Assembly: GCA_017417315.1 (NCBI GenBank) | Contig: JAFPZK010000007.1 | Span: 1 to 64,000, forward strand | Length of the DNA: 64,000 bases | Direction: 5' to 3' | DNA from: Bacteroidales bacterium | Lineage (GTDB): Bacteria; Bacteroidota; Bacteroidia; Bacteroidales; UBA3824 | Shown: piece by piece, positions 1 through 64,000 of the stretch | How positions within the stretch are numbered: position 1 is the first letter of the stretch | Layout: each line of letters opens with the position of its first letter | Translations under genes and position numbers: made by a program | Notes under the pieces: model-generated | The model's input: the letters and a program-made list of their open reading frames with translations, nothing else | Told to the model about the DNA's origin: nothing | The model's database searches: none

Positions 1-540
1 AAAGAAAGTTATGTAACAAAGGCGATTAGAGAAGGCGGTGCGGTGGTTTTTGAAGAAATAAACTTCGCAAAACCGCAATATTTGGCATTTTTAAATTCTC
101 TGTTGGATGACAACGGTTTTGTGCGTTTGGACAACGGAGAATTTGTCCGCCGTCATAAAAATTTCCGCTTTTTTGCGACTATGAATGTCGGATATTTCGG
201 TACTAAACAACTCAATCAGGCTCTTTATAATCGTTTTAATGCCATTGTTGAAATTGCACAATTATCAGAAACGGCAATAAGTCGAATGTTATTGACCCGT
301 GTTCCGGAATGTAGCGATAAAATTAATAAAGTATTAGTCATTTACGATAAAATTAAGAAAAAAATTGAAAATGAGGAACTTGATATCGTTATTTCCCCGC
401 GAAATCTTGAGAATTGGGTTCGTTTGGCAAAGTACGAAGGTTATGTTGCGGCTGCTGAAAAAACAATAATTCCTATCGCCAAATGCGACAGAATATTGGA
501 AGCAACCTTTCGTGATATTATAAAAATTTATAAATGGTAA
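1..540 (+). CDS. MoxR-type AAA+ ATPase, 3' part (5' end outside window)
   Basis: The frame is open from the first base, so this is the last 179 residues of a longer protein; the GTG at 43 is internal. Visible elements are a Walker B strand (VVFEEINFA), a sensor-1 strand ending ATMN, and an arginine-finger-like NRF after a short helix. These are typical of the MoxR/AAA_5 (dynein-related) branch. The Walker A motif must lie upstream of the window. MoxR ATPases act as chaperones that remodel or load partners containing VWA domains. The next gene, 22 bases downstream on the same strand, encodes such a VWA protein, so the two are probably co-transcribed and work as one complex. Its exact subfamily and substrate cannot be read from the fragment. 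Confidence 0.85.
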   Translation, partial: KESYVTKAIREGGAVVFEEINFAKPQYLAFLNSLLDDNGFVRLDNGEFVRRHKNFRFFATMNVGYFGTKQLNQALYNRFNAIVEIAQLSETAISRMLLTRVPECSDKINKVLVIYDKIKKKIENEELDIVISPRNLENWVRLAKYEGYVAAAEKTIIPIAKCDRILEATFRDIIKIYKW

Positions 541-562
541 CTTTGTTATATCTTATTTTTCA

Positions 563-2410
563 ATGTATTATAGTGAACAACTAAATTGTTTTTTGTCTTC
601 TCAAAATTTAAAAATTGAGGAAGAATTTTGCCGTGCGTTTGCGGAAAATAATGCTTTGAGGCTTGTTTTTGAGCATTATAATAGTCCGCATACCAACGGC
701 GATACGATATATAATGATCCTCAGTTTTTGGAAATTTATTCCGATAATGCGCTTTTGCTTGCAATAGAGCGAAAGTTAAATCTCGGTGATAAATTGTCAA
801 CGAATTGTTGGAACGCACTGAAAATGGTAACCCGTGCGCTTTCAATTCACGAATGTTTGCATATTTTATATACGGATTTTTCGATAAACATTGCCGGCGA
901 CATAAGATGTTGCGGTTCGGGGAATAAATACCGCATTTTGGTTGATATTTTCAATATTATTGAAGATTCATTTATCGAAAATTACGGTGCATCGGTTTAT
1001 GATAATATCATCGGATACTTAAAGTTTATCAGAATGGCAACGGCAAGCCGTTTGCCTAATTCGGTAAAGAATAAGATTAAAGATAAAAACTATATCAATC
1101 TTACTGATTATATGGATTATATGTGTAAGTTTGTTTTGTATTCACCGTTTATGACCCTCGAAAACAAAAATCCCGAAATTGAAAATTATATTGCGCAAAC
1201 AAAAGATTTGTTTTTGACGGGAACGGTTCAAGGCAGTTGTAAACGGCGTTATGAGTATGCACAAAAAATCTTTGACATTATTCAGCCGATGATTCCTGAT
1301 GATAAGGATATTTTACTTGATGATACGGCTTATCGCGACAAAATGAGAACAACTATTATATGTAGAAGTTCATATTTTACTAATCCCCCAAAAAACGTTG
1401 ATAATGATTGTATTACGCGCAGATTATTTACCGGTTTAAACGGAGAAGACATACCTAATGATCACGAGAACACTACGGCGGAAATTCTGCTTGACTTTAT
1501 AGATTATGACGGTGATTATAAACGTGTTAATCGTACTAAGACCAAAGGCGATATTTCTGTCGTGATAACTCCTAAGGAATACGGACTGAAAAACGCTTTC
1601 CGACATAACGATATAGAAATACACCTGACCAAACTTGCACCGCATACATCTTACAAGGTCCAATACGATGAAATCGTGAGTCAATATAAAAGCACGATAA
1701 ACACTTATAAAGCAAGAATTTTTGACCTTCTTCAAGCCAAAGCGGAAGTTCGCGTTGACAAAATGATTTTCGGACACGGCATATCTTCAAAACATCTCGG
1801 CGATGTAAAAGGGCGTTTTTGGTTTAAAAAAACGTATGGTATTGATACTCCGCCTCTGTCAGTTTTATTTTTGATTGACGGTAGCGGCTCAATGTATGGT
1901 AAGAATATTGAAAATGCGAAAATTGCGAGTGTAATTATGTATGAAGTCTTGTCAGTCAACAATATAGAACATTGTTTTGTACTTCATAATGCCTATGGTA
2001 TCTGTCCCAAAATAGGAATAAATGTTTTGGTTGACTTTGATTCTGACGTTTTAAGTAAATATAACATTATGACGGTGGGTTGTGATGGAGACAACCGCGA
2101 TTCTTTGGCATTGCTTTGGGCAGAAAAATACCTTTCGGATAATGCTTCAAATGAAAACAAGGTCATAATAATTATTTCGGACGGACTACCGGCTCATGGA
2201 TATGATAAGTATTTTCCGCCGGCATCCACACGGGACACGGCAGAAACTGTCAGCCGGATTATCAACCGTGGTATTCATATTGCTGCCGTTGCACTCGGTG
2301 AAAAGAATTACGCCGAGCTTAAAGAAATTTATCCGCGTATTGTTTGTTGTTCTGATTTAAAACGACTTCCCGGAATGTTGGTCGGAGTGATAGCAAAAAT
2401 GTTAGAATAA
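563..2410 (+). CDS. Putative metallopeptidase-VWA protein, partner of the MoxR ATPase
   Basis: This is a 615-residue protein with no signal peptide, so probably cytoplasmic. Near the N-terminus it carries an HExxH motif (H96-E-C-L-H100) followed by an ILYTD stretch. This resembles the putative metallopeptidase domain found in front of VWA-like domains in the DUF2201 group. The C-terminal third is a VWA domain with the MIDAS signature DGSGS at 439-443 after a hydrophobic strand. A later SDG/P loop near residue 535 fits the third metal-coordinating loop. MoxR-VWA pairs are common, and the ATPase is thought to act on the MIDAS protein. Whether the HExxH site is catalytic is inference: the third zinc ligand is not obvious. 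Cobalt/magnesium chelatase subunits have a similar VWA end, but no tetrapyrrole genes are nearby. Confidence 0.8.
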   Translation: MYYSEQLNCFLSSQNLKIEEEFCRAFAENNALRLVFEHYNSPHTNGDTIYNDPQFLEIYSDNALLLAIERKLNLGDKLSTNCWNALKMVTRALSIHECLHILYTDFSINIAGDIRCCGSGNKYRILVDIFNIIEDSFIENYGASVYDNIIGYLKFIRMATASRLPNSVKNKIKDKNYINLTDYMDYMCKFVLYSPFMTLENKNPEIENYIAQTKDLFLTGTVQGSCKRRYEYAQKIFDIIQPMIPDDKDILLDDTAYRDKMRTTIICRSSYFTNPPKNVDNDCITRRLFTGLNGEDIPNDHENTTAEILLDFIDYDGDYKRVNRTKTKGDISVVITPKEYGLKNAFRHNDIEIHLTKLAPHTSYKVQYDEIVSQYKSTINTYKARIFDLLQAKAEVRVDKMIFGHGISSKHLGDVKGRFWFKKTYGIDTPPLSVLFLIDGSGSMYGKNIENAKIASVIMYEVLSVNNIEHCFVLHNAYGICPKIGINVLVDFDSDVLSKYNIMTVGCDGDNRDSLALLWAEKYLSDNASNENKVIIIISDGLPAHGYDKYFPPASTRDTAETVSRIINRGIHIAAVALGEKNYAELKEIYPRIVCCSDLKRLPGMLVGVIAKMLE

Positions 2411-2414
2411 ATTT

Positions 2415-2446
2415 AAAAAAACGAGCCGCATTTTTTTGCGGCTCGT
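2415..2446 (-). terminator. Rho-independent terminator of the OmpH gene
   Basis: A perfect 10-bp stem (2421-2430 with 2437-2446, GC-rich, 6-base loop) is followed on the minus strand by six T. On the plus strand no T-run follows, so it mainly ends transcripts arriving from the OmpH gene at 2460-2978. Confidence 0.8.
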
Positions 2447-2459
2447 GATAAATAAAAAA

Positions 2460-2978
2460 TTACATTCCCAATTCTTTTTTTACTTCTGCGGTCAGGTCAA
2501 CGCTGATTGTTTCGTTGATGAAAAGAACGTTGTTTTTGTCCATAACGTAAACGTAACCGCCGGCTGTTGCAACTTTTTTAACCGCTGCATCGAGTTTTTC
2601 GATGATTGGGTTCATAAGTTCGGTACGTTTTTGTTGTAATGACTGTTGAGCGTTCTCTTGAAAGCGTTGGATTCTTTCCTGCAACTGCATGATTTCCTGT
2701 TCTTTGTCGGCGCGTATTGCGGCAGACCATTTTTCCGGTGCGGCATCGGCTAATTGAACGTTTTCCTGATATGCCTGAACCTTGCTTTGATACTCAGTAG
2801 CCATGGCTTGATACTGAGTTTCGGCTTTTTTGCCTTCGGCTTCAATTTGTGTCTGCGCGTTTTTGTAATCGGGCATGTTTTCGATAATATCCTGAGATAC
2901 AATGTGCCCGAATTTCTGAGCGTTTGCGCTGAGTGTCAGCGAAATAAATGCTGCAAGTACTAAAAATAACTTTTTCAT
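2460..2978 (-). CDS. OmpH/Skp family periplasmic chaperone (second copy)
   Basis: A 172-residue protein with a clear signal peptide ending SANAQ (about 20 residues). A long charged, glutamine-rich helical section follows at about 40-125, and then the compact C-terminal part typical of OmpH. Skp-like trimers hold unfolded outer membrane proteins in the periplasm with long coiled-coil tentacles and pass them to the BAM complex. The gene lies directly downstream of a paralogue (15-base gap) and of bamA, the usual Bacteroidota order. It is the last gene before a strong terminator. Confidence 0.9.
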   Translation of the reverse strand: MKKLFLVLAAFISLTLSANAQKFGHIVSQDIIENMPDYKNAQTQIEAEGKKAETQYQAMATEYQSKVQAYQENVQLADAAPEKWSAAIRADKEQEIMQLQERIQRFQENAQQSLQQKRTELMNPIIEKLDAAVKKVATAGGYVYVMDKNNVLFINETISVDLTAEVKKELGM

Positions 2979-2993
2979 GGTTTATTGTCTATA

Positions 2994-3500
2994 CTATTTA
3001 ACTATTTTCTTTAAAACTACGTCCGACTCGTCGTATTTCTCTGAGGCGTAAATGATGTCGCCCGTTACTTTGTCGAAAATATAATCATAACCGCCTTCGG
3101 TTGCAACGGCTTTCAAAGCGTTGTAAACGTTGTCCTGAATCGGTTTTATTAATTCCTGACGTTTTTTAGAGAGTTCTCCGTTTGTACCGAAATACTTTTT
3201 TTGAAGTTCTTTCGCTTCTTTTTCTTTTGCGATTATTTCGTCTTCGCGTTTGGTTTTCGTAGCGGCGGGCAATATGTCAGCCTCTGCCTGAAACTTTTTG
3301 TACATCTGGTCAAGTTCCGAAAACTTTGCCTCAACCTCACTCTGCCATTGCTTTGAATAAGTATCCAACTTAGTCTGCGCCTGCTGGTAAGCCGGAATTT
3401 TTCCGAGTATATATTCGGTGTCTACATGTGCAAATTTTTGTGCAAAGCCGCCTGAAATCAATGCAAGGACGGTTGCTGCCGTTAAAAATATTTTTTTCAT
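2994..3500 (-). CDS. OmpH/Skp family periplasmic chaperone (first copy)
   Basis: A 168-residue protein with an N-terminal signal peptide ending GGFAQ. A highly charged helical middle follows (about 40-110, rich in K, E and Q), then a short C-terminal section with GYDYIF that parallels GYVYVM in the neighbouring copy. It belongs to the OmpH family, periplasmic chaperones for outer membrane proteins. It lies between bamA (80-base gap) and the second ompH-like gene (15-base gap). The two copies are clearly diverged, so this is an old duplication, common in Bacteroidota, rather than a recent one. Confidence 0.9.
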   Translation of the reverse strand: MKKIFLTAATVLALISGGFAQKFAHVDTEYILGKIPAYQQAQTKLDTYSKQWQSEVEAKFSELDQMYKKFQAEADILPAATKTKREDEIIAKEKEAKELQKKYFGTNGELSKKRQELIKPIQDNVYNALKAVATEGGYDYIFDKVTGDIIYASEKYDESDVVLKKIVK

Positions 3501-3580
3501 ATTCTTTTAAGTTTTTATTGTTAAAAAAAAAAATTTACCTTTTAGATGACAGAAAAAAAAACTTCTGAAATTAAATTCTG

Positions 3581-6043
3581 TTAAAAATTCTGTCCCATCG
3601 TAAATTGAAGTACGCTTTTGCTGTCCTGAGCAGCCGGAGCGTCAAAACCCCAACCCCAATCAAGTCCTAACATACCGAGCATCGGAAGAAATACTCTTAC
3701 ACCTGCTCCTGCCGTTCTGTACATATCGAATGGTTTAAACTCGTATATGTTTTTCCAGCAGTTACCGCCTTCGATGAATCCGATTCCGTAAATCGTTGCC
3801 GATTCGCTCAAAATAGCCGGATAACGAAGTTCTAACGAGTATTTTGCGTATGCGTTACCGTTAGAAGAAATCATCTCTTCTTCATAACCTCTCATGCCGA
3901 TAACATCTTTGCCGTAACGGTAAGTGTTCATACCGTCACCGCCCATCGTATAGCCTTGAAACGGCGAATATCCCATGTCTTTGTTATAATAGCATGAAAA
4001 TCCGTACTGAATTTTCGTGTGCAACACAAGGTCGCCGACAAGTTGCGTAAAGTTGTTAGCCTCAAATCCGTATTTGTGATATTCCACCCATTTCCATTTG
4101 TCTGACGATGAAATTTCCGCATAATTTTTTTCTTTGAGCAGAGAGTAGGGCGGAGTCAGTTCAAAGGTGAACGCAAACGACGAACCGCGTCTTGAATATA
4201 TCGGCGCATCGATGTTGTTTCTTGAAAAGACGATTTTTATGCCCGTTTCGTTAGCATTTCCGTTAGAAAATCCTTCAAACAAGTCGTAAGGATAATCTAT
4301 GAGTTTGTAACGCTTGAAAAAGAGTTCTCCGTAGAGTTGGAAATAGTTGTCTGGCCAACTCAAACGTCTTCCCAAGCCCACAGAGGCTCCCCAAACCTGC
4401 ATTCTGTAATTGTATGTGCTATAATAATACGACCTTGAATTTGCATTTCTCATGTCAATATTAGAGTAGTACATACTAACGGAGAACGAGTTTCTGCGTT
4501 TTCCGCCGAGCCAAGGCTCTGAAAATGATATTGCGTAAGTTTGGTAATACCTTCCGTTTGTCTGAACCGAAAGACTTAATTTTTGTCCGTCGCCCTGAGG
4601 CAGAGGTCTCCACGAAGACTTGTCGAAAAAGTTCTTCGTAGAAAAGTTATTGAATGTTACGCCCATTTTGCCGACAAAATAGCCGCCGCCCCAACCGGCT
4701 GAAATTTCAAACATATCGTTACGTTTTTCAACTAACGGATATTCGATGTCAACGGTTGCGTTGTTGTAATCGGGAACGGGATTCGGCAAAAGTTTTTCCG
4801 GCTCAAAATTTCCGAGTTGCGCCAACTCTCTTACAGAGCCGATGACATCGCTTTTAGAGAAAAGTTCGCCCGGTAGGGTGTAGAGTTCTCTTCTTGGTAC
4901 GTGGTCGTTAGTAATCGTGTTGCCGGTGATGATAATGTCGTTGATGTAAGCCTGCGGACCTTCAAAAACCATTATTTCTACGTCAACGGAATCGTTAACC
5001 ACCGAAACTTCTTTGGGAATTGCATGGAAAAACAGATAGCCGTCGTCCATATAGATGTTAGAAACTGCGTCTTTATCCGTGTTGATTCTCTCGTCAAGAC
5101 GGTTTTGGTCGTAAAGGTCGCCTTTCTTTATGTCAAGTCTGCGTTGAAGCATATCGGTGGAATATTTCTCGTTTCCTACCCACTTGATATTGCGGAAATA
5201 GTATTTTTTGCCTTCGTATACTTTTATGTTAACACCCACGAGACGGTCGTCAATCTTGTAAACGGAATCGCCTAAAATCTCCGCATCGCGAAAACCGTGC
5301 GAATTAAATTTCTTGATTAAAGTTTCTTTGTCCTCTTCAAATTTTTTGCGTATAAATTTTGAGGGCTTAAACATTCCGTACCAACGTTTTTGTTTGGTTT
5401 GTTTGAGATATTTTCTAACTTTTTGGTCAGTGATTTGTTCGTTGCCTTCGCACGAAATGCTTTTGATTTTTACTTTATGTCCTTTGTCTACGTTAATAAC
5501 AAGGTTTTCAACGTTTTGCATCATAGTATCGGGTTGTTCGGTGATACGTACTTCAACGTTGTAAAAGCCTTTGTCGTAATAATGTTCGGTGATGATGTTT
5601 TTTGTTTTGGTCAAAACGTGTTCCGTAACTTTTGTTCCGGGAACAACTTTTATTTTGTCGTTCAAGTCCTCTTTTTCGCCCGAACGTACACCTTTGTATA
5701 AAACTTTGTTGATTTTCGGGCGTTCTTCTAATTTGATGTCCAAAAAAATCTTATCGTCAACGGATATGTCCGTAATGCCGATGCTGACATCAGAAAACAG
5801 ACCTTGTTTCCAAAGTTTTTCGATAGAACGGGTGATTTCGTCGCCCGGAACTCTGATTTTTTGTCCGACTTTAAGTCCGGAAATTTGTATAAGAGCCTGT
5901 TTGTTAAGATATTTGATACCCGAAACAGTTATTCCGCCTATGGTGTATTCCTTAGGAGAATCGTAATTTACTTCTATTTGTGAAAACGAGTTTTTTGCAG
6001 TAACCAAAATTACAAGCAGCAATAATAGCAGTTTGCTTTTCAT
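3581..6043 (-). CDS. bamA: BamA outer membrane assembly factor
   Basis: An 820-residue protein with a signal peptide (hydrophobic leader ending NSFSQ). A series of POTRA domains fills about residues 30-430; repeated beta-alpha-alpha-beta segments are visible, the first beginning ITVSGIKYLNK. The rest is a 16-strand-type barrel rich in aromatic residues and ends in phenylalanine (MGQNF), the usual BAM-recognised C-terminal signature. BamA folds and inserts beta-barrel proteins into the outer membrane. Two ompH-like chaperone genes follow and uppS precedes it, the conserved Bacteroidota arrangement. A separate promoter (-7 box at 6081-6088) may drive it independently of uppS. The length is normal for the family. 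Confidence 0.96.
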   Translation of the reverse strand: MKSKLLLLLLVILVTAKNSFSQIEVNYDSPKEYTIGGITVSGIKYLNKQALIQISGLKVGQKIRVPGDEITRSIEKLWKQGLFSDVSIGITDISVDDKIFLDIKLEERPKINKVLYKGVRSGEKEDLNDKIKVVPGTKVTEHVLTKTKNIITEHYYDKGFYNVEVRITEQPDTMMQNVENLVINVDKGHKVKIKSISCEGNEQITDQKVRKYLKQTKQKRWYGMFKPSKFIRKKFEEDKETLIKKFNSHGFRDAEILGDSVYKIDDRLVGVNIKVYEGKKYYFRNIKWVGNEKYSTDMLQRRLDIKKGDLYDQNRLDERINTDKDAVSNIYMDDGYLFFHAIPKEVSVVNDSVDVEIMVFEGPQAYINDIIITGNTITNDHVPRRELYTLPGELFSKSDVIGSVRELAQLGNFEPEKLLPNPVPDYNNATVDIEYPLVEKRNDMFEISAGWGGGYFVGKMGVTFNNFSTKNFFDKSSWRPLPQGDGQKLSLSVQTNGRYYQTYAISFSEPWLGGKRRNSFSVSMYYSNIDMRNANSRSYYYSTYNYRMQVWGASVGLGRRLSWPDNYFQLYGELFFKRYKLIDYPYDLFEGFSNGNANETGIKIVFSRNNIDAPIYSRRGSSFAFTFELTPPYSLLKEKNYAEISSSDKWKWVEYHKYGFEANNFTQLVGDLVLHTKIQYGFSCYYNKDMGYSPFQGYTMGGDGMNTYRYGKDVIGMRGYEEEMISSNGNAYAKYSLELRYPAILSESATIYGIGFIEGGNCWKNIYEFKPFDMYRTAGAGVRVFLPMLGMLGLDWGWGFDAPAAQDSKSVLQFTMGQNF

Positions 6044-6080
6044 TTTTTATAAAAATATGTTTTACTTTTTTTTCAGTGCG

Positions 6081-6088
6081 CAAAGTTA
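6081..6088 (-). promoter_or_regulatory. Candidate -7 box upstream of bamA
   Basis: On the minus strand this reads TAACTTTG, a perfect match to the Bacteroidota TAnnTTTG element, about 38 bases before the bamA start. A TTG lies 22 bases upstream of it (6111-6113), a loose -33 match. It sits just after the uppS stop codon, so bamA may have its own promoter. Confidence 0.5.
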
Positions 6089-6099
6089 CAAAAAAAAAA

Positions 6100-6846
6100 T
6101 TATTTTTCTTCAATAATTTGGCTTGAAGTTTTTCCGAATCTGCGTTGACGGTGTTGATAATCGTAAACGGCATCGATAAAATCTTCTTCTGAGAAGTCAG
6201 GCCATAGTTTTTCCGTGAAATAAAGTTCGGAATACGAGATTTGCCAAAGCAGAAAATTAGAAATCCTGAACTCGCCGCTTGTTCTTATAAGCAGTTCGGG
6301 GTCAGGAATTTGCGCGGTGTAAAGATTTTCGGCAAAGACTTTTTCGTCCGTCAGCGAAATATCGAAAGGTTTTTCGGCGTATTTGGTCAAAAGTTTTTTA
6401 GCCGCCTGAACTATTTCATGACGACCTGAATAACTTAATGCAATTATTACTGTAAGTCCCGTGTTGTTTTCTGATTCTTTTACGACTGCTTCAATGTCTT
6501 CTCTTACGTTTTGCGGCAGGAGAGAATTGTCGCCGATAGTCAGAAGCCGGACGTTATTTTCGATTAAATCTTTGAATTGACAAGCGATGGAACTTGTTAA
6601 AAGCGACATCAAACCGCTTACTTCGCTTTCGGGGCGATTCCAATTCTCCATGGAAAACGCATAGAGTGTGATATACTTTATGCCTAATTTATGAGCCGTT
6701 TCCACTGCTCTTCTTGCGGCTTGTGCGCCTTGGGCATGACCTTCAAGACGAGGTTTCCCATGTTTTTCAGCCCAACGGCCGTTACCGTCCATAATTACGG
6801 CAACGTGCCGAGGGATATTGTTTTTGTCTAAATCTTCTTTTAACAT
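6100..6846 (-). CDS. uppS: Isoprenyl transferase (undecaprenyl diphosphate synthase)
   Basis: A 248-residue cis-prenyltransferase. It condenses isopentenyl diphosphate onto farnesyl diphosphate to make the C55 carrier for peptidoglycan and surface glycans. Family motifs are complete: HVAVIMDGNGRWA with the catalytic Asp at D20, YAFSMENWNRP, and RTSGEFRISNFLLWQ plus ELYFTEKLWPDF near the C-terminus. I place the start at the ATG whose first base is 6846. The frame runs further upstream to 6909, but that extension overlaps the previous gene and lacks family similarity. The gene follows the DUF6089-like gene with a 25-base gap and precedes bamA. Confidence 0.95.
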   Translation of the reverse strand: MLKEDLDKNNIPRHVAVIMDGNGRWAEKHGKPRLEGHAQGAQAARRAVETAHKLGIKYITLYAFSMENWNRPESEVSGLMSLLTSSIACQFKDLIENNVRLLTIGDNSLLPQNVREDIEAVVKESENNTGLTVIIALSYSGRHEIVQAAKKLLTKYAEKPFDISLTDEKVFAENLYTAQIPDPELLIRTSGEFRISNFLLWQISYSELYFTEKLWPDFSEEDFIDAVYDYQHRQRRFGKTSSQIIEEK

Positions 6847-6871
6847 ATTTTTTAAAAAGTACGTATTTCGC

Positions 6872-7603
6872 TTATTTGTAAGCGGGACAAATGCCAGCTT
6901 TGTTACCACCGCCTCCTAAATTGAACGAAAGAATCACTCCTACGAATGAATACCAATCGTCATTAGAGCCGAATGATTTTTGTTTTGCGGCATCTTCAAA
7001 GTCCAATGAATACATATCGTCGCTTATTTGGTCGAGCATATCAGAAAACAATTTTCTGTATTTCCAGTCAAAAGCAATAGTAACTTTATTATTAGGTGAT
7101 ATTTTTACTCCTACTCCGAAAGGTATACATGCTCTTAATCCTTGTCCGGGAAAAGAAGCGACCGTAATTCCGAGACCACCCGAAACGTATGGGGTTACGA
7201 AATTTGTCGGCGAGCCTTTTTCGAGCGGGAAAAAGTTGTATTCACCGCAAAAAGCGAGTTCAATAACCTCGTTTTCGAAATGAGCGTTTCTTTTTCTTCT
7301 GTATTCATCGGTAAAATCTCTGTCTGCGCCTTCGAGTTTGCACCTTGAAACTTGAAAATTAGCAGCAACTCTTTCGTTAAAGCCGTGTCTTAAATTAAGA
7401 CCGATAGCCAATTTGGGTCTGTAAAACGGTTTTGACGGATTGATTTCTCCGTTATAGTATCCTACACCCAAAAACAGACCGGCTTCGTCAAAATGTTTGC
7501 TTTTACCTTTCTGTGCGCTGACGTTCAGTGCCACCGTTACGAGTGCAAAGATAGCACAAACTTTTATCACAACGGCTTTAAAAAATCTTAATTTTCTTTT
7601 CAT
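6872..7603 (-). CDS. DUF6089-like outer membrane beta-barrel protein
   Basis: A 243-residue protein with a signal peptide ending LNVSAQ. Alternating strands follow that fit a small outer membrane barrel: an early GLFLGVGYYNGEINPS, the YRPKLAIGLNLRHGFN strand, and a late FVGVILSFNLGGGG strand. Proteins of this type (DUF6089) commonly sit directly upstream of uppS and bamA in Bacteroidota, as here. Their function is not established; a structural role at the outer membrane is a guess from location. The C-terminal tail (NKAGICPAYK) after the last strand is short and not membrane-like. Confidence 0.75.
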   Translation of the reverse strand: MKRKLRFFKAVVIKVCAIFALVTVALNVSAQKGKSKHFDEAGLFLGVGYYNGEINPSKPFYRPKLAIGLNLRHGFNERVAANFQVSRCKLEGADRDFTDEYRRKRNAHFENEVIELAFCGEYNFFPLEKGSPTNFVTPYVSGGLGITVASFPGQGLRACIPFGVGVKISPNNKVTIAFDWKYRKLFSDMLDQISDDMYSLDFEDAAKQKSFGSNDDWYSFVGVILSFNLGGGGNKAGICPAYK

Positions 7604-7686
7604 TTTTATTATTGTGCGTTACGTTTATTTATTTCAAAAAGTTCGTTTTAAGTGAATAACGGCAAAAAAAAAAAAAAATTGTGTTT

Positions 7687-8418
7687 TTATACTTTATTTA
7701 TATCGGTTACGACGAGTCTTACGAAATCCACTTTTGCGGGGTTTGCAGCCTTCGGGGTTTCCAATCTGATTGGAAAACAACTTTTTTTCATAATCCATGA
7801 CGAAACAGAGTCCATCCACATAGAACTTGAAGCCCTGTTAGGGTGAGCAATGTCGCCTTCTATGCGTGTGTAGTGCAGTTTTTTTGATAAGAAGAACTGT
7901 TTTGGACCAAATTTTTTCATCATTACCTCGTTGATTCCCGTGTCTTCTTTCCAGTTAGGGGGACCAATCCATACGGTCGGTATTCCGTGCGTTTGAGGAA
8001 TAATTTTGTCGAAGTATTTTATTCTGTCTTTGGCGTTGTAAGCGAACATTTCGTTTGCGCCGATAACAAAGATGATGTATGTCGGCTTGTATAGGTTGAC
8101 GAAATATTCTAATGTGTCGCAAATTGCATACGTTTTGCTTGTTGCGCTTACCCAACTTACTACATGAAGTTCATGATTGTTGTAATCGCAGTAATTTTTT
8201 GTCCTGAACATCAGTGAATACGCCATAGAATCTCCTATCAGAAGTATATTCTGTTTTGAGGTGTCAGTTTGCGGTATTGTATCGCGGAAATTCGTGAAAT
8301 TACCTGATACAGAGGAGGCTTGAATTTGAATTTCCTTATAGTAAAAAGAATACCACGCAAAAGCAGCGGCGCATAAAGCAATTAAAAATGCGGATATTAT
8401 GAGTATTTTCTTTTTCAT
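7687..8418 (-). CDS. SGNH/GDSL-type hydrolase, membrane anchored or exported
   Basis: A 243-residue protein with one N-terminal hydrophobic helix (about 5-24), either an anchor or a signal peptide. SGNH blocks are present: block I as GDSM with the nucleophile candidate S64, block III as GANEM with N122, and block V as D189-I-A-H192. The family removes or transfers acyl/acetyl groups on glycans, lipids or peptidoglycan. The Asp-x-x-His spacing is right, so the enzyme is probably active; the substrate is unknown. It stands alone between a DUF6089-like gene and the ExbD operon on the same strand. A run of fifteen T follows its stop on the coding strand, with no clear stem. Confidence 0.75.
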   Translation of the reverse strand: MKKKILIISAFLIALCAAAFAWYSFYYKEIQIQASSVSGNFTNFRDTIPQTDTSKQNILLIGDSMAYSLMFRTKNYCDYNNHELHVVSWVSATSKTYAICDTLEYFVNLYKPTYIIFVIGANEMFAYNAKDRIKYFDKIIPQTHGIPTVWIGPPNWKEDTGINEVMMKKFGPKQFFLSKKLHYTRIEGDIAHPNRASSSMWMDSVSSWIMKKSCFPIRLETPKAANPAKVDFVRLVVTDINKV

Positions 8419-8436
8419 TTTTTTTTATGAAACAAT

Positions 8437-8469
8437 AAAAAACGCCCATAATTTATTATCATGAGCGTT
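8437..8469 (-). terminator. Rho-independent terminator of the ExbB/ExbD operon
   Basis: A 9-bp stem (8441-8449 with 8461-8469, one G-U pair on the minus-strand RNA) with an 11-base loop. Six T follow on the minus strand. It lies 34 bases after the second exbD stop and before the SGNH hydrolase gene. Confidence 0.75.
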
Positions 8470-8502
8470 CTTTATTAAAGTGCCGGTTTTAAAAAAAAAC
8501 TA

Positions 8503-8982
8503 TTAATAATTTCCTTTTCTTTCGACTTTGAGGGTCGAATAGTTGATTTTCAAAGCCTGAACTTTTCTAAGTTCTTGTTTAATGTCCGTAACGATACCCA
8601 TTTTGGCATCAGAATCCACTTTAAGTGAATAAGTTAATTGTTGAGCATCGCTTTCGTCGCGAGAGGAGCGTTCGCTTTCTACGTAGTCGGCAATGTCGAA
8701 CAACTCAGAGATTTTGTCGTTGAGTTGTATACGCGGTTCCGAACCGTATTTTGCCTGATGAGCCGCCAAAGGCGTTCCTACGTATATGTAACTGACAAGA
8801 GATTTCTTTTCAAGTTTTTTTACTTCCGTAGCCTGTGGGAGTTTGATTTTCACTTTATAGTCTGTTTCTTTCATCGAAGTAACTGACATAAAGAAGAAAA
8901 GCAACATGAAAACGATGTCAGGCAATGATGCCGTAGAAAGGGCAGCCATTTTTCTGCCTCCTGATTTTCTGAATTTTGACAT
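8503..8982 (-). CDS. ExbD/TolR family biopolymer transport protein (second copy)
   Basis: A 159-residue protein with a short cytoplasmic N-terminus and one transmembrane helix. The helix carries the proton-channel aspartate in SLPDIVFML (D22). A periplasmic C-terminal domain follows, beginning with a DYKVKIKLP strand. ExbD sits with ExbB in the inner membrane and uses the proton gradient to energise TonB, or Tol-Pal for TolR. It is the last gene of the four-gene unit. Two consecutive exbD genes after exbB is the usual Bacteroidota layout; they probably form a hetero-oligomer. No TonB gene is in the window. Confidence 0.9.
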   Translation of the reverse strand: MSKFRKSGGRKMAALSTASLPDIVFMLLFFFMSVTSMKETDYKVKIKLPQATEVKKLEKKSLVSYIYVGTPLAAHQAKYGSEPRIQLNDKISELFDIADYVESERSSRDESDAQQLTYSLKVDSDAKMGIVTDIKQELRKVQALKINYSTLKVERKGNY

Positions 8983-9002
8983 ATCTTTTCTCCTGTTTTA
9001 TT

Positions 9003-9641
9003 TTATTTAACACTTCTGGGTTCTGCCTCCGAAATATTCAAAGGAATTGCAAGTTTTACGACTTTTTGGTCTTCGGCACTCAATTCGTCATAAACTTTTC
9101 CGCCGAAATATTCTTTGGAAAATTTATCACGGCATACGTTGAAAGCCGCTACGATTGCATTCTGAACGGCAATATACGTTTCATATTTAGTACCACGGTC
9201 GTTTTGAAGCGATACAACGCCTTTTGAAATATCAGGGTCGCCACATTCTGTTACAAGTCTGCGGTAGTTCTTAATTTCTTCTTCCTTACCGCCTTTTGCC
9301 ATAGCCTCTTCGAGTTTTTTTGAGGCTTTTACTTGTTCTGACAAGTCTGCTGCTCCGCGCGGATTGGTCAAAAACTCTATGGTTCTGTCGGTAAGAATAT
9401 CAATCTCAGAAACCTCCGACTCAATAGCGAGTTGATTGTCTTTGTTGATAAGGACAACGAAAACGTTACGCTCGTTGATTTTGTCGGTATTTTCCGGTTG
9501 ATTCGGATCCGGCGGCGGGGGAAGTGTTCTGTTAAGACCTTGATCCACACTCATTGATGTTGTTACAAGGAAGAACACCAACAAGAGGAACGCAATGTCT
9601 GCCTGAGAACTTGCATTTATTTCACCTAATTGTTTTGCCAT
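9003..9641 (-). CDS. ExbD/TolR family biopolymer transport protein (first copy)
   Basis: A 212-residue protein, longer than the second copy. A transmembrane helix follows NASSQADIAFLLLVFFLV with the conserved Asp at D15, then a proline-rich turn. The larger periplasmic part has a charged, helical insertion at about 105-145 (lysine/glutamate rich) that the neighbour lacks. It belongs to the ExbD/TolR stator family, which couples proton flow to outer membrane transport. It is 20 bases upstream of the second exbD and 64 bases downstream of the small membrane protein gene. A hairpin lies in the latter gap. Confidence 0.9.
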   Translation of the reverse strand: MAKQLGEINASSQADIAFLLLVFFLVTTSMSVDQGLNRTLPPPPDPNQPENTDKINERNVFVVLINKDNQLAIESEVSEIDILTDRTIEFLTNPRGAADLSEQVKASKKLEEAMAKGGKEEEIKNYRRLVTECGDPDISKGVVSLQNDRGTKYETYIAVQNAIVAAFNVCRDKFSKEYFGGKVYDELSAEDQKVVKLAIPLNISEAEPRSVK

Positions 9642-9662
9642 TTTTACTTTATAAGTTTTAAT

Positions 9663-9695
9663 GGGGAAAACTTCTTTTTTTTAGGAGTTTTCCCC
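9663..9695 (-). other. Intergenic hairpin inside the exb operon
   Basis: A perfect 10-bp inverted repeat (9663-9672 with 9686-9695, GGGGAAAACT arm, 13-base loop) lies between the small membrane protein gene and the first exbD. No T-run follows on the minus strand, so it does not look like a full terminator. An mRNA processing or partial-attenuation element is possible. Confidence 0.5.
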
Positions 9696-9705
9696 TTATA
9701 AAAAA

Positions 9706-10149
9706 CTATTTTTTAATTTTAGCGTAAACCTCGGAAGCAATAACAGCCAAGATTGTAAGCGACAAGGTAATGTACAATGCGTTAAGACCTGCACCGGACC
9801 ATAAACGGGTTGACTCGTCAGACTCTACCAAGGTAGGAGCCATAGAATCCAATGCACCACTTGACATAGCATACGAAATTCCGAAGATAACGGCTACTAC
9901 AGCGAGCGCGATAATGGTTTTTATTGCCGATTTCGGGTTCGCTATCATGTTTACGACAGGGAATGCTATTGCTGCAACTGCGCATACGCCCAACAATACT
10001 AATGCCCAGCCGAGAAACATATTTGTAGTTCCGTTTTCAATTTGGGAAGTCATATCTGACAACGGCACTACGTTGAGGAAAAACAACGCAAAAAGAATTA
10101 CCGAAACCAGCATGAGAGCCCATTTTGCGATGGTTAATATTTTCTGCAT
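9706..10149 (-). CDS. Small four-helix membrane protein of the ExbB/ExbD operon
   Basis: A 147-residue protein with four predicted membrane helices at about 7-27, 45-65, 77-95 and 122-142, a short loop around 95-120 and a lysine-rich end (YAKIKK). I do not recognise a named domain. Proteins of this size and shape occur between exbB and exbD in many Bacteroidota, so a role as an extra inner-membrane component of the TonB-energising complex is a reasonable inference. The gap to exbB is 25 bases and transcription is shared. Confidence 0.7.
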   Translation of the reverse strand: MQKILTIAKWALMLVSVILFALFFLNVVPLSDMTSQIENGTTNMFLGWALVLLGVCAVAAIAFPVVNMIANPKSAIKTIIALAVVAVIFGISYAMSSGALDSMAPTLVESDESTRLWSGAGLNALYITLSLTILAVIASEVYAKIKK

Positions 10150-10174
10150 GACTGCTTAATTTTTTTTAATATTA

Positions 10175-10975
10175 TTATCTTTTAGCGGCATATTTGATAA
10201 GAATATCTACAAAAGAGATAGAAGCGTCTTCCATATCGTTTGTGATAGACTCAATCTTAGAAAGAATGTAGTTACAGAATACCTGCAAAATCATTGCGGC
10301 GATAAGACCGGCAACCGTAGTGATAAGAGCGACTTTGATACCGCCGGCAACAACTGATGCCGAAATATCACCTGCCTGCTCGATAGCGTCGAATGCACCG
10401 ATCATACCGATAACCGTACCCATGAATCCCAACATAGGAGAAAGTGAAATACAGAGGTTAATCCAGGTAACGCCTGATTCGAGTTTACCCATTTCAACAG
10501 CACCGTAAGATACGATTGCTTTTTCTACTTCTGCAATGTTCTCTCTTGAACCGTCAGAATAACGGTCGAGACCTTCGTAGAAAATACCTGCCAATGGACC
10601 TCTCTTAGCGCGGCAAAGGTTTTTAGCCTCTTCGATTCCGCCGTTGTTAAGAGCCTCTTCAAGGTCTTCCAAAAGTTTCTCTTTGTTAGGAGAAGCAAGA
10701 CCTAAGTAAATAATTCTTTCGATTGAAATTGCAAGACCGATGATTAAAGCAATAAGCACAAATGCCATAAATCCGGCACCACCTTCGATGAATTTTGTTT
10801 TAATCGCTTTGTGAATCGGAATTTCTTCCGGTTGGTCTGCCGAAACAGATGACTGATTGGTTGCAGGTGCAACTTGTTCCTGAGCCGACGGCTCTGAGCC
10901 TTCCTGTGCATAAACGTTTGCAGCACCGAAAATGAGCATACCGGCTATCGCTAATAATGAAAATAGCTTTTTCAT
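10175..10975 (-). CDS. exbB: ExbB/TolQ/MotA family proton channel protein
   Basis: A 266-residue protein. It has a hydrophobic N-terminal leader (ending NVYAQ), a Ser/Gln-rich linker (about 25-50), then the TolQ/ExbB core. The core shows a first helix followed by ERIIYLG, a cytoplasmic helical region containing GIFYEGLDRY, and two C-terminal helices. The last two carry SPMLGFMGTVIGMIGAF and ALITTVAGLIAAMILQVF, the usual ExbB channel segments. It forms the inner membrane proton channel with ExbD. It is the first gene of a four-gene unit. The leader before the core is longer than in enterobacterial ExbB but common in Bacteroidota. Confidence 0.93.
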   Translation of the reverse strand: MKKLFSLLAIAGMLIFGAANVYAQEGSEPSAQEQVAPATNQSSVSADQPEEIPIHKAIKTKFIEGGAGFMAFVLIALIIGLAISIERIIYLGLASPNKEKLLEDLEEALNNGGIEEAKNLCRAKRGPLAGIFYEGLDRYSDGSRENIAEVEKAIVSYGAVEMGKLESGVTWINLCISLSPMLGFMGTVIGMIGAFDAIEQAGDISASVVAGGIKVALITTVAGLIAAMILQVFCNYILSKIESITNDMEDASISFVDILIKYAAKR

Positions 10976-11026
10976 GTTGTGTTTTTAGTTTTTAATTATA
11001 CGAAAATTGATATTTATTAATATTAG

Positions 11027-11114
11027 CGGAGAGAGGGGGATTCGAACCCCCGATAAGCTTTAGACCTATACACGCTTTCCAGGCGTGTTCCTTCAGCCAC
11101 TCGGACATCTCTCC
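11027..11114 (-). tRNA. tRNA-Ser (anticodon GGA)
   Basis: The minus strand folds as a class II tRNA. The acceptor arm pairs GGAGAGA with TCTCTCC and the D arm contains AGTGGCTGAA. The anticodon stem CACGC/GCGTG has loop CTGGAAA, giving GGA. A long variable arm follows, then the T arm with GGTTCGAATCC. The CCA end is not encoded. It reads UCC/UCU serine codons. Confidence 0.97.
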
Positions 11115-11136
11115 AAAAACGTTTAATTTCGCGCCG

Positions 11137-11144
11137 TGAAATTA
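11137..11144 (-). promoter_or_regulatory. Possible -7 box of the tRNA-Ser gene
   Basis: The minus strand reads TAATTTCA, close to TAnnTTTG, about 22 bases before the tRNA. A TTTG lies about 16 bases further upstream, a shorter spacing than usual. Support is moderate. Confidence 0.35.
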
Positions 11145-11212
11145 CAAATTATTTATTTCACAAAAAAATTTTTTTCGCAAAAAATAAACATTTTTTTTAC
11201 AATAACTTATTA

Positions 11213-12100
11213 TTACGCTAAATGCGAACTCTTTACGCCTCTGTCTATCTTTCTCATCAAACCTTGAAGCACATTGCCCGGTCCACACTCTACAAACTCT
11301 GTAACTCCCTTAGCGATAATGTTTTGTATGGTTTTTGTCCATCTTACCGGCGAGGTGAGTTGTTTTATCAAATTTGCTTTTATAACCTCAGAATCGGTCT
11401 GAGCAAGTGCGTCTACGTTCTGAAAAACGGGACATTTCGGTGTATGAAACTCTGTTGCAGCGATTGCTTTTTCGAGTTCAACTTTTGCCGGCTCCATAAG
11501 CGGTGAATGAAAAGCTCCGCTTACTTGAAGTTTTACAACGCGTTTTGCACCCGCCTCTTCAAGAAGTTTTGATGCCTTGTCAACGCCGCTTTCAGTTCCT
11601 GAAATTACGACCTGACCCGGACAATTATAATTAGCGGCAACAACAATATCGCCCTCTGATGTTACTTTTTGACAAGCCTGTTCAATAACAGAGTCTTCCA
11701 AGCCCAAAACAGCAGCCATAGAAGATACTTGCGATTCGCAGCATTTTTGCATAGCCTCGGCTCTTTTTGCAACGAGCCTCAAACCGTCTTCGAAGTTAAG
11801 CGCACCGGCTGCCGTCAATGCCGAAAACTCTCCGAGCGAATGTCCTGCCGTAACCTCAGGAGAAAAATCTCCGCCTAATGCCAAAACCGAAATCACCGAA
11901 TGTAAAAATACACACGGCTGTGTTACTTTGGTGGCTTTGAGGTCTTCTTCCGAACCCTCAAACATCAATTTGGTGATGTTAAAACCCAAAATGTCATTAG
12001 CCTTGTCGAACAATTCTTTCGCTACGGGCGAAGTTTCGTAAAGATCTTTTCCCATTCCGGGAAACTGAGACCCCTGTCCGGGGAAAATGTATGCTGCCAT
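11213..12100 (-). CDS. fabD: Malonyl-CoA:ACP transacylase
   Basis: A 295-residue FabD that moves malonyl from CoA to acyl carrier protein, the entry step of type II fatty acid synthesis. It starts AAYIFPGQGSQFPGMG. The nucleophile is S88 in GHSLGEFSA, and the partner histidine is H198 in SGAFHSPLMEP. The frame extends 18 codons upstream to 12154, but the family start and a 13-T tract (A on the coding strand) just before it favour the ATG at 12100. No other fab genes are adjacent. The final residues (after KIDRG) are unremarkable. Confidence 0.96.
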   Translation of the reverse strand: MAAYIFPGQGSQFPGMGKDLYETSPVAKELFDKANDILGFNITKLMFEGSEEDLKATKVTQPCVFLHSVISVLALGGDFSPEVTAGHSLGEFSALTAAGALNFEDGLRLVAKRAEAMQKCCESQVSSMAAVLGLEDSVIEQACQKVTSEGDIVVAANYNCPGQVVISGTESGVDKASKLLEEAGAKRVVKLQVSGAFHSPLMEPAKVELEKAIAATEFHTPKCPVFQNVDALAQTDSEVIKANLIKQLTSPVRWTKTIQNIIAKGVTEFVECGPGNVLQGLMRKIDRGVKSSHLA

Positions 12101-12140
12101 TTCGTTTTTTTTTTTTTGAATATTGTTATTTTTCAGAGTG

Positions 12141-12148
12141 CAAAGATA
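12141..12148 (-). promoter_or_regulatory. Candidate -7 box of fabD
   Basis: The minus strand reads TATCTTTG, a perfect TAnnTTTG, 40 bases before the fabD start. No clear TTTG is seen at the expected -33 position. Confidence 0.45.
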
Positions 12149-12219
12149 ATACAAAAAATTAAGATTTTGATATTTTTTTTAACAAAAATTTTTCAAAAAA
12201 GTAAAATTTACTTCCGTGC

Positions 12220-13749
12220 TTACTTTTCGCCGAAATCTTTGCTTTCGTTAACCGCCTTTTTGAAATTTTCGATTGCCTTGTTTAGAGCAATACTGCATTT
12301 TTCGCATTTTGTTTTTTCTCTGTAACTTATAAGCCGCTGACATTCGTAAAAACTCGGTGCTTTTTCGAACTCTGAAATCATCGGAGAATAAAAAGAATTA
12401 AAAAGCAAAGTTTCGGTTCTCGATATTAAATCTTTGATTTTCAGGACTTCGTCGTCATTGTTGTCAGGCAGCGAAACTGATTTCAAAATATCGAGATTGT
12501 TTTCGTATTCTTCGGCTTTTAGTCCCTCTGAAACTCCGTTTTGAATTAAGCCTGAGATTGTTTTTACTTTTTGTAAGCCGTCCGTCAAAAAGTTATCCTC
12601 TATATCTTTGATATAATTAAGGTATACTTCATTGAAACACTCTTCAAAAACTTTGTCGCCGTCATGATTTTTTTTGGTACGGGAATACATGTTGCAAAGT
12701 TCGCGGTAATCCTTTATTATATAAAAGTGTCCCGTGTTGTTTCCGGCGTTCTTCTTTATGTCAACATAAAGTTTTAAAAAAGTGTTGAGTTCTTTGCCCA
12801 TTGTGTAAATGTCGCCGTTGATTCTGCCTTGCGCAAAAGCCTCGTTCAAGGAGTTTTCTCTTAACACTAATTTGTCGGCGGTTAAATTTTTGTTTATCTT
12901 GACGGAATATTTCGTTTTGTAGTTAACGCAGACTATGTAGGGATAATTCTGATACCCCATAACGGTGTTTAAATGTCCCGGATTTATGTTTTGAGCGTTG
13001 ACTTTCAGCAGAGAATCCAAGTCTGCCTTAACTTGTCCGCCTAAGGTGATGTTGTCGTCAGAGAGTTCGGGCTTGAAAAAATACACCGAAATAGAATATA
13101 CGTTTTTTTCTCCCGGATTTTCTTCTTCCGAAATATTGACCGGAGTGGAAAAACTATAAACGGAGGCGGAGTTTTCTAAGTTTTGGTTTAAAAGCGTTGA
13201 AATCTCCTTTATATATGCTTTCATTGCTGGAGCGGGCGAGATTACTAAATTAGAAGATAACGTTTTGAGTTGTTTTGAGGCAAAATCAGAAACAATATCG
13301 GGCGAGTTTTGTAACTCCAACTTCATTTCAACGGTTTCTTCTGCTTTGTCGCCGAAAACCGCCGAAACGGGCATTGCGTCAATTATCCTTAATGCGGAAT
13401 TATTGTTTTTGATATTAGAAAACTTGCCGTCTTTCGCGCTTTTGAATCTGTAAAGCGGATATTCGATGCCGTTGAAAACAGCAGTGCCGTCAAATTTTGC
13501 CGTTATAAAAACGCTGCTGACCGAGCCCCTCATGCGTTTTTTCTTGTTTCTTAAATAGATTTCGTCAATGAGTTTGTCCATAGAACTCATGTTCATAAGG
13601 TAAACCTCGGAGGTAAGAGATTGCCACATAGAGCCGGTGGTTTCCTGATTCTTGTTTTTATATGCCTCAAATACGCCTATTTGGTAATTCTGGGCATTAA
13701 GAATAGGCGTTAAAGCCAAAAATGTTAACAAAAAAAACAACTGTTTCAT
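12220..13749 (-). CDS. Exported protein of unknown function (509 aa)
   Basis: I do not recognise this protein. The start is taken at the ATG 13749, which gives a classic signal peptide (MKQLFFLLTFLALTP, cleaved near LNAQ); an upstream in-frame ATG at 13779 would bury it. The mature part looks like mixed alpha/beta in the first 300 residues. A helical C-terminal part follows, with a CxxC pair (KCEKC) near residue 485. Its exported cysteines might bind metal or form a disulfide. It lies alone on the minus strand between fabD and the divergent sucC. Confidence 0.6.
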   Translation of the reverse strand: MKQLFFLLTFLALTPILNAQNYQIGVFEAYKNKNQETTGSMWQSLTSEVYLMNMSSMDKLIDEIYLRNKKKRMRGSVSSVFITAKFDGTAVFNGIEYPLYRFKSAKDGKFSNIKNNNSALRIIDAMPVSAVFGDKAEETVEMKLELQNSPDIVSDFASKQLKTLSSNLVISPAPAMKAYIKEISTLLNQNLENSASVYSFSTPVNISEEENPGEKNVYSISVYFFKPELSDDNITLGGQVKADLDSLLKVNAQNINPGHLNTVMGYQNYPYIVCVNYKTKYSVKINKNLTADKLVLRENSLNEAFAQGRINGDIYTMGKELNTFLKLYVDIKKNAGNNTGHFYIIKDYRELCNMYSRTKKNHDGDKVFEECFNEVYLNYIKDIEDNFLTDGLQKVKTISGLIQNGVSEGLKAEEYENNLDILKSVSLPDNNDDEVLKIKDLISRTETLLFNSFYSPMISEFEKAPSFYECQRLISYREKTKCEKCSIALNKAIENFKKAVNESKDFGEK

Positions 13750-13834
13750 AGTGTAATTCGGATTAAAATGTTTCCACAAAATTAATCAAATTATTTTTTT
13801 ATATGAACAAAAATTTAATTTTATCAATATTTTT

Positions 13835-13864
13835 TTTGCATTTCGACGAAAATTTGTAATTTCG
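13835..13864 (+). promoter_or_regulatory. Promoter of sucC
   Basis: TTTG at 13835-13838 and TAATTTCG at 13857-13864 are separated by 18 bases, close to the Bacteroidota -33/-7 arrangement. The -7 ends 35 bases before the sucC start. Confidence 0.55.
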
Positions 13865-13899
13865 TGCATTAAAAAAAATTAAAAAAACGCTTTCTAAAA

Positions 13900-15102
13900 A
13901 TGGATTTACACGAATATCAGGGCAAAGAAATACTCCGTAAATTCGGAGTTGCCGTACCTCAGGGCTTTGTAGCCGAGACCGCAACAGAGGCGGTAGAGGC
14001 GGCTAAAAAACTTCAAGAAACTGTCGGTGCTACGGTTTGGGCGGTTAAAGCGCAGGTTCATGCCGGCGGACGCGGTAAAGCGGGCGGCGTTAAGATTGCA
14101 AAAAGCATTGAAGATGTCGAAAAAGCCGCTTCACAGATTATCGGTATGACTTTGGTTACGAAACAGACCGGCGCAGCAGGAAAACTTGTACGCAAAGTGC
14201 TTGTAGAACAAGGCATTTACGGTCCTAATGCCGAGGGCGTTACCGATGTTAAGGAATTTTATATGAGCGTTCTTCTTAACCGTGCTACGGGTCGTAACAT
14301 CATCATGTACAGCACCGAAGGCGGTATGGAAATCGAAAAAGTCGCAGAGGAGACTCCTGAAAAAATTTTCAAAGAGGAGGTTAATCCGGCAACCGGACTT
14401 TTACCTTTTCAAGCAAACAGAATTGCTTACAATCTCGGTTTAACGGGTACGGCAAACAAAAAAATGAAGGCTTTTGTCTCGGCACTTTATAAAGCATACG
14501 TGGCAAGCGATTCTTCGATGTTTGAGATTAATCCCGTCGTAAAAACGTCTTTTGACGAAATTTATGCCGCAGACTGCAAAGTAAAACTCGACGACAATGC
14601 ACTTTTCCGTCATAAAGATTATGCTGAAATGCGCGACATTACCGAAGAGGCAGAAGCCGAAGTCGAAGCCGGAAAATACGGTCTTAACCTCGTAAAACTT
14701 GACGGTAATATCGGCTGTATGGTTAACGGTGCTGGTCTTGCAATGGCTACGATGGATATTATAAAACTTTCAGGCGGCGAACCCGCTAACTTCCTTGACG
14801 TAGGAGGTACGGCAAGTGCTGAAACCGTTGAAGCCGCTTTCCGTATCATTATGAAAGACCCCAACGTTAAAGCAATTTTAGTTAACATTTTCGGCGGTAT
14901 TGTTCGTTGCGACAGAGTTGCTAACGGCGTTGTTGAGGCTTACAAAAAAATCGGTAACATCACGATTCCGATTATCGTAAGGCTTCAAGGTACAAATGCA
15001 ATTGAGGCTAAGAAAATTATCGACGATTCGGGCTTGAAAGTTCACTCGGCAATTACTTTCGAGGAGGCTGCAAAACTCGTTTCAGAGGTGGTAAAAAAAT
15101 AA
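13900..15102 (+). CDS. sucC: Succinyl-CoA ligase, beta subunit
   Basis: A 400-residue protein that begins [17 protein letters not shown], the ATP-grasp start typical of SucC. A glycine-rich nucleotide-binding section follows ([13 protein letters not shown], residues about 52-64). Later come FLDVGGTA and [11 protein letters not shown] in the ligase-CoA domain. With SucD it interconverts succinyl-CoA and succinate with ATP formation. sucD is not next to it here; the downstream gene is unrelated and convergent, so sucD must be elsewhere. A bidirectional terminator follows. High-confidence housekeeping gene. Confidence 0.96.
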
Positions 15103-15110
15103 TTAATAAA

Positions 15111-15140
15111 AAAAGCGCGGAATTTTCCGCGTTTTTTTTT
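15111..15140. terminator. Bidirectional terminator after sucC
   Basis: The CGCGGA stem (15116-15121 with 15126-15131) has a 4-base loop. Nine T follow on the plus strand and a short A-run precedes it, so it can end both sucC and the convergent TerB-like gene. Confidence 0.75.
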
Positions 15141-15687
15141 AATTTATTATCGAACTTACAAATCTGTGAATTATTCCGTTGTTTTTTTCGGAAACCATGG
15201 TGCTTTTTTCTAATTCTTCTTTTTCTTGTTGTGCTTTTTGTTCGTCCATATAAGACTGAACTTTACGGAAAATCTTTTGATATAGCGTGAAATTTATTCC
15301 CAATTTTCCCGAAACATATTTCATATAAAAATTCTCTGCCTGCATATAAACGCTGTCGGCAAAAGCCGTTAATAATAAGTCTGCCATAAGGGAAACTTTC
15401 ATTTTCATTCCCGTAATTTTGCCGACCCATTTGTTGAAATTTTCAATGTTAAAATCTTTTGTTTCGTTAATTACCGTCATCAAAACGACTTGAATATCCT
15501 CGCCTAACTCTTGGGTAATCTCTTCCAAAATCACTCTTTCTCTTTCGTCAATGCTGCCGTCAGACCACGCAAGAGAGGATACCATCGAAATATAAGCATA
15601 ACGTCTGTCAAAAGAAAAATCTTTTAACGAGAAATTATCTTCGCTTCTGTCGCCTAAAACGTCGGCTATGAGTTTGTTTTTGTCCAT
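15139..15687 (-). CDS. TerB-like domain protein
   Basis: A 182-residue protein, all helical in appearance, with no signal peptide. The stretch LAWSDGSIDERERVILEEI (about 38-56) matches the acidic metal-binding start of TerB-like domains. These were first described in tellurite resistance but are widespread and often of unknown role. A second helical half follows and a Gln/Glu-rich coiled segment is near 150-165. No ter genes are nearby, so tellurite resistance should not be assumed. A TAATTTAG box on the minus strand (15724-15731) could be its promoter. Confidence 0.6.
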   Translation of the reverse strand: MDKNKLIADVLGDRSEDNFSLKDFSFDRRYAYISMVSSLAWSDGSIDERERVILEEITQELGEDIQVVLMTVINETKDFNIENFNKWVGKITGMKMKVSLMADLLLTAFADSVYMQAENFYMKYVSGKLGINFTLYQKIFRKVQSYMDEQKAQQEKEELEKSTMVSEKNNGIIHRFVSSIIN

Positions 15688-15859
15688 TTTATATTTTGTC
15701 AGAGTTTAACAAATTTTCTCCGGCTAAATTAGAAATAATTTTTTTGGGACTGTATGTAATTAACTTTTTTTAAAACAAAAGGAATTTTTTTAACACAAAA
15801 CACCGTACAACTGTTTTTTTTTTATTAATTTTACGCCTTAAAAAAAGAGAAGATTTTGT

Positions 15860-17665
15860 ATGAAAAAGATATTTTTCCAAGTATTGACGCTTGTCTTTAC
15901 TTTTATAATATGTGAGGGCTGTTTGGACGGTTTGGGTTACAAAACCGTTCCCGATACGGGTTTTAACGCTTCATGGTTTTTCGTTAAAGCGGATTCCTTG
16001 AATGTCAGTCAAATAGAAAAATCCCTGCTGAAAGGTGTTTCGGTAGAAGGTATGCAGATTGTGCGTTTGCCGCATACCGCAAACTTAGAACCGCTTCGTG
16101 TCAAAAATCATTGGCAGGGAGTGTGCTTTTACATGAAGAAGTTTATTGTCAACAAAGCCTTGAAAGACAAGATGTTGTCTTTGTATTTTGAAGGTGCGGT
16201 AAATGTTTCCGGTCTTTGGATTAACGGAGAACAAAAATTATCAAATTCTAATCTGTTGCAGCCTTTTGAAGTGCCTTTCAAGCCTCTTGACGGAGAAAAT
16301 TGTGTTGTAGTAAAACTCGATAACAGAGGCTTTAACACTTACGGCGGCATTTGTCGTAACGTTAGGCTTTGCGCTAAGGATTCGCTTTCACAAAAAGCAG
16401 TTGTGATAAAAACCTCTGATTTAACTTCAAACTCCGGCACTTTGACCGTCAGCGTTAATGTTGAAAACGCATATAGCGAAGATAACATGGTGGAAATGCG
16501 TTGCAGAATTTATGACCATAACCGCAAAACAATCGGCAAAATGAAACTGATGAAACCCGTAAAAAGCGGTTCAATGGAGGAGTTTGTTTGTTCTGCCGGC
16601 TTTGAAGGCATAACGCTTTGGGATATTGACAATCCGTGGCTTTACATTTTGAAAACCGATGTTGTGTGCAACGGCGAAATTATTGATTCAAAAGAAACTG
16701 AGTTCGGTTTCAGAGATGTAGAAATTACTTCTTCCGGCATAAAACTTAACGGTAAAAAACGTTTTTTGCGCGGAGTTGACCGTAGTCAGGAATATCCTTA
16801 CGTCGGTTATGCGATTTCGGACGAAGCACATAAAAGAGACGCTTACAGAATTAAAAATGCGGGCTTTGATTTTGTTAAAACTTCTAAGTATCCTCAGGCA
16901 GAGGCGTTTTTGAAGGCTTGCGACAAGTACGGAATTTTGGTGCTTAATTTGGAAAATAATGCTTTATCTGACAGTTGTTTGACGATATTCGATTATAACG
17001 GGGACGACGGTTCGGATTTGTCGGGACTTATGACAATCAACAGAAGGGCAAAATTTCCGTATTATTTGTTCCGTTCGCAGCGGGATATTGACTACTCTGA
17101 ATTGAAAGCCTTTTCAGAGCCTATTTGTTATATCGCCTCTTATTGGATTCCTAACGAGAGCAAAGGCGTTACCGTGTATTCTAACGGTCAGGAAGTAGAA
17201 CTTTTTGTAGACGGAAATTCTCTCGGAAAACAAAAACCGTTGAAAAATTCTCAAACACAAAACCTTCCGCATCCGCCTTTTTATTTTGAGGTTGACTGCA
17301 AAAAACAAGGCACTCTGAAAGCCGTTTCGTATGATGCTTCGGGCAGTCCTGTTGCGGAATGTACCGTAAAATCGCCGCTTAATCCTGTCAGGCTGAAAAT
17401 AGTTTTGGACGAAAGCGGTACTTTGATTGCAGGCAATGACGTTATTTTGGTTCACTGTTACATATTGGACAAAAACGGTACTATTGTCAGCACTTCTTTC
17501 AGCGAAGTGGAATTTTCTGTCTCGGGTACGGCAGAGGTACTTTCTCCTAAAAAAATAAAAGCCGAGGCAGGTGTTGCAACGGCGTTAATCCGTATAGGTA
17601 AAAACAGCAACGATTTTACCGTTTCGGCAAAATGCGGTTCTATGTATACCGTCGCCGACAGATAA
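15860..17665 (+). CDS. GH2-like lipoprotein lacking the catalytic segment (pseudoenzyme)
   Basis: A 601-residue protein with a hydrophobic leader and a possible lipobox cysteine at C21. The order follows a glycoside hydrolase family 2 enzyme. A sugar-binding jelly roll comes first (WQGVCFYMKKF, then GLWINGE), then an immunoglobulin-like domain, then the start of the TIM barrel (KLNGKKRFLRGVDRSQEYP, FVKTSKYPQ, FLKACDKYGILVL). At about 360-375 the chain jumps to the barrel end (IFDYN, then AKFPYYLFRSQRD) and the usual C-terminal beta domains (VELFVDGNSLGKQKP). The stretch that normally holds the acid/base NE and the nucleophile Glu is absent. It is therefore probably inactive. The frame is intact, so it is not a recent frameshift. 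The next gene, a sensor phosphatase, starts 36 bases downstream. Confidence 0.75.
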   Translation: MKKIFFQVLTLVFTFIICEGCLDGLGYKTVPDTGFNASWFFVKADSLNVSQIEKSLLKGVSVEGMQIVRLPHTANLEPLRVKNHWQGVCFYMKKFIVNKALKDKMLSLYFEGAVNVSGLWINGEQKLSNSNLLQPFEVPFKPLDGENCVVVKLDNRGFNTYGGICRNVRLCAKDSLSQKAVVIKTSDLTSNSGTLTVSVNVENAYSEDNMVEMRCRIYDHNRKTIGKMKLMKPVKSGSMEEFVCSAGFEGITLWDIDNPWLYILKTDVVCNGEIIDSKETEFGFRDVEITSSGIKLNGKKRFLRGVDRSQEYPYVGYAISDEAHKRDAYRIKNAGFDFVKTSKYPQAEAFLKACDKYGILVLNLENNALSDSCLTIFDYNGDDGSDLSGLMTINRRAKFPYYLFRSQRDIDYSELKAFSEPICYIASYWIPNESKGVTVYSNGQEVELFVDGNSLGKQKPLKNSQTQNLPHPPFYFEVDCKKQGTLKAVSYDASGSPVAECTVKSPLNPVRLKIVLDESGTLIAGNDVILVHCYILDKNGTIVSTSFSEVEFSVSGTAEVLSPKKIKAEAGVATALIRIGKNSNDFTVSAKCGSMYTVADR

Positions 17666-17673
17666 TAAAAAAG

Positions 17674-17686
17674 TGTACGGTTTTTG
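17674..17686 (+). repeat. 13-bp motif shared by both large sensor phosphatase genes, copy 1
   Basis: TGTACGGTTTTTG occurs here, 15 bases before the first Reg_prop-SpoIIE start. An identical copy lies at 21001-21013 before the second. It could be a shared control element or a duplication remnant. Confidence 0.45.
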
Positions 17687-17701
17687 CATTGGAAAACAAA
17701 T

Positions 17702-20700
17702 ATGCGCTTTAAAATAAACATATTAGTTTTTTTGATGTTTTTCCCGATTTTGGTTTTTGGACAAAAGGGGTACCGTTTTTATAGTTTTACCGAAAAAGAC
17801 GGACTTTCTAACAATATAATAACCAATATCGTGGAAGACGGCAACGGCTTTATGTGGATAGGCAGTTATTCGGGGCTGATGAAGTATGACGGTTATGGTT
17901 TTACGCTCATTAATTCCGGCAGCGATTCGTTATCGTTGAAAGGCACTTTTATTTCTGACCTTGCAACCGACGGCGACGGAAATATTTGGGTCTCGAGCGA
18001 AAGCGGAATTTGTAAATATGACATTTCAAAAGAGCGGTTTTATTCTTATACTTTGAAAGCCGACGGCAAAGTTTGTCATAACTATCAGGCTGATAAGGTT
18101 TTTGTCTTGAAAGACGGCAGAGTGTTGTTTTTCGCAAAGCGTCTTTATGAACTTGACGAAAAAGAAAATTGTTTTCGTCCCGTTATGGATTCGTTGATTC
18201 TCTCTCATAAAATCATTAACTGTTTTGACTTAAAGTCAGGAGGTTTTCTTTTGGTTTCCTCAGAAGAAAAAACTATTTTTTATGTTGACAATTTAGGAAA
18301 TGTAATTACTGAAATTTCAGACGGTTGCACATGCGAAAGTAATCCTTACGAAAGACCGTATGCCGTTTTGGAGATTTCTGAAAATAAGTTTTATATAGGC
18401 GGGGTCAACGGACTTTATTTGATTGATGTTTCAACAAAGAAGGTTGAAAAAATTACCGAGATTTTCGGCGTTAAAATGCCGACGCAAATTGCTTCGCTTT
18501 TTATGGACAAAAGCGGCAATGTTTGGCTCGGCTCTAACGGTGAGGATTTGTATGTTTTGCCCAAGGGCGGTGAAAAGCCGTTTAGAATAGAGTCTGACGT
18601 TAATCATTCGTCAGTTGAAAAACTTAATAGTTTTACGACCCTTACGATGTATACCGACAGCAGGGGGTTAATGTGGTTCGGTACTTGGAACGGTTTGGCT
18701 TACACTAACTTAGAAAAAGAAAACGTTTTCAATAATTTTGCTTATCCTGAAAGTTCGGGAATATTGTCGTCAAATTTCGTAAGTAGTTTTGCCGAGCGCA
18801 AAGACGGACTTTTAGCAATCGGTACTGACGGCGGCGGTATCGTTTTTTGGGACAAAAAGAGTGCTTATCGTCAGGAGGCAAAATCGCCTGAAAAAAATAA
18901 CAAGATGCCGAATCATTCCGTTCTTGCCTTAGCCTTTGATTCTCAGGGTAATCTTTATGACGGCGGTTATAAACACCCTTTGCATAAGTTTTCCTCAGAC
19001 GGGGTATCTGACGAGGTTTTCAAATTCGACCCCTCGGATTCTTCGGCTTTGGAAAGCGATTTTATCCGCGCTCTTTATATGGAAAACGACACTACGCTTT
19101 GGGTGTTGACTAACGGGGCGGGTCTTTCGCTTTTTAATACTGTTACCAAAAAGTTCAAAGGGATAAAATGTGATAAAAACGGTGTTCAACCGTGTTCGCC
19201 TTACGGTATTTGCATGACTGAGGATAAGGACGGATTGATAATCGTTGGCACTTATAACGGACTTTTCACTTACGATAAAAAAGAAAACGTTATCAAAAAC
19301 TATGTCAACGACGGTTTGCCCGGAAGTTTGAGTCATAATTGGGTGTACTCGGTTTTCACAGATTCTAAACAGCGGCTTTGGGCGGGGACAATTTCAGGGC
19401 TTAATCTTTTGGACAAAACAACGGGAACTTTTAAGGTTTTTGCTCAAAATGAGGGTTTTATAAATTCGGTTTGCAGTTCTATTGCAGAAGATAAGGACGG
19501 TTTTCTTTGGATTGCGACGGCAAAAGGCATAGTGAAATTTTCGCCGGAAGAGGGCAGAGTCGTCAGAAATTTTGATAAAGACAACGGACTTTTTACTGAT
19601 AATTTTACGCAATGTGCTTGTCTTAAAGACAAAACAGGAACTATATTTTTGGGAACTAATGCCGGAATGATTAGTTTTAATCCTGACAAAATACGCGTTG
19701 ATAACTATGTTCCCGAACCTTTGATTACGGCGTTGTTGATAAATTATGCTCCCGTAAGACCGTGTACTGAAAACTCGCCGCTCAAAGAGTCCGTCATCAA
19801 GACAAAAGAAATTACGCTTACGAGTTCTCAGTCTACGTTTTCGTTACAATTTGCCGCCTTGGGCTATGCCGGAGCGTATTCTTATCTTTACGCTTATCGC
19901 ATCAAAGATTATGACAAAGACTGGAATTATATCGACAAACGCAGGGAAATAGATTTTACTCAACTCTCGCCCGGACGTTATGAAATAGATATTTTAGCAA
20001 TTAATCAGGACGGTGTTAGAAGTAATGTTAAAACATTGATTGTTAATATTTTACCGCCGTGGTACAAAACTTGGACGGCACTTTGTTTTTTCTTTTTGAT
20101 TATTGCCCTTAGTTTTTATTTATGGCATCATTGGCGTGTTAGAAAATTAAAGGAACAAAAAGAATATCTTGAAAACGAAGTTCAACTCCGCACTCAGGCG
20201 ATACGCGGCTCAATAACCTGCGCTCAGACTATTCAAACGGCGTTGCTTGCTAACGAAACCGATTTTTACAAGTATTTTGAAACCTCATGCGTTTACCGTC
20301 CGAAAGATATTGTTTCAGGTGATTTCTTTTGGCTCAAAAGTATTGTCAGTGGTGATACTGAAATGCTTTTTGTTTCGCTTGTAGATTGTACGGGACACGG
20401 TGTTCCGGGTGCGTTTATGTCTTTGATTGCTAACGTAGTGTTGTCAGAAATAGTGGAAATTAAACACATTTATTCTACTGAGGAAATTTTGTCGGAACTC
20501 TCGTACGGAATTTCGGTGATGTTGAAACAGGATTGTTCTGACAATAAAGACGGTATGGATATGACACTCTGCAAGTTAGAAAGGAAAAAAGACGGGGTTT
20601 TTAGTTTGTTACAATTTTCGAGTGCAAAAAATTATCTGTATTTTCGTCATAAAGACGACACCGAATATCAGGTTATAAAAGGCGACAGAAAGTCGGTGGC

Positions 20701-20986
20701 GGGCGGCGTAAGACACGGCGGAAGCATAGAAAGAAAAACGTTTTTACGACAAGAGTTTGAAGTCTTTGCCGGAGACGTGATTTATATGGCAAGCGACGGC
20801 ATTTCCGATATGTGTGATATTGCGCGGAAAAGATTTTCAAGGGAGCGTTTTAAGCAACTTCTTAACGATATTTACCCCTTGGAGATGGATTGTCAGGCGG
20901 CAGAACTCGAAAAAACAATTTCCGCTTATACCTTCGGAACGGAGCAACGGGACGATATTTCGGTTTTGGGCTTGAAAATTAAGTGA
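17702..20986 (+). CDS. Reg_prop/Y_Y_Y sensor with SpoIIE phosphatase output (1094 aa)
   Basis: This is a membrane-spanning sensor. It has a signal peptide (ending LVFGQ) and a periplasmic double beta-propeller of Reg_prop repeats (about 30-650), recognised by recurring GLSNNIITNI, DGFLWIAT and DSRGLMWFGT-type strings. A Y_Y_Y domain (about 690-775) and one membrane helix (about 789-808) follow. After a short coiled linker comes a PP2C-like SpoIIE domain with its metal-binding motifs intact: GDFFW (873), DCTGHGVPGAFMS (895), DGMDMTLC, SDGISD and RDDISVLG. In the usual architecture the output is a histidine kinase; here it is a serine phosphatase. It likely senses an envelope or carbohydrate cue and dephosphorylates a cytosolic partner. 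I take the ATG at 17702; a TTG further up is less likely. Confidence 0.88.
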   Translation: MRFKINILVFLMFFPILVFGQKGYRFYSFTEKDGLSNNIITNIVEDGNGFMWIGSYSGLMKYDGYGFTLINSGSDSLSLKGTFISDLATDGDGNIWVSSESGICKYDISKERFYSYTLKADGKVCHNYQADKVFVLKDGRVLFFAKRLYELDEKENCFRPVMDSLILSHKIINCFDLKSGGFLLVSSEEKTIFYVDNLGNVITEISDGCTCESNPYERPYAVLEISENKFYIGGVNGLYLIDVSTKKVEKITEIFGVKMPTQIASLFMDKSGNVWLGSNGEDLYVLPKGGEKPFRIESDVNHSSVEKLNSFTTLTMYTDSRGLMWFGTWNGLAYTNLEKENVFNNFAYPESSGILSSNFVSSFAERKDGLLAIGTDGGGIVFWDKKSAYRQEAKSPEKNNKMPNHSVLALAFDSQGNLYDGGYKHPLHKFSSDGVSDEVFKFDPSDSSALESDFIRALYMENDTTLWVLTNGAGLSLFNTVTKKFKGIKCDKNGVQPCSPYGICMTEDKDGLIIVGTYNGLFTYDKKENVIKNYVNDGLPGSLSHNWVYSVFTDSKQRLWAGTISGLNLLDKTTGTFKVFAQNEGFINSVCSSIAEDKDGFLWIATAKGIVKFSPEEGRVVRNFDKDNGLFTDNFTQCACLKDKTGTIFLGTNAGMISFNPDKIRVDNYVPEPLITALLINYAPVRPCTENSPLKESVIKTKEITLTSSQSTFSLQFAALGYAGAYSYLYAYRIKDYDKDWNYIDKRREIDFTQLSPGRYEIDILAINQDGVRSNVKTLIVNILPPWYKTWTALCFFFLIIALSFYLWHHWRVRKLKEQKEYLENEVQLRTQAIRGSITCAQTIQTALLANETDFYKYFETSCVYRPKDIVSGDFFWLKSIVSGDTEMLFVSLVDCTGHGVPGAFMSLIANVVLSEIVEIKHIYSTEEILSELSYGISVMLKQDCSDNKDGMDMTLCKLERKKDGVFSLLQFSSAKNYLYFRHKDDTEYQVIKGDRKSVAGGVRHGGSIERKTFLRQEFEVFAGDVIYMASDGISDMCDIARKRFSRERFKQLLNDIYPLEMDCQAAELEKTISAYTFGTEQRDDISVLGLKIK

Positions 20987-21000
20987 AAAACTTAAAAAAA

Positions 21001-21013
21001 TGTACGGTTTTTG
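21001..21013 (+). repeat. 13-bp motif shared by both large sensor phosphatase genes, copy 2
   Basis: Identical to 17674-17686 (TGTACGGTTTTTG) and located 30 bases before the second sensor start, between the two genes. Confidence 0.45.
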
Positions 21014-21025
21014 ATTTAGGTTTAT

Positions 21026-21033
21026 TACTTTTG
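21026..21033 (+). promoter_or_regulatory. Candidate -7 box of the second sensor phosphatase
   Basis: TACTTTTG fits TAnnTTTG, but it lies only 10 bases before the ATG and no -33 element is at proper spacing. If used, the mRNA would be nearly leaderless. Confidence 0.3.
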
Positions 21034-21043
21034 GGAAATAAAA

Positions 21044-24000
21044 ATGAAATCGGTTTTTCTTTATATATCGTTATTGACGGTTGTTTTTTGTGCTCAGGGT
21101 GTTTCTGCGCAAGAAAAACAGCCTTTGTTTCATACCGTTGACGAGCAGGACGGACTTGTCAACGACCTTATAAATTGTATTGAAGTTGACGATTACGGTT
21201 ACGTTTGGGCGGGCTGTAAATCAGGACTTTGCAGGTATGACGGTCAGACATTTCAGATTTTTTCCGCTTCGGGAATTTCCCAAAACAATTCCGTTGCCGG
21301 AAACTCTTTTGCTGACCTCGAAAAAGACATAAACGGCAGAATTTGGATTGCCTCGGAGCGCGGTGTAACGTTTTATAATCCTACGACAAGTCGTTTTACT
21401 TTTGTGCCTATGATAAGACCTGATGACGGCAAAATTCATTATAGTTATCAGGCTGACAAAATATTAATCAATTCGGAAGGTGAGGTTTATTTGTATTCCA
21501 CATATTTACAACTTTTGCAATTCAACGAAGCCGATACGCTTTTTTATCCCGTTTTTACGGAGGCGGTAAAGGGAAAAAATTGCCGTTATTGTTATATTGA
21601 TAAAAGCGATAATTTTTGGCTGCTTTCGGAGGTTGATAAAAAGATTTACAAAATGTCGTCTTTTGGTGATATTTTGCGTGTGGTAGATTGTTCTCAGATG
21701 GAATATCCGCCTACGAAAGGCAGTTTTACATTTCTTGACAACGGTAACGGCGAGGTCTTTTTCGGCGGCGACAACGGTCTTAATGTTTTTAATCAGAATA
21801 CCGGCAAATTCGGCAAACTTGATGCCGTAAATCTTGAAATTTTTTCTCAGAACGAGGCAAAATGCTTTTTTAAGGATAGTCGTGGGCTTATTTGGATTGG
21901 TACTAATGCAAAAGAACTTTACATTTATAATCCTCAGACAAAATATTTGACGAAAATTCCTTCTGCCTCAAACCGTACACCTTATCGTCTTACTTCTCCT
22001 TCGGTTATTGACATCAGGGAAGACCGTCAAGGGCTGTTGTGGTTCGGCACGTGGAAAGGCTTGTCGTATACGGAGATAAATCCGACGAAGAAATTTCATA
22101 ACGTTTCTAACGAGGAATCTGAAATCCTGCCCGGAAAAAATTACGTTGACGCTTTTGATTATTATAACGGTACGATTGCTATCGGTTGTGACGGCGGCGG
22201 CGTAACGTTTTGGAAAAAAGGCTCTCCCGAAAGAACAGTTTGTTTTGACCCCGAAATCGAAAAAAATACGATTATGGATCGTCCCTCGGTTTTGGCACTT
22301 TGTTTCGATAAAGACGGCTACCTTTATAACGGTGGTTATAACAGAGCCGTAACGAGAATTTATCCTAATTTGAAGGACGAGGACGAATATCCGTTGAAAG
22401 ACGAAAAATCTGATTATATGTCTTCGGATTTTACTGCCGATATGATTTGCGACTATAAAGACAGAATTTGGATTATGACTAACGGCGGCGGACTTTACGA
22501 AGTAACTGATAAGAAAAAAGGTACGGTAAAGCGTCATAATGTTGACAAAAACGGCACTCCGATATGTTGTATTTGGGGTACTTGTTTGGCTAATTATAAG
22601 GACAAAATTCTTGTCGGCTCTTATCAGGGTATTTCGGTTTATGATATAGAAAATGACGTTTTTAAGAATTATGATTGCGACGTTGAAGATTCTACGACGA
22701 TAAGTCATAGTTGGGTTTCAGATATTTTGATTGATTCGAAGGATAGAATTTGGGTAGGCACGAGTTACGGTCTTAATCTTTTTGATATTAATACGGGTAA
22801 ATTTCGTCGTGTCGGTCGCGAGAGCGGCTTTTTGAGCGATGACATCAAAGGTATTTTGGAAGATAAAAAAACGGGATTGCTTTGGATTTCAACGGCAAAA
22901 GGTATCGCGAAATTCGATACCGAAACTTTTAAAGTTATCCGCACGTATCTTTCGTCTGACGGACTTTTGAGTGAAAATTTTTCTCTGCGTGGTGCGTATT
23001 GTGATCCCGAAGGTACGATGTTTTTCGGAGTTGCTAACGGCTTCGTATATTTTAATCCTGAGGAAATCAGCGATAACATACAACTTCCTATGCCCATGAT
23101 AACGGGCTTGATGATTAATTATAACCGCGTTACGCCGACGGACAAAAATTCTCCCTTTAAAAAAGCACCTGAGGCCACCGAGGGCATTGAACTGAGTGCA
23201 GACCAAAGTACTTTTACGATAGAGTTTACCTCGCTTAATTTTGTTAACGAGGCAGGAAACCGTTATTTCTATTATTTGGACGGTTATGATAAAGATTGGA
23301 TTGACATCGGATCCCGTCATGAAATCACGTTTACTAACCTTGATGCCGGATTTTATGTTTTTCAGGTAAAGTGTCAGAATGCTGACGGCATTGTTTCTGA
23401 CATCAGACCGCTAAAAATTCTCATTCACCCGCATTTTTATAAAACGTGGTGGTTTTATACGCTTGAAGTTCTTTTTGTTGCGTTTGTGGGTTTCTTAATT
23501 TATTGGTATAAGGCAAGACGTTTCAGAGAGAATCAGAAAGAACTCGAAATTATGGTGAAATCCCGAACGGAAGAACTCGTTAAGGCTAACGGAGAACTTA
23601 CGGCTCAAAAGGAAGAAATTTTGCGTCAGTCTCAGGAAATAGAACTTCACAGGGATGAACTTATCAGCAAAAACGAAGAACTTGAACTTTCAAGACGGGA
23701 GATTTCGGAGCGTAACGAAGAAATCGAAAAGTCGCTCAAAAATATTATGGTCTTGAATAACATGAGTCGTCAAATAACCTCTTCGTTTGACATAACTAAC
23801 ATTGTCATAATGGCTTATAACCACTTGATACAGATTTTGAGAGTAGACTTTTTTACTACGGGAATTTTTAGTGCGGGAATTAATTCTTTGGAATTTAAAT
23901 TCGGATTTATGTCCGGAAAGGTTTTGACCGAAACCGCTATTCCGTGTCGGGAGGTTTCATACGCGGAAATCGAATGTTATAATTCTAATTCGGACGTATT

Positions 24001-25024
24001 TTTGTGCGGTGAGGACTGTGAGGCATCTTATTTTAAAAACAAAGACGGCAAACTTTTCGGTTCGATGTGTCTTTTGCCTTTGGTGGAAGGCAGTAAGGCT
24101 AACGGTGTTTTAGTTGTGGCATCAGAAAAGCAAAATTATTTTTCTGACCATGACATTGCAAATATCAGAATGATAAGTTCGTACGTGAGCATTGCCATTG
24201 ACAAGGCTCGCGACTACGGTCAACTCCGAGCCAAAAATAACGCCATTAACGGTTCTATCCGTTATGCGAAAACCATTCAGGAGGCGATTTTGGTCGGCGA
24301 GGAGACTATTAACAGATATTTTTCGGGAATGGTGATTTTCCGTCCGAAAGACATTGTCAGCGGTGATTTTTATTGGTTCAAAACCATTGACAAAGAAAAC
24401 GGCGGGCTTTATAAGATTTTTGCCGCAGACGTTGATTGTACGGGACACGGTGTACCGGGAGCGTTTATGTCGTTGATTAGTAATACGTTGTTGACGGATA
24501 TAATAATTCGCGGTGGGATTTGGGAGCCTAATAAAATTCTTGAACATTTGGATAAGGAAATAAAACTTGCTTTAAATCAGGAAAACACCGAAAACAATGA
24601 CGGTCTTGATATGGCGATTTGTCGTTTTGATGTTGACGAAAACGGTGAAATTACGACAGTTGCATATTCAGGTGCTAAAAATCCGCTTTATTATTACGAT
24701 AATGAAAAGGGCGAACTTTTCACGATAGCCGCTGACAGGATTTCGATAGGCGGTTTCAACAGCGAAAAAGAGAAATGTTTTTCTTGTCATACTTTCAAAG
24801 TTAAAAAAGGGGATATGTTTTTTATGTCCTCTGACGGTATTATTGACCAAAACAACAAGGAAAGAAAGCGTTTCGGGTCAAGACGTTTTACGGGGGTTAT
24901 CACCGAAAATTGTCATAAAGGTATGAGAGAAATAAAGTTGGCACTTGAAACCGCTCTTGACGATTTTATGGGCGGCGTTGAGCAAAGAGACGATATTTCG
25001 GTTATGGGATTGGCAATAGTGTAA
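21044..25024 (+). CDS. Reg_prop/Y_Y_Y sensor with GAF and SpoIIE domains (1326 aa)
   Basis: A larger paralogue of the preceding gene. A signal peptide ends GVSAQ; Reg_prop repeats fill about 25-690, and a Y_Y_Y domain lies at about 715-790. One membrane helix (about 803-825) leads into a long coiled coil (about 830-905, heptads rich in E, K and L). A GAF-like domain follows (about 905-1050), then SpoIIE with GDFYW (1106), DCTGHGVPGAFMS, DGLDMAIC, SSDGIIDQ and RDDISVMG. The cytosolic GAF domain suggests a second, intracellular input that the first paralogue lacks. Its start lies 57 bases after the previous stop, with the shared 13-bp motif and a -7-like box in the gap. Partners (anti-sigma or STAS proteins) are not in the window. 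Confidence 0.88.
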   Translation: MKSVFLYISLLTVVFCAQGVSAQEKQPLFHTVDEQDGLVNDLINCIEVDDYGYVWAGCKSGLCRYDGQTFQIFSASGISQNNSVAGNSFADLEKDINGRIWIASERGVTFYNPTTSRFTFVPMIRPDDGKIHYSYQADKILINSEGEVYLYSTYLQLLQFNEADTLFYPVFTEAVKGKNCRYCYIDKSDNFWLLSEVDKKIYKMSSFGDILRVVDCSQMEYPPTKGSFTFLDNGNGEVFFGGDNGLNVFNQNTGKFGKLDAVNLEIFSQNEAKCFFKDSRGLIWIGTNAKELYIYNPQTKYLTKIPSASNRTPYRLTSPSVIDIREDRQGLLWFGTWKGLSYTEINPTKKFHNVSNEESEILPGKNYVDAFDYYNGTIAIGCDGGGVTFWKKGSPERTVCFDPEIEKNTIMDRPSVLALCFDKDGYLYNGGYNRAVTRIYPNLKDEDEYPLKDEKSDYMSSDFTADMICDYKDRIWIMTNGGGLYEVTDKKKGTVKRHNVDKNGTPICCIWGTCLANYKDKILVGSYQGISVYDIENDVFKNYDCDVEDSTTISHSWVSDILIDSKDRIWVGTSYGLNLFDINTGKFRRVGRESGFLSDDIKGILEDKKTGLLWISTAKGIAKFDTETFKVIRTYLSSDGLLSENFSLRGAYCDPEGTMFFGVANGFVYFNPEEISDNIQLPMPMITGLMINYNRVTPTDKNSPFKKAPEATEGIELSADQSTFTIEFTSLNFVNEAGNRYFYYLDGYDKDWIDIGSRHEITFTNLDAGFYVFQVKCQNADGIVSDIRPLKILIHPHFYKTWWFYTLEVLFVAFVGFLIYWYKARRFRENQKELEIMVKSRTEELVKANGELTAQKEEILRQSQEIELHRDELISKNEELELSRREISERNEEIEKSLKNIMVLNNMSRQITSSFDITNIVIMAYNHLIQILRVDFFTTGIFSAGINSLEFKFGFMSGKVLTETAIPCREVSYAEIECYNSNSDVFLCGEDCEASYFKNKDGKLFGSMCLLPLVEGSKANGVLVVASEKQNYFSDHDIANIRMISSYVSIAIDKARDYGQLRAKNNAINGSIRYAKTIQEAILVGEETINRYFSGMVIFRPKDIVSGDFYWFKTIDKENGGLYKIFAADVDCTGHGVPGAFMSLISNTLLTDIIIRGGIWEPNKILEHLDKEIKLALNQENTENNDGLDMAICRFDVDENGEITTVAYSGAKNPLYYYDNEKGELFTIAADRISIGGFNSEKEKCFSCHTFKVKKGDMFFMSSDGIIDQNNKERKRFGSRRFTGVITENCHKGMREIKLALETALDDFMGGVEQRDDISVMGLAIV

Positions 25025-25078
25025 ATGTTATAAAAATCCTTTCAAAAAATTTTTTTGGTTAAAAGAAAAAACCTTTAT

Positions 25079-25120
25079 AATTTAGCCGAAAATTTAAAAT
25101 TGCTTAAATTCGGTTAAATT
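25079..25120 (+). promoter_or_regulatory. 12-bp inverted repeat abutting the kinase start codon
   Basis: AATTTAGCCGAA (25079-25090) pairs fully with TTCGGTTAAATT (25109-25120), counting one G-U, across an 18-base loop. The second arm ends one base before the ATG at 25121. The first arm overlaps a TAATTTAG -7-like box. It could be an operator or a start-sequestering RNA hairpin. Confidence 0.5.
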
Positions 25121-25999
25121 ATGTTTCTAATAGCAGATTGTGGTGCGACAAAATGCGATTGGGCTATCTCTGACGGTAACGAGTGCGTAAAAACTTTTAC
25201 CGGTGCGGGATTTAATCCCGTTCATAGCAAGGACGACAGCATTTTCGCCGCAATAAAAAACGCCGTTACCGCAAATGAGGTAAGCGCGAAAGTCATTACG
25301 GATATATTTTTTTATTGCGCCGGTTGTATTGATGAAATTTCGAGCGACAAGGTAAAAGGTGCGTTAAGATATTTTTTCCCCGATTCCCGGATTGAAACTT
25401 TTGATGATTTGACTGCTGCGGGTAGGGCTATTTTCAAGACTGACAACGGAATAGCCTGCATTTTGGGTACGGGTTGTAATGCCGGTGTGTATACCGATAT
25501 GAAAATTCAAGACCATATACCGCCCTTAGGTTATATCTTGGGCGATGAAGGTTCGGGTACTTCTATCGGAAAACGACTTATCAACGCCATTTATAAAAAA
25601 GAACTCCCCGATGAATACCGCGAAATGTTTGAAAGAGAATGTATGTTGAATTATGACGACGTGATTTACGGCGTTTACAGAAGCGATACGCCGGCGGTTT
25701 TCTTGTCAAGTTTTATGCCTTTTATTCATGACCATATCAATGATTTGACACTCAGAAACTTGGTTTTGACGGAGTTTGATATGTTTTTCAACCGTAACAT
25801 CATCAGACTTGACAGACCAAAATCTTATTGCGTGGGTTTTGTAGGTTCGGTAGCGGTGCATTTTGCCGACATTCTCAAAGACGCGGCGCGTTTTCACGGC
25901 ATTACAATATCTTCTATCGTTCAAAAACCGATTCAAAGGCTCGTGGAATTTCATAACGAGACCCCTCAGCAAAAAAAGGAACAAATGAATTTAAATTAA
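25121..25999 (+). CDS. BadF/BadG/BcrA-type ATPase, probable N-acetylglucosamine kinase
   Basis: A 292-residue cytosolic protein of the ASKHA fold. The phosphate-1 loop is DCGATKCDW (from residue 6) and the second phosphate loop is LGTGCNAG (about 116-123). A LGYILGDEGSGTSIGK section typical of GlcNAc kinase-like BadF proteins follows (about 137-152). These proteins usually phosphorylate N-acetylglucosamine or related sugars in amino-sugar recovery. 2-Hydroxyglutaryl-CoA dehydratase activators share the fold but are less similar in these loops. An inverted repeat touches the start codon. The PD40-OmpA gene follows 20 bases later, so the two may share a transcript. Confidence 0.8.
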   Translation: MFLIADCGATKCDWAISDGNECVKTFTGAGFNPVHSKDDSIFAAIKNAVTANEVSAKVITDIFFYCAGCIDEISSDKVKGALRYFFPDSRIETFDDLTAAGRAIFKTDNGIACILGTGCNAGVYTDMKIQDHIPPLGYILGDEGSGTSIGKRLINAIYKKELPDEYREMFERECMLNYDDVIYGVYRSDTPAVFLSSFMPFIHDHINDLTLRNLVLTEFDMFFNRNIIRLDRPKSYCVGFVGSVAVHFADILKDAARFHGITISSIVQKPIQRLVEFHNETPQQKKEQMNLN

Positions 26000-26019
26000 A
26001 ATAATAATATACGAAAAAC

Positions 26020-28038
26020 ATGAAAAGGAAAGTTTTAACCATGTCATTAGCGTTGGCGTTAGCGGCGGGGGAAGTCTCCGCGCAAATTACCAACAACAAT
26101 GCGTTTGCCGTTCCTGACGGTTTTAAGACGGTTTCCGTCAATATTTCCGCAAACGGTCAGATTGCCATAGTGGGCATTCAAAAAGACGAACAGTTTAAAT
26201 ATCTTTTTTTTAAGAAAAACAACAACGGTTCTTTTTCTGCCGGTAACGAAAACAATCCGCTTAACTCTATGATTAGCAGCGGCGTTGTTCCGTTTAATCC
26301 GTCTCAATCCTCTGACGGTAACGAAATCTATTTTGCTTGTGCTGCTGACGGAAGTCAAAACACCGATATTTATTACATTTCGAAAGTTAACGGTGTGTGG
26401 TCAGAAAAACAGTCGGTAGGCAGCAACGTCAACTCCGAAGCCAATGAACAGTATCCTGCTATCAGCCCTGACGGTAACACGTTGTATTTCACGAGGTTGG
26501 TTGACGGCGGCGTGGATAAACGTTGCGGTGCTTTGTATCTTGCAAACAGACTTCCGGGCGGCGAATGGGAAAAAGCCGTTGACGTACCGGAACCCGTAAG
26601 TCTCGGTTGTGAGGCCTCTCCATACGTCTGTCCTGACAATAAGACAATTTATATATCGTCTATCCGTGAGGGCGGAAAAGGCGGTTTCGACATTTATTAT
26701 TTGAGCCGTCTTAACGAAAAACTTTGGGTGATTCCGATTTCTGCCGATACAATCAACAATACGATGGACGAATTTTCTCCTGCTTGGGATTCGCAGAAAA
26801 AAGTGCTTTATTTTGCCGCTCAGGACGTAAAGAAAAAATCAAACATTAATCCTGTTGAGGCTTCTTTGCCTGACAATCTCAAACCTGCAAAGGTTACAAG
26901 GTATCATGGCAAAACCTTAGACCTTGTTTCAAACAAACCTTTGGGCGCAAATATCACCGTTACTGACGTGTTCTCCTCGAAAGTACTTGATGTTTTTAAG
27001 AGCGACGGCATTACGGGAGAATATGACTTTTTCCTTTCAGGACTGACTAATGTTTTCTTGGATTTTTCTGCACCCGATTATTCGCATGCAATCGTAGAGA
27101 CCAAACCGAAAGACGATGAGGTAAAACAAGATTACAAAATTTTCAACAAAGTTTCGCTTCAACTCAACGTTTTTGACTCGGATATGTTTGAGGCACTTTC
27201 TTCGGAAATCGTCATAACTGCCGACGGCAAAAAATCTAACGTAAAACCTGCTGAATTTTCAAAAGGTCGTTACAAAATGGAACTTCCTATTGGCAAGAAC
27301 TACGAGTTCACGATTAAGAAGGATATGTATATGGACTATGTTTTGAAAATGGATCTTTCGCAGGTCGTGATTTTTGATTCTTTTGAGAGGGACGTAGAAC
27401 TTGTTTCTGACAAGAGCAAAGTTAAATTCAAGGTCAACGGTCTTGCTCCTAATATGACTACCGACATTACGATTATCGACCTTTCTACCGAGTCTAAGTT
27501 TACAACCTCGGTTACGACAGACCAAAACGGTAACTGCGACATTATGTTGAGAAAAGGTGATACGTACAAAATCAGCATTATGGCTCCCGGTTACACAATG
27601 TTTGAAAAAGACATCAACGTTCCCGTTGTTGCCAAAGGCGAGGATATTATGGTGATTGCCAATATCAGCAAGTTGGAAGAGGACGTAAAAATCGAAATTC
27701 CTAACGTAAACTTTGAGTTCAATAGTTTTACCCTTGATGCTTCAAGTTATGAGCCTTTGAACAAGGTCGTTACGCTTTTGAAAGTTAACACGGGTATCGA
27801 AATCGAACTTTCAGCCCATACTGACGACAAAGGTAGCGACGATTACAACAACAAACTTTCAGACCAAAGAGCCGCTGCGGTTGCCGCTTACATCGTAAGT
27901 AAGGGTATTGACCCCGCACGTTTGGTTTCGAAAGGTTACGGCAAAACCCAGCCTCTTGTTCCCAACATAAATGATGAAAACAGGGCTAAAAACCGCCGTG
28001 TGGAACTCAAAATTTTATCAACTAAATCAAATCAATAA
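26020..28038 (+). CDS. PD40-repeat OmpA family outer membrane protein
   Basis: A 672-residue protein with a signal peptide ending GEVSAQ. A beta-propeller-like section of PD40/WD40-like repeats spans about 80-290 (YPAISPDGNTLYFTR, SPYVCPDNKTIYISS, FSPAWDSQKKVLYFAA). Carboxypeptidase-regulatory-like beta domains follow (about 300-540). The C-terminus is an OmpA domain (about 560-665) with HTDDKGSDDYNNKLSDQRA and the late NRRVEL, which bind peptidoglycan. It probably links a surface or periplasmic assembly to the cell wall. Similar proteins occur with type IX secretion genes and elsewhere; no such genes are seen here. The next gene starts 17 bases on. Confidence 0.85.
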   Translation: MKRKVLTMSLALALAAGEVSAQITNNNAFAVPDGFKTVSVNISANGQIAIVGIQKDEQFKYLFFKKNNNGSFSAGNENNPLNSMISSGVVPFNPSQSSDGNEIYFACAADGSQNTDIYYISKVNGVWSEKQSVGSNVNSEANEQYPAISPDGNTLYFTRLVDGGVDKRCGALYLANRLPGGEWEKAVDVPEPVSLGCEASPYVCPDNKTIYISSIREGGKGGFDIYYLSRLNEKLWVIPISADTINNTMDEFSPAWDSQKKVLYFAAQDVKKKSNINPVEASLPDNLKPAKVTRYHGKTLDLVSNKPLGANITVTDVFSSKVLDVFKSDGITGEYDFFLSGLTNVFLDFSAPDYSHAIVETKPKDDEVKQDYKIFNKVSLQLNVFDSDMFEALSSEIVITADGKKSNVKPAEFSKGRYKMELPIGKNYEFTIKKDMYMDYVLKMDLSQVVIFDSFERDVELVSDKSKVKFKVNGLAPNMTTDITIIDLSTESKFTTSVTTDQNGNCDIMLRKGDTYKISIMAPGYTMFEKDINVPVVAKGEDIMVIANISKLEEDVKIEIPNVNFEFNSFTLDASSYEPLNKVVTLLKVNTGIEIELSAHTDDKGSDDYNNKLSDQRAAAVAAYIVSKGIDPARLVSKGYGKTQPLVPNINDENRAKNRRVELKILSTKSNQ

Positions 28039-28041
28039 AAC

Positions 28042-28046
28042 AGGAG
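28042..28046 (+). promoter_or_regulatory. Shine-Dalgarno-like AGGAG deciding a start
   Basis: AGGAG ends 9 bases before the ATG at 28056. It lies too close to the two earlier in-frame ATGs (28047, 28050), so the third is preferred. Such a site is unusual in this AT-rich, mostly SD-less window. Confidence 0.55.
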
Positions 28047-28055
28047 ATGATGATT

Positions 28056-30233
28056 ATGAAAAAAATTTTTGTTTTAGTATTATCTGTCTTAATCTGTTCT
28101 AACGTATTTGCTCAGCGCAGGTTGAGATACAAAGATATTTTTGACAAGATGGGTAAAGAGCCAGTCGAGCATACTAATATGAAACTGACGGAGTTTCAGA
28201 AAGTTAATCCGGAATTTCCGAACACTTATCTTCAAATGGGTGTTATTTCTTGGAACTGGTTGCAGGAAGAAGACCCGTTTTTGAATTACACATACGTTAA
28301 ACAGTTGATTTACAATACCAATCTTTATTTGGGATTGGCAAAAAGCAAAATCTCTGCTGACGACAAAGAGGTTAAGAAAAATAAAACGTATTACACTAAT
28401 TTCAATATTACCTCTTCACCTGACGAAGTTGATCAGCAAGGCGTTTTGGATTATGTCAACAAGATGTTTGACAAGGCTAAGGAATACGAAAAAAACGTTA
28501 CCCTTATAATCGAAAATTATAACAAAGCCATCGACAATTATAATAATTGTATTGACATTTACCGTTCGATTGTGGCAAGACAGAATAATTATAAAAACCT
28601 TCTTTTGACCACTGACGACCTGGCAAGAAAACAATTTGATGATTTGGCTTTGTCTTTTGATTCGGTGATGTATTATTTCAACGAGTTTAAAACAGCCCTC
28701 GGAAACTATCCGATAAAGGATTATGACCAAAAGATGAAAATCATCAAAATCGAAACTTATAGGCTCGAAGGTTTGACTTCAAGCAACTTTTTGCAGCCTG
28801 AAATTCCGATTTGGGACTACAAAACTTGGGTTAATGACGCTTATAAACTTATGGACGGCGACGTACTTTATTTCAAGGACAATGCCGAGGAAGAAATCAA
28901 GTCGCTGAGAAACAGAATTTCCGCTTTGCAGGAGCAAAAAGCCGAAACTGACAGTATTCCCGAAATTATTCTTCCGAACAAACTTGTCAACCTTACCGAA
29001 AAATACGATTACGAAAGTCTTCTTTCGGCAAGTATAAAGTACGAAATCTCGAAAGCCAACTATCAGATAGCCTCTATGCGTAAGTCAAACAACATTTCTA
29101 ATCCTGAGGCTTATAACGAAAGTCTGACTCAAAAGGCTGCGTATTATTACGACCTTTATCTTCTTTCAAAAGAGACAGGTAATGCTCTCGAACAGTTAAG
29201 AGGCAGAATCAGCGACAACAATATCGCAAAGCAGGAAAAACTTGTTAGAAACCTTTACAAAGGCAAAAACTTTTTTGCCACTTCGGGTATAAAAGAAGAA
29301 GCCGCGCTTTTGCAGACCGTTGCCGACACCAACAGGGAAAACTTTCAAAAGTTTGTCGCAGAGCAACTTAACCCCGAAAACAAGACTGCGACCTTTCAGG
29401 GCAAGACTATTTCGATAAGACCGGTTGAAACGGATTTTGAAACATCTCCTAACGGTTACAATACCGTCTACACGATAAAAGACGATGCCGGAAACCGTTA
29501 TGTATCGGGTTATATCAAAAATTCAGCAACCTCGGCATCGGGTTTTGTGGCAAAACTCAATCCTGAAAACGGCGTTATTTGGCTTACTCAGTTGAACGCT
29601 GCACCTTCGGGAATTAACAAAGCCGTTCAGGTGATTCCTTCAAAATTTTTAGGACCAGTAGTTTTGGTTGCTAATTCGTCAAATTCAGGAAACAAGACCA
29701 CGGCTATAAAACTTGACGCAAGCGGTAAGGTAAGGTCAAAATCAGAATTTTCGTCTAACCTTTATCCCGTAGTTTGTTGTTACGATGAAATTAATGAAGT
29801 TGTAACGGCTGTTTTCAAAGGCACGAAAGGCAACGAATCCGATGAACTTGACGATTGTGCCGTAGAAACGGTTACTGCCGGTCAGAAAACCTCAGACCTT
29901 CTTCCCGAAGCGTTTTCGCTCAAAGGTAAGATTATTGATATTATAAAAACCGAAGGCGGAAATATCGTAATTTGCAATTATAAAACCGTGAAAGTAGGAA
30001 AGAGTAGCGAAAATGCGGGTTCTAACATTGCCGCAATTAACATTGCTGGCAATACGGTTTCGCTCAGCGTTTATCAAAACGGCGGAAAAGATGTTAAAGC
30101 CTTAAAAGCCTTCAAGTTGAATGCCGAAGCAATCAACATTCTCGGAAGTTACGATAATCTTGAAAGCGCAATCTCGGATACTCCCGAAGCGGCTTATCTG
30201 ATTATCAATAATAAAGGCGAATTTAAAAACTAA
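28056..30233 (+). CDS. Exported protein of unknown function (725 aa), partner of PD40-OmpA
   Basis: I do not recognise a domain. The start at 28056 fits the AGGAG before it and gives a signal peptide (MKKIFVLVLSVLICS, cleaved near NVFAQ). Residues about 100-420 are helical and charged, with TPR-like or coiled segments. The C-terminal 270 residues are beta-rich with GYIKNSATSASGFVAKLNP, reminiscent of a propeller of SBBP/Kelch-like blades. Its gene directly follows the PD40-OmpA gene with a 17-base gap and ends in a strong terminator. The two products probably act together at the outer membrane. Confidence 0.65.
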   Translation: MKKIFVLVLSVLICSNVFAQRRLRYKDIFDKMGKEPVEHTNMKLTEFQKVNPEFPNTYLQMGVISWNWLQEEDPFLNYTYVKQLIYNTNLYLGLAKSKISADDKEVKKNKTYYTNFNITSSPDEVDQQGVLDYVNKMFDKAKEYEKNVTLIIENYNKAIDNYNNCIDIYRSIVARQNNYKNLLLTTDDLARKQFDDLALSFDSVMYYFNEFKTALGNYPIKDYDQKMKIIKIETYRLEGLTSSNFLQPEIPIWDYKTWVNDAYKLMDGDVLYFKDNAEEEIKSLRNRISALQEQKAETDSIPEIILPNKLVNLTEKYDYESLLSASIKYEISKANYQIASMRKSNNISNPEAYNESLTQKAAYYYDLYLLSKETGNALEQLRGRISDNNIAKQEKLVRNLYKGKNFFATSGIKEEAALLQTVADTNRENFQKFVAEQLNPENKTATFQGKTISIRPVETDFETSPNGYNTVYTIKDDAGNRYVSGYIKNSATSASGFVAKLNPENGVIWLTQLNAAPSGINKAVQVIPSKFLGPVVLVANSSNSGNKTTAIKLDASGKVRSKSEFSSNLYPVVCCYDEINEVVTAVFKGTKGNESDELDDCAVETVTAGQKTSDLLPEAFSLKGKIIDIIKTEGGNIVICNYKTVKVGKSSENAGSNIAAINIAGNTVSLSVYQNGGKDVKALKAFKLNAEAINILGSYDNLESAISDTPEAAYLIINNKGEFKN

Positions 30234-30270
30234 AAAAAAACGGGACTTTTTTAAGTCCCGTTTTTTTTTT
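30233..30270. terminator. Bidirectional terminator between the exported protein and LacI genes
   Basis: The stem CGGGACTT/AAGTCCCG (30241-30248 with 30253-30260) has a 4-base loop. An A-run precedes it and a run of ten T follows, so it works on both strands. Confidence 0.85.
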
Positions 30271-30272
30271 AT

Positions 30273-31322
30273 TTAAAATCCTAAATCTCCCATCTCCGAA
30301 ACGGCATCTTTTACGGTAGAGCCTCTGACGATGAGTTTTGTGGGGACGATGACGGTTTCAAAAGGCTCAAATACCTGGGTTTCGATGCGTTTGATAAGCA
30401 GTTCGGCGGCTTTTGAACCGATTAAAGAGCCGTTTTGGTCAACGGTCGTGAGTGCCGGTGTCGTAACCTGAGAAATCAAACCGTTTGTAAAACCTGCTAC
30501 GGCTGTCTGTTCAGGAACTTGTATGCCGTTTTTGGTGAGCGTTGTGATTGCACCTATTGCGGTCATATCGTTGACGGCAAAAATCCCGTCGGGAATGTCG
30601 CCGGTTTTGCAAAAATTTTCTACTAAACGGGTCGCCTCAGCAAACTTGTCGCATTTATAAATCATTTCTTCGCCTTTGAAAAGTTTGTGGCGTTTCATTG
30701 CATCTACGTAGCCGCGTTTTCTGTCCGCACCTATGCGCACGTTGTCAGGACCGGCAAAGTGAATGATGTTTTTTCTGCCGAGCGAAATCAAATGCTCAAC
30801 CGCCGAAAATGCCGCAGCATAGTCGTCTATTATGCACCTGTCGCAGAGCGTGGCGTGTGGCGGACGGTCAAAAAATACAAGCGGAATTTTCCTTTTCATA
30901 ACGTTGAAAAGATGGTCGTAGTTATAAGTTTCTTTTGTTATCGAAATCAAGATGCCGTCTACGCGAAGCGAAACAAGCGTTTTTATGTTGCTTATTTCTT
31001 TTTCGACACTCTCGTTAGACTGGCAAATCATAACGTTGTAGCCGGCTTTTTGCGCCATTTCTTCTATGCCGCTGATAACGGCGGAAAAAAAGTGGTGCTT
31101 TATTTGCGGAATTATTACGCCGATGATGTTGCTTTTTCCGCTGTGCAGTCCCAATGCAAGGGAATTTGGTTGGTAATCAAGTTCGTCTGCAAGTTTTTTG
31201 ACAGCCTCTTTGGTTTCGGGGCTGATGTCCGGGTGGTCTTTCAGCGCACGGGAAACCGTTGAAGGTGAGAGTCCTAACTCTTTTGCAATGTCTTTGATAG
31301 TGGCTTGTTTTTTTCCTGTCAT
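30273..31322 (-). CDS. LacI family transcriptional regulator
   Basis: A 349-residue protein. The N-terminal helix-turn-helix (ATIKDIAKELGLSPSTVSRA, about 7-26) is followed by the hinge helix region QPNSLALGLHSGKS. The periplasmic-binding-protein-like effector domain begins IIGVIIPQIKHHFFS. It will bind a palindromic operator and respond to a sugar or related ligand. The effector-site residues do not tell which ligand. No transporter or sugar-utilisation operon is adjacent; the divergent neighbour is a PLP decarboxylase. A TAATTTAG box on the minus strand (31351-31358) may be its promoter. Confidence 0.92.
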   Translation of the reverse strand: MTGKKQATIKDIAKELGLSPSTVSRALKDHPDISPETKEAVKKLADELDYQPNSLALGLHSGKSNIIGVIIPQIKHHFFSAVISGIEEMAQKAGYNVMICQSNESVEKEISNIKTLVSLRVDGILISITKETYNYDHLFNVMKRKIPLVFFDRPPHATLCDRCIIDDYAAAFSAVEHLISLGRKNIIHFAGPDNVRIGADRKRGYVDAMKRHKLFKGEEMIYKCDKFAEATRLVENFCKTGDIPDGIFAVNDMTAIGAITTLTKNGIQVPEQTAVAGFTNGLISQVTTPALTTVDQNGSLIGSKAAELLIKRIETQVFEPFETVIVPTKLIVRGSTVKDAVSEMGDLGF

Positions 31323-31463
31323 GTTACTTTTCCTGAAAAAATTTACGTGCCTAAATTAGTAAAAAAAATTGGAAAAAATTAACTTTTATATTGAATAATA
31401 ATATTTATATTCGCAGAAAATTTTTTGTTTATGTATTAAATATATAATCTGTTAATAATCAAG

Positions 31464-32666
31464 ATGATAAGAAGAGAAGATTTTGTCCCCGACGAAGATT
31501 GGGAACATTTCAGGGAAATATCAAAAGATTTTCCCACACCGAATATCTTTGTAAATATGACCGCCGTGGAAAAAGCGTACCGGCAGTTGATAAAAACGTT
31601 TCCGTATGCAGACGTTTATTATGCCGTTAAAGCGAATCCGGGAATACCGGTTTTGAAACTGCTAGACAAATTAGGTTCTAATTTTGACATTGCCTCGCGT
31701 TACGAACTTGATACGGTTTTATCTTTGGGTATTTCCCCTGAAAGACTTTCTTACGGCAACACAATCAAAAAAGCGGTTGATGTTGCTTATTTTTATCAGA
31801 AAGGCGTTAGAATGTTCGCCACCGATTCTAAGGAAGACCTTAAAAATATTGCAAAAAATGCGCCCGGTTCAAGGGTTTACGTCAGGGTTTTGATAGAAAA
31901 TTCTTCGACGGCAGACTGGCCTTTGTCGAGAAAATTCGGTTGTCACCCCGATATGGCTTACAACCTTTTGGTATTGGCAAAGGAAAAAGGTTTGATTCCT
32001 TACGGCATAAGTTTTCATGTCGGAAGTCAGCAAAGAGACATCGGTCAGTGGAATGACGCTATTGCCAAGACGAAATATCTTTTCCAGTCGTTGGAGGAGG
32101 AAGAGGACATTAAGTTGGAGATGATAAACATGGGCGGAGGTTTTCCCGCGCATTATCTTCAACCCACTAACGAACTCAGCGAGTATGCCTCTGAAATTAC
32201 GCGTTATTTAGAAGACGACTTTGAGGAAATTCCACGTATAATTTTGGAGCCGGGACGTTCTTTGACGGGAGATTCGGGAATTTTGACTTCGGAAATCGTT
32301 TTGATTTCACGCAAAAACAATACTTCTCTTGCCCGTTGGGTATATCTTGATTGCGGAAAATTCAACGGTCTTATCGAGACTTTGGACGAGTCAATAAAAT
32401 ATCCCGTCGTAACGGACAAAGACGGCGGCAAAGACGGTGAAGTAATTCTTGCCGGACCTACCTGCGACAGTGCTGACATTATGTACGAGGACGCTAAATA
32501 CAAACTTCCGCTCGATTTGAAAAGCGGTGAAAAAATTTATTGGCTTTCTACCGGCGCATATACGTCAAGTTATGCGAGTGTCGGTTTCAACGGTTTCCCG
32601 CCGATAAAAACGTATTATTATGATGAGCAGAATGTTTACGATGATAAAGATAATAAAGTAAAATAA
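31464..32666 (+). CDS. Fold-III PLP decarboxylase, ornithine/lysine decarboxylase-like
   Basis: A 400-residue alanine-racemase-fold enzyme. The PLP lysine is K57 in YYAVKANP; HVGSQ and NMGGGFPAHY form the phosphate/glycine loop region. GPTCDSAD with C333 supplies the active-site cysteine of the other subunit. Length and motifs match eukaryotic-type ornithine decarboxylases rather than diaminopimelate decarboxylase, which normally ends with different substrate residues. It probably makes putrescine (or cadaverine) from the amino acid; the choice of substrate is not settled by sequence reading. It is monocistronic and ends in a good terminator. A second fold-III decarboxylase lies at 54030. Confidence 0.82.
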   Translation: MIRREDFVPDEDWEHFREISKDFPTPNIFVNMTAVEKAYRQLIKTFPYADVYYAVKANPGIPVLKLLDKLGSNFDIASRYELDTVLSLGISPERLSYGNTIKKAVDVAYFYQKGVRMFATDSKEDLKNIAKNAPGSRVYVRVLIENSSTADWPLSRKFGCHPDMAYNLLVLAKEKGLIPYGISFHVGSQQRDIGQWNDAIAKTKYLFQSLEEEEDIKLEMINMGGGFPAHYLQPTNELSEYASEITRYLEDDFEEIPRIILEPGRSLTGDSGILTSEIVLISRKNNTSLARWVYLDCGKFNGLIETLDESIKYPVVTDKDGGKDGEVILAGPTCDSADIMYEDAKYKLPLDLKSGEKIYWLSTGAYTSSYASVGFNGFPPIKTYYYDEQNVYDDKDNKVK

Positions 32667-32705
32667 AAAAAATCCGGCAGTTTTTTAAGTGCCGGATTTT
32701 TTTTA
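32664..32705. terminator. Bidirectional terminator between the decarboxylase and repeat-protein genes
   Basis: AATCCGGCA (32671-32679) pairs with TGCCGGATT (32690-32698), 10-base loop. An A-run precedes and a T-run follows, so it serves both convergent genes. Confidence 0.85.
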
Positions 32706-32709
32706 TTTT

Positions 32710-33318
32710 TTAGTTGTTGCCCCAGAACAATTTTATGTCGTTGTCTGCAAGTTTGGAATCGTCGGGCGTATAAACCTGAACTTTGATTCCGAAATTTGCC
32801 ATAAAATTCTTTTCAAATTCGTCAATCGTCCATGTCGGGTCGATGGCGGTTTCTCCGCTTTTTGCGGCATCTGCATCTTGACGGACGTTAGCCAAAAGAA
32901 GTTCGTCGTCAACAAAGTGATTTTGAGTGTTGTAAACTCTCAGACAGAAACCGTAAGTGTTTTTAAAATCCTCTTTCAAGGTTTTAACTTTCATTCTGCC
33001 GTCCACTTTCAGCGATTTGCCTGAAACTACTTTCAAATCGTTTTCAGCCAAAGCCGAATCGTCTTGCGTTGCTACCTGAACTTTAATCGCAAAAGCATCT
33101 TTGAAGTTCTTTTCAAACTCGTCTATTGTCCATTCGGGGTCAATAGAAAACTCTCCCGATTTTACGCTGTCGTCCTGACGAACGTCGGCAAGTAGCAATT
33201 CTTCGTCAACAAAATGATTCTGTGTGTTGTAAACTCTTAAAGTATAACCGAAAGTCTTTTTGAAGTTTTCCTTCAAAGTTTTTACTTTCATTCTTCCGTC
33301 AACTTTTAATCCTTCCAT
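32710..33318 (-). CDS. Protein made of two ~99-residue tandem repeats, function unknown
   Basis: A 202-residue cytosolic protein. Residues 4-102 and 103-202 are near copies, each starting LKVDGRMKVKTLKE and containing RVYNTQNHFVD and TIDEFEKNF. Within each unit two shorter beta-alpha-beta-like parts can be seen: one with TLKENFKKTFGYTLRVYN, the other with IDEFEKNFKDAFAIKVQV. The whole may thus be a fourfold repeat of an ancient motif. No signal peptide or catalytic signature is visible. Small single-unit proteins of this look exist in other bacteria, from memory and not verified. It stands 91 bases downstream of uvrA, with a terminator beyond. Confidence 0.7.
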   Translation of the reverse strand: MEGLKVDGRMKVKTLKENFKKTFGYTLRVYNTQNHFVDEELLLADVRQDDSVKSGEFSIDPEWTIDEFEKNFKDAFAIKVQVATQDDSALAENDLKVVSGKSLKVDGRMKVKTLKEDFKNTYGFCLRVYNTQNHFVDDELLLANVRQDADAAKSGETAIDPTWTIDEFEKNFMANFGIKVQVYTPDDSKLADNDIKLFWGNN

Positions 33319-33409
33319 AATTATTAGTGTTAAAAAATTTTAGTTAATGAAACAATATATAATTATGGCTGCAAATTATGTACATTTTTTCAAAAATCCA
33401 AATTTTTTT

Positions 33410-36235
33410 CTAAATTTTTTTCATTTCTTTCAAATATTTTCCCGTGTAGGAATTTTTGCATTTGATTAAGTCTTCGGGAGTACCCGTAAAAATTATTTCG
33501 CCGCCGTTTTTACCGCCTTCTTTTCCGAGGTCGATAATGTAATCGGCGCATTTTATGACATCGGGGTCATGTTCTATTATAATGACGGTATTTCCTCTGT
33601 CAATCAAAGAGTTAATGGCTTTCAGGAGTTTGTTGACATCGTGAAAATGCAGTCCGGTTGTAGGCTCGTCAAAAATGAAAACCGTATGAGAGTCCTTTTT
33701 TTCTGACATCAAAAACGTCGCGAGTTTTATTCTTTGGTTTTCGCCGCCCGAAAGCGTTGACGAGGGTTGTCCGAGTTTTATGTATCCTAAGCCGACATCT
33801 TGAAGCACTTGAAGTTTCGCGGCAATTTTTTGCGGAAGTTTCGCTGCGTCTTCCGAGAAAAACGCAATCGCCTCGTCTACTGACATTTCCAAAATGTCGA
33901 AAACGTTTTGACCACGGTATTTTACCTCCAAGGTTTCTTCTTTGAAACGTTTTCCGCCGCAGGACTCGCAAACTAAGGTAACGTCTGCCATAAACTGCAT
34001 TTCTACTTTGATAACGCCGTCGCCCTGACATTCTTCGCAACGTCCGCCTTCGGTATTAAACGAAAAATATCCGGGTGTATAGCCCATTTGTTTGCTAAGT
34101 TGCTGCTCCGAAAATAGTTTTCTGATGTCGTCATAAACCTTGATATAACTTGCCGGATTGCTTCTTGAAGACCCTGAAATTGGATTTTGGTCAACGATTT
34201 CAACGCTGTTCAGCAAATTAATGTCGCCGTCTAAGCCGTCAAATTCGCCGGGTTTAAGTCCTTTGTCGTCAAGACGTTGCGAAAGTGCGGGGTATAAAAT
34301 GCCTTTTATCAGCGTTGACTTGCCTGAGCCTGAAACGCCGGTTATAACAGTCATCAAATAGAGCGGAATTTTTACCGTAACGTCTTTCAAGTTGTTCATT
34401 CTCGCGCCTTTGATGATGATTCCTGCGCCGGTTTTTTCGTCCCAAGGACGGCGTTTGGGGATTTTTATCTCTTTTACGCCTCTTAGATAATCCGCAGTAA
34501 TACTTTGAAAATCAGAGGTTAATTTGTCGATTGTGCCTTGAAACATAACTTCACCGCCGAAAATTCCTGCCTCAGGACCGATGTCAATGATTTGGTCGGC
34601 GGCGCGAATGATTTCTTCGTCATGCTCTACTACGACAACCGTATTACCGAGGTCGCGGAGTTTTTTCAAGACTTTAATCAGACGGTGAGTGTCCCTCGGA
34701 TGCAGACCTATTGACGGCTCGTCAAGAATATAAAGCGAACCCGTAAGGGACGACCCTAAACTTGTTGCGAGGTTTATTCGTTGCGATTCACCGCCCGAAA
34801 GCGTGGACGAAAGTCTGTCTAAGGTCAGATATTCCAAACCGACTTCTATCAAAAAATCTAAGCGTGAAATAATTTCTTTTAAAATTCTTTCGGCTATTTT
34901 GAAATCGGTTTCGCTGAGGTTGAGGTTTTGGAAAAAGTCAAAAGCCTCGTTGACAGGCATTTTTACGATTTCAGCAATGTTTTTGCCGCCGACTTGCACG
35001 TAAAGAGCCTCTTTTTTCAGTCTTGACCCTTTGCAATTCGGACATGTCGTCTGACCTTTGTAGCGCGACATCAAGACTCTGTATTGTATTTTATAACTCT
35101 CTTTTTCAACCATTTGAAAAAACTCGTCAATGCCGTGAAGACCTCTTGCGCCGTGCCAAAGCAAATCTTTTTCTTCGTCAGAGAGTTTATTATAAGGACG
35201 GTGAATCGGAAATTTATGTTTAGCGGCGTTTTTGCAGAAATCGTCTTTCCAAAGCGACATTTTCATTCCTGACCAACATTTTACCGCCTCTTCATAAACC
35301 GACAGATTTTTGTTAGGAATTACTAAATCTTCGTCAATGCCGATAACCTTGCCTAAGCCGTTACATTCAGGACACGCGCCTAAGGGGTTGTTGAAAGTGA
35401 ATGTGTATACGCTCGGGACTTCAAATTTAATTCCGTCAGCCTCGAATCTCGTGCAGAATTTTGCCTGCTGTTTTTTTCCGTTTTCGTCTTCGTATTCCAA
35501 AATACAGTCGCCGCCGCCTTCGTAAAATGCGGTTTGAATACTGTCTGACATTCTTGACATAGCGTCTGCCATTTTCGAGGCTTTGAAACGGTCTATTAAC
35601 AAGAAAAGTCCGTCAGTTTTTTTGTCGGTTTCCTTTAATTTCAAATCGGCTATTTCAATAATTTCACCGTTTTTTACAACGCGCGAAATGCCCTGAGAGT
35701 CAAGAATTTCAAGATGTTTTTTCAGCGTTCTTCCTTCCGGCAGGGCAATAGGGGAGAGGAGCGTGAATTTATGTCCGTCTTCAAAAGAGATGATAAAATT
35801 AACGACATCGTCCACAGAATGTGCCTTTACTTCTTGTCCTGAAACCGGCGAAATTGTTTTTCCGATTCGGGCAAAAAGCAGTTTTACGTAGTCGTAAATT
35901 TCTGTTGAGGTGCCGACCGTACTCCTTGTATTTCTGGTAGTTACCTTTTGTTCGATAGCGATAGCGGGCGGAATACCTTTGATGTAATCGACCTCAGGTT
36001 TTGAAATCTTGCCCATAAACTGCCGCGCATACGCCGAAAGGCTTTCTACATAACGCCTTTGACCTTCGGCATAAAGCGTGTCGAAAGCAAGCGTTGATTT
36101 TCCCGAGCCGCTAAGTCCCGTTACAACGATAAACTTGTTTCTCGGTATGGCGAGCGAGATGTTTTTTAAGTTGTGCTGTCTCGCACCTTTTATTATAATG
36201 CTGTCCTTAAAGGAGTCAGTATCAATCTCTTTCAT
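33410..36235 (-). CDS. uvrA: UvrABC system protein A
   Basis: A 941-residue UvrA, the DNA damage sensor of nucleotide excision repair, of normal length. Two ABC cassettes are visible. The first has [16 protein letters not shown] near residue 40 and signature [12 protein letters not shown] near 480. The second has [17 protein letters not shown] near 635 and [12 protein letters not shown] near 830. Zinc-binding cysteine pairs are present in the first half (CPECNGLG near 287, CPNCKG near 398) and the second (CEECQGDG near 730, CESCGG near 755). The upstream PARG gene ends 18 bases before its start, suggesting one operon with PARG and the EF-hand membrane protein. Confidence 0.97.
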
Positions 36236-36253
36236 CTAATGGTAATAGTTTTT

Positions 36254-37060
36254 TTACAAAAATGTTTCTTTAAATGCGCTGAAATTTTTGTCCGTATCGT
36301 CTTTTGAAAAAATGGCAAATTCGATTGTCTCAAAAGCGTGTTTGTAATTTGTCAGAACGTTTTTGTAAGCCTTTGAGACAACCTTTGGGTCGTTGGAAAA
36401 CGCTCCGCAGCCGAATGCGCCGAGTATTAGAACTTCATTGTCGAACTTGACTGCCGTGTCAAGTATTCTTTTAGCGCGTTTTTCGTGAATTTGCTGCAAT
36501 TTTGTTGCGCTTATTTGTCCGCCGAATCTGAGGTTTGGAGCGGCACAAGTGATGACATTAACATCGTACCAACTGTTGAAATGCTCCATCACGGGATTTG
36601 AAGTATCTGTCTTAAAGACTGTTACGCCCGGAGTATAAATAATGTCGTCGTTATAGAGAGCATCAAGCCTTTGGTGCGGAGTATAAAAGCCATCTATGTT
36701 TTCTTTTGCCGTTAATGCGGCGTAAAGCGTTGAAATTCTGCATAATGCCTCTTCCTGAGCGGTTGCACCTTTTACTACTCCGCCGCCCGGATTACGTGAT
36801 GAGGCAAAGTTCAAAACGCAAACTTTTTTGCCTTTTAAGGCGTAAGGTTTTGCGGCTTGAAATGTTCTGTTGTGAGAAACTTTTGTTTCAAACTCCGTGC
36901 TGTATTTTTGTAACTGACTGTCAGAAAGTGAGATAACGTCTTTTTCGAGAATCAGTTTTTGATTTTTGACGGAATTTTCTATACTTTTTTTTAAGATACC
37001 GTTGCTTTTATAAAAAGCAGCGGTATCGTTAAAAATTGCTATGTTTGAATAATTTGACAT
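36254..37060 (-). CDS. Microbial-type poly(ADP-ribose) glycohydrolase (TIGR02452-like)
   Basis: A 268-residue macrodomain-fold protein with no signal peptide. The PARG signature is complete: NPGGGVVKG (GGG at 92-94) and AQEEA with the catalytic glutamates at 102-104. A second conserved part, VITCAAPNLRFGG, and the late LGAFGCGAFSNDP close the ligand pocket. Such enzymes hydrolyse ADP-ribose polymers or remove ADP-ribose marks. No ADP-ribosyltransferase gene is visible nearby. It lies 9 bases after the stop of the EF-hand membrane protein and 18 bases before uvrA, so it may be part of a DNA-damage or stress unit. Confidence 0.9.
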   Translation of the reverse strand: MSNYSNIAIFNDTAAFYKSNGILKKSIENSVKNQKLILEKDVISLSDSQLQKYSTEFETKVSHNRTFQAAKPYALKGKKVCVLNFASSRNPGGGVVKGATAQEEALCRISTLYAALTAKENIDGFYTPHQRLDALYNDDIIYTPGVTVFKTDTSNPVMEHFNSWYDVNVITCAAPNLRFGGQISATKLQQIHEKRAKRILDTAVKFDNEVLILGAFGCGAFSNDPKVVSKAYKNVLTNYKHAFETIEFAIFSKDDTDKNFSAFKETFL

Positions 37061-37069
37061 GTTTTAAAA

Positions 37070-39340
37070 TTAGTTTTGAGGTGCGGTCTCAGTTGCTGCT
37101 GCGGCTTTGTCGGTGAAGTCAAGCAAAGGAATCGGGTCGAGACCGAATCTGTGAAGACCGCCGTTGCAATAAAGCACAAAACCGATGATTGATAACGCTA
37201 AAAGTATCCACAAAGCGATTTTCCATTTCGGATAACCTTTGTCTGCGAGCGGGTCTTTTACTCTTAAACGCGGGAATTTAGCCAAGTGCGTTAAGGTTGC
37301 GCCGAACATAATGTTAACAAATGCCTGAGCGTTGACAGCCCAGCCGTTAGCGTTCAAAAGCGGTGAAAGGTTTCTTCTGCGCAGTTTCAAGTATGCCAAC
37401 AACATCGAAGGTCCTGATATAATGAGCATTATCGCCAAAACTGCCAAAATCATCTGCCACCATTTCAGGGATATGAAACCTGTTACGAGGCTTACTACAA
37501 AACTTCCGATTAAGCCTAACGCCATACCGATTGCCGCAAAAATACCGCAATATTTAGCGATGTCGAAAGCCTCTTTTTTAGAGGTTGCTTCTGCGACTTG
37601 TGCCTCTGCGACTTTTGCCTCTGTTGCTGCCGTATCTGCTGCCGCCGCTGATTTTTCAGTCAGTTTTGTTCCGCCTTCGGTAATAGATGCGGTTGCCTTG
37701 TCGGTCATTTCTTTGTCTTTTGAAGCGGCAAATTTCGTAACTTGTTCTTCAATAAAACTTACGAATTTTTTGTACGGTGCCCAAAATGCCTCGCGTATAG
37801 AAATCGGGTTTTCAATAACTTTGTTGACCGTTGCGTCCCAAAGATTGCCGGCGCGGTCGATGAAAATAGCGTTTTTGCCGACTTTGATGTCGTCAACGCT
37901 GCCGTCAGTAACTGCCGCACAAATTTGCATCGTCTGGTTCAAAACTTTGTTCGTACAGTCGCAGTATATCAAAAACATTGCGCTCTGGTTTGCCGTAGCG
38001 TTGTGTTTGGGCATATCGCTGACCTTGATACAAAGGTCGCATTCGCGTTGATCGATGAAAAGTTTTCCGGCTTGAAACATCGCCCATTTTTCGTGCTTAA
38101 TAGTGTAAAAGTCAGAAAACGTTACGAAGTTTCTTAAAAACGGGTAAAAATTCTCCGTGCAATGAAGAAGATTGTCAACAGAAATTATGTCTTCTGCCTC
38201 TTCTTTGTATGCCAAGTCTTTGTCAATTAAGTTCAATAACTCGTCTTTTGAAGAGTTCGACAGCATTTTTTCTGCCTCTGACAAGTCTGTGCCGTCAACT
38301 TTTGCGCCTGCTTTTTTTGACATCCAATCCTCGTAAGCGGCAAATTTTGAGGCGATTGCGTTAAATTCGCTTTCTGTTATCGAGGTTTTACCTTTGAAGT
38401 CAACGTCAAAAATTAGTGTCTTAATTTTGTTGAAAGCAGCCTCCCAAGCGGGGTTGATGCTTTCGTTCAAAGGCAATTCGTTTTTGTCGGTAACTCTTGC
38501 GATAGGATATTTTGCGAGTTCGGAAATTTTTTCAGAAAGATTTTCCGAGGTGATTTTTGCAAGTTCTTCTACCGGAATTTCCATTGCAGCATACGTGTCC
38601 TTGTTGAAAGCCACCATTTTGCAACGTACAAAATAGTCTTTAACTTTCTCTTTTACAGCATTATAACTGTCAAGAGCCGCTGCGGTGTTGTCGCCGTAAG
38701 AAAGAACGCCGTCTTGAAGTCCTGCTTTTTTCCAAGCCGCATAATCGGTGAGTTCTTTGTAAAACTCCTCAATTTGGTCTTTGTTGACACCTTTTTCGCC
38801 GCTGCGGTCGTCTAAGGTGCCGATTTTTTCGCCAATCATAGCGATAACAGCCTTCAAATCTGCATTTTCGGTTGACAATGCGGTAATAATGCCGTCGCCG
38901 TTAAAAGCCGTTCCTGCAAAAATTTTCGTCATATCGGCGGTATCTTCTAAGGTGATTTCCTGTTTGTCGGATTTCAAATTTTTGAGGATTACCTGAGCCG
39001 ATTTCAAGATTTTTTTGCCCTCGTCGGTATCTTGACGAATGTCGGAAAGTTTTAACGATTTTTGTCCTTGAACCAAGATTTCAGGGTCTGAAACTACGTT
39101 GCAAAGCCATTGAGAAATTTTTACGACCTCGTCGACACGAATTTTGCCGTCTTTGTCGATGTCAATGGTATTCAAGGTTTTTTGGTCAAATTCAAGACCC
39201 GAGGCGGGAGATGAAAGTACCGTCCACATTTTTGTGTCAAGTTCGGGAAGATGTTTAATATCATCACCGCTCTCGATGCTGACACGGGTTACTCCACCTA
39301 TTTTGGAGAATTTCCATGAGTATTTTGCTGTCTTTTCCAT
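37070..39340 (-). CDS. EF-hand protein with C-terminal membrane helices, unknown function
   Basis: A 756-residue protein without a signal peptide. A canonical EF-hand loop is visible at 60-71 (DIDKDGKIRVDE). Weaker EF-like stretches follow (NGDG near 145-150, DVDFKGKTSITESEF near 315). The middle is mostly helical and acidic. The C-terminal 160 residues hold about three to four membrane helices (595-650 and 703-723). The large calcium-binding-like part is therefore probably cytosolic and tethered to the inner membrane. I do not recognise the family. It heads the likely operon with PARG and uvrA and has a good promoter at 39364-39395. Confidence 0.65.
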   Translation of the reverse strand: MEKTAKYSWKFSKIGGVTRVSIESGDDIKHLPELDTKMWTVLSSPASGLEFDQKTLNTIDIDKDGKIRVDEVVKISQWLCNVVSDPEILVQGQKSLKLSDIRQDTDEGKKILKSAQVILKNLKSDKQEITLEDTADMTKIFAGTAFNGDGIITALSTENADLKAVIAMIGEKIGTLDDRSGEKGVNKDQIEEFYKELTDYAAWKKAGLQDGVLSYGDNTAAALDSYNAVKEKVKDYFVRCKMVAFNKDTYAAMEIPVEELAKITSENLSEKISELAKYPIARVTDKNELPLNESINPAWEAAFNKIKTLIFDVDFKGKTSITESEFNAIASKFAAYEDWMSKKAGAKVDGTDLSEAEKMLSNSSKDELLNLIDKDLAYKEEAEDIISVDNLLHCTENFYPFLRNFVTFSDFYTIKHEKWAMFQAGKLFIDQRECDLCIKVSDMPKHNATANQSAMFLIYCDCTNKVLNQTMQICAAVTDGSVDDIKVGKNAIFIDRAGNLWDATVNKVIENPISIREAFWAPYKKFVSFIEEQVTKFAASKDKEMTDKATASITEGGTKLTEKSAAAADTAATEAKVAEAQVAEATSKKEAFDIAKYCGIFAAIGMALGLIGSFVVSLVTGFISLKWWQMILAVLAIMLIISGPSMLLAYLKLRRRNLSPLLNANGWAVNAQAFVNIMFGATLTHLAKFPRLRVKDPLADKGYPKWKIALWILLALSIIGFVLYCNGGLHRFGLDPIPLLDFTDKAAAATETAPQN

Positions 39341-39363
39341 ATTTTTTTTGAAAAATTATTGCT

Positions 39364-39395
39364 CAAAATTACGAAAAAATTATATTAAACACAAA
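39364..39395 (-). promoter_or_regulatory. Promoter of the EF-hand/PARG/uvrA operon
   Basis: On the minus strand TTTG (39392-39395) and TAATTTTG (39364-39371) are exactly 20 bases apart, a full match to the Bacteroidota consensus. The -7 lies 23 bases before the start at 39340. Confidence 0.7.
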
Positions 39396-39403
39396 AAAAA
39401 AGT

Positions 39404-39411
39404 TAAATTTG
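39404..39411 (+). promoter_or_regulatory. Candidate -7 box of the TPR-SpoIIE tandem
   Basis: TAAATTTG, a perfect TAnnTTTG, lies 46 bases before the ATG at 39458. The -33 position is poor. It faces away from the minus-strand promoter just to its left. Confidence 0.5.
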
Positions 39412-39457
39412 CAGAAAATTATCAGCCATTAAAATGGCTCTAATATCAGGAATGTTT

Positions 39458-41758
39458 ATGAAATTCAAGTATTTAGCCATATATATTCTGTTGTTTTTGC
39501 AGTGGCTGTTGCCGCCGGAAAAACTCTTTGCCCAAGTTCAAAAACTTAATGTCGGCGATGAGTTTTTTTTGGAGAGACTGCTTGAACAAGTCTCTGAGGC
39601 TAAATACGATACAACTAAACTCAGACTTTATTCCGAGGTTTATCGTCATCATTACAACTATGATACAATTATCAAATATGCCGCTCTTGCCGTAGAACTT
39701 TCTGAAAAACTGGAAGATAGGCGGGCATGGTCTGAGGCAAATATGTTTATCGGTGCTATTTATAATTCTCAGAGCAAAAACGATTCGGCGGAAATATGTT
39801 TCAGAAAGGCGTTGCCGTATTGGGAGGAAATTAAAGACACCACAAAATTAGCGGTTTCTTATAATTGTCTTGCCGTCTTGGACGAAAATAGAAATATTTA
39901 CGAAAGCGCACTCGAAAATTATAACCGTGCCTTAACCCTTTTTCTAGAAAACGGCGACACTGCACGTGCGGCGCGTATATATCGCGGAATAGCAAATACT
40001 TACACGGGTTTCAACGTTCAATTCTCAGCGAGAGAATATGCCGAAAAAGCACTCGAAATAGATACCCGTTATCAGGATACAATGTCAGTTGCTTTTGACC
40101 TTGTATATTTGGGAAATATTTGGATTTCAGAATATTACAATACGGGAGAGGTGGCTTTGATTGATTCTGCGAAAAAATATTACGCACGCGGTCTTGCGGA
40201 GGCAGAAAAATCTAACTTTCTTGATGTTGTCGGCGAGGCGGCATTGGAACTTCAAAAACTTTGTCTTGAAATTGCAAATGTTTCTTCCGGCGAAAAGTTA
40301 TCTGCTGCAATAGACAGTAGTTTGGTTTACAAGGCGTTAAGCAAAAACTGCATTGCTAAAATGTCAAACAAGGTCAAGGAATATGTCTATGATATTAACG
40401 AGGGTAAAGAGTTTGTTTTGACGGGCAGATACAAAGAGGCGAAAAAAATTATTGACAAGTATTCAGCACTTTTTTTGTCAAACCTTTCGGAATATGAAAA
40501 TTTGTATTATGAGGCTTTGGGTTCGGTTATTAAATTGTATTATTTGAAACTTGCTGATTATAAGGCTCTTTATGATTGGAACGAAAAGTATTTGCGTTAT
40601 CGGAGACTAAGGTTCAATATTATTTTTGCAACCGGCGGCGAGTTCAACAAGAGGAAAGCAGAATATGTTAAGCGGGATAAAAAAATTAATGATGAAACCG
40701 CTAAGCGGAAAAAAGAATTTTCTATTCAACGCAGTCAGTGGCGTATGACAGTCTGTTTTTTGGCAATAATTTTGACGATTATATTGTTAATTATGTTGAT
40801 TTTGCGTAAAAATTACAGAATGAAGCAAAGAGTAGAGAAATTTCTTAGAAAGCAAAACGATGACATTATGAAAGTCAACGCCGAACTTATGAAAATTCAA
40901 GAAACCGCTATGCTTCAAACTGCTGAAATTCAGACTCAAAGTCAAAAAATAAAGGAGCAGAACGAAGAAATTTCGGCGACTAATTTAGCCGTTATTCATA
41001 GTATAGAATATGCGGGACAGATTCAGATTGCTTCTATGCCCCAGCAGTCGGATATTGACAAGATATTTAAAGATAACTTTTTGATTTATAATCCGTTGGA
41101 AATAGTTTCCGGCGATTTTTACTGGATAGGCGAAACTAAAAAGTTTAGATTAATAGGGGTTTTTGACTGTACGGGACACGGTATTCCGGGCGGGCTTTTG
41201 AGTATGCTCGGCATTTCAACGCTTAACGACACGCAGCAAAGTCTTACGGGCGAAAATATTGCGGCGGCGGTTTTGAACTCGTTGCGCAAAAAAATTCTTT
41301 CGGCTACCAGTGAGGACATTTATGACGGTACTGACGGTGCTGTTGTTGCCGTTTCAAAAGAAGGAAACACGCTTCATATTGCCGGAGCGATGCGTCCCGT
41401 TTGGATTATGAGGGACGGTAAATTTTTAGAATTTTTCCCTGACAGAATGTCTATCGGCAGAGACAAACGTCAAAACGAGGATTTTACGGGTTATGATTTT
41501 AAGTATCAAAATGGCGATAAAGTTTATATGTTTACTGACGGTGTTACCGATGTTTTCGGTTATGCCGACGACGGAAAAGGCGGTGAAAAGTTGTTGAAAT
41601 TTTCACAAAAACGTCTTAAAGCACTTATTTGTCAGATTTCGGATTTGAGTTTTGCAGAACAGAAATCTATTATAGTCAAGACTTTGGAAGATTGGCAGAA
41701 AGGTTTGAAACAAGATACGAGGGTTGATGACCAGTTAATGATAGGATTCGCATTATGA
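39458..41758 (+). CDS. TPR-SpoIIE serine phosphatase, first of tandem (766 aa)
   Basis: A signal peptide or anchor (start at 39458, after an AGGA six bases upstream; cleaved near EKLFAQ) precedes tetratricopeptide repeats (about 30-330). An example is ALENYNRALTLFLENGDTA. A membrane helix (about 430-450) and a coiled linker lead to the SpoIIE domain. Its motifs are GDFYW, DCTGHGIPGGLLSMLG, TDGVTDVFG and VDDQLMIG. The region normally reading DGMDMALC here is DGTDGAVVAV, so the motif is partly altered though its acidic residues remain. The outer TPR half suggests sensing by protein contact in the periplasm. Its stop overlaps the next start (ATGA), so the two are translated together. Confidence 0.87.
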   Translation: MKFKYLAIYILLFLQWLLPPEKLFAQVQKLNVGDEFFLERLLEQVSEAKYDTTKLRLYSEVYRHHYNYDTIIKYAALAVELSEKLEDRRAWSEANMFIGAIYNSQSKNDSAEICFRKALPYWEEIKDTTKLAVSYNCLAVLDENRNIYESALENYNRALTLFLENGDTARAARIYRGIANTYTGFNVQFSAREYAEKALEIDTRYQDTMSVAFDLVYLGNIWISEYYNTGEVALIDSAKKYYARGLAEAEKSNFLDVVGEAALELQKLCLEIANVSSGEKLSAAIDSSLVYKALSKNCIAKMSNKVKEYVYDINEGKEFVLTGRYKEAKKIIDKYSALFLSNLSEYENLYYEALGSVIKLYYLKLADYKALYDWNEKYLRYRRLRFNIIFATGGEFNKRKAEYVKRDKKINDETAKRKKEFSIQRSQWRMTVCFLAIILTIILLIMLILRKNYRMKQRVEKFLRKQNDDIMKVNAELMKIQETAMLQTAEIQTQSQKIKEQNEEISATNLAVIHSIEYAGQIQIASMPQQSDIDKIFKDNFLIYNPLEIVSGDFYWIGETKKFRLIGVFDCTGHGIPGGLLSMLGISTLNDTQQSLTGENIAAAVLNSLRKKILSATSEDIYDGTDGAVVAVSKEGNTLHIAGAMRPVWIMRDGKFLEFFPDRMSIGRDKRQNEDFTGYDFKYQNGDKVYMFTDGVTDVFGYADDGKGGEKLLKFSQKRLKALICQISDLSFAEQKSIIVKTLEDWQKGLKQDTRVDDQLMIGFAL

Positions 41759-44070
41759 TGAGACGGTGTTTTTTCATAGCGGTAGTTTTGGTTTTATTGT
41801 CAAATCTTTGTTTTTCGATAACACAAGAATTTGACGATAAGACACTTGACAGCCTTATCGCAAGAGAAAATGCCGAAACCTTCGGAAAAGAAAAACTGCG
41901 GATTATCAAGGAGATATGTCAAAATCATTATAATATCGACACTGTTTATAAGTACGCACAAATTGCCTCGGTTATTGCAAAAAATCTCAACTACGGTTTA
42001 GAACTTGCTCACGTGTATTCGGTTTTTTCGTGGTGCGACTATCACAGAGGAAATTATTCTCAGGCTCTCGGTTGGTCGTTTATGGTTTTGGGGCGTTGCG
42101 AGCAGTTGGATAGACCGCTGTTTAAAGCGCGGTGTTATAAACAGTTGGCGTATATTTATTACGGATTGTCAGATTTTTACAATGCCGACCGTTATTGCAG
42201 AGATGCCTTAAAGATTTTTGACTCCCTAAAAGTGAATAATGAGGTGGCTGCAACGTACAGAACTCTCGGTACTTTTTGTATGGAATACGGATTTTTTGAT
42301 ATGGGTATGGGGTATATCAGAAAGGCATATCAGATTGATTTTATGAAAAATGATGAAGGTGCGGCGGAAGATTTAATGTATTTCGGATATTATGATTACC
42401 TTTATCATTTTACCAATCCTGATAAGTACAGAAGTTATCTTTTTTCTTCCGTGCATTGGTATCAAAGGGCTTTAAAGACACTTAATAACCGTCCGGCTGT
42501 TATGCTAAAAAGCCGCATTATTGAGCGTATTGCTTTGTCTTATTGTGAGGCTTCGCAGTTAAAAGTTTTAAAACCCGAACTCCGGCAGGAATATTTGGAC
42601 AGTTGCCGTAAATATTCGGATTTGTGCAGATGGTATGCTGACAAAACCGCCTCGCAAGAAAAAAAGTTTTTTGCCCAATATACCTCGGCAATTTATTATC
42701 TGTTGAAAAAAGACATTCCTCAGGCAGAAAAAGAAATAGAGGAAATGAATGCTTTTATGGATAATAATTCCGTAAGAAAGTTGCGTTTCGGCACATATTA
42801 TTATAAAGTGATGATAATGTATGCGCGGTTGAAACAAGATTATAAAGCCGTAACGGAATATATCAATATGTTGGTGGTTTCTAATTTGAAACGTTATAAT
42901 TTTGATTTGGCTTCTAAGGTCGGGCGTATTCAGGCGAAAGAAGATTTTGAAACGAGCGAAAGAGCCAAACGTATTGATTTTGAGCGTAATAAGGCATTAT
43001 ATCAGGAAAAATTCCGTGAAAAAGAAGCCGTTAATAGGTATTTGCTTTTGGCAATTTTGATTTGTATTGCCTTTATCGTGTATATTTTGGTGGTTTTGTA
43101 TGAACAGACAAAAATCAACGAACTTTTGAGGCAACAGAGCGAAAATATCAACGACCAAAACCTGATGTTAAGCCGTCAGAAGGAGGAGTTTCTCTCGCTT
43201 AGAAAAGAATTTCTTACCGAAGAACTTCAACTTCAAGCCAAGAAGAAAAAGTTTATAAAACTTAATCAAGGGTTGCATTATTCGCTTTTTAGAGCGCAGG
43301 AAATTCAGACTGCGCTTATTCCGTCAAGGGATATTTTGAAGGATTGTTTCGGGGAATGTTTGGTTTATTTCAAACCTCTGCAAATGGTTTCGGGCGATTT
43401 TTATTGGGCTTTGAAAACTCCTGAAATTCGCGTTCTTGTTACGGCAGATTGTACGGGACACGGCATTTCGGGCGGTTTTTTGAGTATGCTCGGCATATCT
43501 TCTTTAAACGACATTGTAACTCACCGCGATTTATCTAACAAGACCTCTCTTGCTGCTGATATTTTGGAGGATATGCGCCGGAAAATCATTTCATCGCTTC
43601 ATCAAAAAGAATTGTCTTCGGTTCAAAATGATACTATTGACATGGCAATCTGCATTTTGGACAAGCGGGAAGGCGAACTTCAATACGCCGGCGCAAACCG
43701 TCCTTTGTGGATTGCAGGGAAAGACGGTTTGCGTTGTATAGAGCCTGACGGTTTTTCTACCGGCATGGATTTTTCTTATTGCGGCAAGTTTACCAACAAT
43801 ATCGTCAAATACGAAAAAGGTGAAACGCTTTACACGTTTTCGGACGGCATTACCGATCAGTTCGGCGGTAAAACCGGCAAAATGAAATTCGGCGAAAAAC
43901 GTCTGAAAAGACTTTTAGAAATGATTTCCTCTGATGATTTTCAGACACAATATCAAGAAATAGAACAAACTATGTATTATTGGACAACAACCGATATTTC
44001 AGGCGATTCCACCTCTGAAATATATTTACGTCAGGTTGATGACCAACTGCTTATCGGTATAAAAGTCTAA
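41755..44070 (+). CDS. TPR-SpoIIE serine phosphatase, second of tandem (771 aa)
   Basis: The start overlaps the previous stop by 4 bases; the second ATG (41758) is also possible. After a hydrophobic leader come TPR-like helices (about 30-350, e.g. YYGLSDFYNADRYCRDALKI). A membrane helix (about 435-457), a coiled linker and a complete SpoIIE domain follow (GDFYW near 548, DCTGHGISGGFLSMLG, SDGITDQFG, VDDQLLIG). It ends by overlapping the stop of the convergent TlpA-like gene by 4 bases. The pair may form a heteromer, since both have the same layout and are coupled, but their N-terminal halves have diverged. Confidence 0.87.
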   Translation: MMRRCFFIAVVLVLLSNLCFSITQEFDDKTLDSLIARENAETFGKEKLRIIKEICQNHYNIDTVYKYAQIASVIAKNLNYGLELAHVYSVFSWCDYHRGNYSQALGWSFMVLGRCEQLDRPLFKARCYKQLAYIYYGLSDFYNADRYCRDALKIFDSLKVNNEVAATYRTLGTFCMEYGFFDMGMGYIRKAYQIDFMKNDEGAAEDLMYFGYYDYLYHFTNPDKYRSYLFSSVHWYQRALKTLNNRPAVMLKSRIIERIALSYCEASQLKVLKPELRQEYLDSCRKYSDLCRWYADKTASQEKKFFAQYTSAIYYLLKKDIPQAEKEIEEMNAFMDNNSVRKLRFGTYYYKVMIMYARLKQDYKAVTEYINMLVVSNLKRYNFDLASKVGRIQAKEDFETSERAKRIDFERNKALYQEKFREKEAVNRYLLLAILICIAFIVYILVVLYEQTKINELLRQQSENINDQNLMLSRQKEEFLSLRKEFLTEELQLQAKKKKFIKLNQGLHYSLFRAQEIQTALIPSRDILKDCFGECLVYFKPLQMVSGDFYWALKTPEIRVLVTADCTGHGISGGFLSMLGISSLNDIVTHRDLSNKTSLAADILEDMRRKIISSLHQKELSSVQNDTIDMAICILDKREGELQYAGANRPLWIAGKDGLRCIEPDGFSTGMDFSYCGKFTNNIVKYEKGETLYTFSDGITDQFGGKTGKMKFGEKRLKRLLEMISSDDFQTQYQEIEQTMYYWTTTDISGDSTSEIYLRQVDDQLLIGIKV

Positions 44071-44594
44071 TTGATGAATGTTTTTAAGATTTCATCGAGT
44101 TCGTTTGCGCGGAAATTTTTTGCGATAATCTTTCCGCTGCCGTCAAGAAGAAAGTTTGCCGGTATTGAACTTACGTTGTAGCGTTTTGCGATGTCAGAGT
44201 CAACGCCCTGAGAATCAATTACGTTGACAAATTCGTAAATATTGTCTTCGTGTACGGCGCGTTTCCAATTTGCGGGATTTTCGTCCAAAGATACGCTCAG
44301 GACAAGAAATTCGTCGCCGTTTTTAAACTTTTGATTTTTAAACTGCGAATACGTATTTTTTATGATATGATTTTCCATGCGGCACGGTTTGCACCACGAA
44401 GCCCAAAACTGAATCAAAATATATCTGCCTTTCAAATAAGAAAGCGAGGTTTCTTGTGCATTAATATCTTTTAATACAATGTTAGGCGAGTTTTCTCCGA
44501 GACTCAAATGTCCGTAATGTTGTACGGTGGTATTTTGAGCCTTTGCATTAAAACATATTATCAGGGAGAATATTATAAAAATAATTCTTGACAT
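44067..44594 (-). CDS. TlpA-like thiol-disulfide oxidoreductase
   Basis: A 175-residue exported protein (signal peptide ending NAKAQ) with the AhpC/TSA/TlpA fold. The redox motif is WCKPC (C68, C71) in FWASWCKPCRME, and the cis-proline region follows near SIPANFLL. Such proteins reduce or oxidise thiols in the periplasm, often for cytochrome assembly or oxidative stress; no partner genes of that kind are present. It is downstream of the zinc-ribbon gene (58-base gap) and the BNR gene, same strand. Confidence 0.88.
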   Translation of the reverse strand: MSRIIFIIFSLIICFNAKAQNTTVQHYGHLSLGENSPNIVLKDINAQETSLSYLKGRYILIQFWASWCKPCRMENHIIKNTYSQFKNQKFKNGDEFLVLSVSLDENPANWKRAVHEDNIYEFVNVIDSQGVDSDIAKRYNVSSIPANFLLDGSGKIIAKNFRANELDEILKTFIN

Positions 44595-44652
44595 TGCCGT
44601 TTTTTTTGTTAAAGTTATAAAAATACTTATTCTTTTAACGAAAAAAACGCTT

Positions 44653-44841
44653 TTATATTATGTTTTTTTTGTTAATATTCTTCAAAAAGTCGGATATAAC
44701 GCTGTAATCTTTCATATTTTTTACGTTATAGCCGCCACATTTCGGACACCTTATAAGAGAGGTGTGCAGGGTTTCAAAAAAATGCTTTTCAAAAATTTCT
44801 TTGCAGTCAAAGCATTTGAATTTTACTTTTTCTTCTAACAT
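44653..44841 (-). CDS. Small zinc-ribbon protein (62 aa)
   Basis: A short protein with two CxxC pairs, C10-x-x-C13 and C32-x-x-C35 (KCFDCKE and RCPKCGG), the pattern of a single zinc ribbon, then a charged tail. It is too small for catalysis; a role in nucleic acid or protein binding is possible. The start is the first ATG, 18 bases after the BNR gene stop. Coding is likely because of the cysteine pattern, not because of length. Confidence 0.65.
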   Translation of the reverse strand: MLEEKVKFKCFDCKEIFEKHFFETLHTSLIRCPKCGGYNVKNMKDYSVISDFLKNINKKNII

Positions 44842-44859
44842 TTTTTTTATTTTAAATTT

Positions 44860-46185
44860 TCAATTTTTAATTTCTAATACTTTTACCATTGTCGGCTTTT
44901 CGTTGAGGATACCTTCGTTGTTTTTTTGGAAAGTTTTCTGGACGAAAAGATGTATTTTTTTGTGAGTTTTCCAAAGTTCGGTATCAAGACAAGGCTCCCA
45001 AGCCTCGTAAGAATTTTCCGTGAGATTTTCGTAACGGAAAGGTTTAAGTCCTTTTTTCTTGATGGAGGTGTAATAAACCGCAATTTTTGAGTCTTGTTCT
45101 TTGTCGCGAACAAAATAATAGATTTTTTTGCCGTCAGTTATGAGCCTCGGTCTTGAAATCGGAATCGACAATGTACCCATTCCTGCTAATTCAAAATCCG
45201 TTTTTCGGTTTCCGAGGGTTATGTCCTGAAATTCTTTGCCGTCATAATAGATTAAGTGATAATTTGTTATGCTGTCATCGCCGCGATAATACGTGGCAAT
45301 GTAAGGTCTGTCGTATTTGTCGGTTGTCATGGAGGTTTGATTGATGAGGTTTGTGTTTTGCGGAATTTCTTTTACGGGTTTCATTTCTCGGCGCAAAAAA
45401 ACCGGGCGTATGGTATCGCCGTCTACTGTCTGCCAAGTTTTGCCGTAATCCGCTGATTTTGCGTAATATATGCCGTGATTTGTTTTCGGGTCGAAACTTA
45501 CTTCGCGCCAGAGCCACGATACGTGTATGACATCGTCCTCAGAAACCGTTATTTGCCAATAGGCGCGTAGCATTGCGTGGTTTTCAAAAAGATTGGTTAC
45601 AATTCTGTGCCATTTTTGCGTTTTGGTTTCGTAATAGTTTATTGTAGAGGTGTTGCCTACGCTGCGGTATACGAAAAGCAAATCTCCGTTAGTAAAATTA
45701 TAAAATTCGGGATAAGTAACTTCGTGTTCTTTGGCATTGGGGTTGTCTGTTACCATTTTCTTTATTTCCTTCATTTGCAGACTAAACGGTGCGGTGGATT
45801 TTAAGTACCTCAGCGGAGAATTGTGATGGTCGAAAGCCAAATGCAAAAAGCCGTCTCCGTCAACGGCTATGCTTATGACATTGTGGGCATCATACGGTTT
45901 TATCATTTTGAAAGGCGTTTTTACGGTTATGAATTTTTCCTCAGAAATGCCTTTCGGATTAATTTTTCTTTTTCCCAAGATTACGTAGCCTTTATCATCA
46001 TAAAACGCAATAAACTGCGTGTCGCGGAAAGTCGTCAGTGCGTTTTGACGGAAAATTGCCGTGTTGACCGAGGTTTTAGCGTACCCCGAGTCAACCTCAG
46101 TGATAAAAGTTTTTATTTGTGCCTTTAAATTCAGGCTCATAAAAACAAAAGACAACATAAATACCGAAAAAGAAAACTTTGTCAT
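44860..46185 (-). CDS. BNR_4-type repeat protein, secreted
   Basis: A 441-residue protein with a signal peptide ending LNLKAQ. The sequence DAHNVISIAVDGDGFLHLAF followed by DHHNSPL matches the BNR_4 family, a propeller found in putative polysaccharide-degrading enzymes. One clean Asp-box (SADYGKTW, about 245-252) is present. Substrate and catalytic residues are not clear to me; activity on an acidic polysaccharide is possible. It follows the TPR-SpoIIE gene at 46206 with a 20-base gap and precedes the zinc-ribbon gene, so a joint transcript is likely. Confidence 0.75.
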   Translation of the reverse strand: MTKFSFSVFMLSFVFMSLNLKAQIKTFITEVDSGYAKTSVNTAIFRQNALTTFRDTQFIAFYDDKGYVILGKRKINPKGISEEKFITVKTPFKMIKPYDAHNVISIAVDGDGFLHLAFDHHNSPLRYLKSTAPFSLQMKEIKKMVTDNPNAKEHEVTYPEFYNFTNGDLLFVYRSVGNTSTINYYETKTQKWHRIVTNLFENHAMLRAYWQITVSEDDVIHVSWLWREVSFDPKTNHGIYYAKSADYGKTWQTVDGDTIRPVFLRREMKPVKEIPQNTNLINQTSMTTDKYDRPYIATYYRGDDSITNYHLIYYDGKEFQDITLGNRKTDFELAGMGTLSIPISRPRLITDGKKIYYFVRDKEQDSKIAVYYTSIKKKGLKPFRYENLTENSYEAWEPCLDTELWKTHKKIHLFVQKTFQKNNEGILNEKPTMVKVLEIKN

Positions 46186-46205
46186 ATTTATTTATCAAAG
46201 CGTTT

Positions 46206-48320
46206 TCAAAATCTTAATCCTAATAATATTTGGTCGTCTAACTGAGGTGCGGGGCTTTGCGGATTAGAAGCGGCTCTCCAACCGTCTATTGACTGTTCGA
46301 GAACTTCTTTTTGAGCATTAAAGGGCAGTGAAGAAATTTTTATCAAAAGTTCTTTCAACTGTTTAGTGCCGAATTTGCTGACACCCGTTTCGCCACCGAA
46401 CTGATCGGAAATACCGTCAGAGGACATATAAACCGTGTCGCCTTCCTCTATTTGTATGATGTGATTGGTGAAAAGTCCCGTTTTCCTGATATGAAATCCT
46501 ACCGGCATACGGTCGGCTTTATATTCGGTGAGTTCACCGTTTTTGATGTACCAGAGCGGACGGTTTGCGCCTGCGTATTGAAGTTCGTTTTTGCTGCGGT
46601 TTATAATGCAGAGAGCCATGTCCATACCGTCCTGAGTTTCTCTTTGAGGTCCGCTCTGACGAAGAGCCGCAATGATTTTGTCCCTTAATTCGTTAAGGAT
46701 TCCGGCTGCGGTTATGGTTTCGCTTTCGATGTTTTTCTGAGCGGCAATGTCGTTTAGGGTTGAAACTCCGAGCATACTCATAAACGCACCCGGAACTCCG
46801 TGCCCCGTACAATCGGCTGCCGTAACGAGTTTATATTCACCGGTTTGAGTTGCCCAATAGAAGTCGCCCGAAACAATGTTGAGCGGACGCCAAAATATCA
46901 TACATTCGCCGAAAATCTTGTTCATCATTTCTTCTGAGGGTACGGCGGCAGTCTGTATTCGTTGTGCATAACGTATACTTGCCGTTATGCGCGAGTTTGC
47001 CTCCGATAACTGACTTCTTTGAGATTCAATTTCGTCTCTTTGAGCCATAATCTCGTCTCTTTGAGACATGATTTTTTGATTTTGCTGTTTTAATTCGTTG
47101 TTTTTCTGAGAAATTTCGGCTTTTTGTTTTGCCAAAAGTTCGTTGTTTTTGCGCTTTTTATGAAGACCTTTCCATATAATAAAAGCCAACAAACCCGCTA
47201 AAATGATACAAACGGCAAAAAAGCAGGTTATCATTCTCTGACGTTTTGTCGCCTCTTCCTGAATCATTTTTTGTTCTTGCTCAGCCTCTTCTCTCTGACG
47301 GATTAATTCGCCGTATTCAGCCTCGGCTGAGGCTTTGGTAGATTTTACGGCAAATTCTCTGTTATAGGTAGACTCTTCTACGTCGCGGAATTTTTCAGAA
47401 TAGTCAACAGCCTCTTTGTAGTTGCCGGTGGCTTTCAAAACCCAAATCATAGAGCGGTAAAGAAAAGCTCGGTAACGGTTGTATTTTACGGGGTCTTGGT
47501 CAAAAAGTTTTTCCATTTCCAAGAGTTTTTCTTTTGCCTCTTTCGAATTACCTTCTATGCTTTTGAAGTTGGCGTTGCAAATGCTAAGAATTATCGTATT
47601 TTTGCCGCCGCTTAGTTTTTCAACCTCAGCGTAATAAAATTTTGCCGAATCCAACAGTTTCTGACGTTCTCTGCCCTGACTTAATGCTGCATAATTGGTG
47701 TAGATTAACATCAATTGTTCCATACAATCTGCAATGCAGCGGTTTGTTGTGTCGGTTTTAAGGGCGAGATTGTGAGCCGTTTTTATTTTGTCAAGACCGG
47801 AAACAAGCAGTTCGAGAGAGTCCAAGTCCAAAAACTGGTTGTAATCCGATTTTCCCGTCTGAAAAAAGTCAAGACTTAGTGCGTATTTGTCTTTTGCGGC
47901 GGAGTCAAGTCTGAAAGCATACGAATAATACGAGTCTGCCGTTTCATAAAGGTGGAAACTTACGCACTGACGTCCCATGTTTCGGTATACATCGGTGATT
48001 TTTACCGTGTCGTTTAATTCAAAAAAGACGTGCAAAGCCTTGTTGTAATATTCCGAGGCGAGGTTATAATCGTTGATTCTCGTTAGATTGTTGGCGTAAC
48101 TGTTGTAACAATCGCCGAGCAGACGTTTGTTAGAAACCGTATCACAGGTTCTGATTGCCGCCTTAAACTCTTCGTTTGCAAGAGAATATTCGTACATTTC
48201 GCTGTGAGCCTTAGCCTTCTTAAAATGTGCTTCGGCTTCACTGTTTTGGCTGTAAGCGGTGTTGAAACCGGCAAATAACATCACCAAAACCAATAGTGCC
48301 GTATTGTGTTTTATGTCCAT
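46206..48320 (-). CDS. TPR-SpoIIE serine phosphatase (704 aa)
   Basis: A signal peptide (ending TAYSQ) and TPR repeats (about 25-320) are followed by a membrane helix (about 368-388). A Gln/Glu-rich coiled coil (about 395-440) leads to the SpoIIE domain. The catalytic motifs are intact: GDFYW near 486, DCTGHGVPGAFMSMLG, DGMDMALC, SSDGISDQFGG and DDQILLGL. It is the best conserved of the three TPR-SpoIIE genes here. BNR, zinc-ribbon and TlpA-like genes follow on the same strand and may share its transcript. The stimulus and phosphoprotein target are unknown. Confidence 0.88.
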   Translation of the reverse strand: MDIKHNTALLVLVMLFAGFNTAYSQNSEAEAHFKKAKAHSEMYEYSLANEEFKAAIRTCDTVSNKRLLGDCYNSYANNLTRINDYNLASEYYNKALHVFFELNDTVKITDVYRNMGRQCVSFHLYETADSYYSYAFRLDSAAKDKYALSLDFFQTGKSDYNQFLDLDSLELLVSGLDKIKTAHNLALKTDTTNRCIADCMEQLMLIYTNYAALSQGRERQKLLDSAKFYYAEVEKLSGGKNTIILSICNANFKSIEGNSKEAKEKLLEMEKLFDQDPVKYNRYRAFLYRSMIWVLKATGNYKEAVDYSEKFRDVEESTYNREFAVKSTKASAEAEYGELIRQREEAEQEQKMIQEEATKRQRMITCFFAVCIILAGLLAFIIWKGLHKKRKNNELLAKQKAEISQKNNELKQQNQKIMSQRDEIMAQRDEIESQRSQLSEANSRITASIRYAQRIQTAAVPSEEMMNKIFGECMIFWRPLNIVSGDFYWATQTGEYKLVTAADCTGHGVPGAFMSMLGVSTLNDIAAQKNIESETITAAGILNELRDKIIAALRQSGPQRETQDGMDMALCIINRSKNELQYAGANRPLWYIKNGELTEYKADRMPVGFHIRKTGLFTNHIIQIEEGDTVYMSSDGISDQFGGETGVSKFGTKQLKELLIKISSLPFNAQKEVLEQSIDGWRAASNPQSPAPQLDDQILLGLRF

Positions 48321-48411
48321 TTTTCTTAACCTAAAAATTCCGCCGTAAAGTTTGTAATTTTTTTTCTGAAAAACAATTTTTTTACGCTTTTTATTTCTGA
48401 TTTTTTTAGTG

Positions 48412-48419
48412 TATTTTTG
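48412..48419 (+). promoter_or_regulatory. Candidate -7 box of the anchored YwqK-repeat gene
   Basis: TATTTTTG fits TAnnTTTG and lies 29 bases before the start at 48449. The -33 region is only a T-run. Confidence 0.4.
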
Positions 48420-48448
48420 TGCGTTGTTTTTTTTAAAAGAATTGCTTT

Positions 48449-50665
48449 ATGAAATTTTTTAAAATTTTTCTTTTCGTAATCCTTTTGATGGTGCTTTCCA
48501 TCGGAGGTTACGTGGCTTATCACAAGTATTTTAAGAGCGGGTATTCGGTTAACGCTTTTGCTGCCGTACCCGATGACGCTTTTTTTGTGGCTCAGACAAG
48601 CGACCTTTCTAAGGCGTGGAACAATCTCAGCAAGAGCCGTTTTTGGGAATATCTCAAAACCACGGAGTATTTTGCGGAATTAAACGAAGACATCGAGACC
48701 GTTGACGGCTTTTTGAAAGATAATGCCGTTACGAAAAAATTTCTCGCAAACCGTGAACTTTTAGCCTGCGGAATGAAAACTCCCAACGACACGTGGGATA
48801 TGGCATATATCATTGATTTGCAGGAGTTTTCAAAGTATTATGACGAAATTTCTAAATCTTTTAAATTGCTTCAAGATTATACTTTGAGCAAAACTTTTTG
48901 TCAGATTTCCGAGGATAAAAAATACGAAATCGTAACCCTTACCGAAAAGGCTGACAAAACTTTTCAAATTCATCTTACCTTGGCTGACAACATCTTGATT
49001 ATCAGCCTTGACAAACCTGTCGTGGAAAAAGTTTTGAGAAGTTTTAACACCGGTTATTGGGCTGAAAACCAAAATTTTGAGTTTGTTACAAGCGAACTTT
49101 CGGGCGGCAACGACGTGAAACTTTTTGTCAACTTTAAACAGTTGGACAAAATTTATTCGCTCTATTCTGCCGAAAAATCCGAAGGCTTGGATATGCTATG
49201 TCAGTCTTTGGTATATTCGGTTATGAATCTCGAACTTTTTGACGACCAAATAGAACTTTCGGGACGGACATCTTTGGATTCGGTTTATTCGTATTTGAGG
49301 GCGTTTTCGTCGGTAAGTCCCGGAAAGACAAGAGCATACGAAATTGTGTCTAATCAGACCGCACTTTATTTAAGCCTTAATTTCAGCGATTTTAAGACGT
49401 TTTACGACGCGCTGATTGCGGAATATACGCGGGGCAACGAAAAAGAATATCAGGATATGCAAAAAAATATTGCTCTTGCCGAAAAGTTGTTGGGAATCAG
49501 CATAAAAGACGATTTTCTCTCGTGGATAGGGCAGGAGATAACGATTGCAAAACTCCGTCCTCTGAGCGAAAAATCAAGGGACATTGATGCTGCCGTTTTA
49601 ATTCAAGCCGACAATATTTCGTCAGCAAAAGCGCATTTAGGAAACATTATCGAACATTTAAATAAGCGTACACCGCTGAAATTCAAAACGGAAAAATACC
49701 GCAATTTCGAGATTCAATATCTCGGCTTGAAAGGCTTTTTCAATATGTTTTTCGGAAAATTGTTTTCTAAAATCGAAAAGCCGTATTTCACTTATATTGA
49801 GGATTTTGTAGTCTTTGCCAATTCAAATGAAGTCTTAAAGCAGATTATTGACGATTACATTCAGGGCAGGGTGATGATAAAGTCTCAGAAGTTTGAAAAT
49901 TTCAGAGATTGTTTTGACAAAAAATCCAACGTTACGGCTTATATTCAAACGCCGAGGCTTTACGAAACCTTTTTGAAATATTCTACGCCCCAAGAAAAAG
50001 CCGATATTGAAAAAAACAAAGAGTTGATTAACAATTTTGCGCGTCTTGGGTTTCAACTTGTTAACGGCAACGGTTTGTTTAAGACCAAGTTTGCCGTTCA
50101 GTACGATACGGCGGCTTTGGCAGAAGACGCGGCACTTTTGGCAGAAGGTTTGGCTGAAAGTTCGTTAAGCGTAGAAGATATTGATTCTCTGAATTTTAAA
50201 GTGGTTCTTGATGACGAAAACCTCGAAGACGGACCCTACAAAGTGATGTTTGACAGCATTATGAAACCGCATTTTGAAGGCAATATTCTTAGCAAAAAAG
50301 CCAACGGCATTTGGCGTACTTATTATGAAAGCGGCAATTTGTTTGTCTCCGCTAATTATCAGTACGGAATGTTGAACGGCACGGCGTATTTTTATAAGGA
50401 TTCGCCCGCTCAAAAACTTATCGCCGAGGCTAACTATAACGCCGACGAGTTAGACGGACTTTACATCGAATATTACAACAACGGCAACATTAAGGCGAAA
50501 ATCAATTACGAAGACAATCAGCGCAACGGCGATTGTACGTATTATTATGAAAACGGAAAAATGCGTTATCAGTGCAAATACAAAAAAGGTAAACGCACCG
50601 GCAAAGCAACCGTTTATAACGACAAGGGCAAAAAAATCGGCAGACTTGATGCCGATAATTATTAG
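48449..50665 (+). CDS. Anchored protein with C-terminal YwqK/MORN_2 repeats (738 aa)
   Basis: An N-terminal membrane helix (about 4-24) is followed by a large domain that starts AVPDDAFFVAQTSDLSKAW. It recalls DUF3352-like proteins, a weak match made from memory. From about 615 to 735 come MORN_2/YwqK repeats (GIWRTYYESGNLF, GTAYFYKDSPAQ, GLYIEYYNNGNIK, GDCTYYYENGKMR). Such repeats form beta-hairpin ladders and are annotated in some databases as toxin-antitoxin YwqK, but no toxin is adjacent. The stop codon overlaps that of ispH (convergent). Function unknown. Confidence 0.65.
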   Translation: MKFFKIFLFVILLMVLSIGGYVAYHKYFKSGYSVNAFAAVPDDAFFVAQTSDLSKAWNNLSKSRFWEYLKTTEYFAELNEDIETVDGFLKDNAVTKKFLANRELLACGMKTPNDTWDMAYIIDLQEFSKYYDEISKSFKLLQDYTLSKTFCQISEDKKYEIVTLTEKADKTFQIHLTLADNILIISLDKPVVEKVLRSFNTGYWAENQNFEFVTSELSGGNDVKLFVNFKQLDKIYSLYSAEKSEGLDMLCQSLVYSVMNLELFDDQIELSGRTSLDSVYSYLRAFSSVSPGKTRAYEIVSNQTALYLSLNFSDFKTFYDALIAEYTRGNEKEYQDMQKNIALAEKLLGISIKDDFLSWIGQEITIAKLRPLSEKSRDIDAAVLIQADNISSAKAHLGNIIEHLNKRTPLKFKTEKYRNFEIQYLGLKGFFNMFFGKLFSKIEKPYFTYIEDFVVFANSNEVLKQIIDDYIQGRVMIKSQKFENFRDCFDKKSNVTAYIQTPRLYETFLKYSTPQEKADIEKNKELINNFARLGFQLVNGNGLFKTKFAVQYDTAALAEDAALLAEGLAESSLSVEDIDSLNFKVVLDDENLEDGPYKVMFDSIMKPHFEGNILSKKANGIWRTYYESGNLFVSANYQYGMLNGTAYFYKDSPAQKLIAEANYNADELDGLYIEYYNNGNIKAKINYEDNQRNGDCTYYYENGKMRYQCKYKKGKRTGKATVYNDKGKKIGRLDADNY

Positions 50666-51522
50666 AGTTTTGCGGCTTTTTCCGCAATGAGCCTGAGCAA
50701 CCATTTAGGCGTTGAAGTCGCTCCCGTTATTCCGAGCCTTTCAACGCCTTTTATCATTTCTGTTGACAAATCTTTTTCGCTCGAAATGTAATAAGACCTC
50801 TCATTAGAGGCTTTACATGTTGAAAATAAGTATTTTCCGTTAGAAGAATTGCTGCCTGAAACAAACAAAATTGCGTCGAATTTTTTAGCGTATTCCACTA
50901 ATTTTTCTTCACGAGCCGAAACCGAGCGGCATACGGTATTGTATTTTTTGAATTGTTTTTCCGGCGAAACGGTTTTTAGGCGTTTTTCTATTTTTTCGGC
51001 GATTTTTTCGTAATCGTGAACATTCATCGTGGTTTGAGAATACAAAAAAATGCTTTTTGAAAAGTCGATTTTCTCTATTTCTTCTTCTTTGGAGATGACA
51101 ACCGCTTTGCCGTCAACCTGACCGACTAAACCGACAACTTCGGCATGGTCTTTTTTACCGAAGATAACTGTTTGAAAATCAGGGTTTTCTACCGAATTTT
51201 GATAAATGATTTTATGAAGCCGTAACACTATCGGGCAAGTTGCGTCGATTAACGAAATGTTGTTTTTTTTAGCCAAAGCGTAAGTTTCGGGCGGTTCACC
51301 GTGTGCGCGGATAAGAACGGTACAATTAGAAAAATTTTCAAACTCTTTGTACGTAACGGTTTTCATGCCGAGTTTTTCGAGCCTTGACATTTCTTCCTGA
51401 TTATGAACCATTTCGCCCAAACAAAAAAGCGAGCCGGAGACTGAAATTTCAGTCTCTGCCTTGTTTATGGCATTTGTTACGCCGAAACAAAAACCGGCAT
51501 TTTCGTCAATTTCTACAATCAT
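50662..51522 (-). CDS. ispH: 4-hydroxy-3-methylbut-2-enyl diphosphate reductase
   Basis: A 286-residue IspH, the last step of the MEP isoprenoid pathway, giving IPP and DMAPP. The three cluster cysteines are C12 (GFCFGV), C96 (DATCPIV) and C198 (NTVCRS). The substrate-binding HGEPPE and a late GITGATSTPKWLL are present. The gene directly abuts cmk upstream (no gap), the usual Bacteroidota pairing. Its product feeds uppS (6100). Confidence 0.95.
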   Translation of the reverse strand: MIVEIDENAGFCFGVTNAINKAETEISVSGSLFCLGEMVHNQEEMSRLEKLGMKTVTYKEFENFSNCTVLIRAHGEPPETYALAKKNNISLIDATCPIVLRLHKIIYQNSVENPDFQTVIFGKKDHAEVVGLVGQVDGKAVVISKEEEIEKIDFSKSIFLYSQTTMNVHDYEKIAEKIEKRLKTVSPEKQFKKYNTVCRSVSAREEKLVEYAKKFDAILFVSGSNSSNGKYLFSTCKASNERSYYISSEKDLSTEMIKGVERLGITGATSTPKWLLRLIAEKAAKL

Positions 51523-52209
51523 TTATCCTAAAACTTTGTCGATGATGTTTTTAGCAAATTCAAATTGTTCTTCTCTTGTCATAAAAGAGTTGTCGAGCAG
51601 GATTGCGTCGTCCGCTTTTTTTAGCGGCGAAATTTCCCTTTCGGAATCCAATTTGTCGCGGGTGATGACTGACTGTTTAATCTGCTCAAAATCAACCTTT
51701 TCGCCTTTTTCTAAAAGTTCTTTGTAACGGCGTTCAGCCCTTACTTCGGCTTTTGCAGTTACAAAAAATTTTACTTCCGCATTCGGAAAAACCACCGTTC
51801 CGATGTCCCTGCCGTCCATTACGACGGACGAATTTTCAGAAATTTTGCGCTGAAAATCCACAAGTTTTTCCCTTACAAAAGCGATTGCCGAAATTTTTGA
51901 AACCCGTTTTGAAACTTCTAACTGACGGATTTCTTTTTCTACGTCTTCGCCGTTAAGCAATGTATGGTTTTGATTATCAACCCTTTTGAAAGCAATTTCG
52001 ATAGTTTTCATGCTTTCACGTAATTTGGCTTCGTCGATTTTGTCGTCAGAAGAGATAATGCCGTTTTTCAGCGCGTAAAACGTTACTGCTCTGTACATTG
52101 CGCCGGTGTCAATAAACAAAAAACCGTAATGCGCGGCAAGTTGTTTTGCCAAAGTGCTTTTTCCGCATGACGAATGTCCGTCAAGTGCAATTTTGATATT
52201 TTTTTTCAT
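51523..52209 (-). CDS. cmk: Cytidylate kinase
   Basis: A 228-residue P-loop kinase that phosphorylates CMP and dCMP. GHSSCGKST (11-19) is the nucleotide loop, DTGAMYRAVTFYALKNG the CMP-binding section, MDGRDIGTVVFPNAEVK the conserved central motif, and RAERRYKELLEKG the lid. It ends next to the ispH start, and the MORN-repeat gene stops 6 bases before its start, so all three may be co-transcribed. Confidence 0.95.
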   Translation of the reverse strand: MKKNIKIALDGHSSCGKSTLAKQLAAHYGFLFIDTGAMYRAVTFYALKNGIISSDDKIDEAKLRESMKTIEIAFKRVDNQNHTLLNGEDVEKEIRQLEVSKRVSKISAIAFVREKLVDFQRKISENSSVVMDGRDIGTVVFPNAEVKFFVTAKAEVRAERRYKELLEKGEKVDFEQIKQSVITRDKLDSEREISPLKKADDAILLDNSFMTREEQFEFAKNIIDKVLG

Positions 52210-52215
52210 TTTCTT

Positions 52216-53925
52216 TTAATATTGTTGTCCTTGTCCTTGTTGAAAAATCACTTTTGAAAGTTGACCGCCCGAATAAACAGCCTCGTAAGTTACTTTTCCG
52301 TAACGGTCATATTTGATGAATTTGCCGTCAAGAACGCCGTTTTTGTTGAAACTTTTTTGGCTTTGAAGGTTGCCGTTAGGATAAAATTCCTGCCAAGTGC
52401 CTGTCGGTCTGCCGTTTTTGTAAAATTCTTTTCTGATGATTTTTTGGTCAGCCTGCCGGTAGAGCCACTGTCCGTCTTTTTTGTCATAAAAGTAACTGCC
52501 GTCGATTACCGCAACGCCCGTTTCGTTGAACTGAGTAAACTTGCCGTTAAGAACGCCGTCCGTAAAAGTTTGAATCAGAGTTTTTAAGCCCGTTTCGTCG
52601 TAATAAATTACAATGCCGTTTTTGAGGTCGTTTTTGTAAGTGATTTCATATTTGAGAACACCGTTAGGGAACCATTCTTTCCAAACCGAGTCCATTTGAC
52701 CGGCGTGAAAACTGCCTTGAATTTCGGGTTTACCGTTTTCAAAATAGCGTTTCCAGAAGCCTTCTTCTTTGCCGTTAACAAAATTGCCGGTATAGTATAC
52801 ATTACCGTTTTCAAAGTAGACGGTATATTCACCGTTTTTTTCGCCGTTTTTGTAAATGCCTTTTTTCCAAACTTTTCCGCCTTCGTAATACCAAGTCCAG
52901 AGCCCTGACATTTTGCCGTCAACGTACTCGCCTTCGTTGCCTTTTGTGCCGTCAGCCTGATAATAAATCCAATGTCCTGTTTGAACGCCGTTTTTAAAGT
53001 CGCCTTCATAATCTTTTAGCATAACCGGCTTTTTTTTGTTTGAAGTGTCAAGACGATACCAAATTGCGTGTCCGTTTTTTTCGCCGTTTTGATAATTGAT
53101 TTCTGACAAAAGGTCGCCGTTTTGATTAAAACTACTCCACTTATCCTCGCGCAGAGAATTTTTTACCAGACCTTTGGTTTTTAGTTTGCCGTTTTCGTAC
53201 CAAAGGAGATATTCACCGTTTTCAGCGTGTTCTTCGCTCTTTTTTGCGCCGCTTTCGTAGAAAGTAAAGATTCTGCCCGTCGGTATGCCGTCTTTGTATG
53301 TGATTTTCGAAGCGGTGTTTTTGTTTTCAAAATACGTTATCCAAAGACTGTCTTTTAAGCCGTTTTTGTAATTGCCTTCTTCTCTAACGGTTTTTTCGTC
53401 AGGAAAATAATCTTTGAATTTGCCGAAGCCGTCTTTTACCATTTGAGAACCCGAATTGTCAAATGCCTCAATGACTTTGCAGAGGCCTTTTTCGCAGTTT
53501 TCTCTTAGTTTTAGTCTGCCTACGATGTTAAAGGTTTGCCAAACGGAATCTTTTTTGTTGTCGAAGTATTTGCCTTCTTTGGCAAGAGTTCCGTCTTCGT
53601 AATATTCTTTGTATGAACCGTTTAACTTGTTGTTATAAATATAACCGTCGCTTTGAATTTTTCCGTTTTCCCAATAATAAGTAACCCGTCCGTTGATAAC
53701 GCCCATATAAAATTCGGCTTCGCGGTATACCTTACCGTTTTTATAATAGTAAATCCATTTGCCGTGTTGTTGACCGTCGGTTAAATAGCCTTCGGACATT
53801 TTGATTTCGGTATTGTCGAAATATGTTACAGATTTTTCGGTTTTATATTCGTGATTGACAGCAACTTGCGAAATTCCCGCAAGCGGAAAAGTCAGTGAAC
53901 ATAATATAAAAAGTGTCTTTTTCAT
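52216..53925 (-). CDS. Exported MORN_2/YwqK multi-repeat protein (569 aa)
   Basis: I set the start at 53925, which gives a signal peptide (MKKTLFILCSLTFPL, cleaved near GISQ); upstream in-frame ATGs would hide it and reach into the next gene. The mature protein is almost entirely repeats of about 20-24 residues, such as GKWIYYYKNGKVYREAEF, GLWTWYYEGGKVWKKG and GEYTVYFENGNVYYTGNF, perhaps 20 units. MORN_2 repeats fold into an extended beta ladder. Its role is unknown; a scaffold or surface binding protein is a guess. The C-terminal ten residues are glutamine/glycine-rich (QQGQGQQY). Confidence 0.75.
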   Translation of the reverse strand: MKKTLFILCSLTFPLAGISQVAVNHEYKTEKSVTYFDNTEIKMSEGYLTDGQQHGKWIYYYKNGKVYREAEFYMGVINGRVTYYWENGKIQSDGYIYNNKLNGSYKEYYEDGTLAKEGKYFDNKKDSVWQTFNIVGRLKLRENCEKGLCKVIEAFDNSGSQMVKDGFGKFKDYFPDEKTVREEGNYKNGLKDSLWITYFENKNTASKITYKDGIPTGRIFTFYESGAKKSEEHAENGEYLLWYENGKLKTKGLVKNSLREDKWSSFNQNGDLLSEINYQNGEKNGHAIWYRLDTSNKKKPVMLKDYEGDFKNGVQTGHWIYYQADGTKGNEGEYVDGKMSGLWTWYYEGGKVWKKGIYKNGEKNGEYTVYFENGNVYYTGNFVNGKEEGFWKRYFENGKPEIQGSFHAGQMDSVWKEWFPNGVLKYEITYKNDLKNGIVIYYDETGLKTLIQTFTDGVLNGKFTQFNETGVAVIDGSYFYDKKDGQWLYRQADQKIIRKEFYKNGRPTGTWQEFYPNGNLQSQKSFNKNGVLDGKFIKYDRYGKVTYEAVYSGGQLSKVIFQQGQGQQY

Positions 53926-53943
53926 ATCGTACTTTTTTTCGTG

Positions 53944-53951
53944 CAAAGTTA
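53944..53951 (-). promoter_or_regulatory. Candidate -7 box of the MORN-repeat gene
   Basis: The minus strand reads TAACTTTG, a perfect TAnnTTTG, 18 bases before the chosen start at 53925. This supports that start over the longer frame. Confidence 0.45.
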
Positions 53952-53997
53952 ATAAAATTTTTTTCATAAATTTAAGGTTATAATAAAAAATAGTTAT

Positions 53998-54005
53998 TAC
54001 TTTTG
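53998..54005 (+). promoter_or_regulatory. Candidate -7 box of the arginine decarboxylase-like gene
   Basis: TACTTTTG lies 24 bases before the start at 54030. No good TTTG is at the -33 position. Confidence 0.4.
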
Positions 54006-54029
54006 AGCCGGATTTTTTATGCATAAAAA

Positions 54030-55493
54030 ATGAAGAACACATATTTCGATTTAATAGAGCAGAGTTATTATTTCCCGCAAGACGGGTTTGATATTCATGA
54101 CGGCTATCTTACTTTTCACGGCGTATCGCTGAAATACCTGATTGAAAAGTATGGAACGCCTTTCCGTTTGATGTATTTGCCCCGTATCGGCGAACAAATC
54201 AAACGCGCAAGAAACCTTTTTAACCGTGCAATCAAAAACAATAATTATTCGGGAAAATACGAATATTGTTACTGCACCAAGTGTTGCCACTTCTATCACG
54301 TTGTTAGCGAGGCACTTAAATACAATGTTCAACTCGAAACCTCTTCAAGTTTCGACATTGACCTTATCCGTTGCCTTTATCAAAACGGTCAGATTGACAA
54401 AAAAACGAAAATCATTCACAACGGTTTCAAGACTGACGAATACGTTGAAAAAATCGTCGCTTTGCAAAAAGACGGTTTTGAAAATTCGATTATCGTTCTT
54501 GACAGCAAAAGCGAACTTTCGCGCGTAAAAAAATATATCGGCGAGAGCGACATAAAAATTAAAATCGGACTCAGAATGGCGATTGACGAAGAATCGCAGT
54601 CTGCATACTATACGTCAAGGCTCGGAATGAGAGCAACTGAAATGTCGGATTTTTATGTTAAAGAAATTCAGACGGATAAACGCTTGGAACTCAAACTCTT
54701 CCATTTCTTCATTGATTCGGGCATAAAAGACAGTTTCTATTATTGGACGGAATTTCAGAAGGCGGTGAAAAAATACATCGAACTGAAAAAAATATGTCCG
54801 TCTTTGGAAGATTTTGACCTCGGCGGCGGTTTCCCGATTCGTAATCAACTCGGTTTTGAATATGATTATGAGTACATTATCCGCGAAATTGTCAGGATTC
54901 TAAAAGAATCTTCCTTGGCGGAGGACGTTCAAGAGCCGAACATTATTACGGAGTTCGGAAAATATACCGTCGGCGAGTCGGGTGCGGTGATTTTCAAGGT
55001 TCTTGACCAAAAACAGCAAAACGACACCGAACTTTGGTATATTATCGACAACTCGTTGATGACCACTATTCCTGATGCTTGGAGTGCAAACGAGAGGTTT
55101 ATTCTTTTGCCTATAAATAAGTGGAATCACGAATGTACGAGGGTTAACATCGGCGGCATAAGTTGCGATCATTCAGACTATTACAATTCTGAGGATATGA
55201 ATCAGCACGTGATTTTGCCGTCATATAAGAGCAGCGAAAACGAGCCGCTTTATATCGGATTTTTCCATACGGGCGCATATCAGGATTCGATTGCGGGTTA
55301 CGGTGGAATCAAGCATTGTCTTTTGCCCTCGCCTAAACATATTGTGGTTTATAGGGACGAGACGACGGGAAATTTCAAGGATTATTGTTACAGAGATGAG
55401 CAGACGGTTGACGAGATGTTCCATATCTTGGGTTACGACCACCCCGAACAAAATCCCGTTTTGAAAAAGAAAACTTACGACGACGAGTTCTAA
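54030..55493 (+). CDS. speA: Fold-III PLP decarboxylase, arginine decarboxylase-like (SpeA type)
   Basis: A 487-residue protein whose layout matches the Bacteroidota SpeA-like enzymes. YCYCTKCCHF contains the candidate PLP lysine near residue 84, DLGGGFPIRN near 266 is the glycine loop, and TEFGKYTVGES follows near 308. It lacks the long extra domains of E. coli SpeA but is similar to the short form. It is predicted to convert arginine to agmatine; the substrate is inferred from resemblance. It differs from the shorter ornithine decarboxylase-like enzyme at 31464. The hemerythrin-like gene begins 16 bases downstream. Confidence 0.78.
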   Translation: MKNTYFDLIEQSYYFPQDGFDIHDGYLTFHGVSLKYLIEKYGTPFRLMYLPRIGEQIKRARNLFNRAIKNNNYSGKYEYCYCTKCCHFYHVVSEALKYNVQLETSSSFDIDLIRCLYQNGQIDKKTKIIHNGFKTDEYVEKIVALQKDGFENSIIVLDSKSELSRVKKYIGESDIKIKIGLRMAIDEESQSAYYTSRLGMRATEMSDFYVKEIQTDKRLELKLFHFFIDSGIKDSFYYWTEFQKAVKKYIELKKICPSLEDFDLGGGFPIRNQLGFEYDYEYIIREIVRILKESSLAEDVQEPNIITEFGKYTVGESGAVIFKVLDQKQQNDTELWYIIDNSLMTTIPDAWSANERFILLPINKWNHECTRVNIGGISCDHSDYYNSEDMNQHVILPSYKSSENEPLYIGFFHTGAYQDSIAGYGGIKHCLLPSPKHIVVYRDETTGNFKDYCYRDEQTVDEMFHILGYDHPEQNPVLKKKTYDDEF

Positions 55494-55495
55494 TT

Positions 55496-55520
55496 ATGAA
55501 TTACGAATTATGAATTATGA
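55496..55520 (+). repeat. 7-bp tandem repeat containing the hemerythrin-like gene start
   Basis: ATGAATT, ACGAATT, ATGAATT and ATGAAGT follow each other with a 7-base period. The first copy opens a five-codon frame (M-N-Y-E-L) whose TGA at 55511 overlaps the real ATG at 55510. Confidence 0.6.
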
Positions 55521-56157
55521 AGTAATAACTCCTAAAATGGAGTTGCACGAACTGATAGAAAAAAACAACAGAATTTTGTTGTTGATGGAGCATTTCGGCA
55601 CGGGCTTTACCGTTGCCGATTTGACTATTGAGGAATTGTGCCGTTTGCGGGACATCAATCCCGAAATTTTTGCGTGTTTTTGCAATCTTTATAACGGTAA
55701 TTTTCAGAATTTTTACGAGCCGAAAAACTCAGAGGACATCAATCAGATAATTGTTTTTCTTGAAAATGCTCACCGTTATTATACTGACGAAATTTATCCA
55801 GAAATAAAATATTACATCAAAAAACTTTCTGAAATCAATGATACTGACGATATTAAGATGTTGGAAAAGTTTTTTGAATTGTATTTTTCGGAGGTGAAAA
55901 AGCATTTGGAATACGAGCAGAAAAAACTTTTCCCGATGTTGCGGGCTATGGATTTTAGCGCAAAAGGAGGTTCAAAAGTTAGGCACGGCGACATCGAAAC
56001 CAAACTCGCAGACCTTAAAAACCTGCTGTTAAAACATATCCGTCTTGTTGATAAAAACGGTTTGAAAAGGAAACTTCTTACAGCGATTTTAGAATTTCAG
56101 TTCGATTTGAACGTTCATTCGATGATAGAAGAAAGCCTTTTGAAAAATTTGAAATAA
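55510..56157 (+). CDS. Hemerythrin-like / RIC-type di-iron protein
   Basis: A 215-residue cytosolic protein with a four-helix region carrying likely di-iron ligands: H88, H132 with E136 (HLEYE), H159 with E163 (HGDIE) and H203 with E207 (HSMIE). The first 70 residues resemble the N-terminal domain of ScdA/YtfE (RIC) proteins, which repair iron-sulfur clusters after nitrosative or oxidative damage. The usual RIC Cys-Cys motif is not obvious, so oxygen or NO sensing is an alternative. Its start lies in a 7-bp repeat. A link to the decarboxylase upstream is not known. Confidence 0.72.
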   Translation: MNYEVITPKMELHELIEKNNRILLLMEHFGTGFTVADLTIEELCRLRDINPEIFACFCNLYNGNFQNFYEPKNSEDINQIIVFLENAHRYYTDEIYPEIKYYIKKLSEINDTDDIKMLEKFFELYFSEVKKHLEYEQKKLFPMLRAMDFSAKGGSKVRHGDIETKLADLKNLLLKHIRLVDKNGLKRKLLTAILEFQFDLNVHSMIEESLLKNLK

Positions 56158-56166
56158 AAATTCCCG

Positions 56167-57507
56167 TTATTGACTAAGTCTTTGGACGGTTTCGGTAATT
56201 CGGTCTTCACCGACGGTTTTATGAATTATGTAACCGTCCTTGTCAATAACATATAAAACCGGCGTTGAAACCACGTAATAATATTCTCTGTATCGCGAAT
56301 TATTTTCGACGTCGCAACAATCCGTCCACGGAAAACTTTTTTTCTCAGAATTATATTTCAGGGATTCGTAACTGTGCTTGTCGTTTGTTACGGAAACGAC
56401 GGTTATGTTTTTGTTAATCAAACCGTTGTAATAGAATTTGATTGCGTTTTCGGCACTGTCGCAATGTCCACAGCCGTTAGCCCAAAAAAGTAAAAGAAGT
56501 TTGTCTTTTATGCCGTCCAATATATTCAGCGAATCGCCTGTTATTGTGTTTCTTACACGTAAATTCACCGCTTTGGAGCCGACCATCGAAGCTGCGTAAA
56601 TGTCCCGTTGCTCTTTTATCATCATGCGGTTTTCTTCCGAGAGATTTTTTACCGTGTCGGGCAAAAAATATTTGTCAGCAAGACGGACAAAAACTTCGTT
56701 GATTCCGAGTTTGTAAAATGTTCTGTAAAACGTTAACAAATAGCCTGTTACGTAATGATAAACCGAAGTGTTAGCCTTTGCTTTCGAGATTATTAAATCG
56801 TTTTGTCGCATAATTTCGTACTGACCTTCCTCAATGTGCCGCGCAATGTGTGCGCGTATGACTTTGTAAAAAAACGGCGTTCTAAGAAGTGCGTCGTTAG
56901 AAAAATTTACGTGGTCTAACTGCGAATTGCCGGGGTGCGTTGTCGCGTTGAGACAGTCAAGCATATCGGAGAGGATATTGCCTTTGTTGCTTGCAATCGT
57001 CTCTCTTAAAGCCTTTTGATAAGCGGAGTCTATTTCGGAAAGTTGTTTGTCATACGAGGGAATTTTTGAAGAATCCGTTTCGTATTTTTTCAGCGTGTCT
57101 ATTCTTGCTTGTTCAATGTTCAGAGCCGTCATATCGCGCTGATAGTCAAAGAATTTTGCATTAACATCAGAACCCGTTATTTTCATTGTTTTTTGCGGGT
57201 TCTTGGTATCGCATTTCATTGTAAAATTTTGGTTGTCTTTGTCGATTAAAATGTCGAAATAGGTTTTGTCGCCATCCAAAATTACGCTGTAAATACCGCC
57301 CGGCAAAGGGTACTCTCCTTCAAAAACCACCGTCGAGCCGTTTTGTGAAGCAGAATCAACCGCCAAATACTGCTTTTCTTCGTAATAATACGCAAGCCTT
57401 ACTTTTTGCGGCGTGTAGTGCGAAAACTTTATTGTTAGTTTGTAACCTTGTGAAAAACAAGTTGTTACAACTAATAATGCTGACAAAGACAACCAAAACT
57501 TTTTCAT
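56167..57507 (-). CDS. DUF4369-like/thioredoxin-fold exported protein, second of tandem
   Basis: A 446-residue protein with a signal peptide (ending TTCFSQ). It has an N-terminal beta domain of DUF4369 type (YKLTIKFSHYTPQKVRLAYY), a helical middle and a C-terminal thioredoxin domain. The redox site is CGHC near residue 345 in FWANGCGHCDSAE, the PDI-like version. The start overlaps the previous stop by one base. It probably acts on periplasmic disulfides; substrates are unknown. Confidence 0.82.
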   Translation of the reverse strand: MKKFWLSLSALLVVTTCFSQGYKLTIKFSHYTPQKVRLAYYYEEKQYLAVDSASQNGSTVVFEGEYPLPGGIYSVILDGDKTYFDILIDKDNQNFTMKCDTKNPQKTMKITGSDVNAKFFDYQRDMTALNIEQARIDTLKKYETDSSKIPSYDKQLSEIDSAYQKALRETIASNKGNILSDMLDCLNATTHPGNSQLDHVNFSNDALLRTPFFYKVIRAHIARHIEEGQYEIMRQNDLIISKAKANTSVYHYVTGYLLTFYRTFYKLGINEVFVRLADKYFLPDTVKNLSEENRMMIKEQRDIYAASMVGSKAVNLRVRNTITGDSLNILDGIKDKLLLLFWANGCGHCDSAENAIKFYYNGLINKNITVVSVTNDKHSYESLKYNSEKKSFPWTDCCDVENNSRYREYYYVVSTPVLYVIDKDGYIIHKTVGEDRITETVQRLSQ

Positions 57508-59099
57508 TATTTTTTCTTTTCTTCTTCTTCCAACATCGTTATCAACTCGTAAGCCTGATTGTGCGAAATTCGTTTTGCAAGAATTTCGTTATCCTTGTTC
57601 AAAAGGTAAATTGTCGGGGTTGAATTAATATCGTAGTTTGTTCTGTATTGGTCAAACGGGTTGAAAATGTTGTGCCAGCCCGGAATGTTGTAAATGCCTT
57701 TTTCTTGCAAAAAGTCGAAACATTTTCCGATATGACGGCTTACACCTGCTAAATCGTCAACCGATTTGTTCATGTAAACGGCAAAAACTTCGCAGCCTGT
57801 GGTGCTTAACGTGTCTTTGAAAAACTGACACAATTTCGGCAATTCTTCTTTACAGTGCGAACAGTCAGGCTCCCAGAAAACCAGCAACTTATATTTTGCC
57901 TGCATTTGGTGAACCGAATAATAATTCCGTCCGAATTTTGTAATGAAATCGTCAAGGAGTTTTACGACTTCGTTTCTGCGGGCTTCAAAATCGGGTTTTG
58001 CTTTTTCGATTTCAACGCCTTTGGTTTTAAGTTCTTCGATTGCGGGGCGGAGAGCCTCCATTTTCTCCTTAGAGTCGGGAATAAGTTTTATAGTCAAATC
58101 CTTAGAAATATTGCCGACAAGACAGTTTTTCTTTTTGTCAACTCGTTCTTTGAGTTTTGTTTTGAAAGAGTCGGTGTCCCAAAAAGCATCTTTTATGTAA
58201 ATGTCTGCAAGTGAGCAATATACGTTTTCGGCAACCATGTTTTCGCTTTTAGCATACTTGTTGAAAAAGTAGACGAGCATAAAACGGAAAAGTTCGCCGT
58301 TTTTATCGTTGAGTTTGCCTTTTGGACGGGTTTGGTTAACAAGCCATGTTGTCTCTTTTATCAGAGAGTCAGGCATTTGAATAACCATCTGGTCGATGTA
58401 TCTTTCTATTTTGGGCTGATAAATCGGTGTACGGAGAAGTGCGCCGTTGGAGACATCAAAATTGTCAAAAAAATGAGCCTTGTACCAGAAATATCTTTCC
58501 CTTTGGTCGGTAATGTTATCAGGGACAGCAACATCACGTGTAGCCGTTAAAAATTTTGAGAAAAACATATCGGGATATTGGCTGATTTGAGCCTGATATT
58601 TTTCTTCTACTTCTTTGTTAAGAGCCTCTTGTTTGGCAATGATTTCTTTTTCTTTTTCCTCTTTGCCTTTGATTTTTTCATATTGTTCTCTTAATTCGGA
58701 AAATTCTTTTTGTTTTTCGCCGAGAAATTTTTGATAGTCCATAAACACCTGGTTTTCAAGGCTGTTTTTGACAACAACGTGTTTTAAGAAATCGGTTGTG
58801 TCGTTTTCAATATAGAATTTTTCGCCTTCTTTCTGGTCGATGAGGATGTCGAAATACGTCTTTTTCGGCAGGAAAATAAAGTACATACCCGTGGGCAGGG
58901 CTTCTTTGCCTTTGAAAACTCCGTAGCCGTTTTTATCAGTTATAACCGTGTCATCGGGGATAAGCCTTTCGTTGAAATGGTGGCCTAAAATTAGTGTGTC
59001 GTTGACAACGTGGTTGATTTTCACTTCGATTTCATACCCTTGCGCAAAAAGTGCGGCAGGGAGAATTAGTGTCAGCAAAAATAAAATAATTCTTTTCAT
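57507..59099 (-). CDS. DUF4369-like/thioredoxin-fold exported protein, first of tandem
   Basis: A 530-residue paralogue of the following gene. It has a signal peptide ending LFAQ, an N-terminal DUF4369-like section with YEIEVKINHVVNDTLILG, a long coiled, lysine/glutamate-rich helix (about 125-170), and a C-terminal thioredoxin domain. The redox site is CSHC near residue 411 in FWEPDCSHCKEELP. The two tandem genes overlap by one base and are surely co-translated. The dissimilar CxxC dipeptides (SH and GH) suggest different redox potentials. Confidence 0.82.
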   Translation of the reverse strand: MKRIILFLLTLILPAALFAQGYEIEVKINHVVNDTLILGHHFNERLIPDDTVITDKNGYGVFKGKEALPTGMYFIFLPKKTYFDILIDQKEGEKFYIENDTTDFLKHVVVKNSLENQVFMDYQKFLGEKQKEFSELREQYEKIKGKEEKEKEIIAKQEALNKEVEEKYQAQISQYPDMFFSKFLTATRDVAVPDNITDQRERYFWYKAHFFDNFDVSNGALLRTPIYQPKIERYIDQMVIQMPDSLIKETTWLVNQTRPKGKLNDKNGELFRFMLVYFFNKYAKSENMVAENVYCSLADIYIKDAFWDTDSFKTKLKERVDKKKNCLVGNISKDLTIKLIPDSKEKMEALRPAIEELKTKGVEIEKAKPDFEARRNEVVKLLDDFITKFGRNYYSVHQMQAKYKLLVFWEPDCSHCKEELPKLCQFFKDTLSTTGCEVFAVYMNKSVDDLAGVSRHIGKCFDFLQEKGIYNIPGWHNIFNPFDQYRTNYDINSTPTIYLLNKDNEILAKRISHNQAYELITMLEEEEKKK

Positions 59100-59184
59100 C
59101 TCTTTTAATTTTATGTTTTAAAGTTTACAAAGTAACGCAAAAAAACAATATAATCGTTTAACGGTTAACAATATTTAATTAAAT

Positions 59185-59913
59185 TCAATATTTTTTGAAC
59201 CAACTTCTGATTTTCATCATCAAGACACCCCAAACTGCTTCGCCGAAAATGTTTGTTGACATTTTTGAAGTTCCAAGACTGCGGTCGGTGAAAATAATCG
59301 GCACTTCTTTTATCTTGAATTTCTTTTTCCATGCGGTGAATTTCATTTCGATTTGAAAACCGTAACCTTTCATTCTGACTTTGTCTAAGTCTATGGCTTC
59401 TAATACTTTACGGGTATAGCATTTGAACCCGGCAGTCGTGTCCATAATTTTCATGCGGGTTACAAACCTTACATACGCCGAGCCGTAATAACTCATCAAA
59501 ACTCTGCCGATTGGCCAGTTTACCACGTTAACGCCCGAAATATAGCGGCTGCCGATTGACATATCGTAACCTTCTTCCGAGCAGGCTTTGTAAAGGTCGA
59601 TTAACTTCTCAGGCGGGTGCGAAAAGTCCGCGTCCATCTCGAAAATGTAATCGTATTTTCTTTCAATCGCCCACTTAAAGCCGGTGATGTAAGCCGTTCC
59701 GAGTCCTAATTTTCCCGCCCTTTGAATCATAAACAGACGGTCTTTGAACTCGCTGTCCATCAGACTTTTAACTATATCCGCAGTGCCGTCGGGAGAGTTG
59801 TCGTCGATGATTAACATATCGAACTCTTCCTCTAACGCAAAAACCACGCGGATAATGCTTTCTATGTTTTCTTTTTCCTTATATGTCGGAATTATGACTA
59901 CTTTGTTTGACAT
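59185..59913 (-). CDS. Polyprenol monophosphomannose synthase-type GT2
   Basis: A 242-residue glycosyltransferase of the DPM1/Ppm1-like group. VVIIPTYKEKENIESII is the start, DDNSPDGT the donor site, and DADFSHPP (94-101) the metal-binding DxD. It probably transfers mannose (or glucose) from a nucleotide sugar to a polyprenol phosphate. No integral membrane segment is clear, as in bacterial Ppm domains. The start overlaps the stop of the neighbouring GT2 by 16 bases, so both act in one glycan path. Confidence 0.88.
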   Translation of the reverse strand: MSNKVVIIPTYKEKENIESIIRVVFALEEEFDMLIIDDNSPDGTADIVKSLMDSEFKDRLFMIQRAGKLGLGTAYITGFKWAIERKYDYIFEMDADFSHPPEKLIDLYKACSEEGYDMSIGSRYISGVNVVNWPIGRVLMSYYGSAYVRFVTRMKIMDTTAGFKCYTRKVLEAIDLDKVRMKGYGFQIEMKFTAWKKKFKIKEVPIIFTDRSLGTSKMSTNIFGEAVWGVLMMKIRSWFKKY

Positions 59914-60926
59914 AAATCACTATATTTTTTTCGTTTTTTGACGAAATATTCATAAACTATACTTTTGTCGTAAATTTCTTTATGTTCGTAAGTTTTAACT
60001 TCTTTTTTCAGTAACTTTCTCTGTTTTAAGAGTTTAAAAAAGTTTCCGTAAAACGAGAAATGCGCTTTTAAAACCGCAAAAAAGTACGGAAAATTTAGTT
60101 TCAATAAGTAGACTCCAGCCGAAAAACCGTCAAGGCACATTCTTATATAAAGTGTCAGGACGAGTTTTTTGGGGGCGAGGTTTTTCATTAACATTTTCAG
60201 CGAATTTCGGTAATTTAAGAAAAGTTTTCTCGGATTGCCTTGTTCAAGAGTTCCGCCGCCTAAATGAAAAACCTCAGAGTCAGCACAATAGACGATTTTG
60301 TAACCTAAGTTTTTTATCCGCCAACAAAGGTCGATTTCTTCCATGTGAGCGAAAAAATTTTCGTCAAAACCGCCGATTTTTTTAAAAACATCGCTTCTGA
60401 TTACCAAAAACGCTCCCGAAGCCCAAAAAACTTGGGAATTTTCGTTGTATTGATTTTCGTCTTTTTCAACGGTGTCCAAAATTCTGCCTTTGCAAAACGG
60501 ATAGCCGTATTTGTCGATAAAGCCGCCCGCTGCGCCCGCGTATTCAAACATTTCGGGATTTTTCAGGGCTTTGATTTTCGGACAGCAAGCCGCAATTTCT
60601 TTGTCGGAGTCCATTAATTTTATTATCGGGCTGACGGCATCGGATTTCAGCAGAATGTCGCTGTTGCAAAGCACAAAATATTCACTGTCAGGGATTTGTG
60701 CTAACGCTTTGTTGTAACCGAGGGCAAAACCGTAATTTTTGTCAAGACGGATAATTTTTACCGTCGGGAAATTTTTCTCCAATAATAATAAAGAATTATC
60801 CGTTGAATTATTATCAGCGACAACTATTTCAGTGTCAGCGTTTTGCGTAAATTCAACGACTGTCGGCAAATATTCTTTTAAGAAATTTTCGCCGTTCCAA
60901 TTCAATATTACAAGAGATGTTTTCAA
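59898..60926 (-). CDS. GT2 family glycosyltransferase
   Basis: A 342-residue rhamnosyltransferase-like GT-A enzyme. It starts KTSLVILNWNGENFLKEYL, with ADNNSTDNS for the nucleotide, CNSDI at the DxD-equivalent position, and SGAFLVIRSDVFKKIGGFDE with HMEEIDLCWRIKNLGYK as acceptor-side motifs. The C-terminal 60 residues are lysine-rich. It probably adds a sugar to a surface polysaccharide or lipid-linked glycan. It is the first gene of the two-gene glycan unit, with a TAACTTTG box at 60953-60960 (minus strand). Confidence 0.88.
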   Translation of the reverse strand: MKTSLVILNWNGENFLKEYLPTVVEFTQNADTEIVVADNNSTDNSLLLLEKNFPTVKIIRLDKNYGFALGYNKALAQIPDSEYFVLCNSDILLKSDAVSPIIKLMDSDKEIAACCPKIKALKNPEMFEYAGAAGGFIDKYGYPFCKGRILDTVEKDENQYNENSQVFWASGAFLVIRSDVFKKIGGFDENFFAHMEEIDLCWRIKNLGYKIVYCADSEVFHLGGGTLEQGNPRKLFLNYRNSLKMLMKNLAPKKLVLTLYIRMCLDGFSAGVYLLKLNFPYFFAVLKAHFSFYGNFFKLLKQRKLLKKEVKTYEHKEIYDKSIVYEYFVKKRKKYSDLCQTK

Positions 60927-60952
60927 GTTTTTTCCTTTTTATTTTAGAAATG

Positions 60953-60960
60953 CAAAGTTA
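60953..60960 (-). promoter_or_regulatory. Candidate -7 box of the glycosyltransferase operon
   Basis: The minus strand reads TAACTTTG, a perfect TAnnTTTG, 26 bases before the start at 60926. The -33 region is not clear. Confidence 0.45.
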
Positions 60961-60969
60961 TAATTTTTT

Positions 60970-61000
60970 TTTCATTTATTAAAAAAAAGGTTTATATTTG
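60970..61000 (+). promoter_or_regulatory. Upstream promoter-like element of the AAA/RloB cassette
   Basis: TTTC (60970-60973) and a perfect TATATTTG (60993-61000) are 19 bases apart. It would give a leader of about 110 bases in front of the AAA gene. Confidence 0.5.
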
Positions 61001-61060
61001 CGCATTATTCAACAACTTCGTTCTGCAATCAAAGACGGTAGGACGCGATATGAAAATAAA

Positions 61061-61092
61061 TTTGTCGGTAACAAAAAATAATCATAATTTTG
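61061..61092 (+). promoter_or_regulatory. Near promoter of the AAA/RloB cassette
   Basis: TTTG (61061-61064) and TAATTTTG (61085-61092) with exactly 20 bases between match the Bacteroidota consensus. It lies 23 bases before the ATG at 61116 and inside the longer frame that begins at 61050, which argues for 61116 as the start. Confidence 0.65.
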
Positions 61093-61115
61093 CAGTTGTT
61101 AAACACAATACTATT

Positions 61116-62309
61116 ATGATTCAAGAAATAAAAGTTAAAAACTTTTTGTCCTTTAAGGACGAAACTACATTAAGTTTTCTTGCCGGCAAAGACACTTTTG
61201 GCGAGGAGACTCAGGTAGTGGAGGTGGCCCCTGGGGTGAGATTGCTGCGCTTTGTCGCCTTGTATGGGGCAAACGCTTCTGGCAAAAGCAATTTTTTGAA
61301 GGTTTTTGATTTTTTGTGTAATTTTTGGAGAACACTGATTAAAATTGGTGATAGTATTGACATTACCCCGTTTCTCTTTGACAAAGAAACTCCAAAACAA
61401 GTTTCTGAGTTTGAAATATTGTTTTATGTTAAGGGTGTCAAGTATCGTTATGTTCTTCATCTAACTAAAAATGAAGTTCTTTTAGAAGAGTTGTATCATT
61501 ACAAAAACAAACGCCAGACTTTTATTTTCAGTCGTCAGTTGGAGGGGCGTGTTTCCAAAATAAGGTATCATTCTGATCTCAAAATAAGTAAGGCGGTTAA
61601 AGACGAGTTGGAAGTTAAATGTTTGAAAAATGTGTCTTTCCTTGCAGCAAATTTGTATGTCAATGCAGATATTCCAAATTTGACTGATATTTTTTGGTAC
61701 TTACGACTTTGTTTTAGTAGTAGTTTCGGTAGTTTTACAGGTGGAGATTTTAAAGTATCTGACGGAGATACTTTTATGCAGGGGTTTTTGAAGGAATCTG
61801 ATTTTAATATTGCAAATTTTAAGAATATTGATTTCGGCAAAGAGTTGCAGACAGTTGTAGGACATTCAGTGATGACCTCACGAGGCGAGGAAGTCTATTA
61901 TTTGCCGGTTAGTAGTGAATCCGATGGTACTAAAACGGCTGTCGGGATTATGCAGGAACTTGTAGATTATTGTTTTGAAGAACAGGATGAGTATGGTACG
62001 ATACACATTCTTGTTGCCGATGAACTTGAAAACTCACTGCATCCGGATTTATTGGAGAAGATATTACATTATTTCTTAAATTTGGAGAATAATCAGAATC
62101 AGATGATAGTCGCCACTCATTATTCGGGATTGTTAGAAACAGTAAACCATCTGATTAGAAAAGATTCTGTCCGTTTTGTGGAGAAGAAAGAAGATGGAGG
62201 TTCCGAAATATATTCGTTGGCAGATTTCAAAGGTCTGGAAAAGATTGATTCAATTTACAAGACTTACAGGGAAGGACGTTTTGGCGCAGTTCCTAACATT
62301 CAATATTAG
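61116..62309 (+). CDS. AAA ATPase (AAA_15/AAA_21-like), RloA/AbiLi type
   Basis: A 397-residue ABC-like ATPase. IQEIKVKNFLSFKDETTLSF opens the fold and the Walker A is GANASGKS (51-58). A long variable middle follows, then SESDGTKTAVGIM as signature and VADELENSLHP as Walker B near 300. The late ATHYSGLLE fits the switch histidine. It is paired with an RloB-like gene (7-base gap). In this combination such proteins are found in abortive-infection systems of the RloA-RloB/AbiL type. I chose the ATG at 61116 because the family starts there and a promoter overlaps the upstream frame. Confidence 0.8.
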   Translation: MIQEIKVKNFLSFKDETTLSFLAGKDTFGEETQVVEVAPGVRLLRFVALYGANASGKSNFLKVFDFLCNFWRTLIKIGDSIDITPFLFDKETPKQVSEFEILFYVKGVKYRYVLHLTKNEVLLEELYHYKNKRQTFIFSRQLEGRVSKIRYHSDLKISKAVKDELEVKCLKNVSFLAANLYVNADIPNLTDIFWYLRLCFSSSFGSFTGGDFKVSDGDTFMQGFLKESDFNIANFKNIDFGKELQTVVGHSVMTSRGEEVYYLPVSSESDGTKTAVGIMQELVDYCFEEQDEYGTIHILVADELENSLHPDLLEKILHYFLNLENNQNQMIVATHYSGLLETVNHLIRKDSVRFVEKKEDGGSEIYSLADFKGLEKIDSIYKTYREGRFGAVPNIQY

Positions 62310-62316
62310 AGCCATT

Positions 62317-62997
62317 ATGACGAGAAGACTTAAAGAATTAGGTAAAATGCAGTTCCGTAAGGATAAGACTAAATATTCTTCCGAGAGTGTCGCTGCAAAA
62401 ATAATTGAGAAGCCAAAATGTGATTTTGTTGTTGAGGGACAGACGGAAGAATTGTATCTAAAAAGTTTGAAAAATAATCCTTTGTTGCCATACATCATCT
62501 CCAAGATTTATAATTTGAAAGGCAGCAAGAATGAAAGCATTTTTGAGAGTTGTGATTCTACAATCAAAAAACTTTTAAAGAATCCTCGTCCAAATAAAAT
62601 CGTATGTGTGTTTGATGTTGATGTTTGTTATGGTCGTAATAATTTGAAAAATTATAAGAAATTCAAGTCTCTTTTGTTAGATTACAAAAATGAAGTTTCA
62701 AAGAATGAATTGTTGATATGTGAAAGTTTGCCTTCGATAGAATTTTGGTTTTTGACTCATTTTGAGAATGTTACGAGATATATGACTGCCGTAGATGCCG
62801 TCGCTGCACTAAAAAAACATATTTCTGCCTACGGAAAATCAGATAAGTTTCTTTCCTCATTTGATTGGTCTGTTATCAATAATCACCTTGTTTCTGCCAT
62901 AAAGAGCCAAAATAGGATTTCAGAAGATGAAAAATTATTATATGGTAATGATATAAATATTTCGTATTCAAATGTTTACAAATTATTTCAAGTATAA
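62317..62997 (+). CDS. RloB-like protein, partner of the AAA ATPase
   Basis: A 226-residue protein. VVEGQTEELYL (E40) and CVFDVDVCY (D100, D102) place acidic residues as in the Toprim-like RloB family, and SLPSIEFWFLTHFEN is typical of the C-terminal half. RloB is thought to be the effector of two-gene defence cassettes, with nuclease activity a plausible but unproven role. The start at 62317 (MTRRLKELGK) follows 7 bases after the ATPase stop; the frame extends upstream within that gene and is not real coding there. The next gene is convergent lgt. Confidence 0.78.
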   Translation: MTRRLKELGKMQFRKDKTKYSSESVAAKIIEKPKCDFVVEGQTEELYLKSLKNNPLLPYIISKIYNLKGSKNESIFESCDSTIKKLLKNPRPNKIVCVFDVDVCYGRNNLKNYKKFKSLLLDYKNEVSKNELLICESLPSIEFWFLTHFENVTRYMTAVDAVAALKKHISAYGKSDKFLSSFDWSVINNHLVSAIKSQNRISEDEKLLYGNDINISYSNVYKLFQV

Positions 62998-63011
62998 ATA
63001 TTTTTTTCTTA

Positions 63012-63073
63012 AAAGTATGGTTAAAGGGATAAAAAATATACCGAACTTTATACCATACTTTATACCGAACTGT
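63012..63073. repeat. Three 12-bp tandem repeats with an inverted copy, after RloB
   Basis: ATACCGAACTTT (63038-63049), ATACCATACTTT (63050-63061) and ATACCGAACTGT (63062-63073) are direct repeats. AAAGTATGGT at 63012-63021 is the reverse complement of 63052-63061, so a 10-bp hairpin with a 30-base loop can form. The last unit touches the lgt stop codon. It might be a cassette boundary or regulator site. Confidence 0.55.
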
Positions 63074-64000
63074 TATTCTATTTCCTCCACTATATCCGCA
63101 TTAATTTTCGGGATTTCTTCTTTGTATGCTGAAATTTCAGCAATTTTTTCACGGTATTTCCACGTTAAGAAAACAATAGTTAAACCGCTTATAATCAAAC
63201 AAGTAGCGATGATTTGAGCCTGCGTTACCTCCATGCCTAAAAAATGAAGTTTGTTGTTAACGCGGATTTGTTCAATCAGCAGTCTTTCAACGCCTTGAAG
63301 CGAAAGGTATATACCGAATAACATTCCCGTAAATTTTATTTTATGTCTGAGCCAGAAAAACAGTAATGAAAAAATCACGAGCATCATCAGCGTTTCGTAA
63401 AGCGAGGTCGGAAAAACTGCCGTTGCAAGTTGATGACAATGTTGATGACCGCAATTTTCAATCGGTGCGCCGGCGTTGATAACGTTGTTCGGAAACGTTG
63501 ACGCCCAAGCCCAATCAGGAACAAAAGCAGGGGCAGGGGAGGTGTTTTCAATGCCCCAACAGCCGTCGCCGGAGAGTTGACAGCCTACACGTCCTAAGGC
63601 GTAACCGAGCGGAATACCGCACGCAGCAGCATCTAACGTATGAAAACTGCTTAAATTGTTCTTTTTTAAGAACCATGCGCCGGCAAAACCGCCGACAATT
63701 AAGCCGCCGAAAAATGTCAAACCGCTAAAAGAAAAAAGTTCACCGATAGGGTCGGCAACAAATCTGTCCCAATTTTCAAAATTATGAAAAAGTTTAGCAC
63801 CCAGAAGTCCGAAAATTCCTGTTACAACCAAAATGTTTCCCGCTAACTGGTGGGGCATCGTTTTGAGAATCACTTGTTTAGGCTTCGGTAGGGCTTTCTT
63901 ACTTTTATTACGCCAAGAATACCAAGTTACTAAACCGGCAACTAAAAGTCCGCCTAAAAAACTACCGCGTCCCGACAACAAAAAATCCTGAGCGTTTAAA
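63073..64000 (-). CDS. lgt: Prolipoprotein diacylglyceryl transferase (5' end outside window)
   Basis: The frame is open to the window edge, giving 308 residues of a truncated protein (an internal TTG near 63981 is not the true start). Several membrane helices are present. The Lgt signature is seen in GRVGCQLSGDGCWG, together with SFSGLTFFGGL, TSLYETLMMLV and GVERLLIEQIRVN. The enzyme attaches diacylglycerol to the cysteine of lipoproteins such as the GH2-like one here. The chain before the signature looks longer than in E. coli. A charged tail follows the last helix (about 280-308). Confidence 0.93.
   Translation of the reverse strand, partial: LNAQDFLLSGRGSFLGGLLVAGLVTWYSWRNKSKKALPKPKQVILKTMPHQLAGNILVVTGIFGLLGAKLFHNFENWDRFVADPIGELFSFSGLTFFGGLIVGGFAGAWFLKKNNLSSFHTLDAAACGIPLGYALGRVGCQLSGDGCWGIENTSPAPAFVPDWAWASTFPNNVINAGAPIENCGHQHCHQLATAVFPTSLYETLMMLVIFSLLFFWLRHKIKFTGMLFGIYLSLQGVERLLIEQIRVNNKLHFLGMEVTQAQIIATCLIISGLTIVFLTWKYREKIAEISAYKEEIPKINADIVEEIE

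Follow-up and report, generated by a model that had tools for sequence, protein, structure and literature searches.

All five architecture types of the GH2 glycosidases have a central TIM barrel in common (PMC5145203). The order of N-terminal sandwich, immunoglobulin-like (Ig-like) domain, barrel start, DUF4982 and C5 domain that characterises GH2 enzymes of the GalA/GalB type (PDB 5euv, 5t98 and 5t9a) is shared by a lipoprotein encoded in the 64,000-nucleotide stretch of Bacteroidales DNA analysed here (the window), but this protein differs in lacking the middle of the barrel, the acid/base and nucleophile residues and the pocket histidines. Pseudoglycosidases, according to a review no longer catalytic but still glycan-binding (PMC7828330), offer a second comparison. 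Like YKL-39, the window protein derives from a glycosidase and has lost the catalytic residues while keeping the remainder; unlike pseudoglycosidases as so described, it lacks the pocket and about half of the barrel, and its binding of glycans is putative. The surface glycan-binding lipoproteins of Bacteroidetes are, as here, secreted lipoproteins with Ig-like or sandwich domains. Those of the SusE/F type belong to SusC/SusD polysaccharide loci, however, whereas the window gene lies among housekeeping genes and two sensor genes. No description of a GH2 protein without its core was found in the literature searched, which lay largely outside subscription journals.

The gene (Table 1) belongs to a draft genome made up of 85 contigs. 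Its frame is open over all 601 codons, and domains are matched on both sides of the gap, as the original prediction had it. The predicted lipidation cysteine, C21, follows a hydrophobic signal and is invariant in 9/9 aligned orthologs of the genus, although the lipobox, CEGC, is atypical. Both N-terminal GH2 domains are recognisable, the Ig-like domain at 44.5 bits (PF00703, cut-off 23) and the sandwich domain at 24.8 bits, under the Pfam cut-off of 28 (PF02837). The barrel profile PF02836 matches only at its positions 1–81 of 302, so that the TIM barrel falls short of the complete one of an active GH2 glycosidase, and DUF4982 and GH2_C5 follow directly. The best profile matches are to the NCBIfam GalA/GalB families, with scores well below the equivalog cut-offs; an intact ortholog matches PDB entries with E values down to 1e-72. 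Structure prediction, which drew on an alignment of two relatives only, gave a mean pLDDT of 41.9 for the 601-residue protein and 36.9 for an intact control, values too low to be informative; viral contigs yielded no further homologs for it. The other GH2 frames examined in this genome keep the NE motif, the 636-residue L007 included, the exception being L146, whose frame is cut.

Table 1. Positions in the window of the GH2-derived gene, its parts and its neighbours.
Feature	Position	Strand	Basis
Divergent TerB-like gene, outside the enzyme	15139..15687	-	Synteny in genus
Probable GH2-derived pseudoenzyme lipoprotein, 601 aa, TIM barrel without catalytic core	15860..17665	+	Frame, Pfam, ortholog alignment
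Signal peptide with lipidation cysteine C21	15860..15922	+	Sequence, ortholog alignment
Remnant of the GH2 N-terminal domain (sugar-binding type), residues 86-153	16115..16318	+	PF02837
GH2 Ig-like domain, residues 183-285	16406..16714	+	Pfam (PF00703)
TIM barrel start, kept, residues 287-368	16718..16963	+	Pfam PF02836
Junction (approximate; codon 362 or close to it gives the best split)	16943..16948	+	Alignment with G007
Barrel end, kept (IFDYN ... AKFPYYLFRSQRDID), residues 376-412	16985..17095	+	Translation, ortholog alignment
DUF4982, residues 435-499	17162..17356	+	Pfam
GH2_C5 (C-terminal domain 5), residues 512-593	17393..17638	+	Pfam
First Reg_prop-Y_Y_Y-SpoIIE sensor	17684..20986	+	Pfam; synteny
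Second Reg_prop-Y_Y_Y-SpoIIE sensor	21044-25024		Synteny

The extent of the loss is seen by comparison with the closest intact ortholog, a 780-residue protein from the same genus (G007, whose contig is that of L009, a Bacteroidales MAG from sheep rumen) that is 71% identical to the window protein over shared columns. The barrel of the window protein breaks off after about β3 and picks up again near its end, with a net loss of 462 nucleotides, or 154 codons, corresponding approximately to residues 386–539 of G007; this supplies the count of missing residues that the original prediction had called for. Both catalytic residues of G007, the acid/base E429 (in SINET) and the nucleophile E487 (in VSEYGDWEYY), fall in alignment gaps of the window protein, which bears out the earlier view that the chain follows GH2 order and then jumps past them. 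Both are present in all of the approximately 23 intact orthologs aligned, and the catalytic residues are absent from the window protein and five dead orthologs of its genus. Two shorter deletions, of about 13 residues after LDNR and about 10 after DSLS, are also found; the original prediction had missed these.

Conservation outside the gap differs between parts of the protein. Of the positions that are near-invariant in 23 intact orthologs, the window protein keeps 12/12 in DUF4982 and C5, 28/32 in β1–β3 and 19/29 in the N-terminal domain. Its losses include the N158–D170 loop, N330, H332, R363, H366 and W551, and the barrel start that is kept carries the pocket substitutions N330D, H332S, R363K and H366K (G007 numbering). 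The two pocket histidines are presumably equivalent to the active-site residues H357 and H391 of E. coli LacZ. The N158–D170 loop, N330 and H366 are altered in all three dead forms found in the genus (601, 656 and 660 residues), each of which keeps all 12 near-invariant C-terminal residues. Judged from these residues, the old pocket is dismantled and the C-terminal half conserved, which speaks against a binding role through the former active site.

The genus sample comprised 18 genomes, with the GH2 gene in nine species besides that of the window. Three of these (G007, G003 and G008) have intact genes and six have barrel-less ones. In G005 and G009 the product has 656 residues and lacks both glutamates but keeps a VESGEK...WVMFDYN stretch; in G014, G001, G006 and G017, the last split over two contigs, it has about 660 residues, the barrel being reduced in size and both catalytic glutamates absent. 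Across 393 genomes of the order, full-length orthologs of 777–805 residues and 40–55% identity occur in about 20 genera outside that of the window, and in every one aligned the acid/base motif N-E and the nucleophile motif (S/A/G)-E-Y-G are present; several intact relatives have the gene in loci that include sulfatases, TonB receptors or hybrid histidine kinases of the Reg_prop kind. With the 601-residue protein as query, the order sample yielded no barrel-less form beyond the genus itself (a frame of 594 residues is cut by a contig end), and a plasmid search gave only distant GH2 proteins of <60% identity. Since intact orthologs are carried by three species of the genus and by some 20 other Bacteroidales genera, the intact enzyme is the ancestral state.

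An ortholog tree from which the deleted columns had been left out places the window copy next to the intact genes of G007 and G003, as their sister (support 99/96). A single loss common to all barrel-less orthologs was rejected by the AU test (p-AU 0.00024). The window form being nested beside intact relatives, the core must have been lost at least twice among orthologs within the genus. One loss may be common to the 656- and 660-residue forms (support 69/86).

A comparable loss is seen in a second GH2 paralog of G014 (L138/L050, G014:C104:373-2085), a 570-residue protein whose catalytic core is gone and whose orthologs in G001, G006, G017, G008, G016, G005 and G009 are intact, with 822–863 residues. 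The gap opens where the third barrel strand ends (LIVLD) and extends to the last barrel helix, with borders nearly those of the deletion in the window gene. TSHNPP has been replaced by FTRIRP, and 59/62 of the C-terminal invariant residues are kept. G014 also has two copies of an ExbB-ExbD-TerB locus on separate contigs, L125 (G014:C214) and L045 (G014:C59); for a draft that is 64% complete, this doubling means that a mixed bin is possible.

Are the barrel-less genes maintained? Both members of each barrel-less pair share the same layout, so that the differences between them postdate the loss. Maximum-likelihood ω is 0.169 for G005–G009, 0.132 for G001–G006, 0.062 for G014–G006 and 0.077 for G014–G001, departing from ω = 1 with 2ΔlnL of 96 to 496, and the kept β1–β3 segment, with ω of 0.018 and 0.057, is among the most tightly constrained parts. 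These dead lineages are thus under strong purifying selection. On the window branch, which also spans time before the deletion, ω is 0.308, compared with 0.083 on the intact branches in a fit where the G008 branch is saturated (pairwise dS to G008, likewise saturated, was left out). This value differs both from 0.083 (2ΔlnL 24.7) and from 1 (2ΔlnL 10.3). By part, the N-terminal domains have ω of 0.57, indistinguishable from neutral, and the C-terminal half 0.165. Relaxed yet not absent constraint on the window copy is a fair reading. Selection after the loss of catalysis, as in a maintained pseudoglycosidase, is thus evident for the barrel-less relatives and weaker on the window branch. The original prediction of a stable domain deletion as opposed to decay therefore stands for the family, where deletions are in frame and ω is 0.06–0.17, but not fully for the window copy.

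With constraint relaxed in this way, decay of that copy is conceivable. The enzyme may have become dispensable in the window species, suffered an in-frame deletion and begun to drift towards loss, an end point represented by G016, which has no such gene. The elevated ω and near-neutral N-terminal domains are consistent with this, as is an excess of window-specific changes in the kept parts of the barrel (11:1 and 16:1). A gene simply decaying is nevertheless hard to reconcile with an overall ω below 1, with a frame open throughout, with a C-terminal half that has changed no faster than that of an intact relative (10:10) and with the strong constraint on the other barrel-less lineages. We regard decay as rather improbable.

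The original prediction proposed that the protein may act as a sugar-binding presenter for the Reg_prop-SpoIIE sensor encoded downstream. The spacing on which this was based is correct: on the same strand, 36 bases separate the GH2 stop from the ATG of the next frame, and 18 from an upstream TTG. In addition, some polysaccharide loci outside the genus have a Reg_prop hybrid sensor close to the gene for the intact enzyme. The linkage itself is not conserved, however. The first sensor lies beside the GH2 gene in the window genome only, and the second directly follows it only in G007 and G003, both of which have intact enzymes. The other seven of the nine GH2-bearing species (G008, G005, G009, G014, G001, G006 and G017) have no adjoining sensor, and these include all six with the barrel-less form, for which the original prediction had asked whether the deletion is shared beside a SpoIIE sensor; relatives in which the gene is unlinked had been named in advance as evidence against the proposal. 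G016, close to the window species by SucC, holds the TerB-like gene and both sensors (55% and 76% identical) without a GH2 gene between them. Synteny in the nine GH2-bearing relatives and G016 thus makes the sensor linkage incidental on present evidence. Presentation of a sugar through the old pocket is made still less likely by the loss of the remaining pocket residues, and we consider a presenter role very unlikely.

The wider neighbourhood includes ExbB, ExbD, a FabD-type acyltransferase, SucC, OmpA-PD40 and proteins without a Pfam match. The TerB-like gene adjoins the GH2 gene in eight other species, intact and barrel-less alike (the contig of G003 ends at the GH2 gene), and is also present in G016, where the GH2 gene is absent. 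The tandem sensors of the window share approximately 34% identity. G007 lacks the first of them, and the second carries an added GAF region. In G016 (L124, G016:C115:8001-17905), an 823-base gap at 7066-7888 occupies the expected place of the GH2 gene, with both sensors kept; it contains a 105-residue helix-turn-helix protein and repeated GTGGGTTCACACCC-type sequence, and no GH2 remnant was found between the TerB-like gene and the sensors.

That two halves of an intact gene were fused by an assembly or binning error is hardly credible, even for a draft genome, since six other species have barrel-less orthologs, and since assembly error would not produce the matching substitutions in the pocket and deletions in loops that are seen in the window copy.

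We conclude, with a probability of about 0.72, that the window gene encodes a pseudoglycosidase formed by excision of the core and kept for some non-catalytic role, and that such excision recurs in the genus. A GH2 glycosidase lipoprotein, β-galactosidase-like by its nearest profiles, has lost approximately β4 to β7 together with both catalytic glutamates, and with these gone the protein should not hydrolyse glycosides. The β-sandwich and Ig-like domains that are left (N-terminal, DUF4982 and C5) would then serve a non-catalytic function at the cell envelope, most likely the binding of a glycan or protein partner by the C-terminal half, which is kept best, and probably independently of the SpoIIE sensor. 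Given the relaxed window branch and the absence of the gene from G016, the window copy may itself be on the way out. It is possible, but we would not favour it, that repeated excision of about β4–β7 with retention of the barrel ends and C-terminal sandwich defines a class of 'coreless GH2' proteins that have a new role in common, in binding or in structure.

Finally, a single rumen genus shows two or more in-frame losses of the core in one gene and a further loss in a second GH2 paralog. Known pseudoglycosidases are described as inactive relatives that still bind glycans; here the core has been cut out, and in most of these lineages what remains is still under selection. The proteins of 780, 660, 656 and 601 residues form a natural series in which to ask what a glycosidase does without its glycosidase part, and how a barrel tolerates the loss of half its strands. 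Counts of GH2 enzymes that rely on matches to the N-terminal or C-terminal domains overestimate enzyme content.
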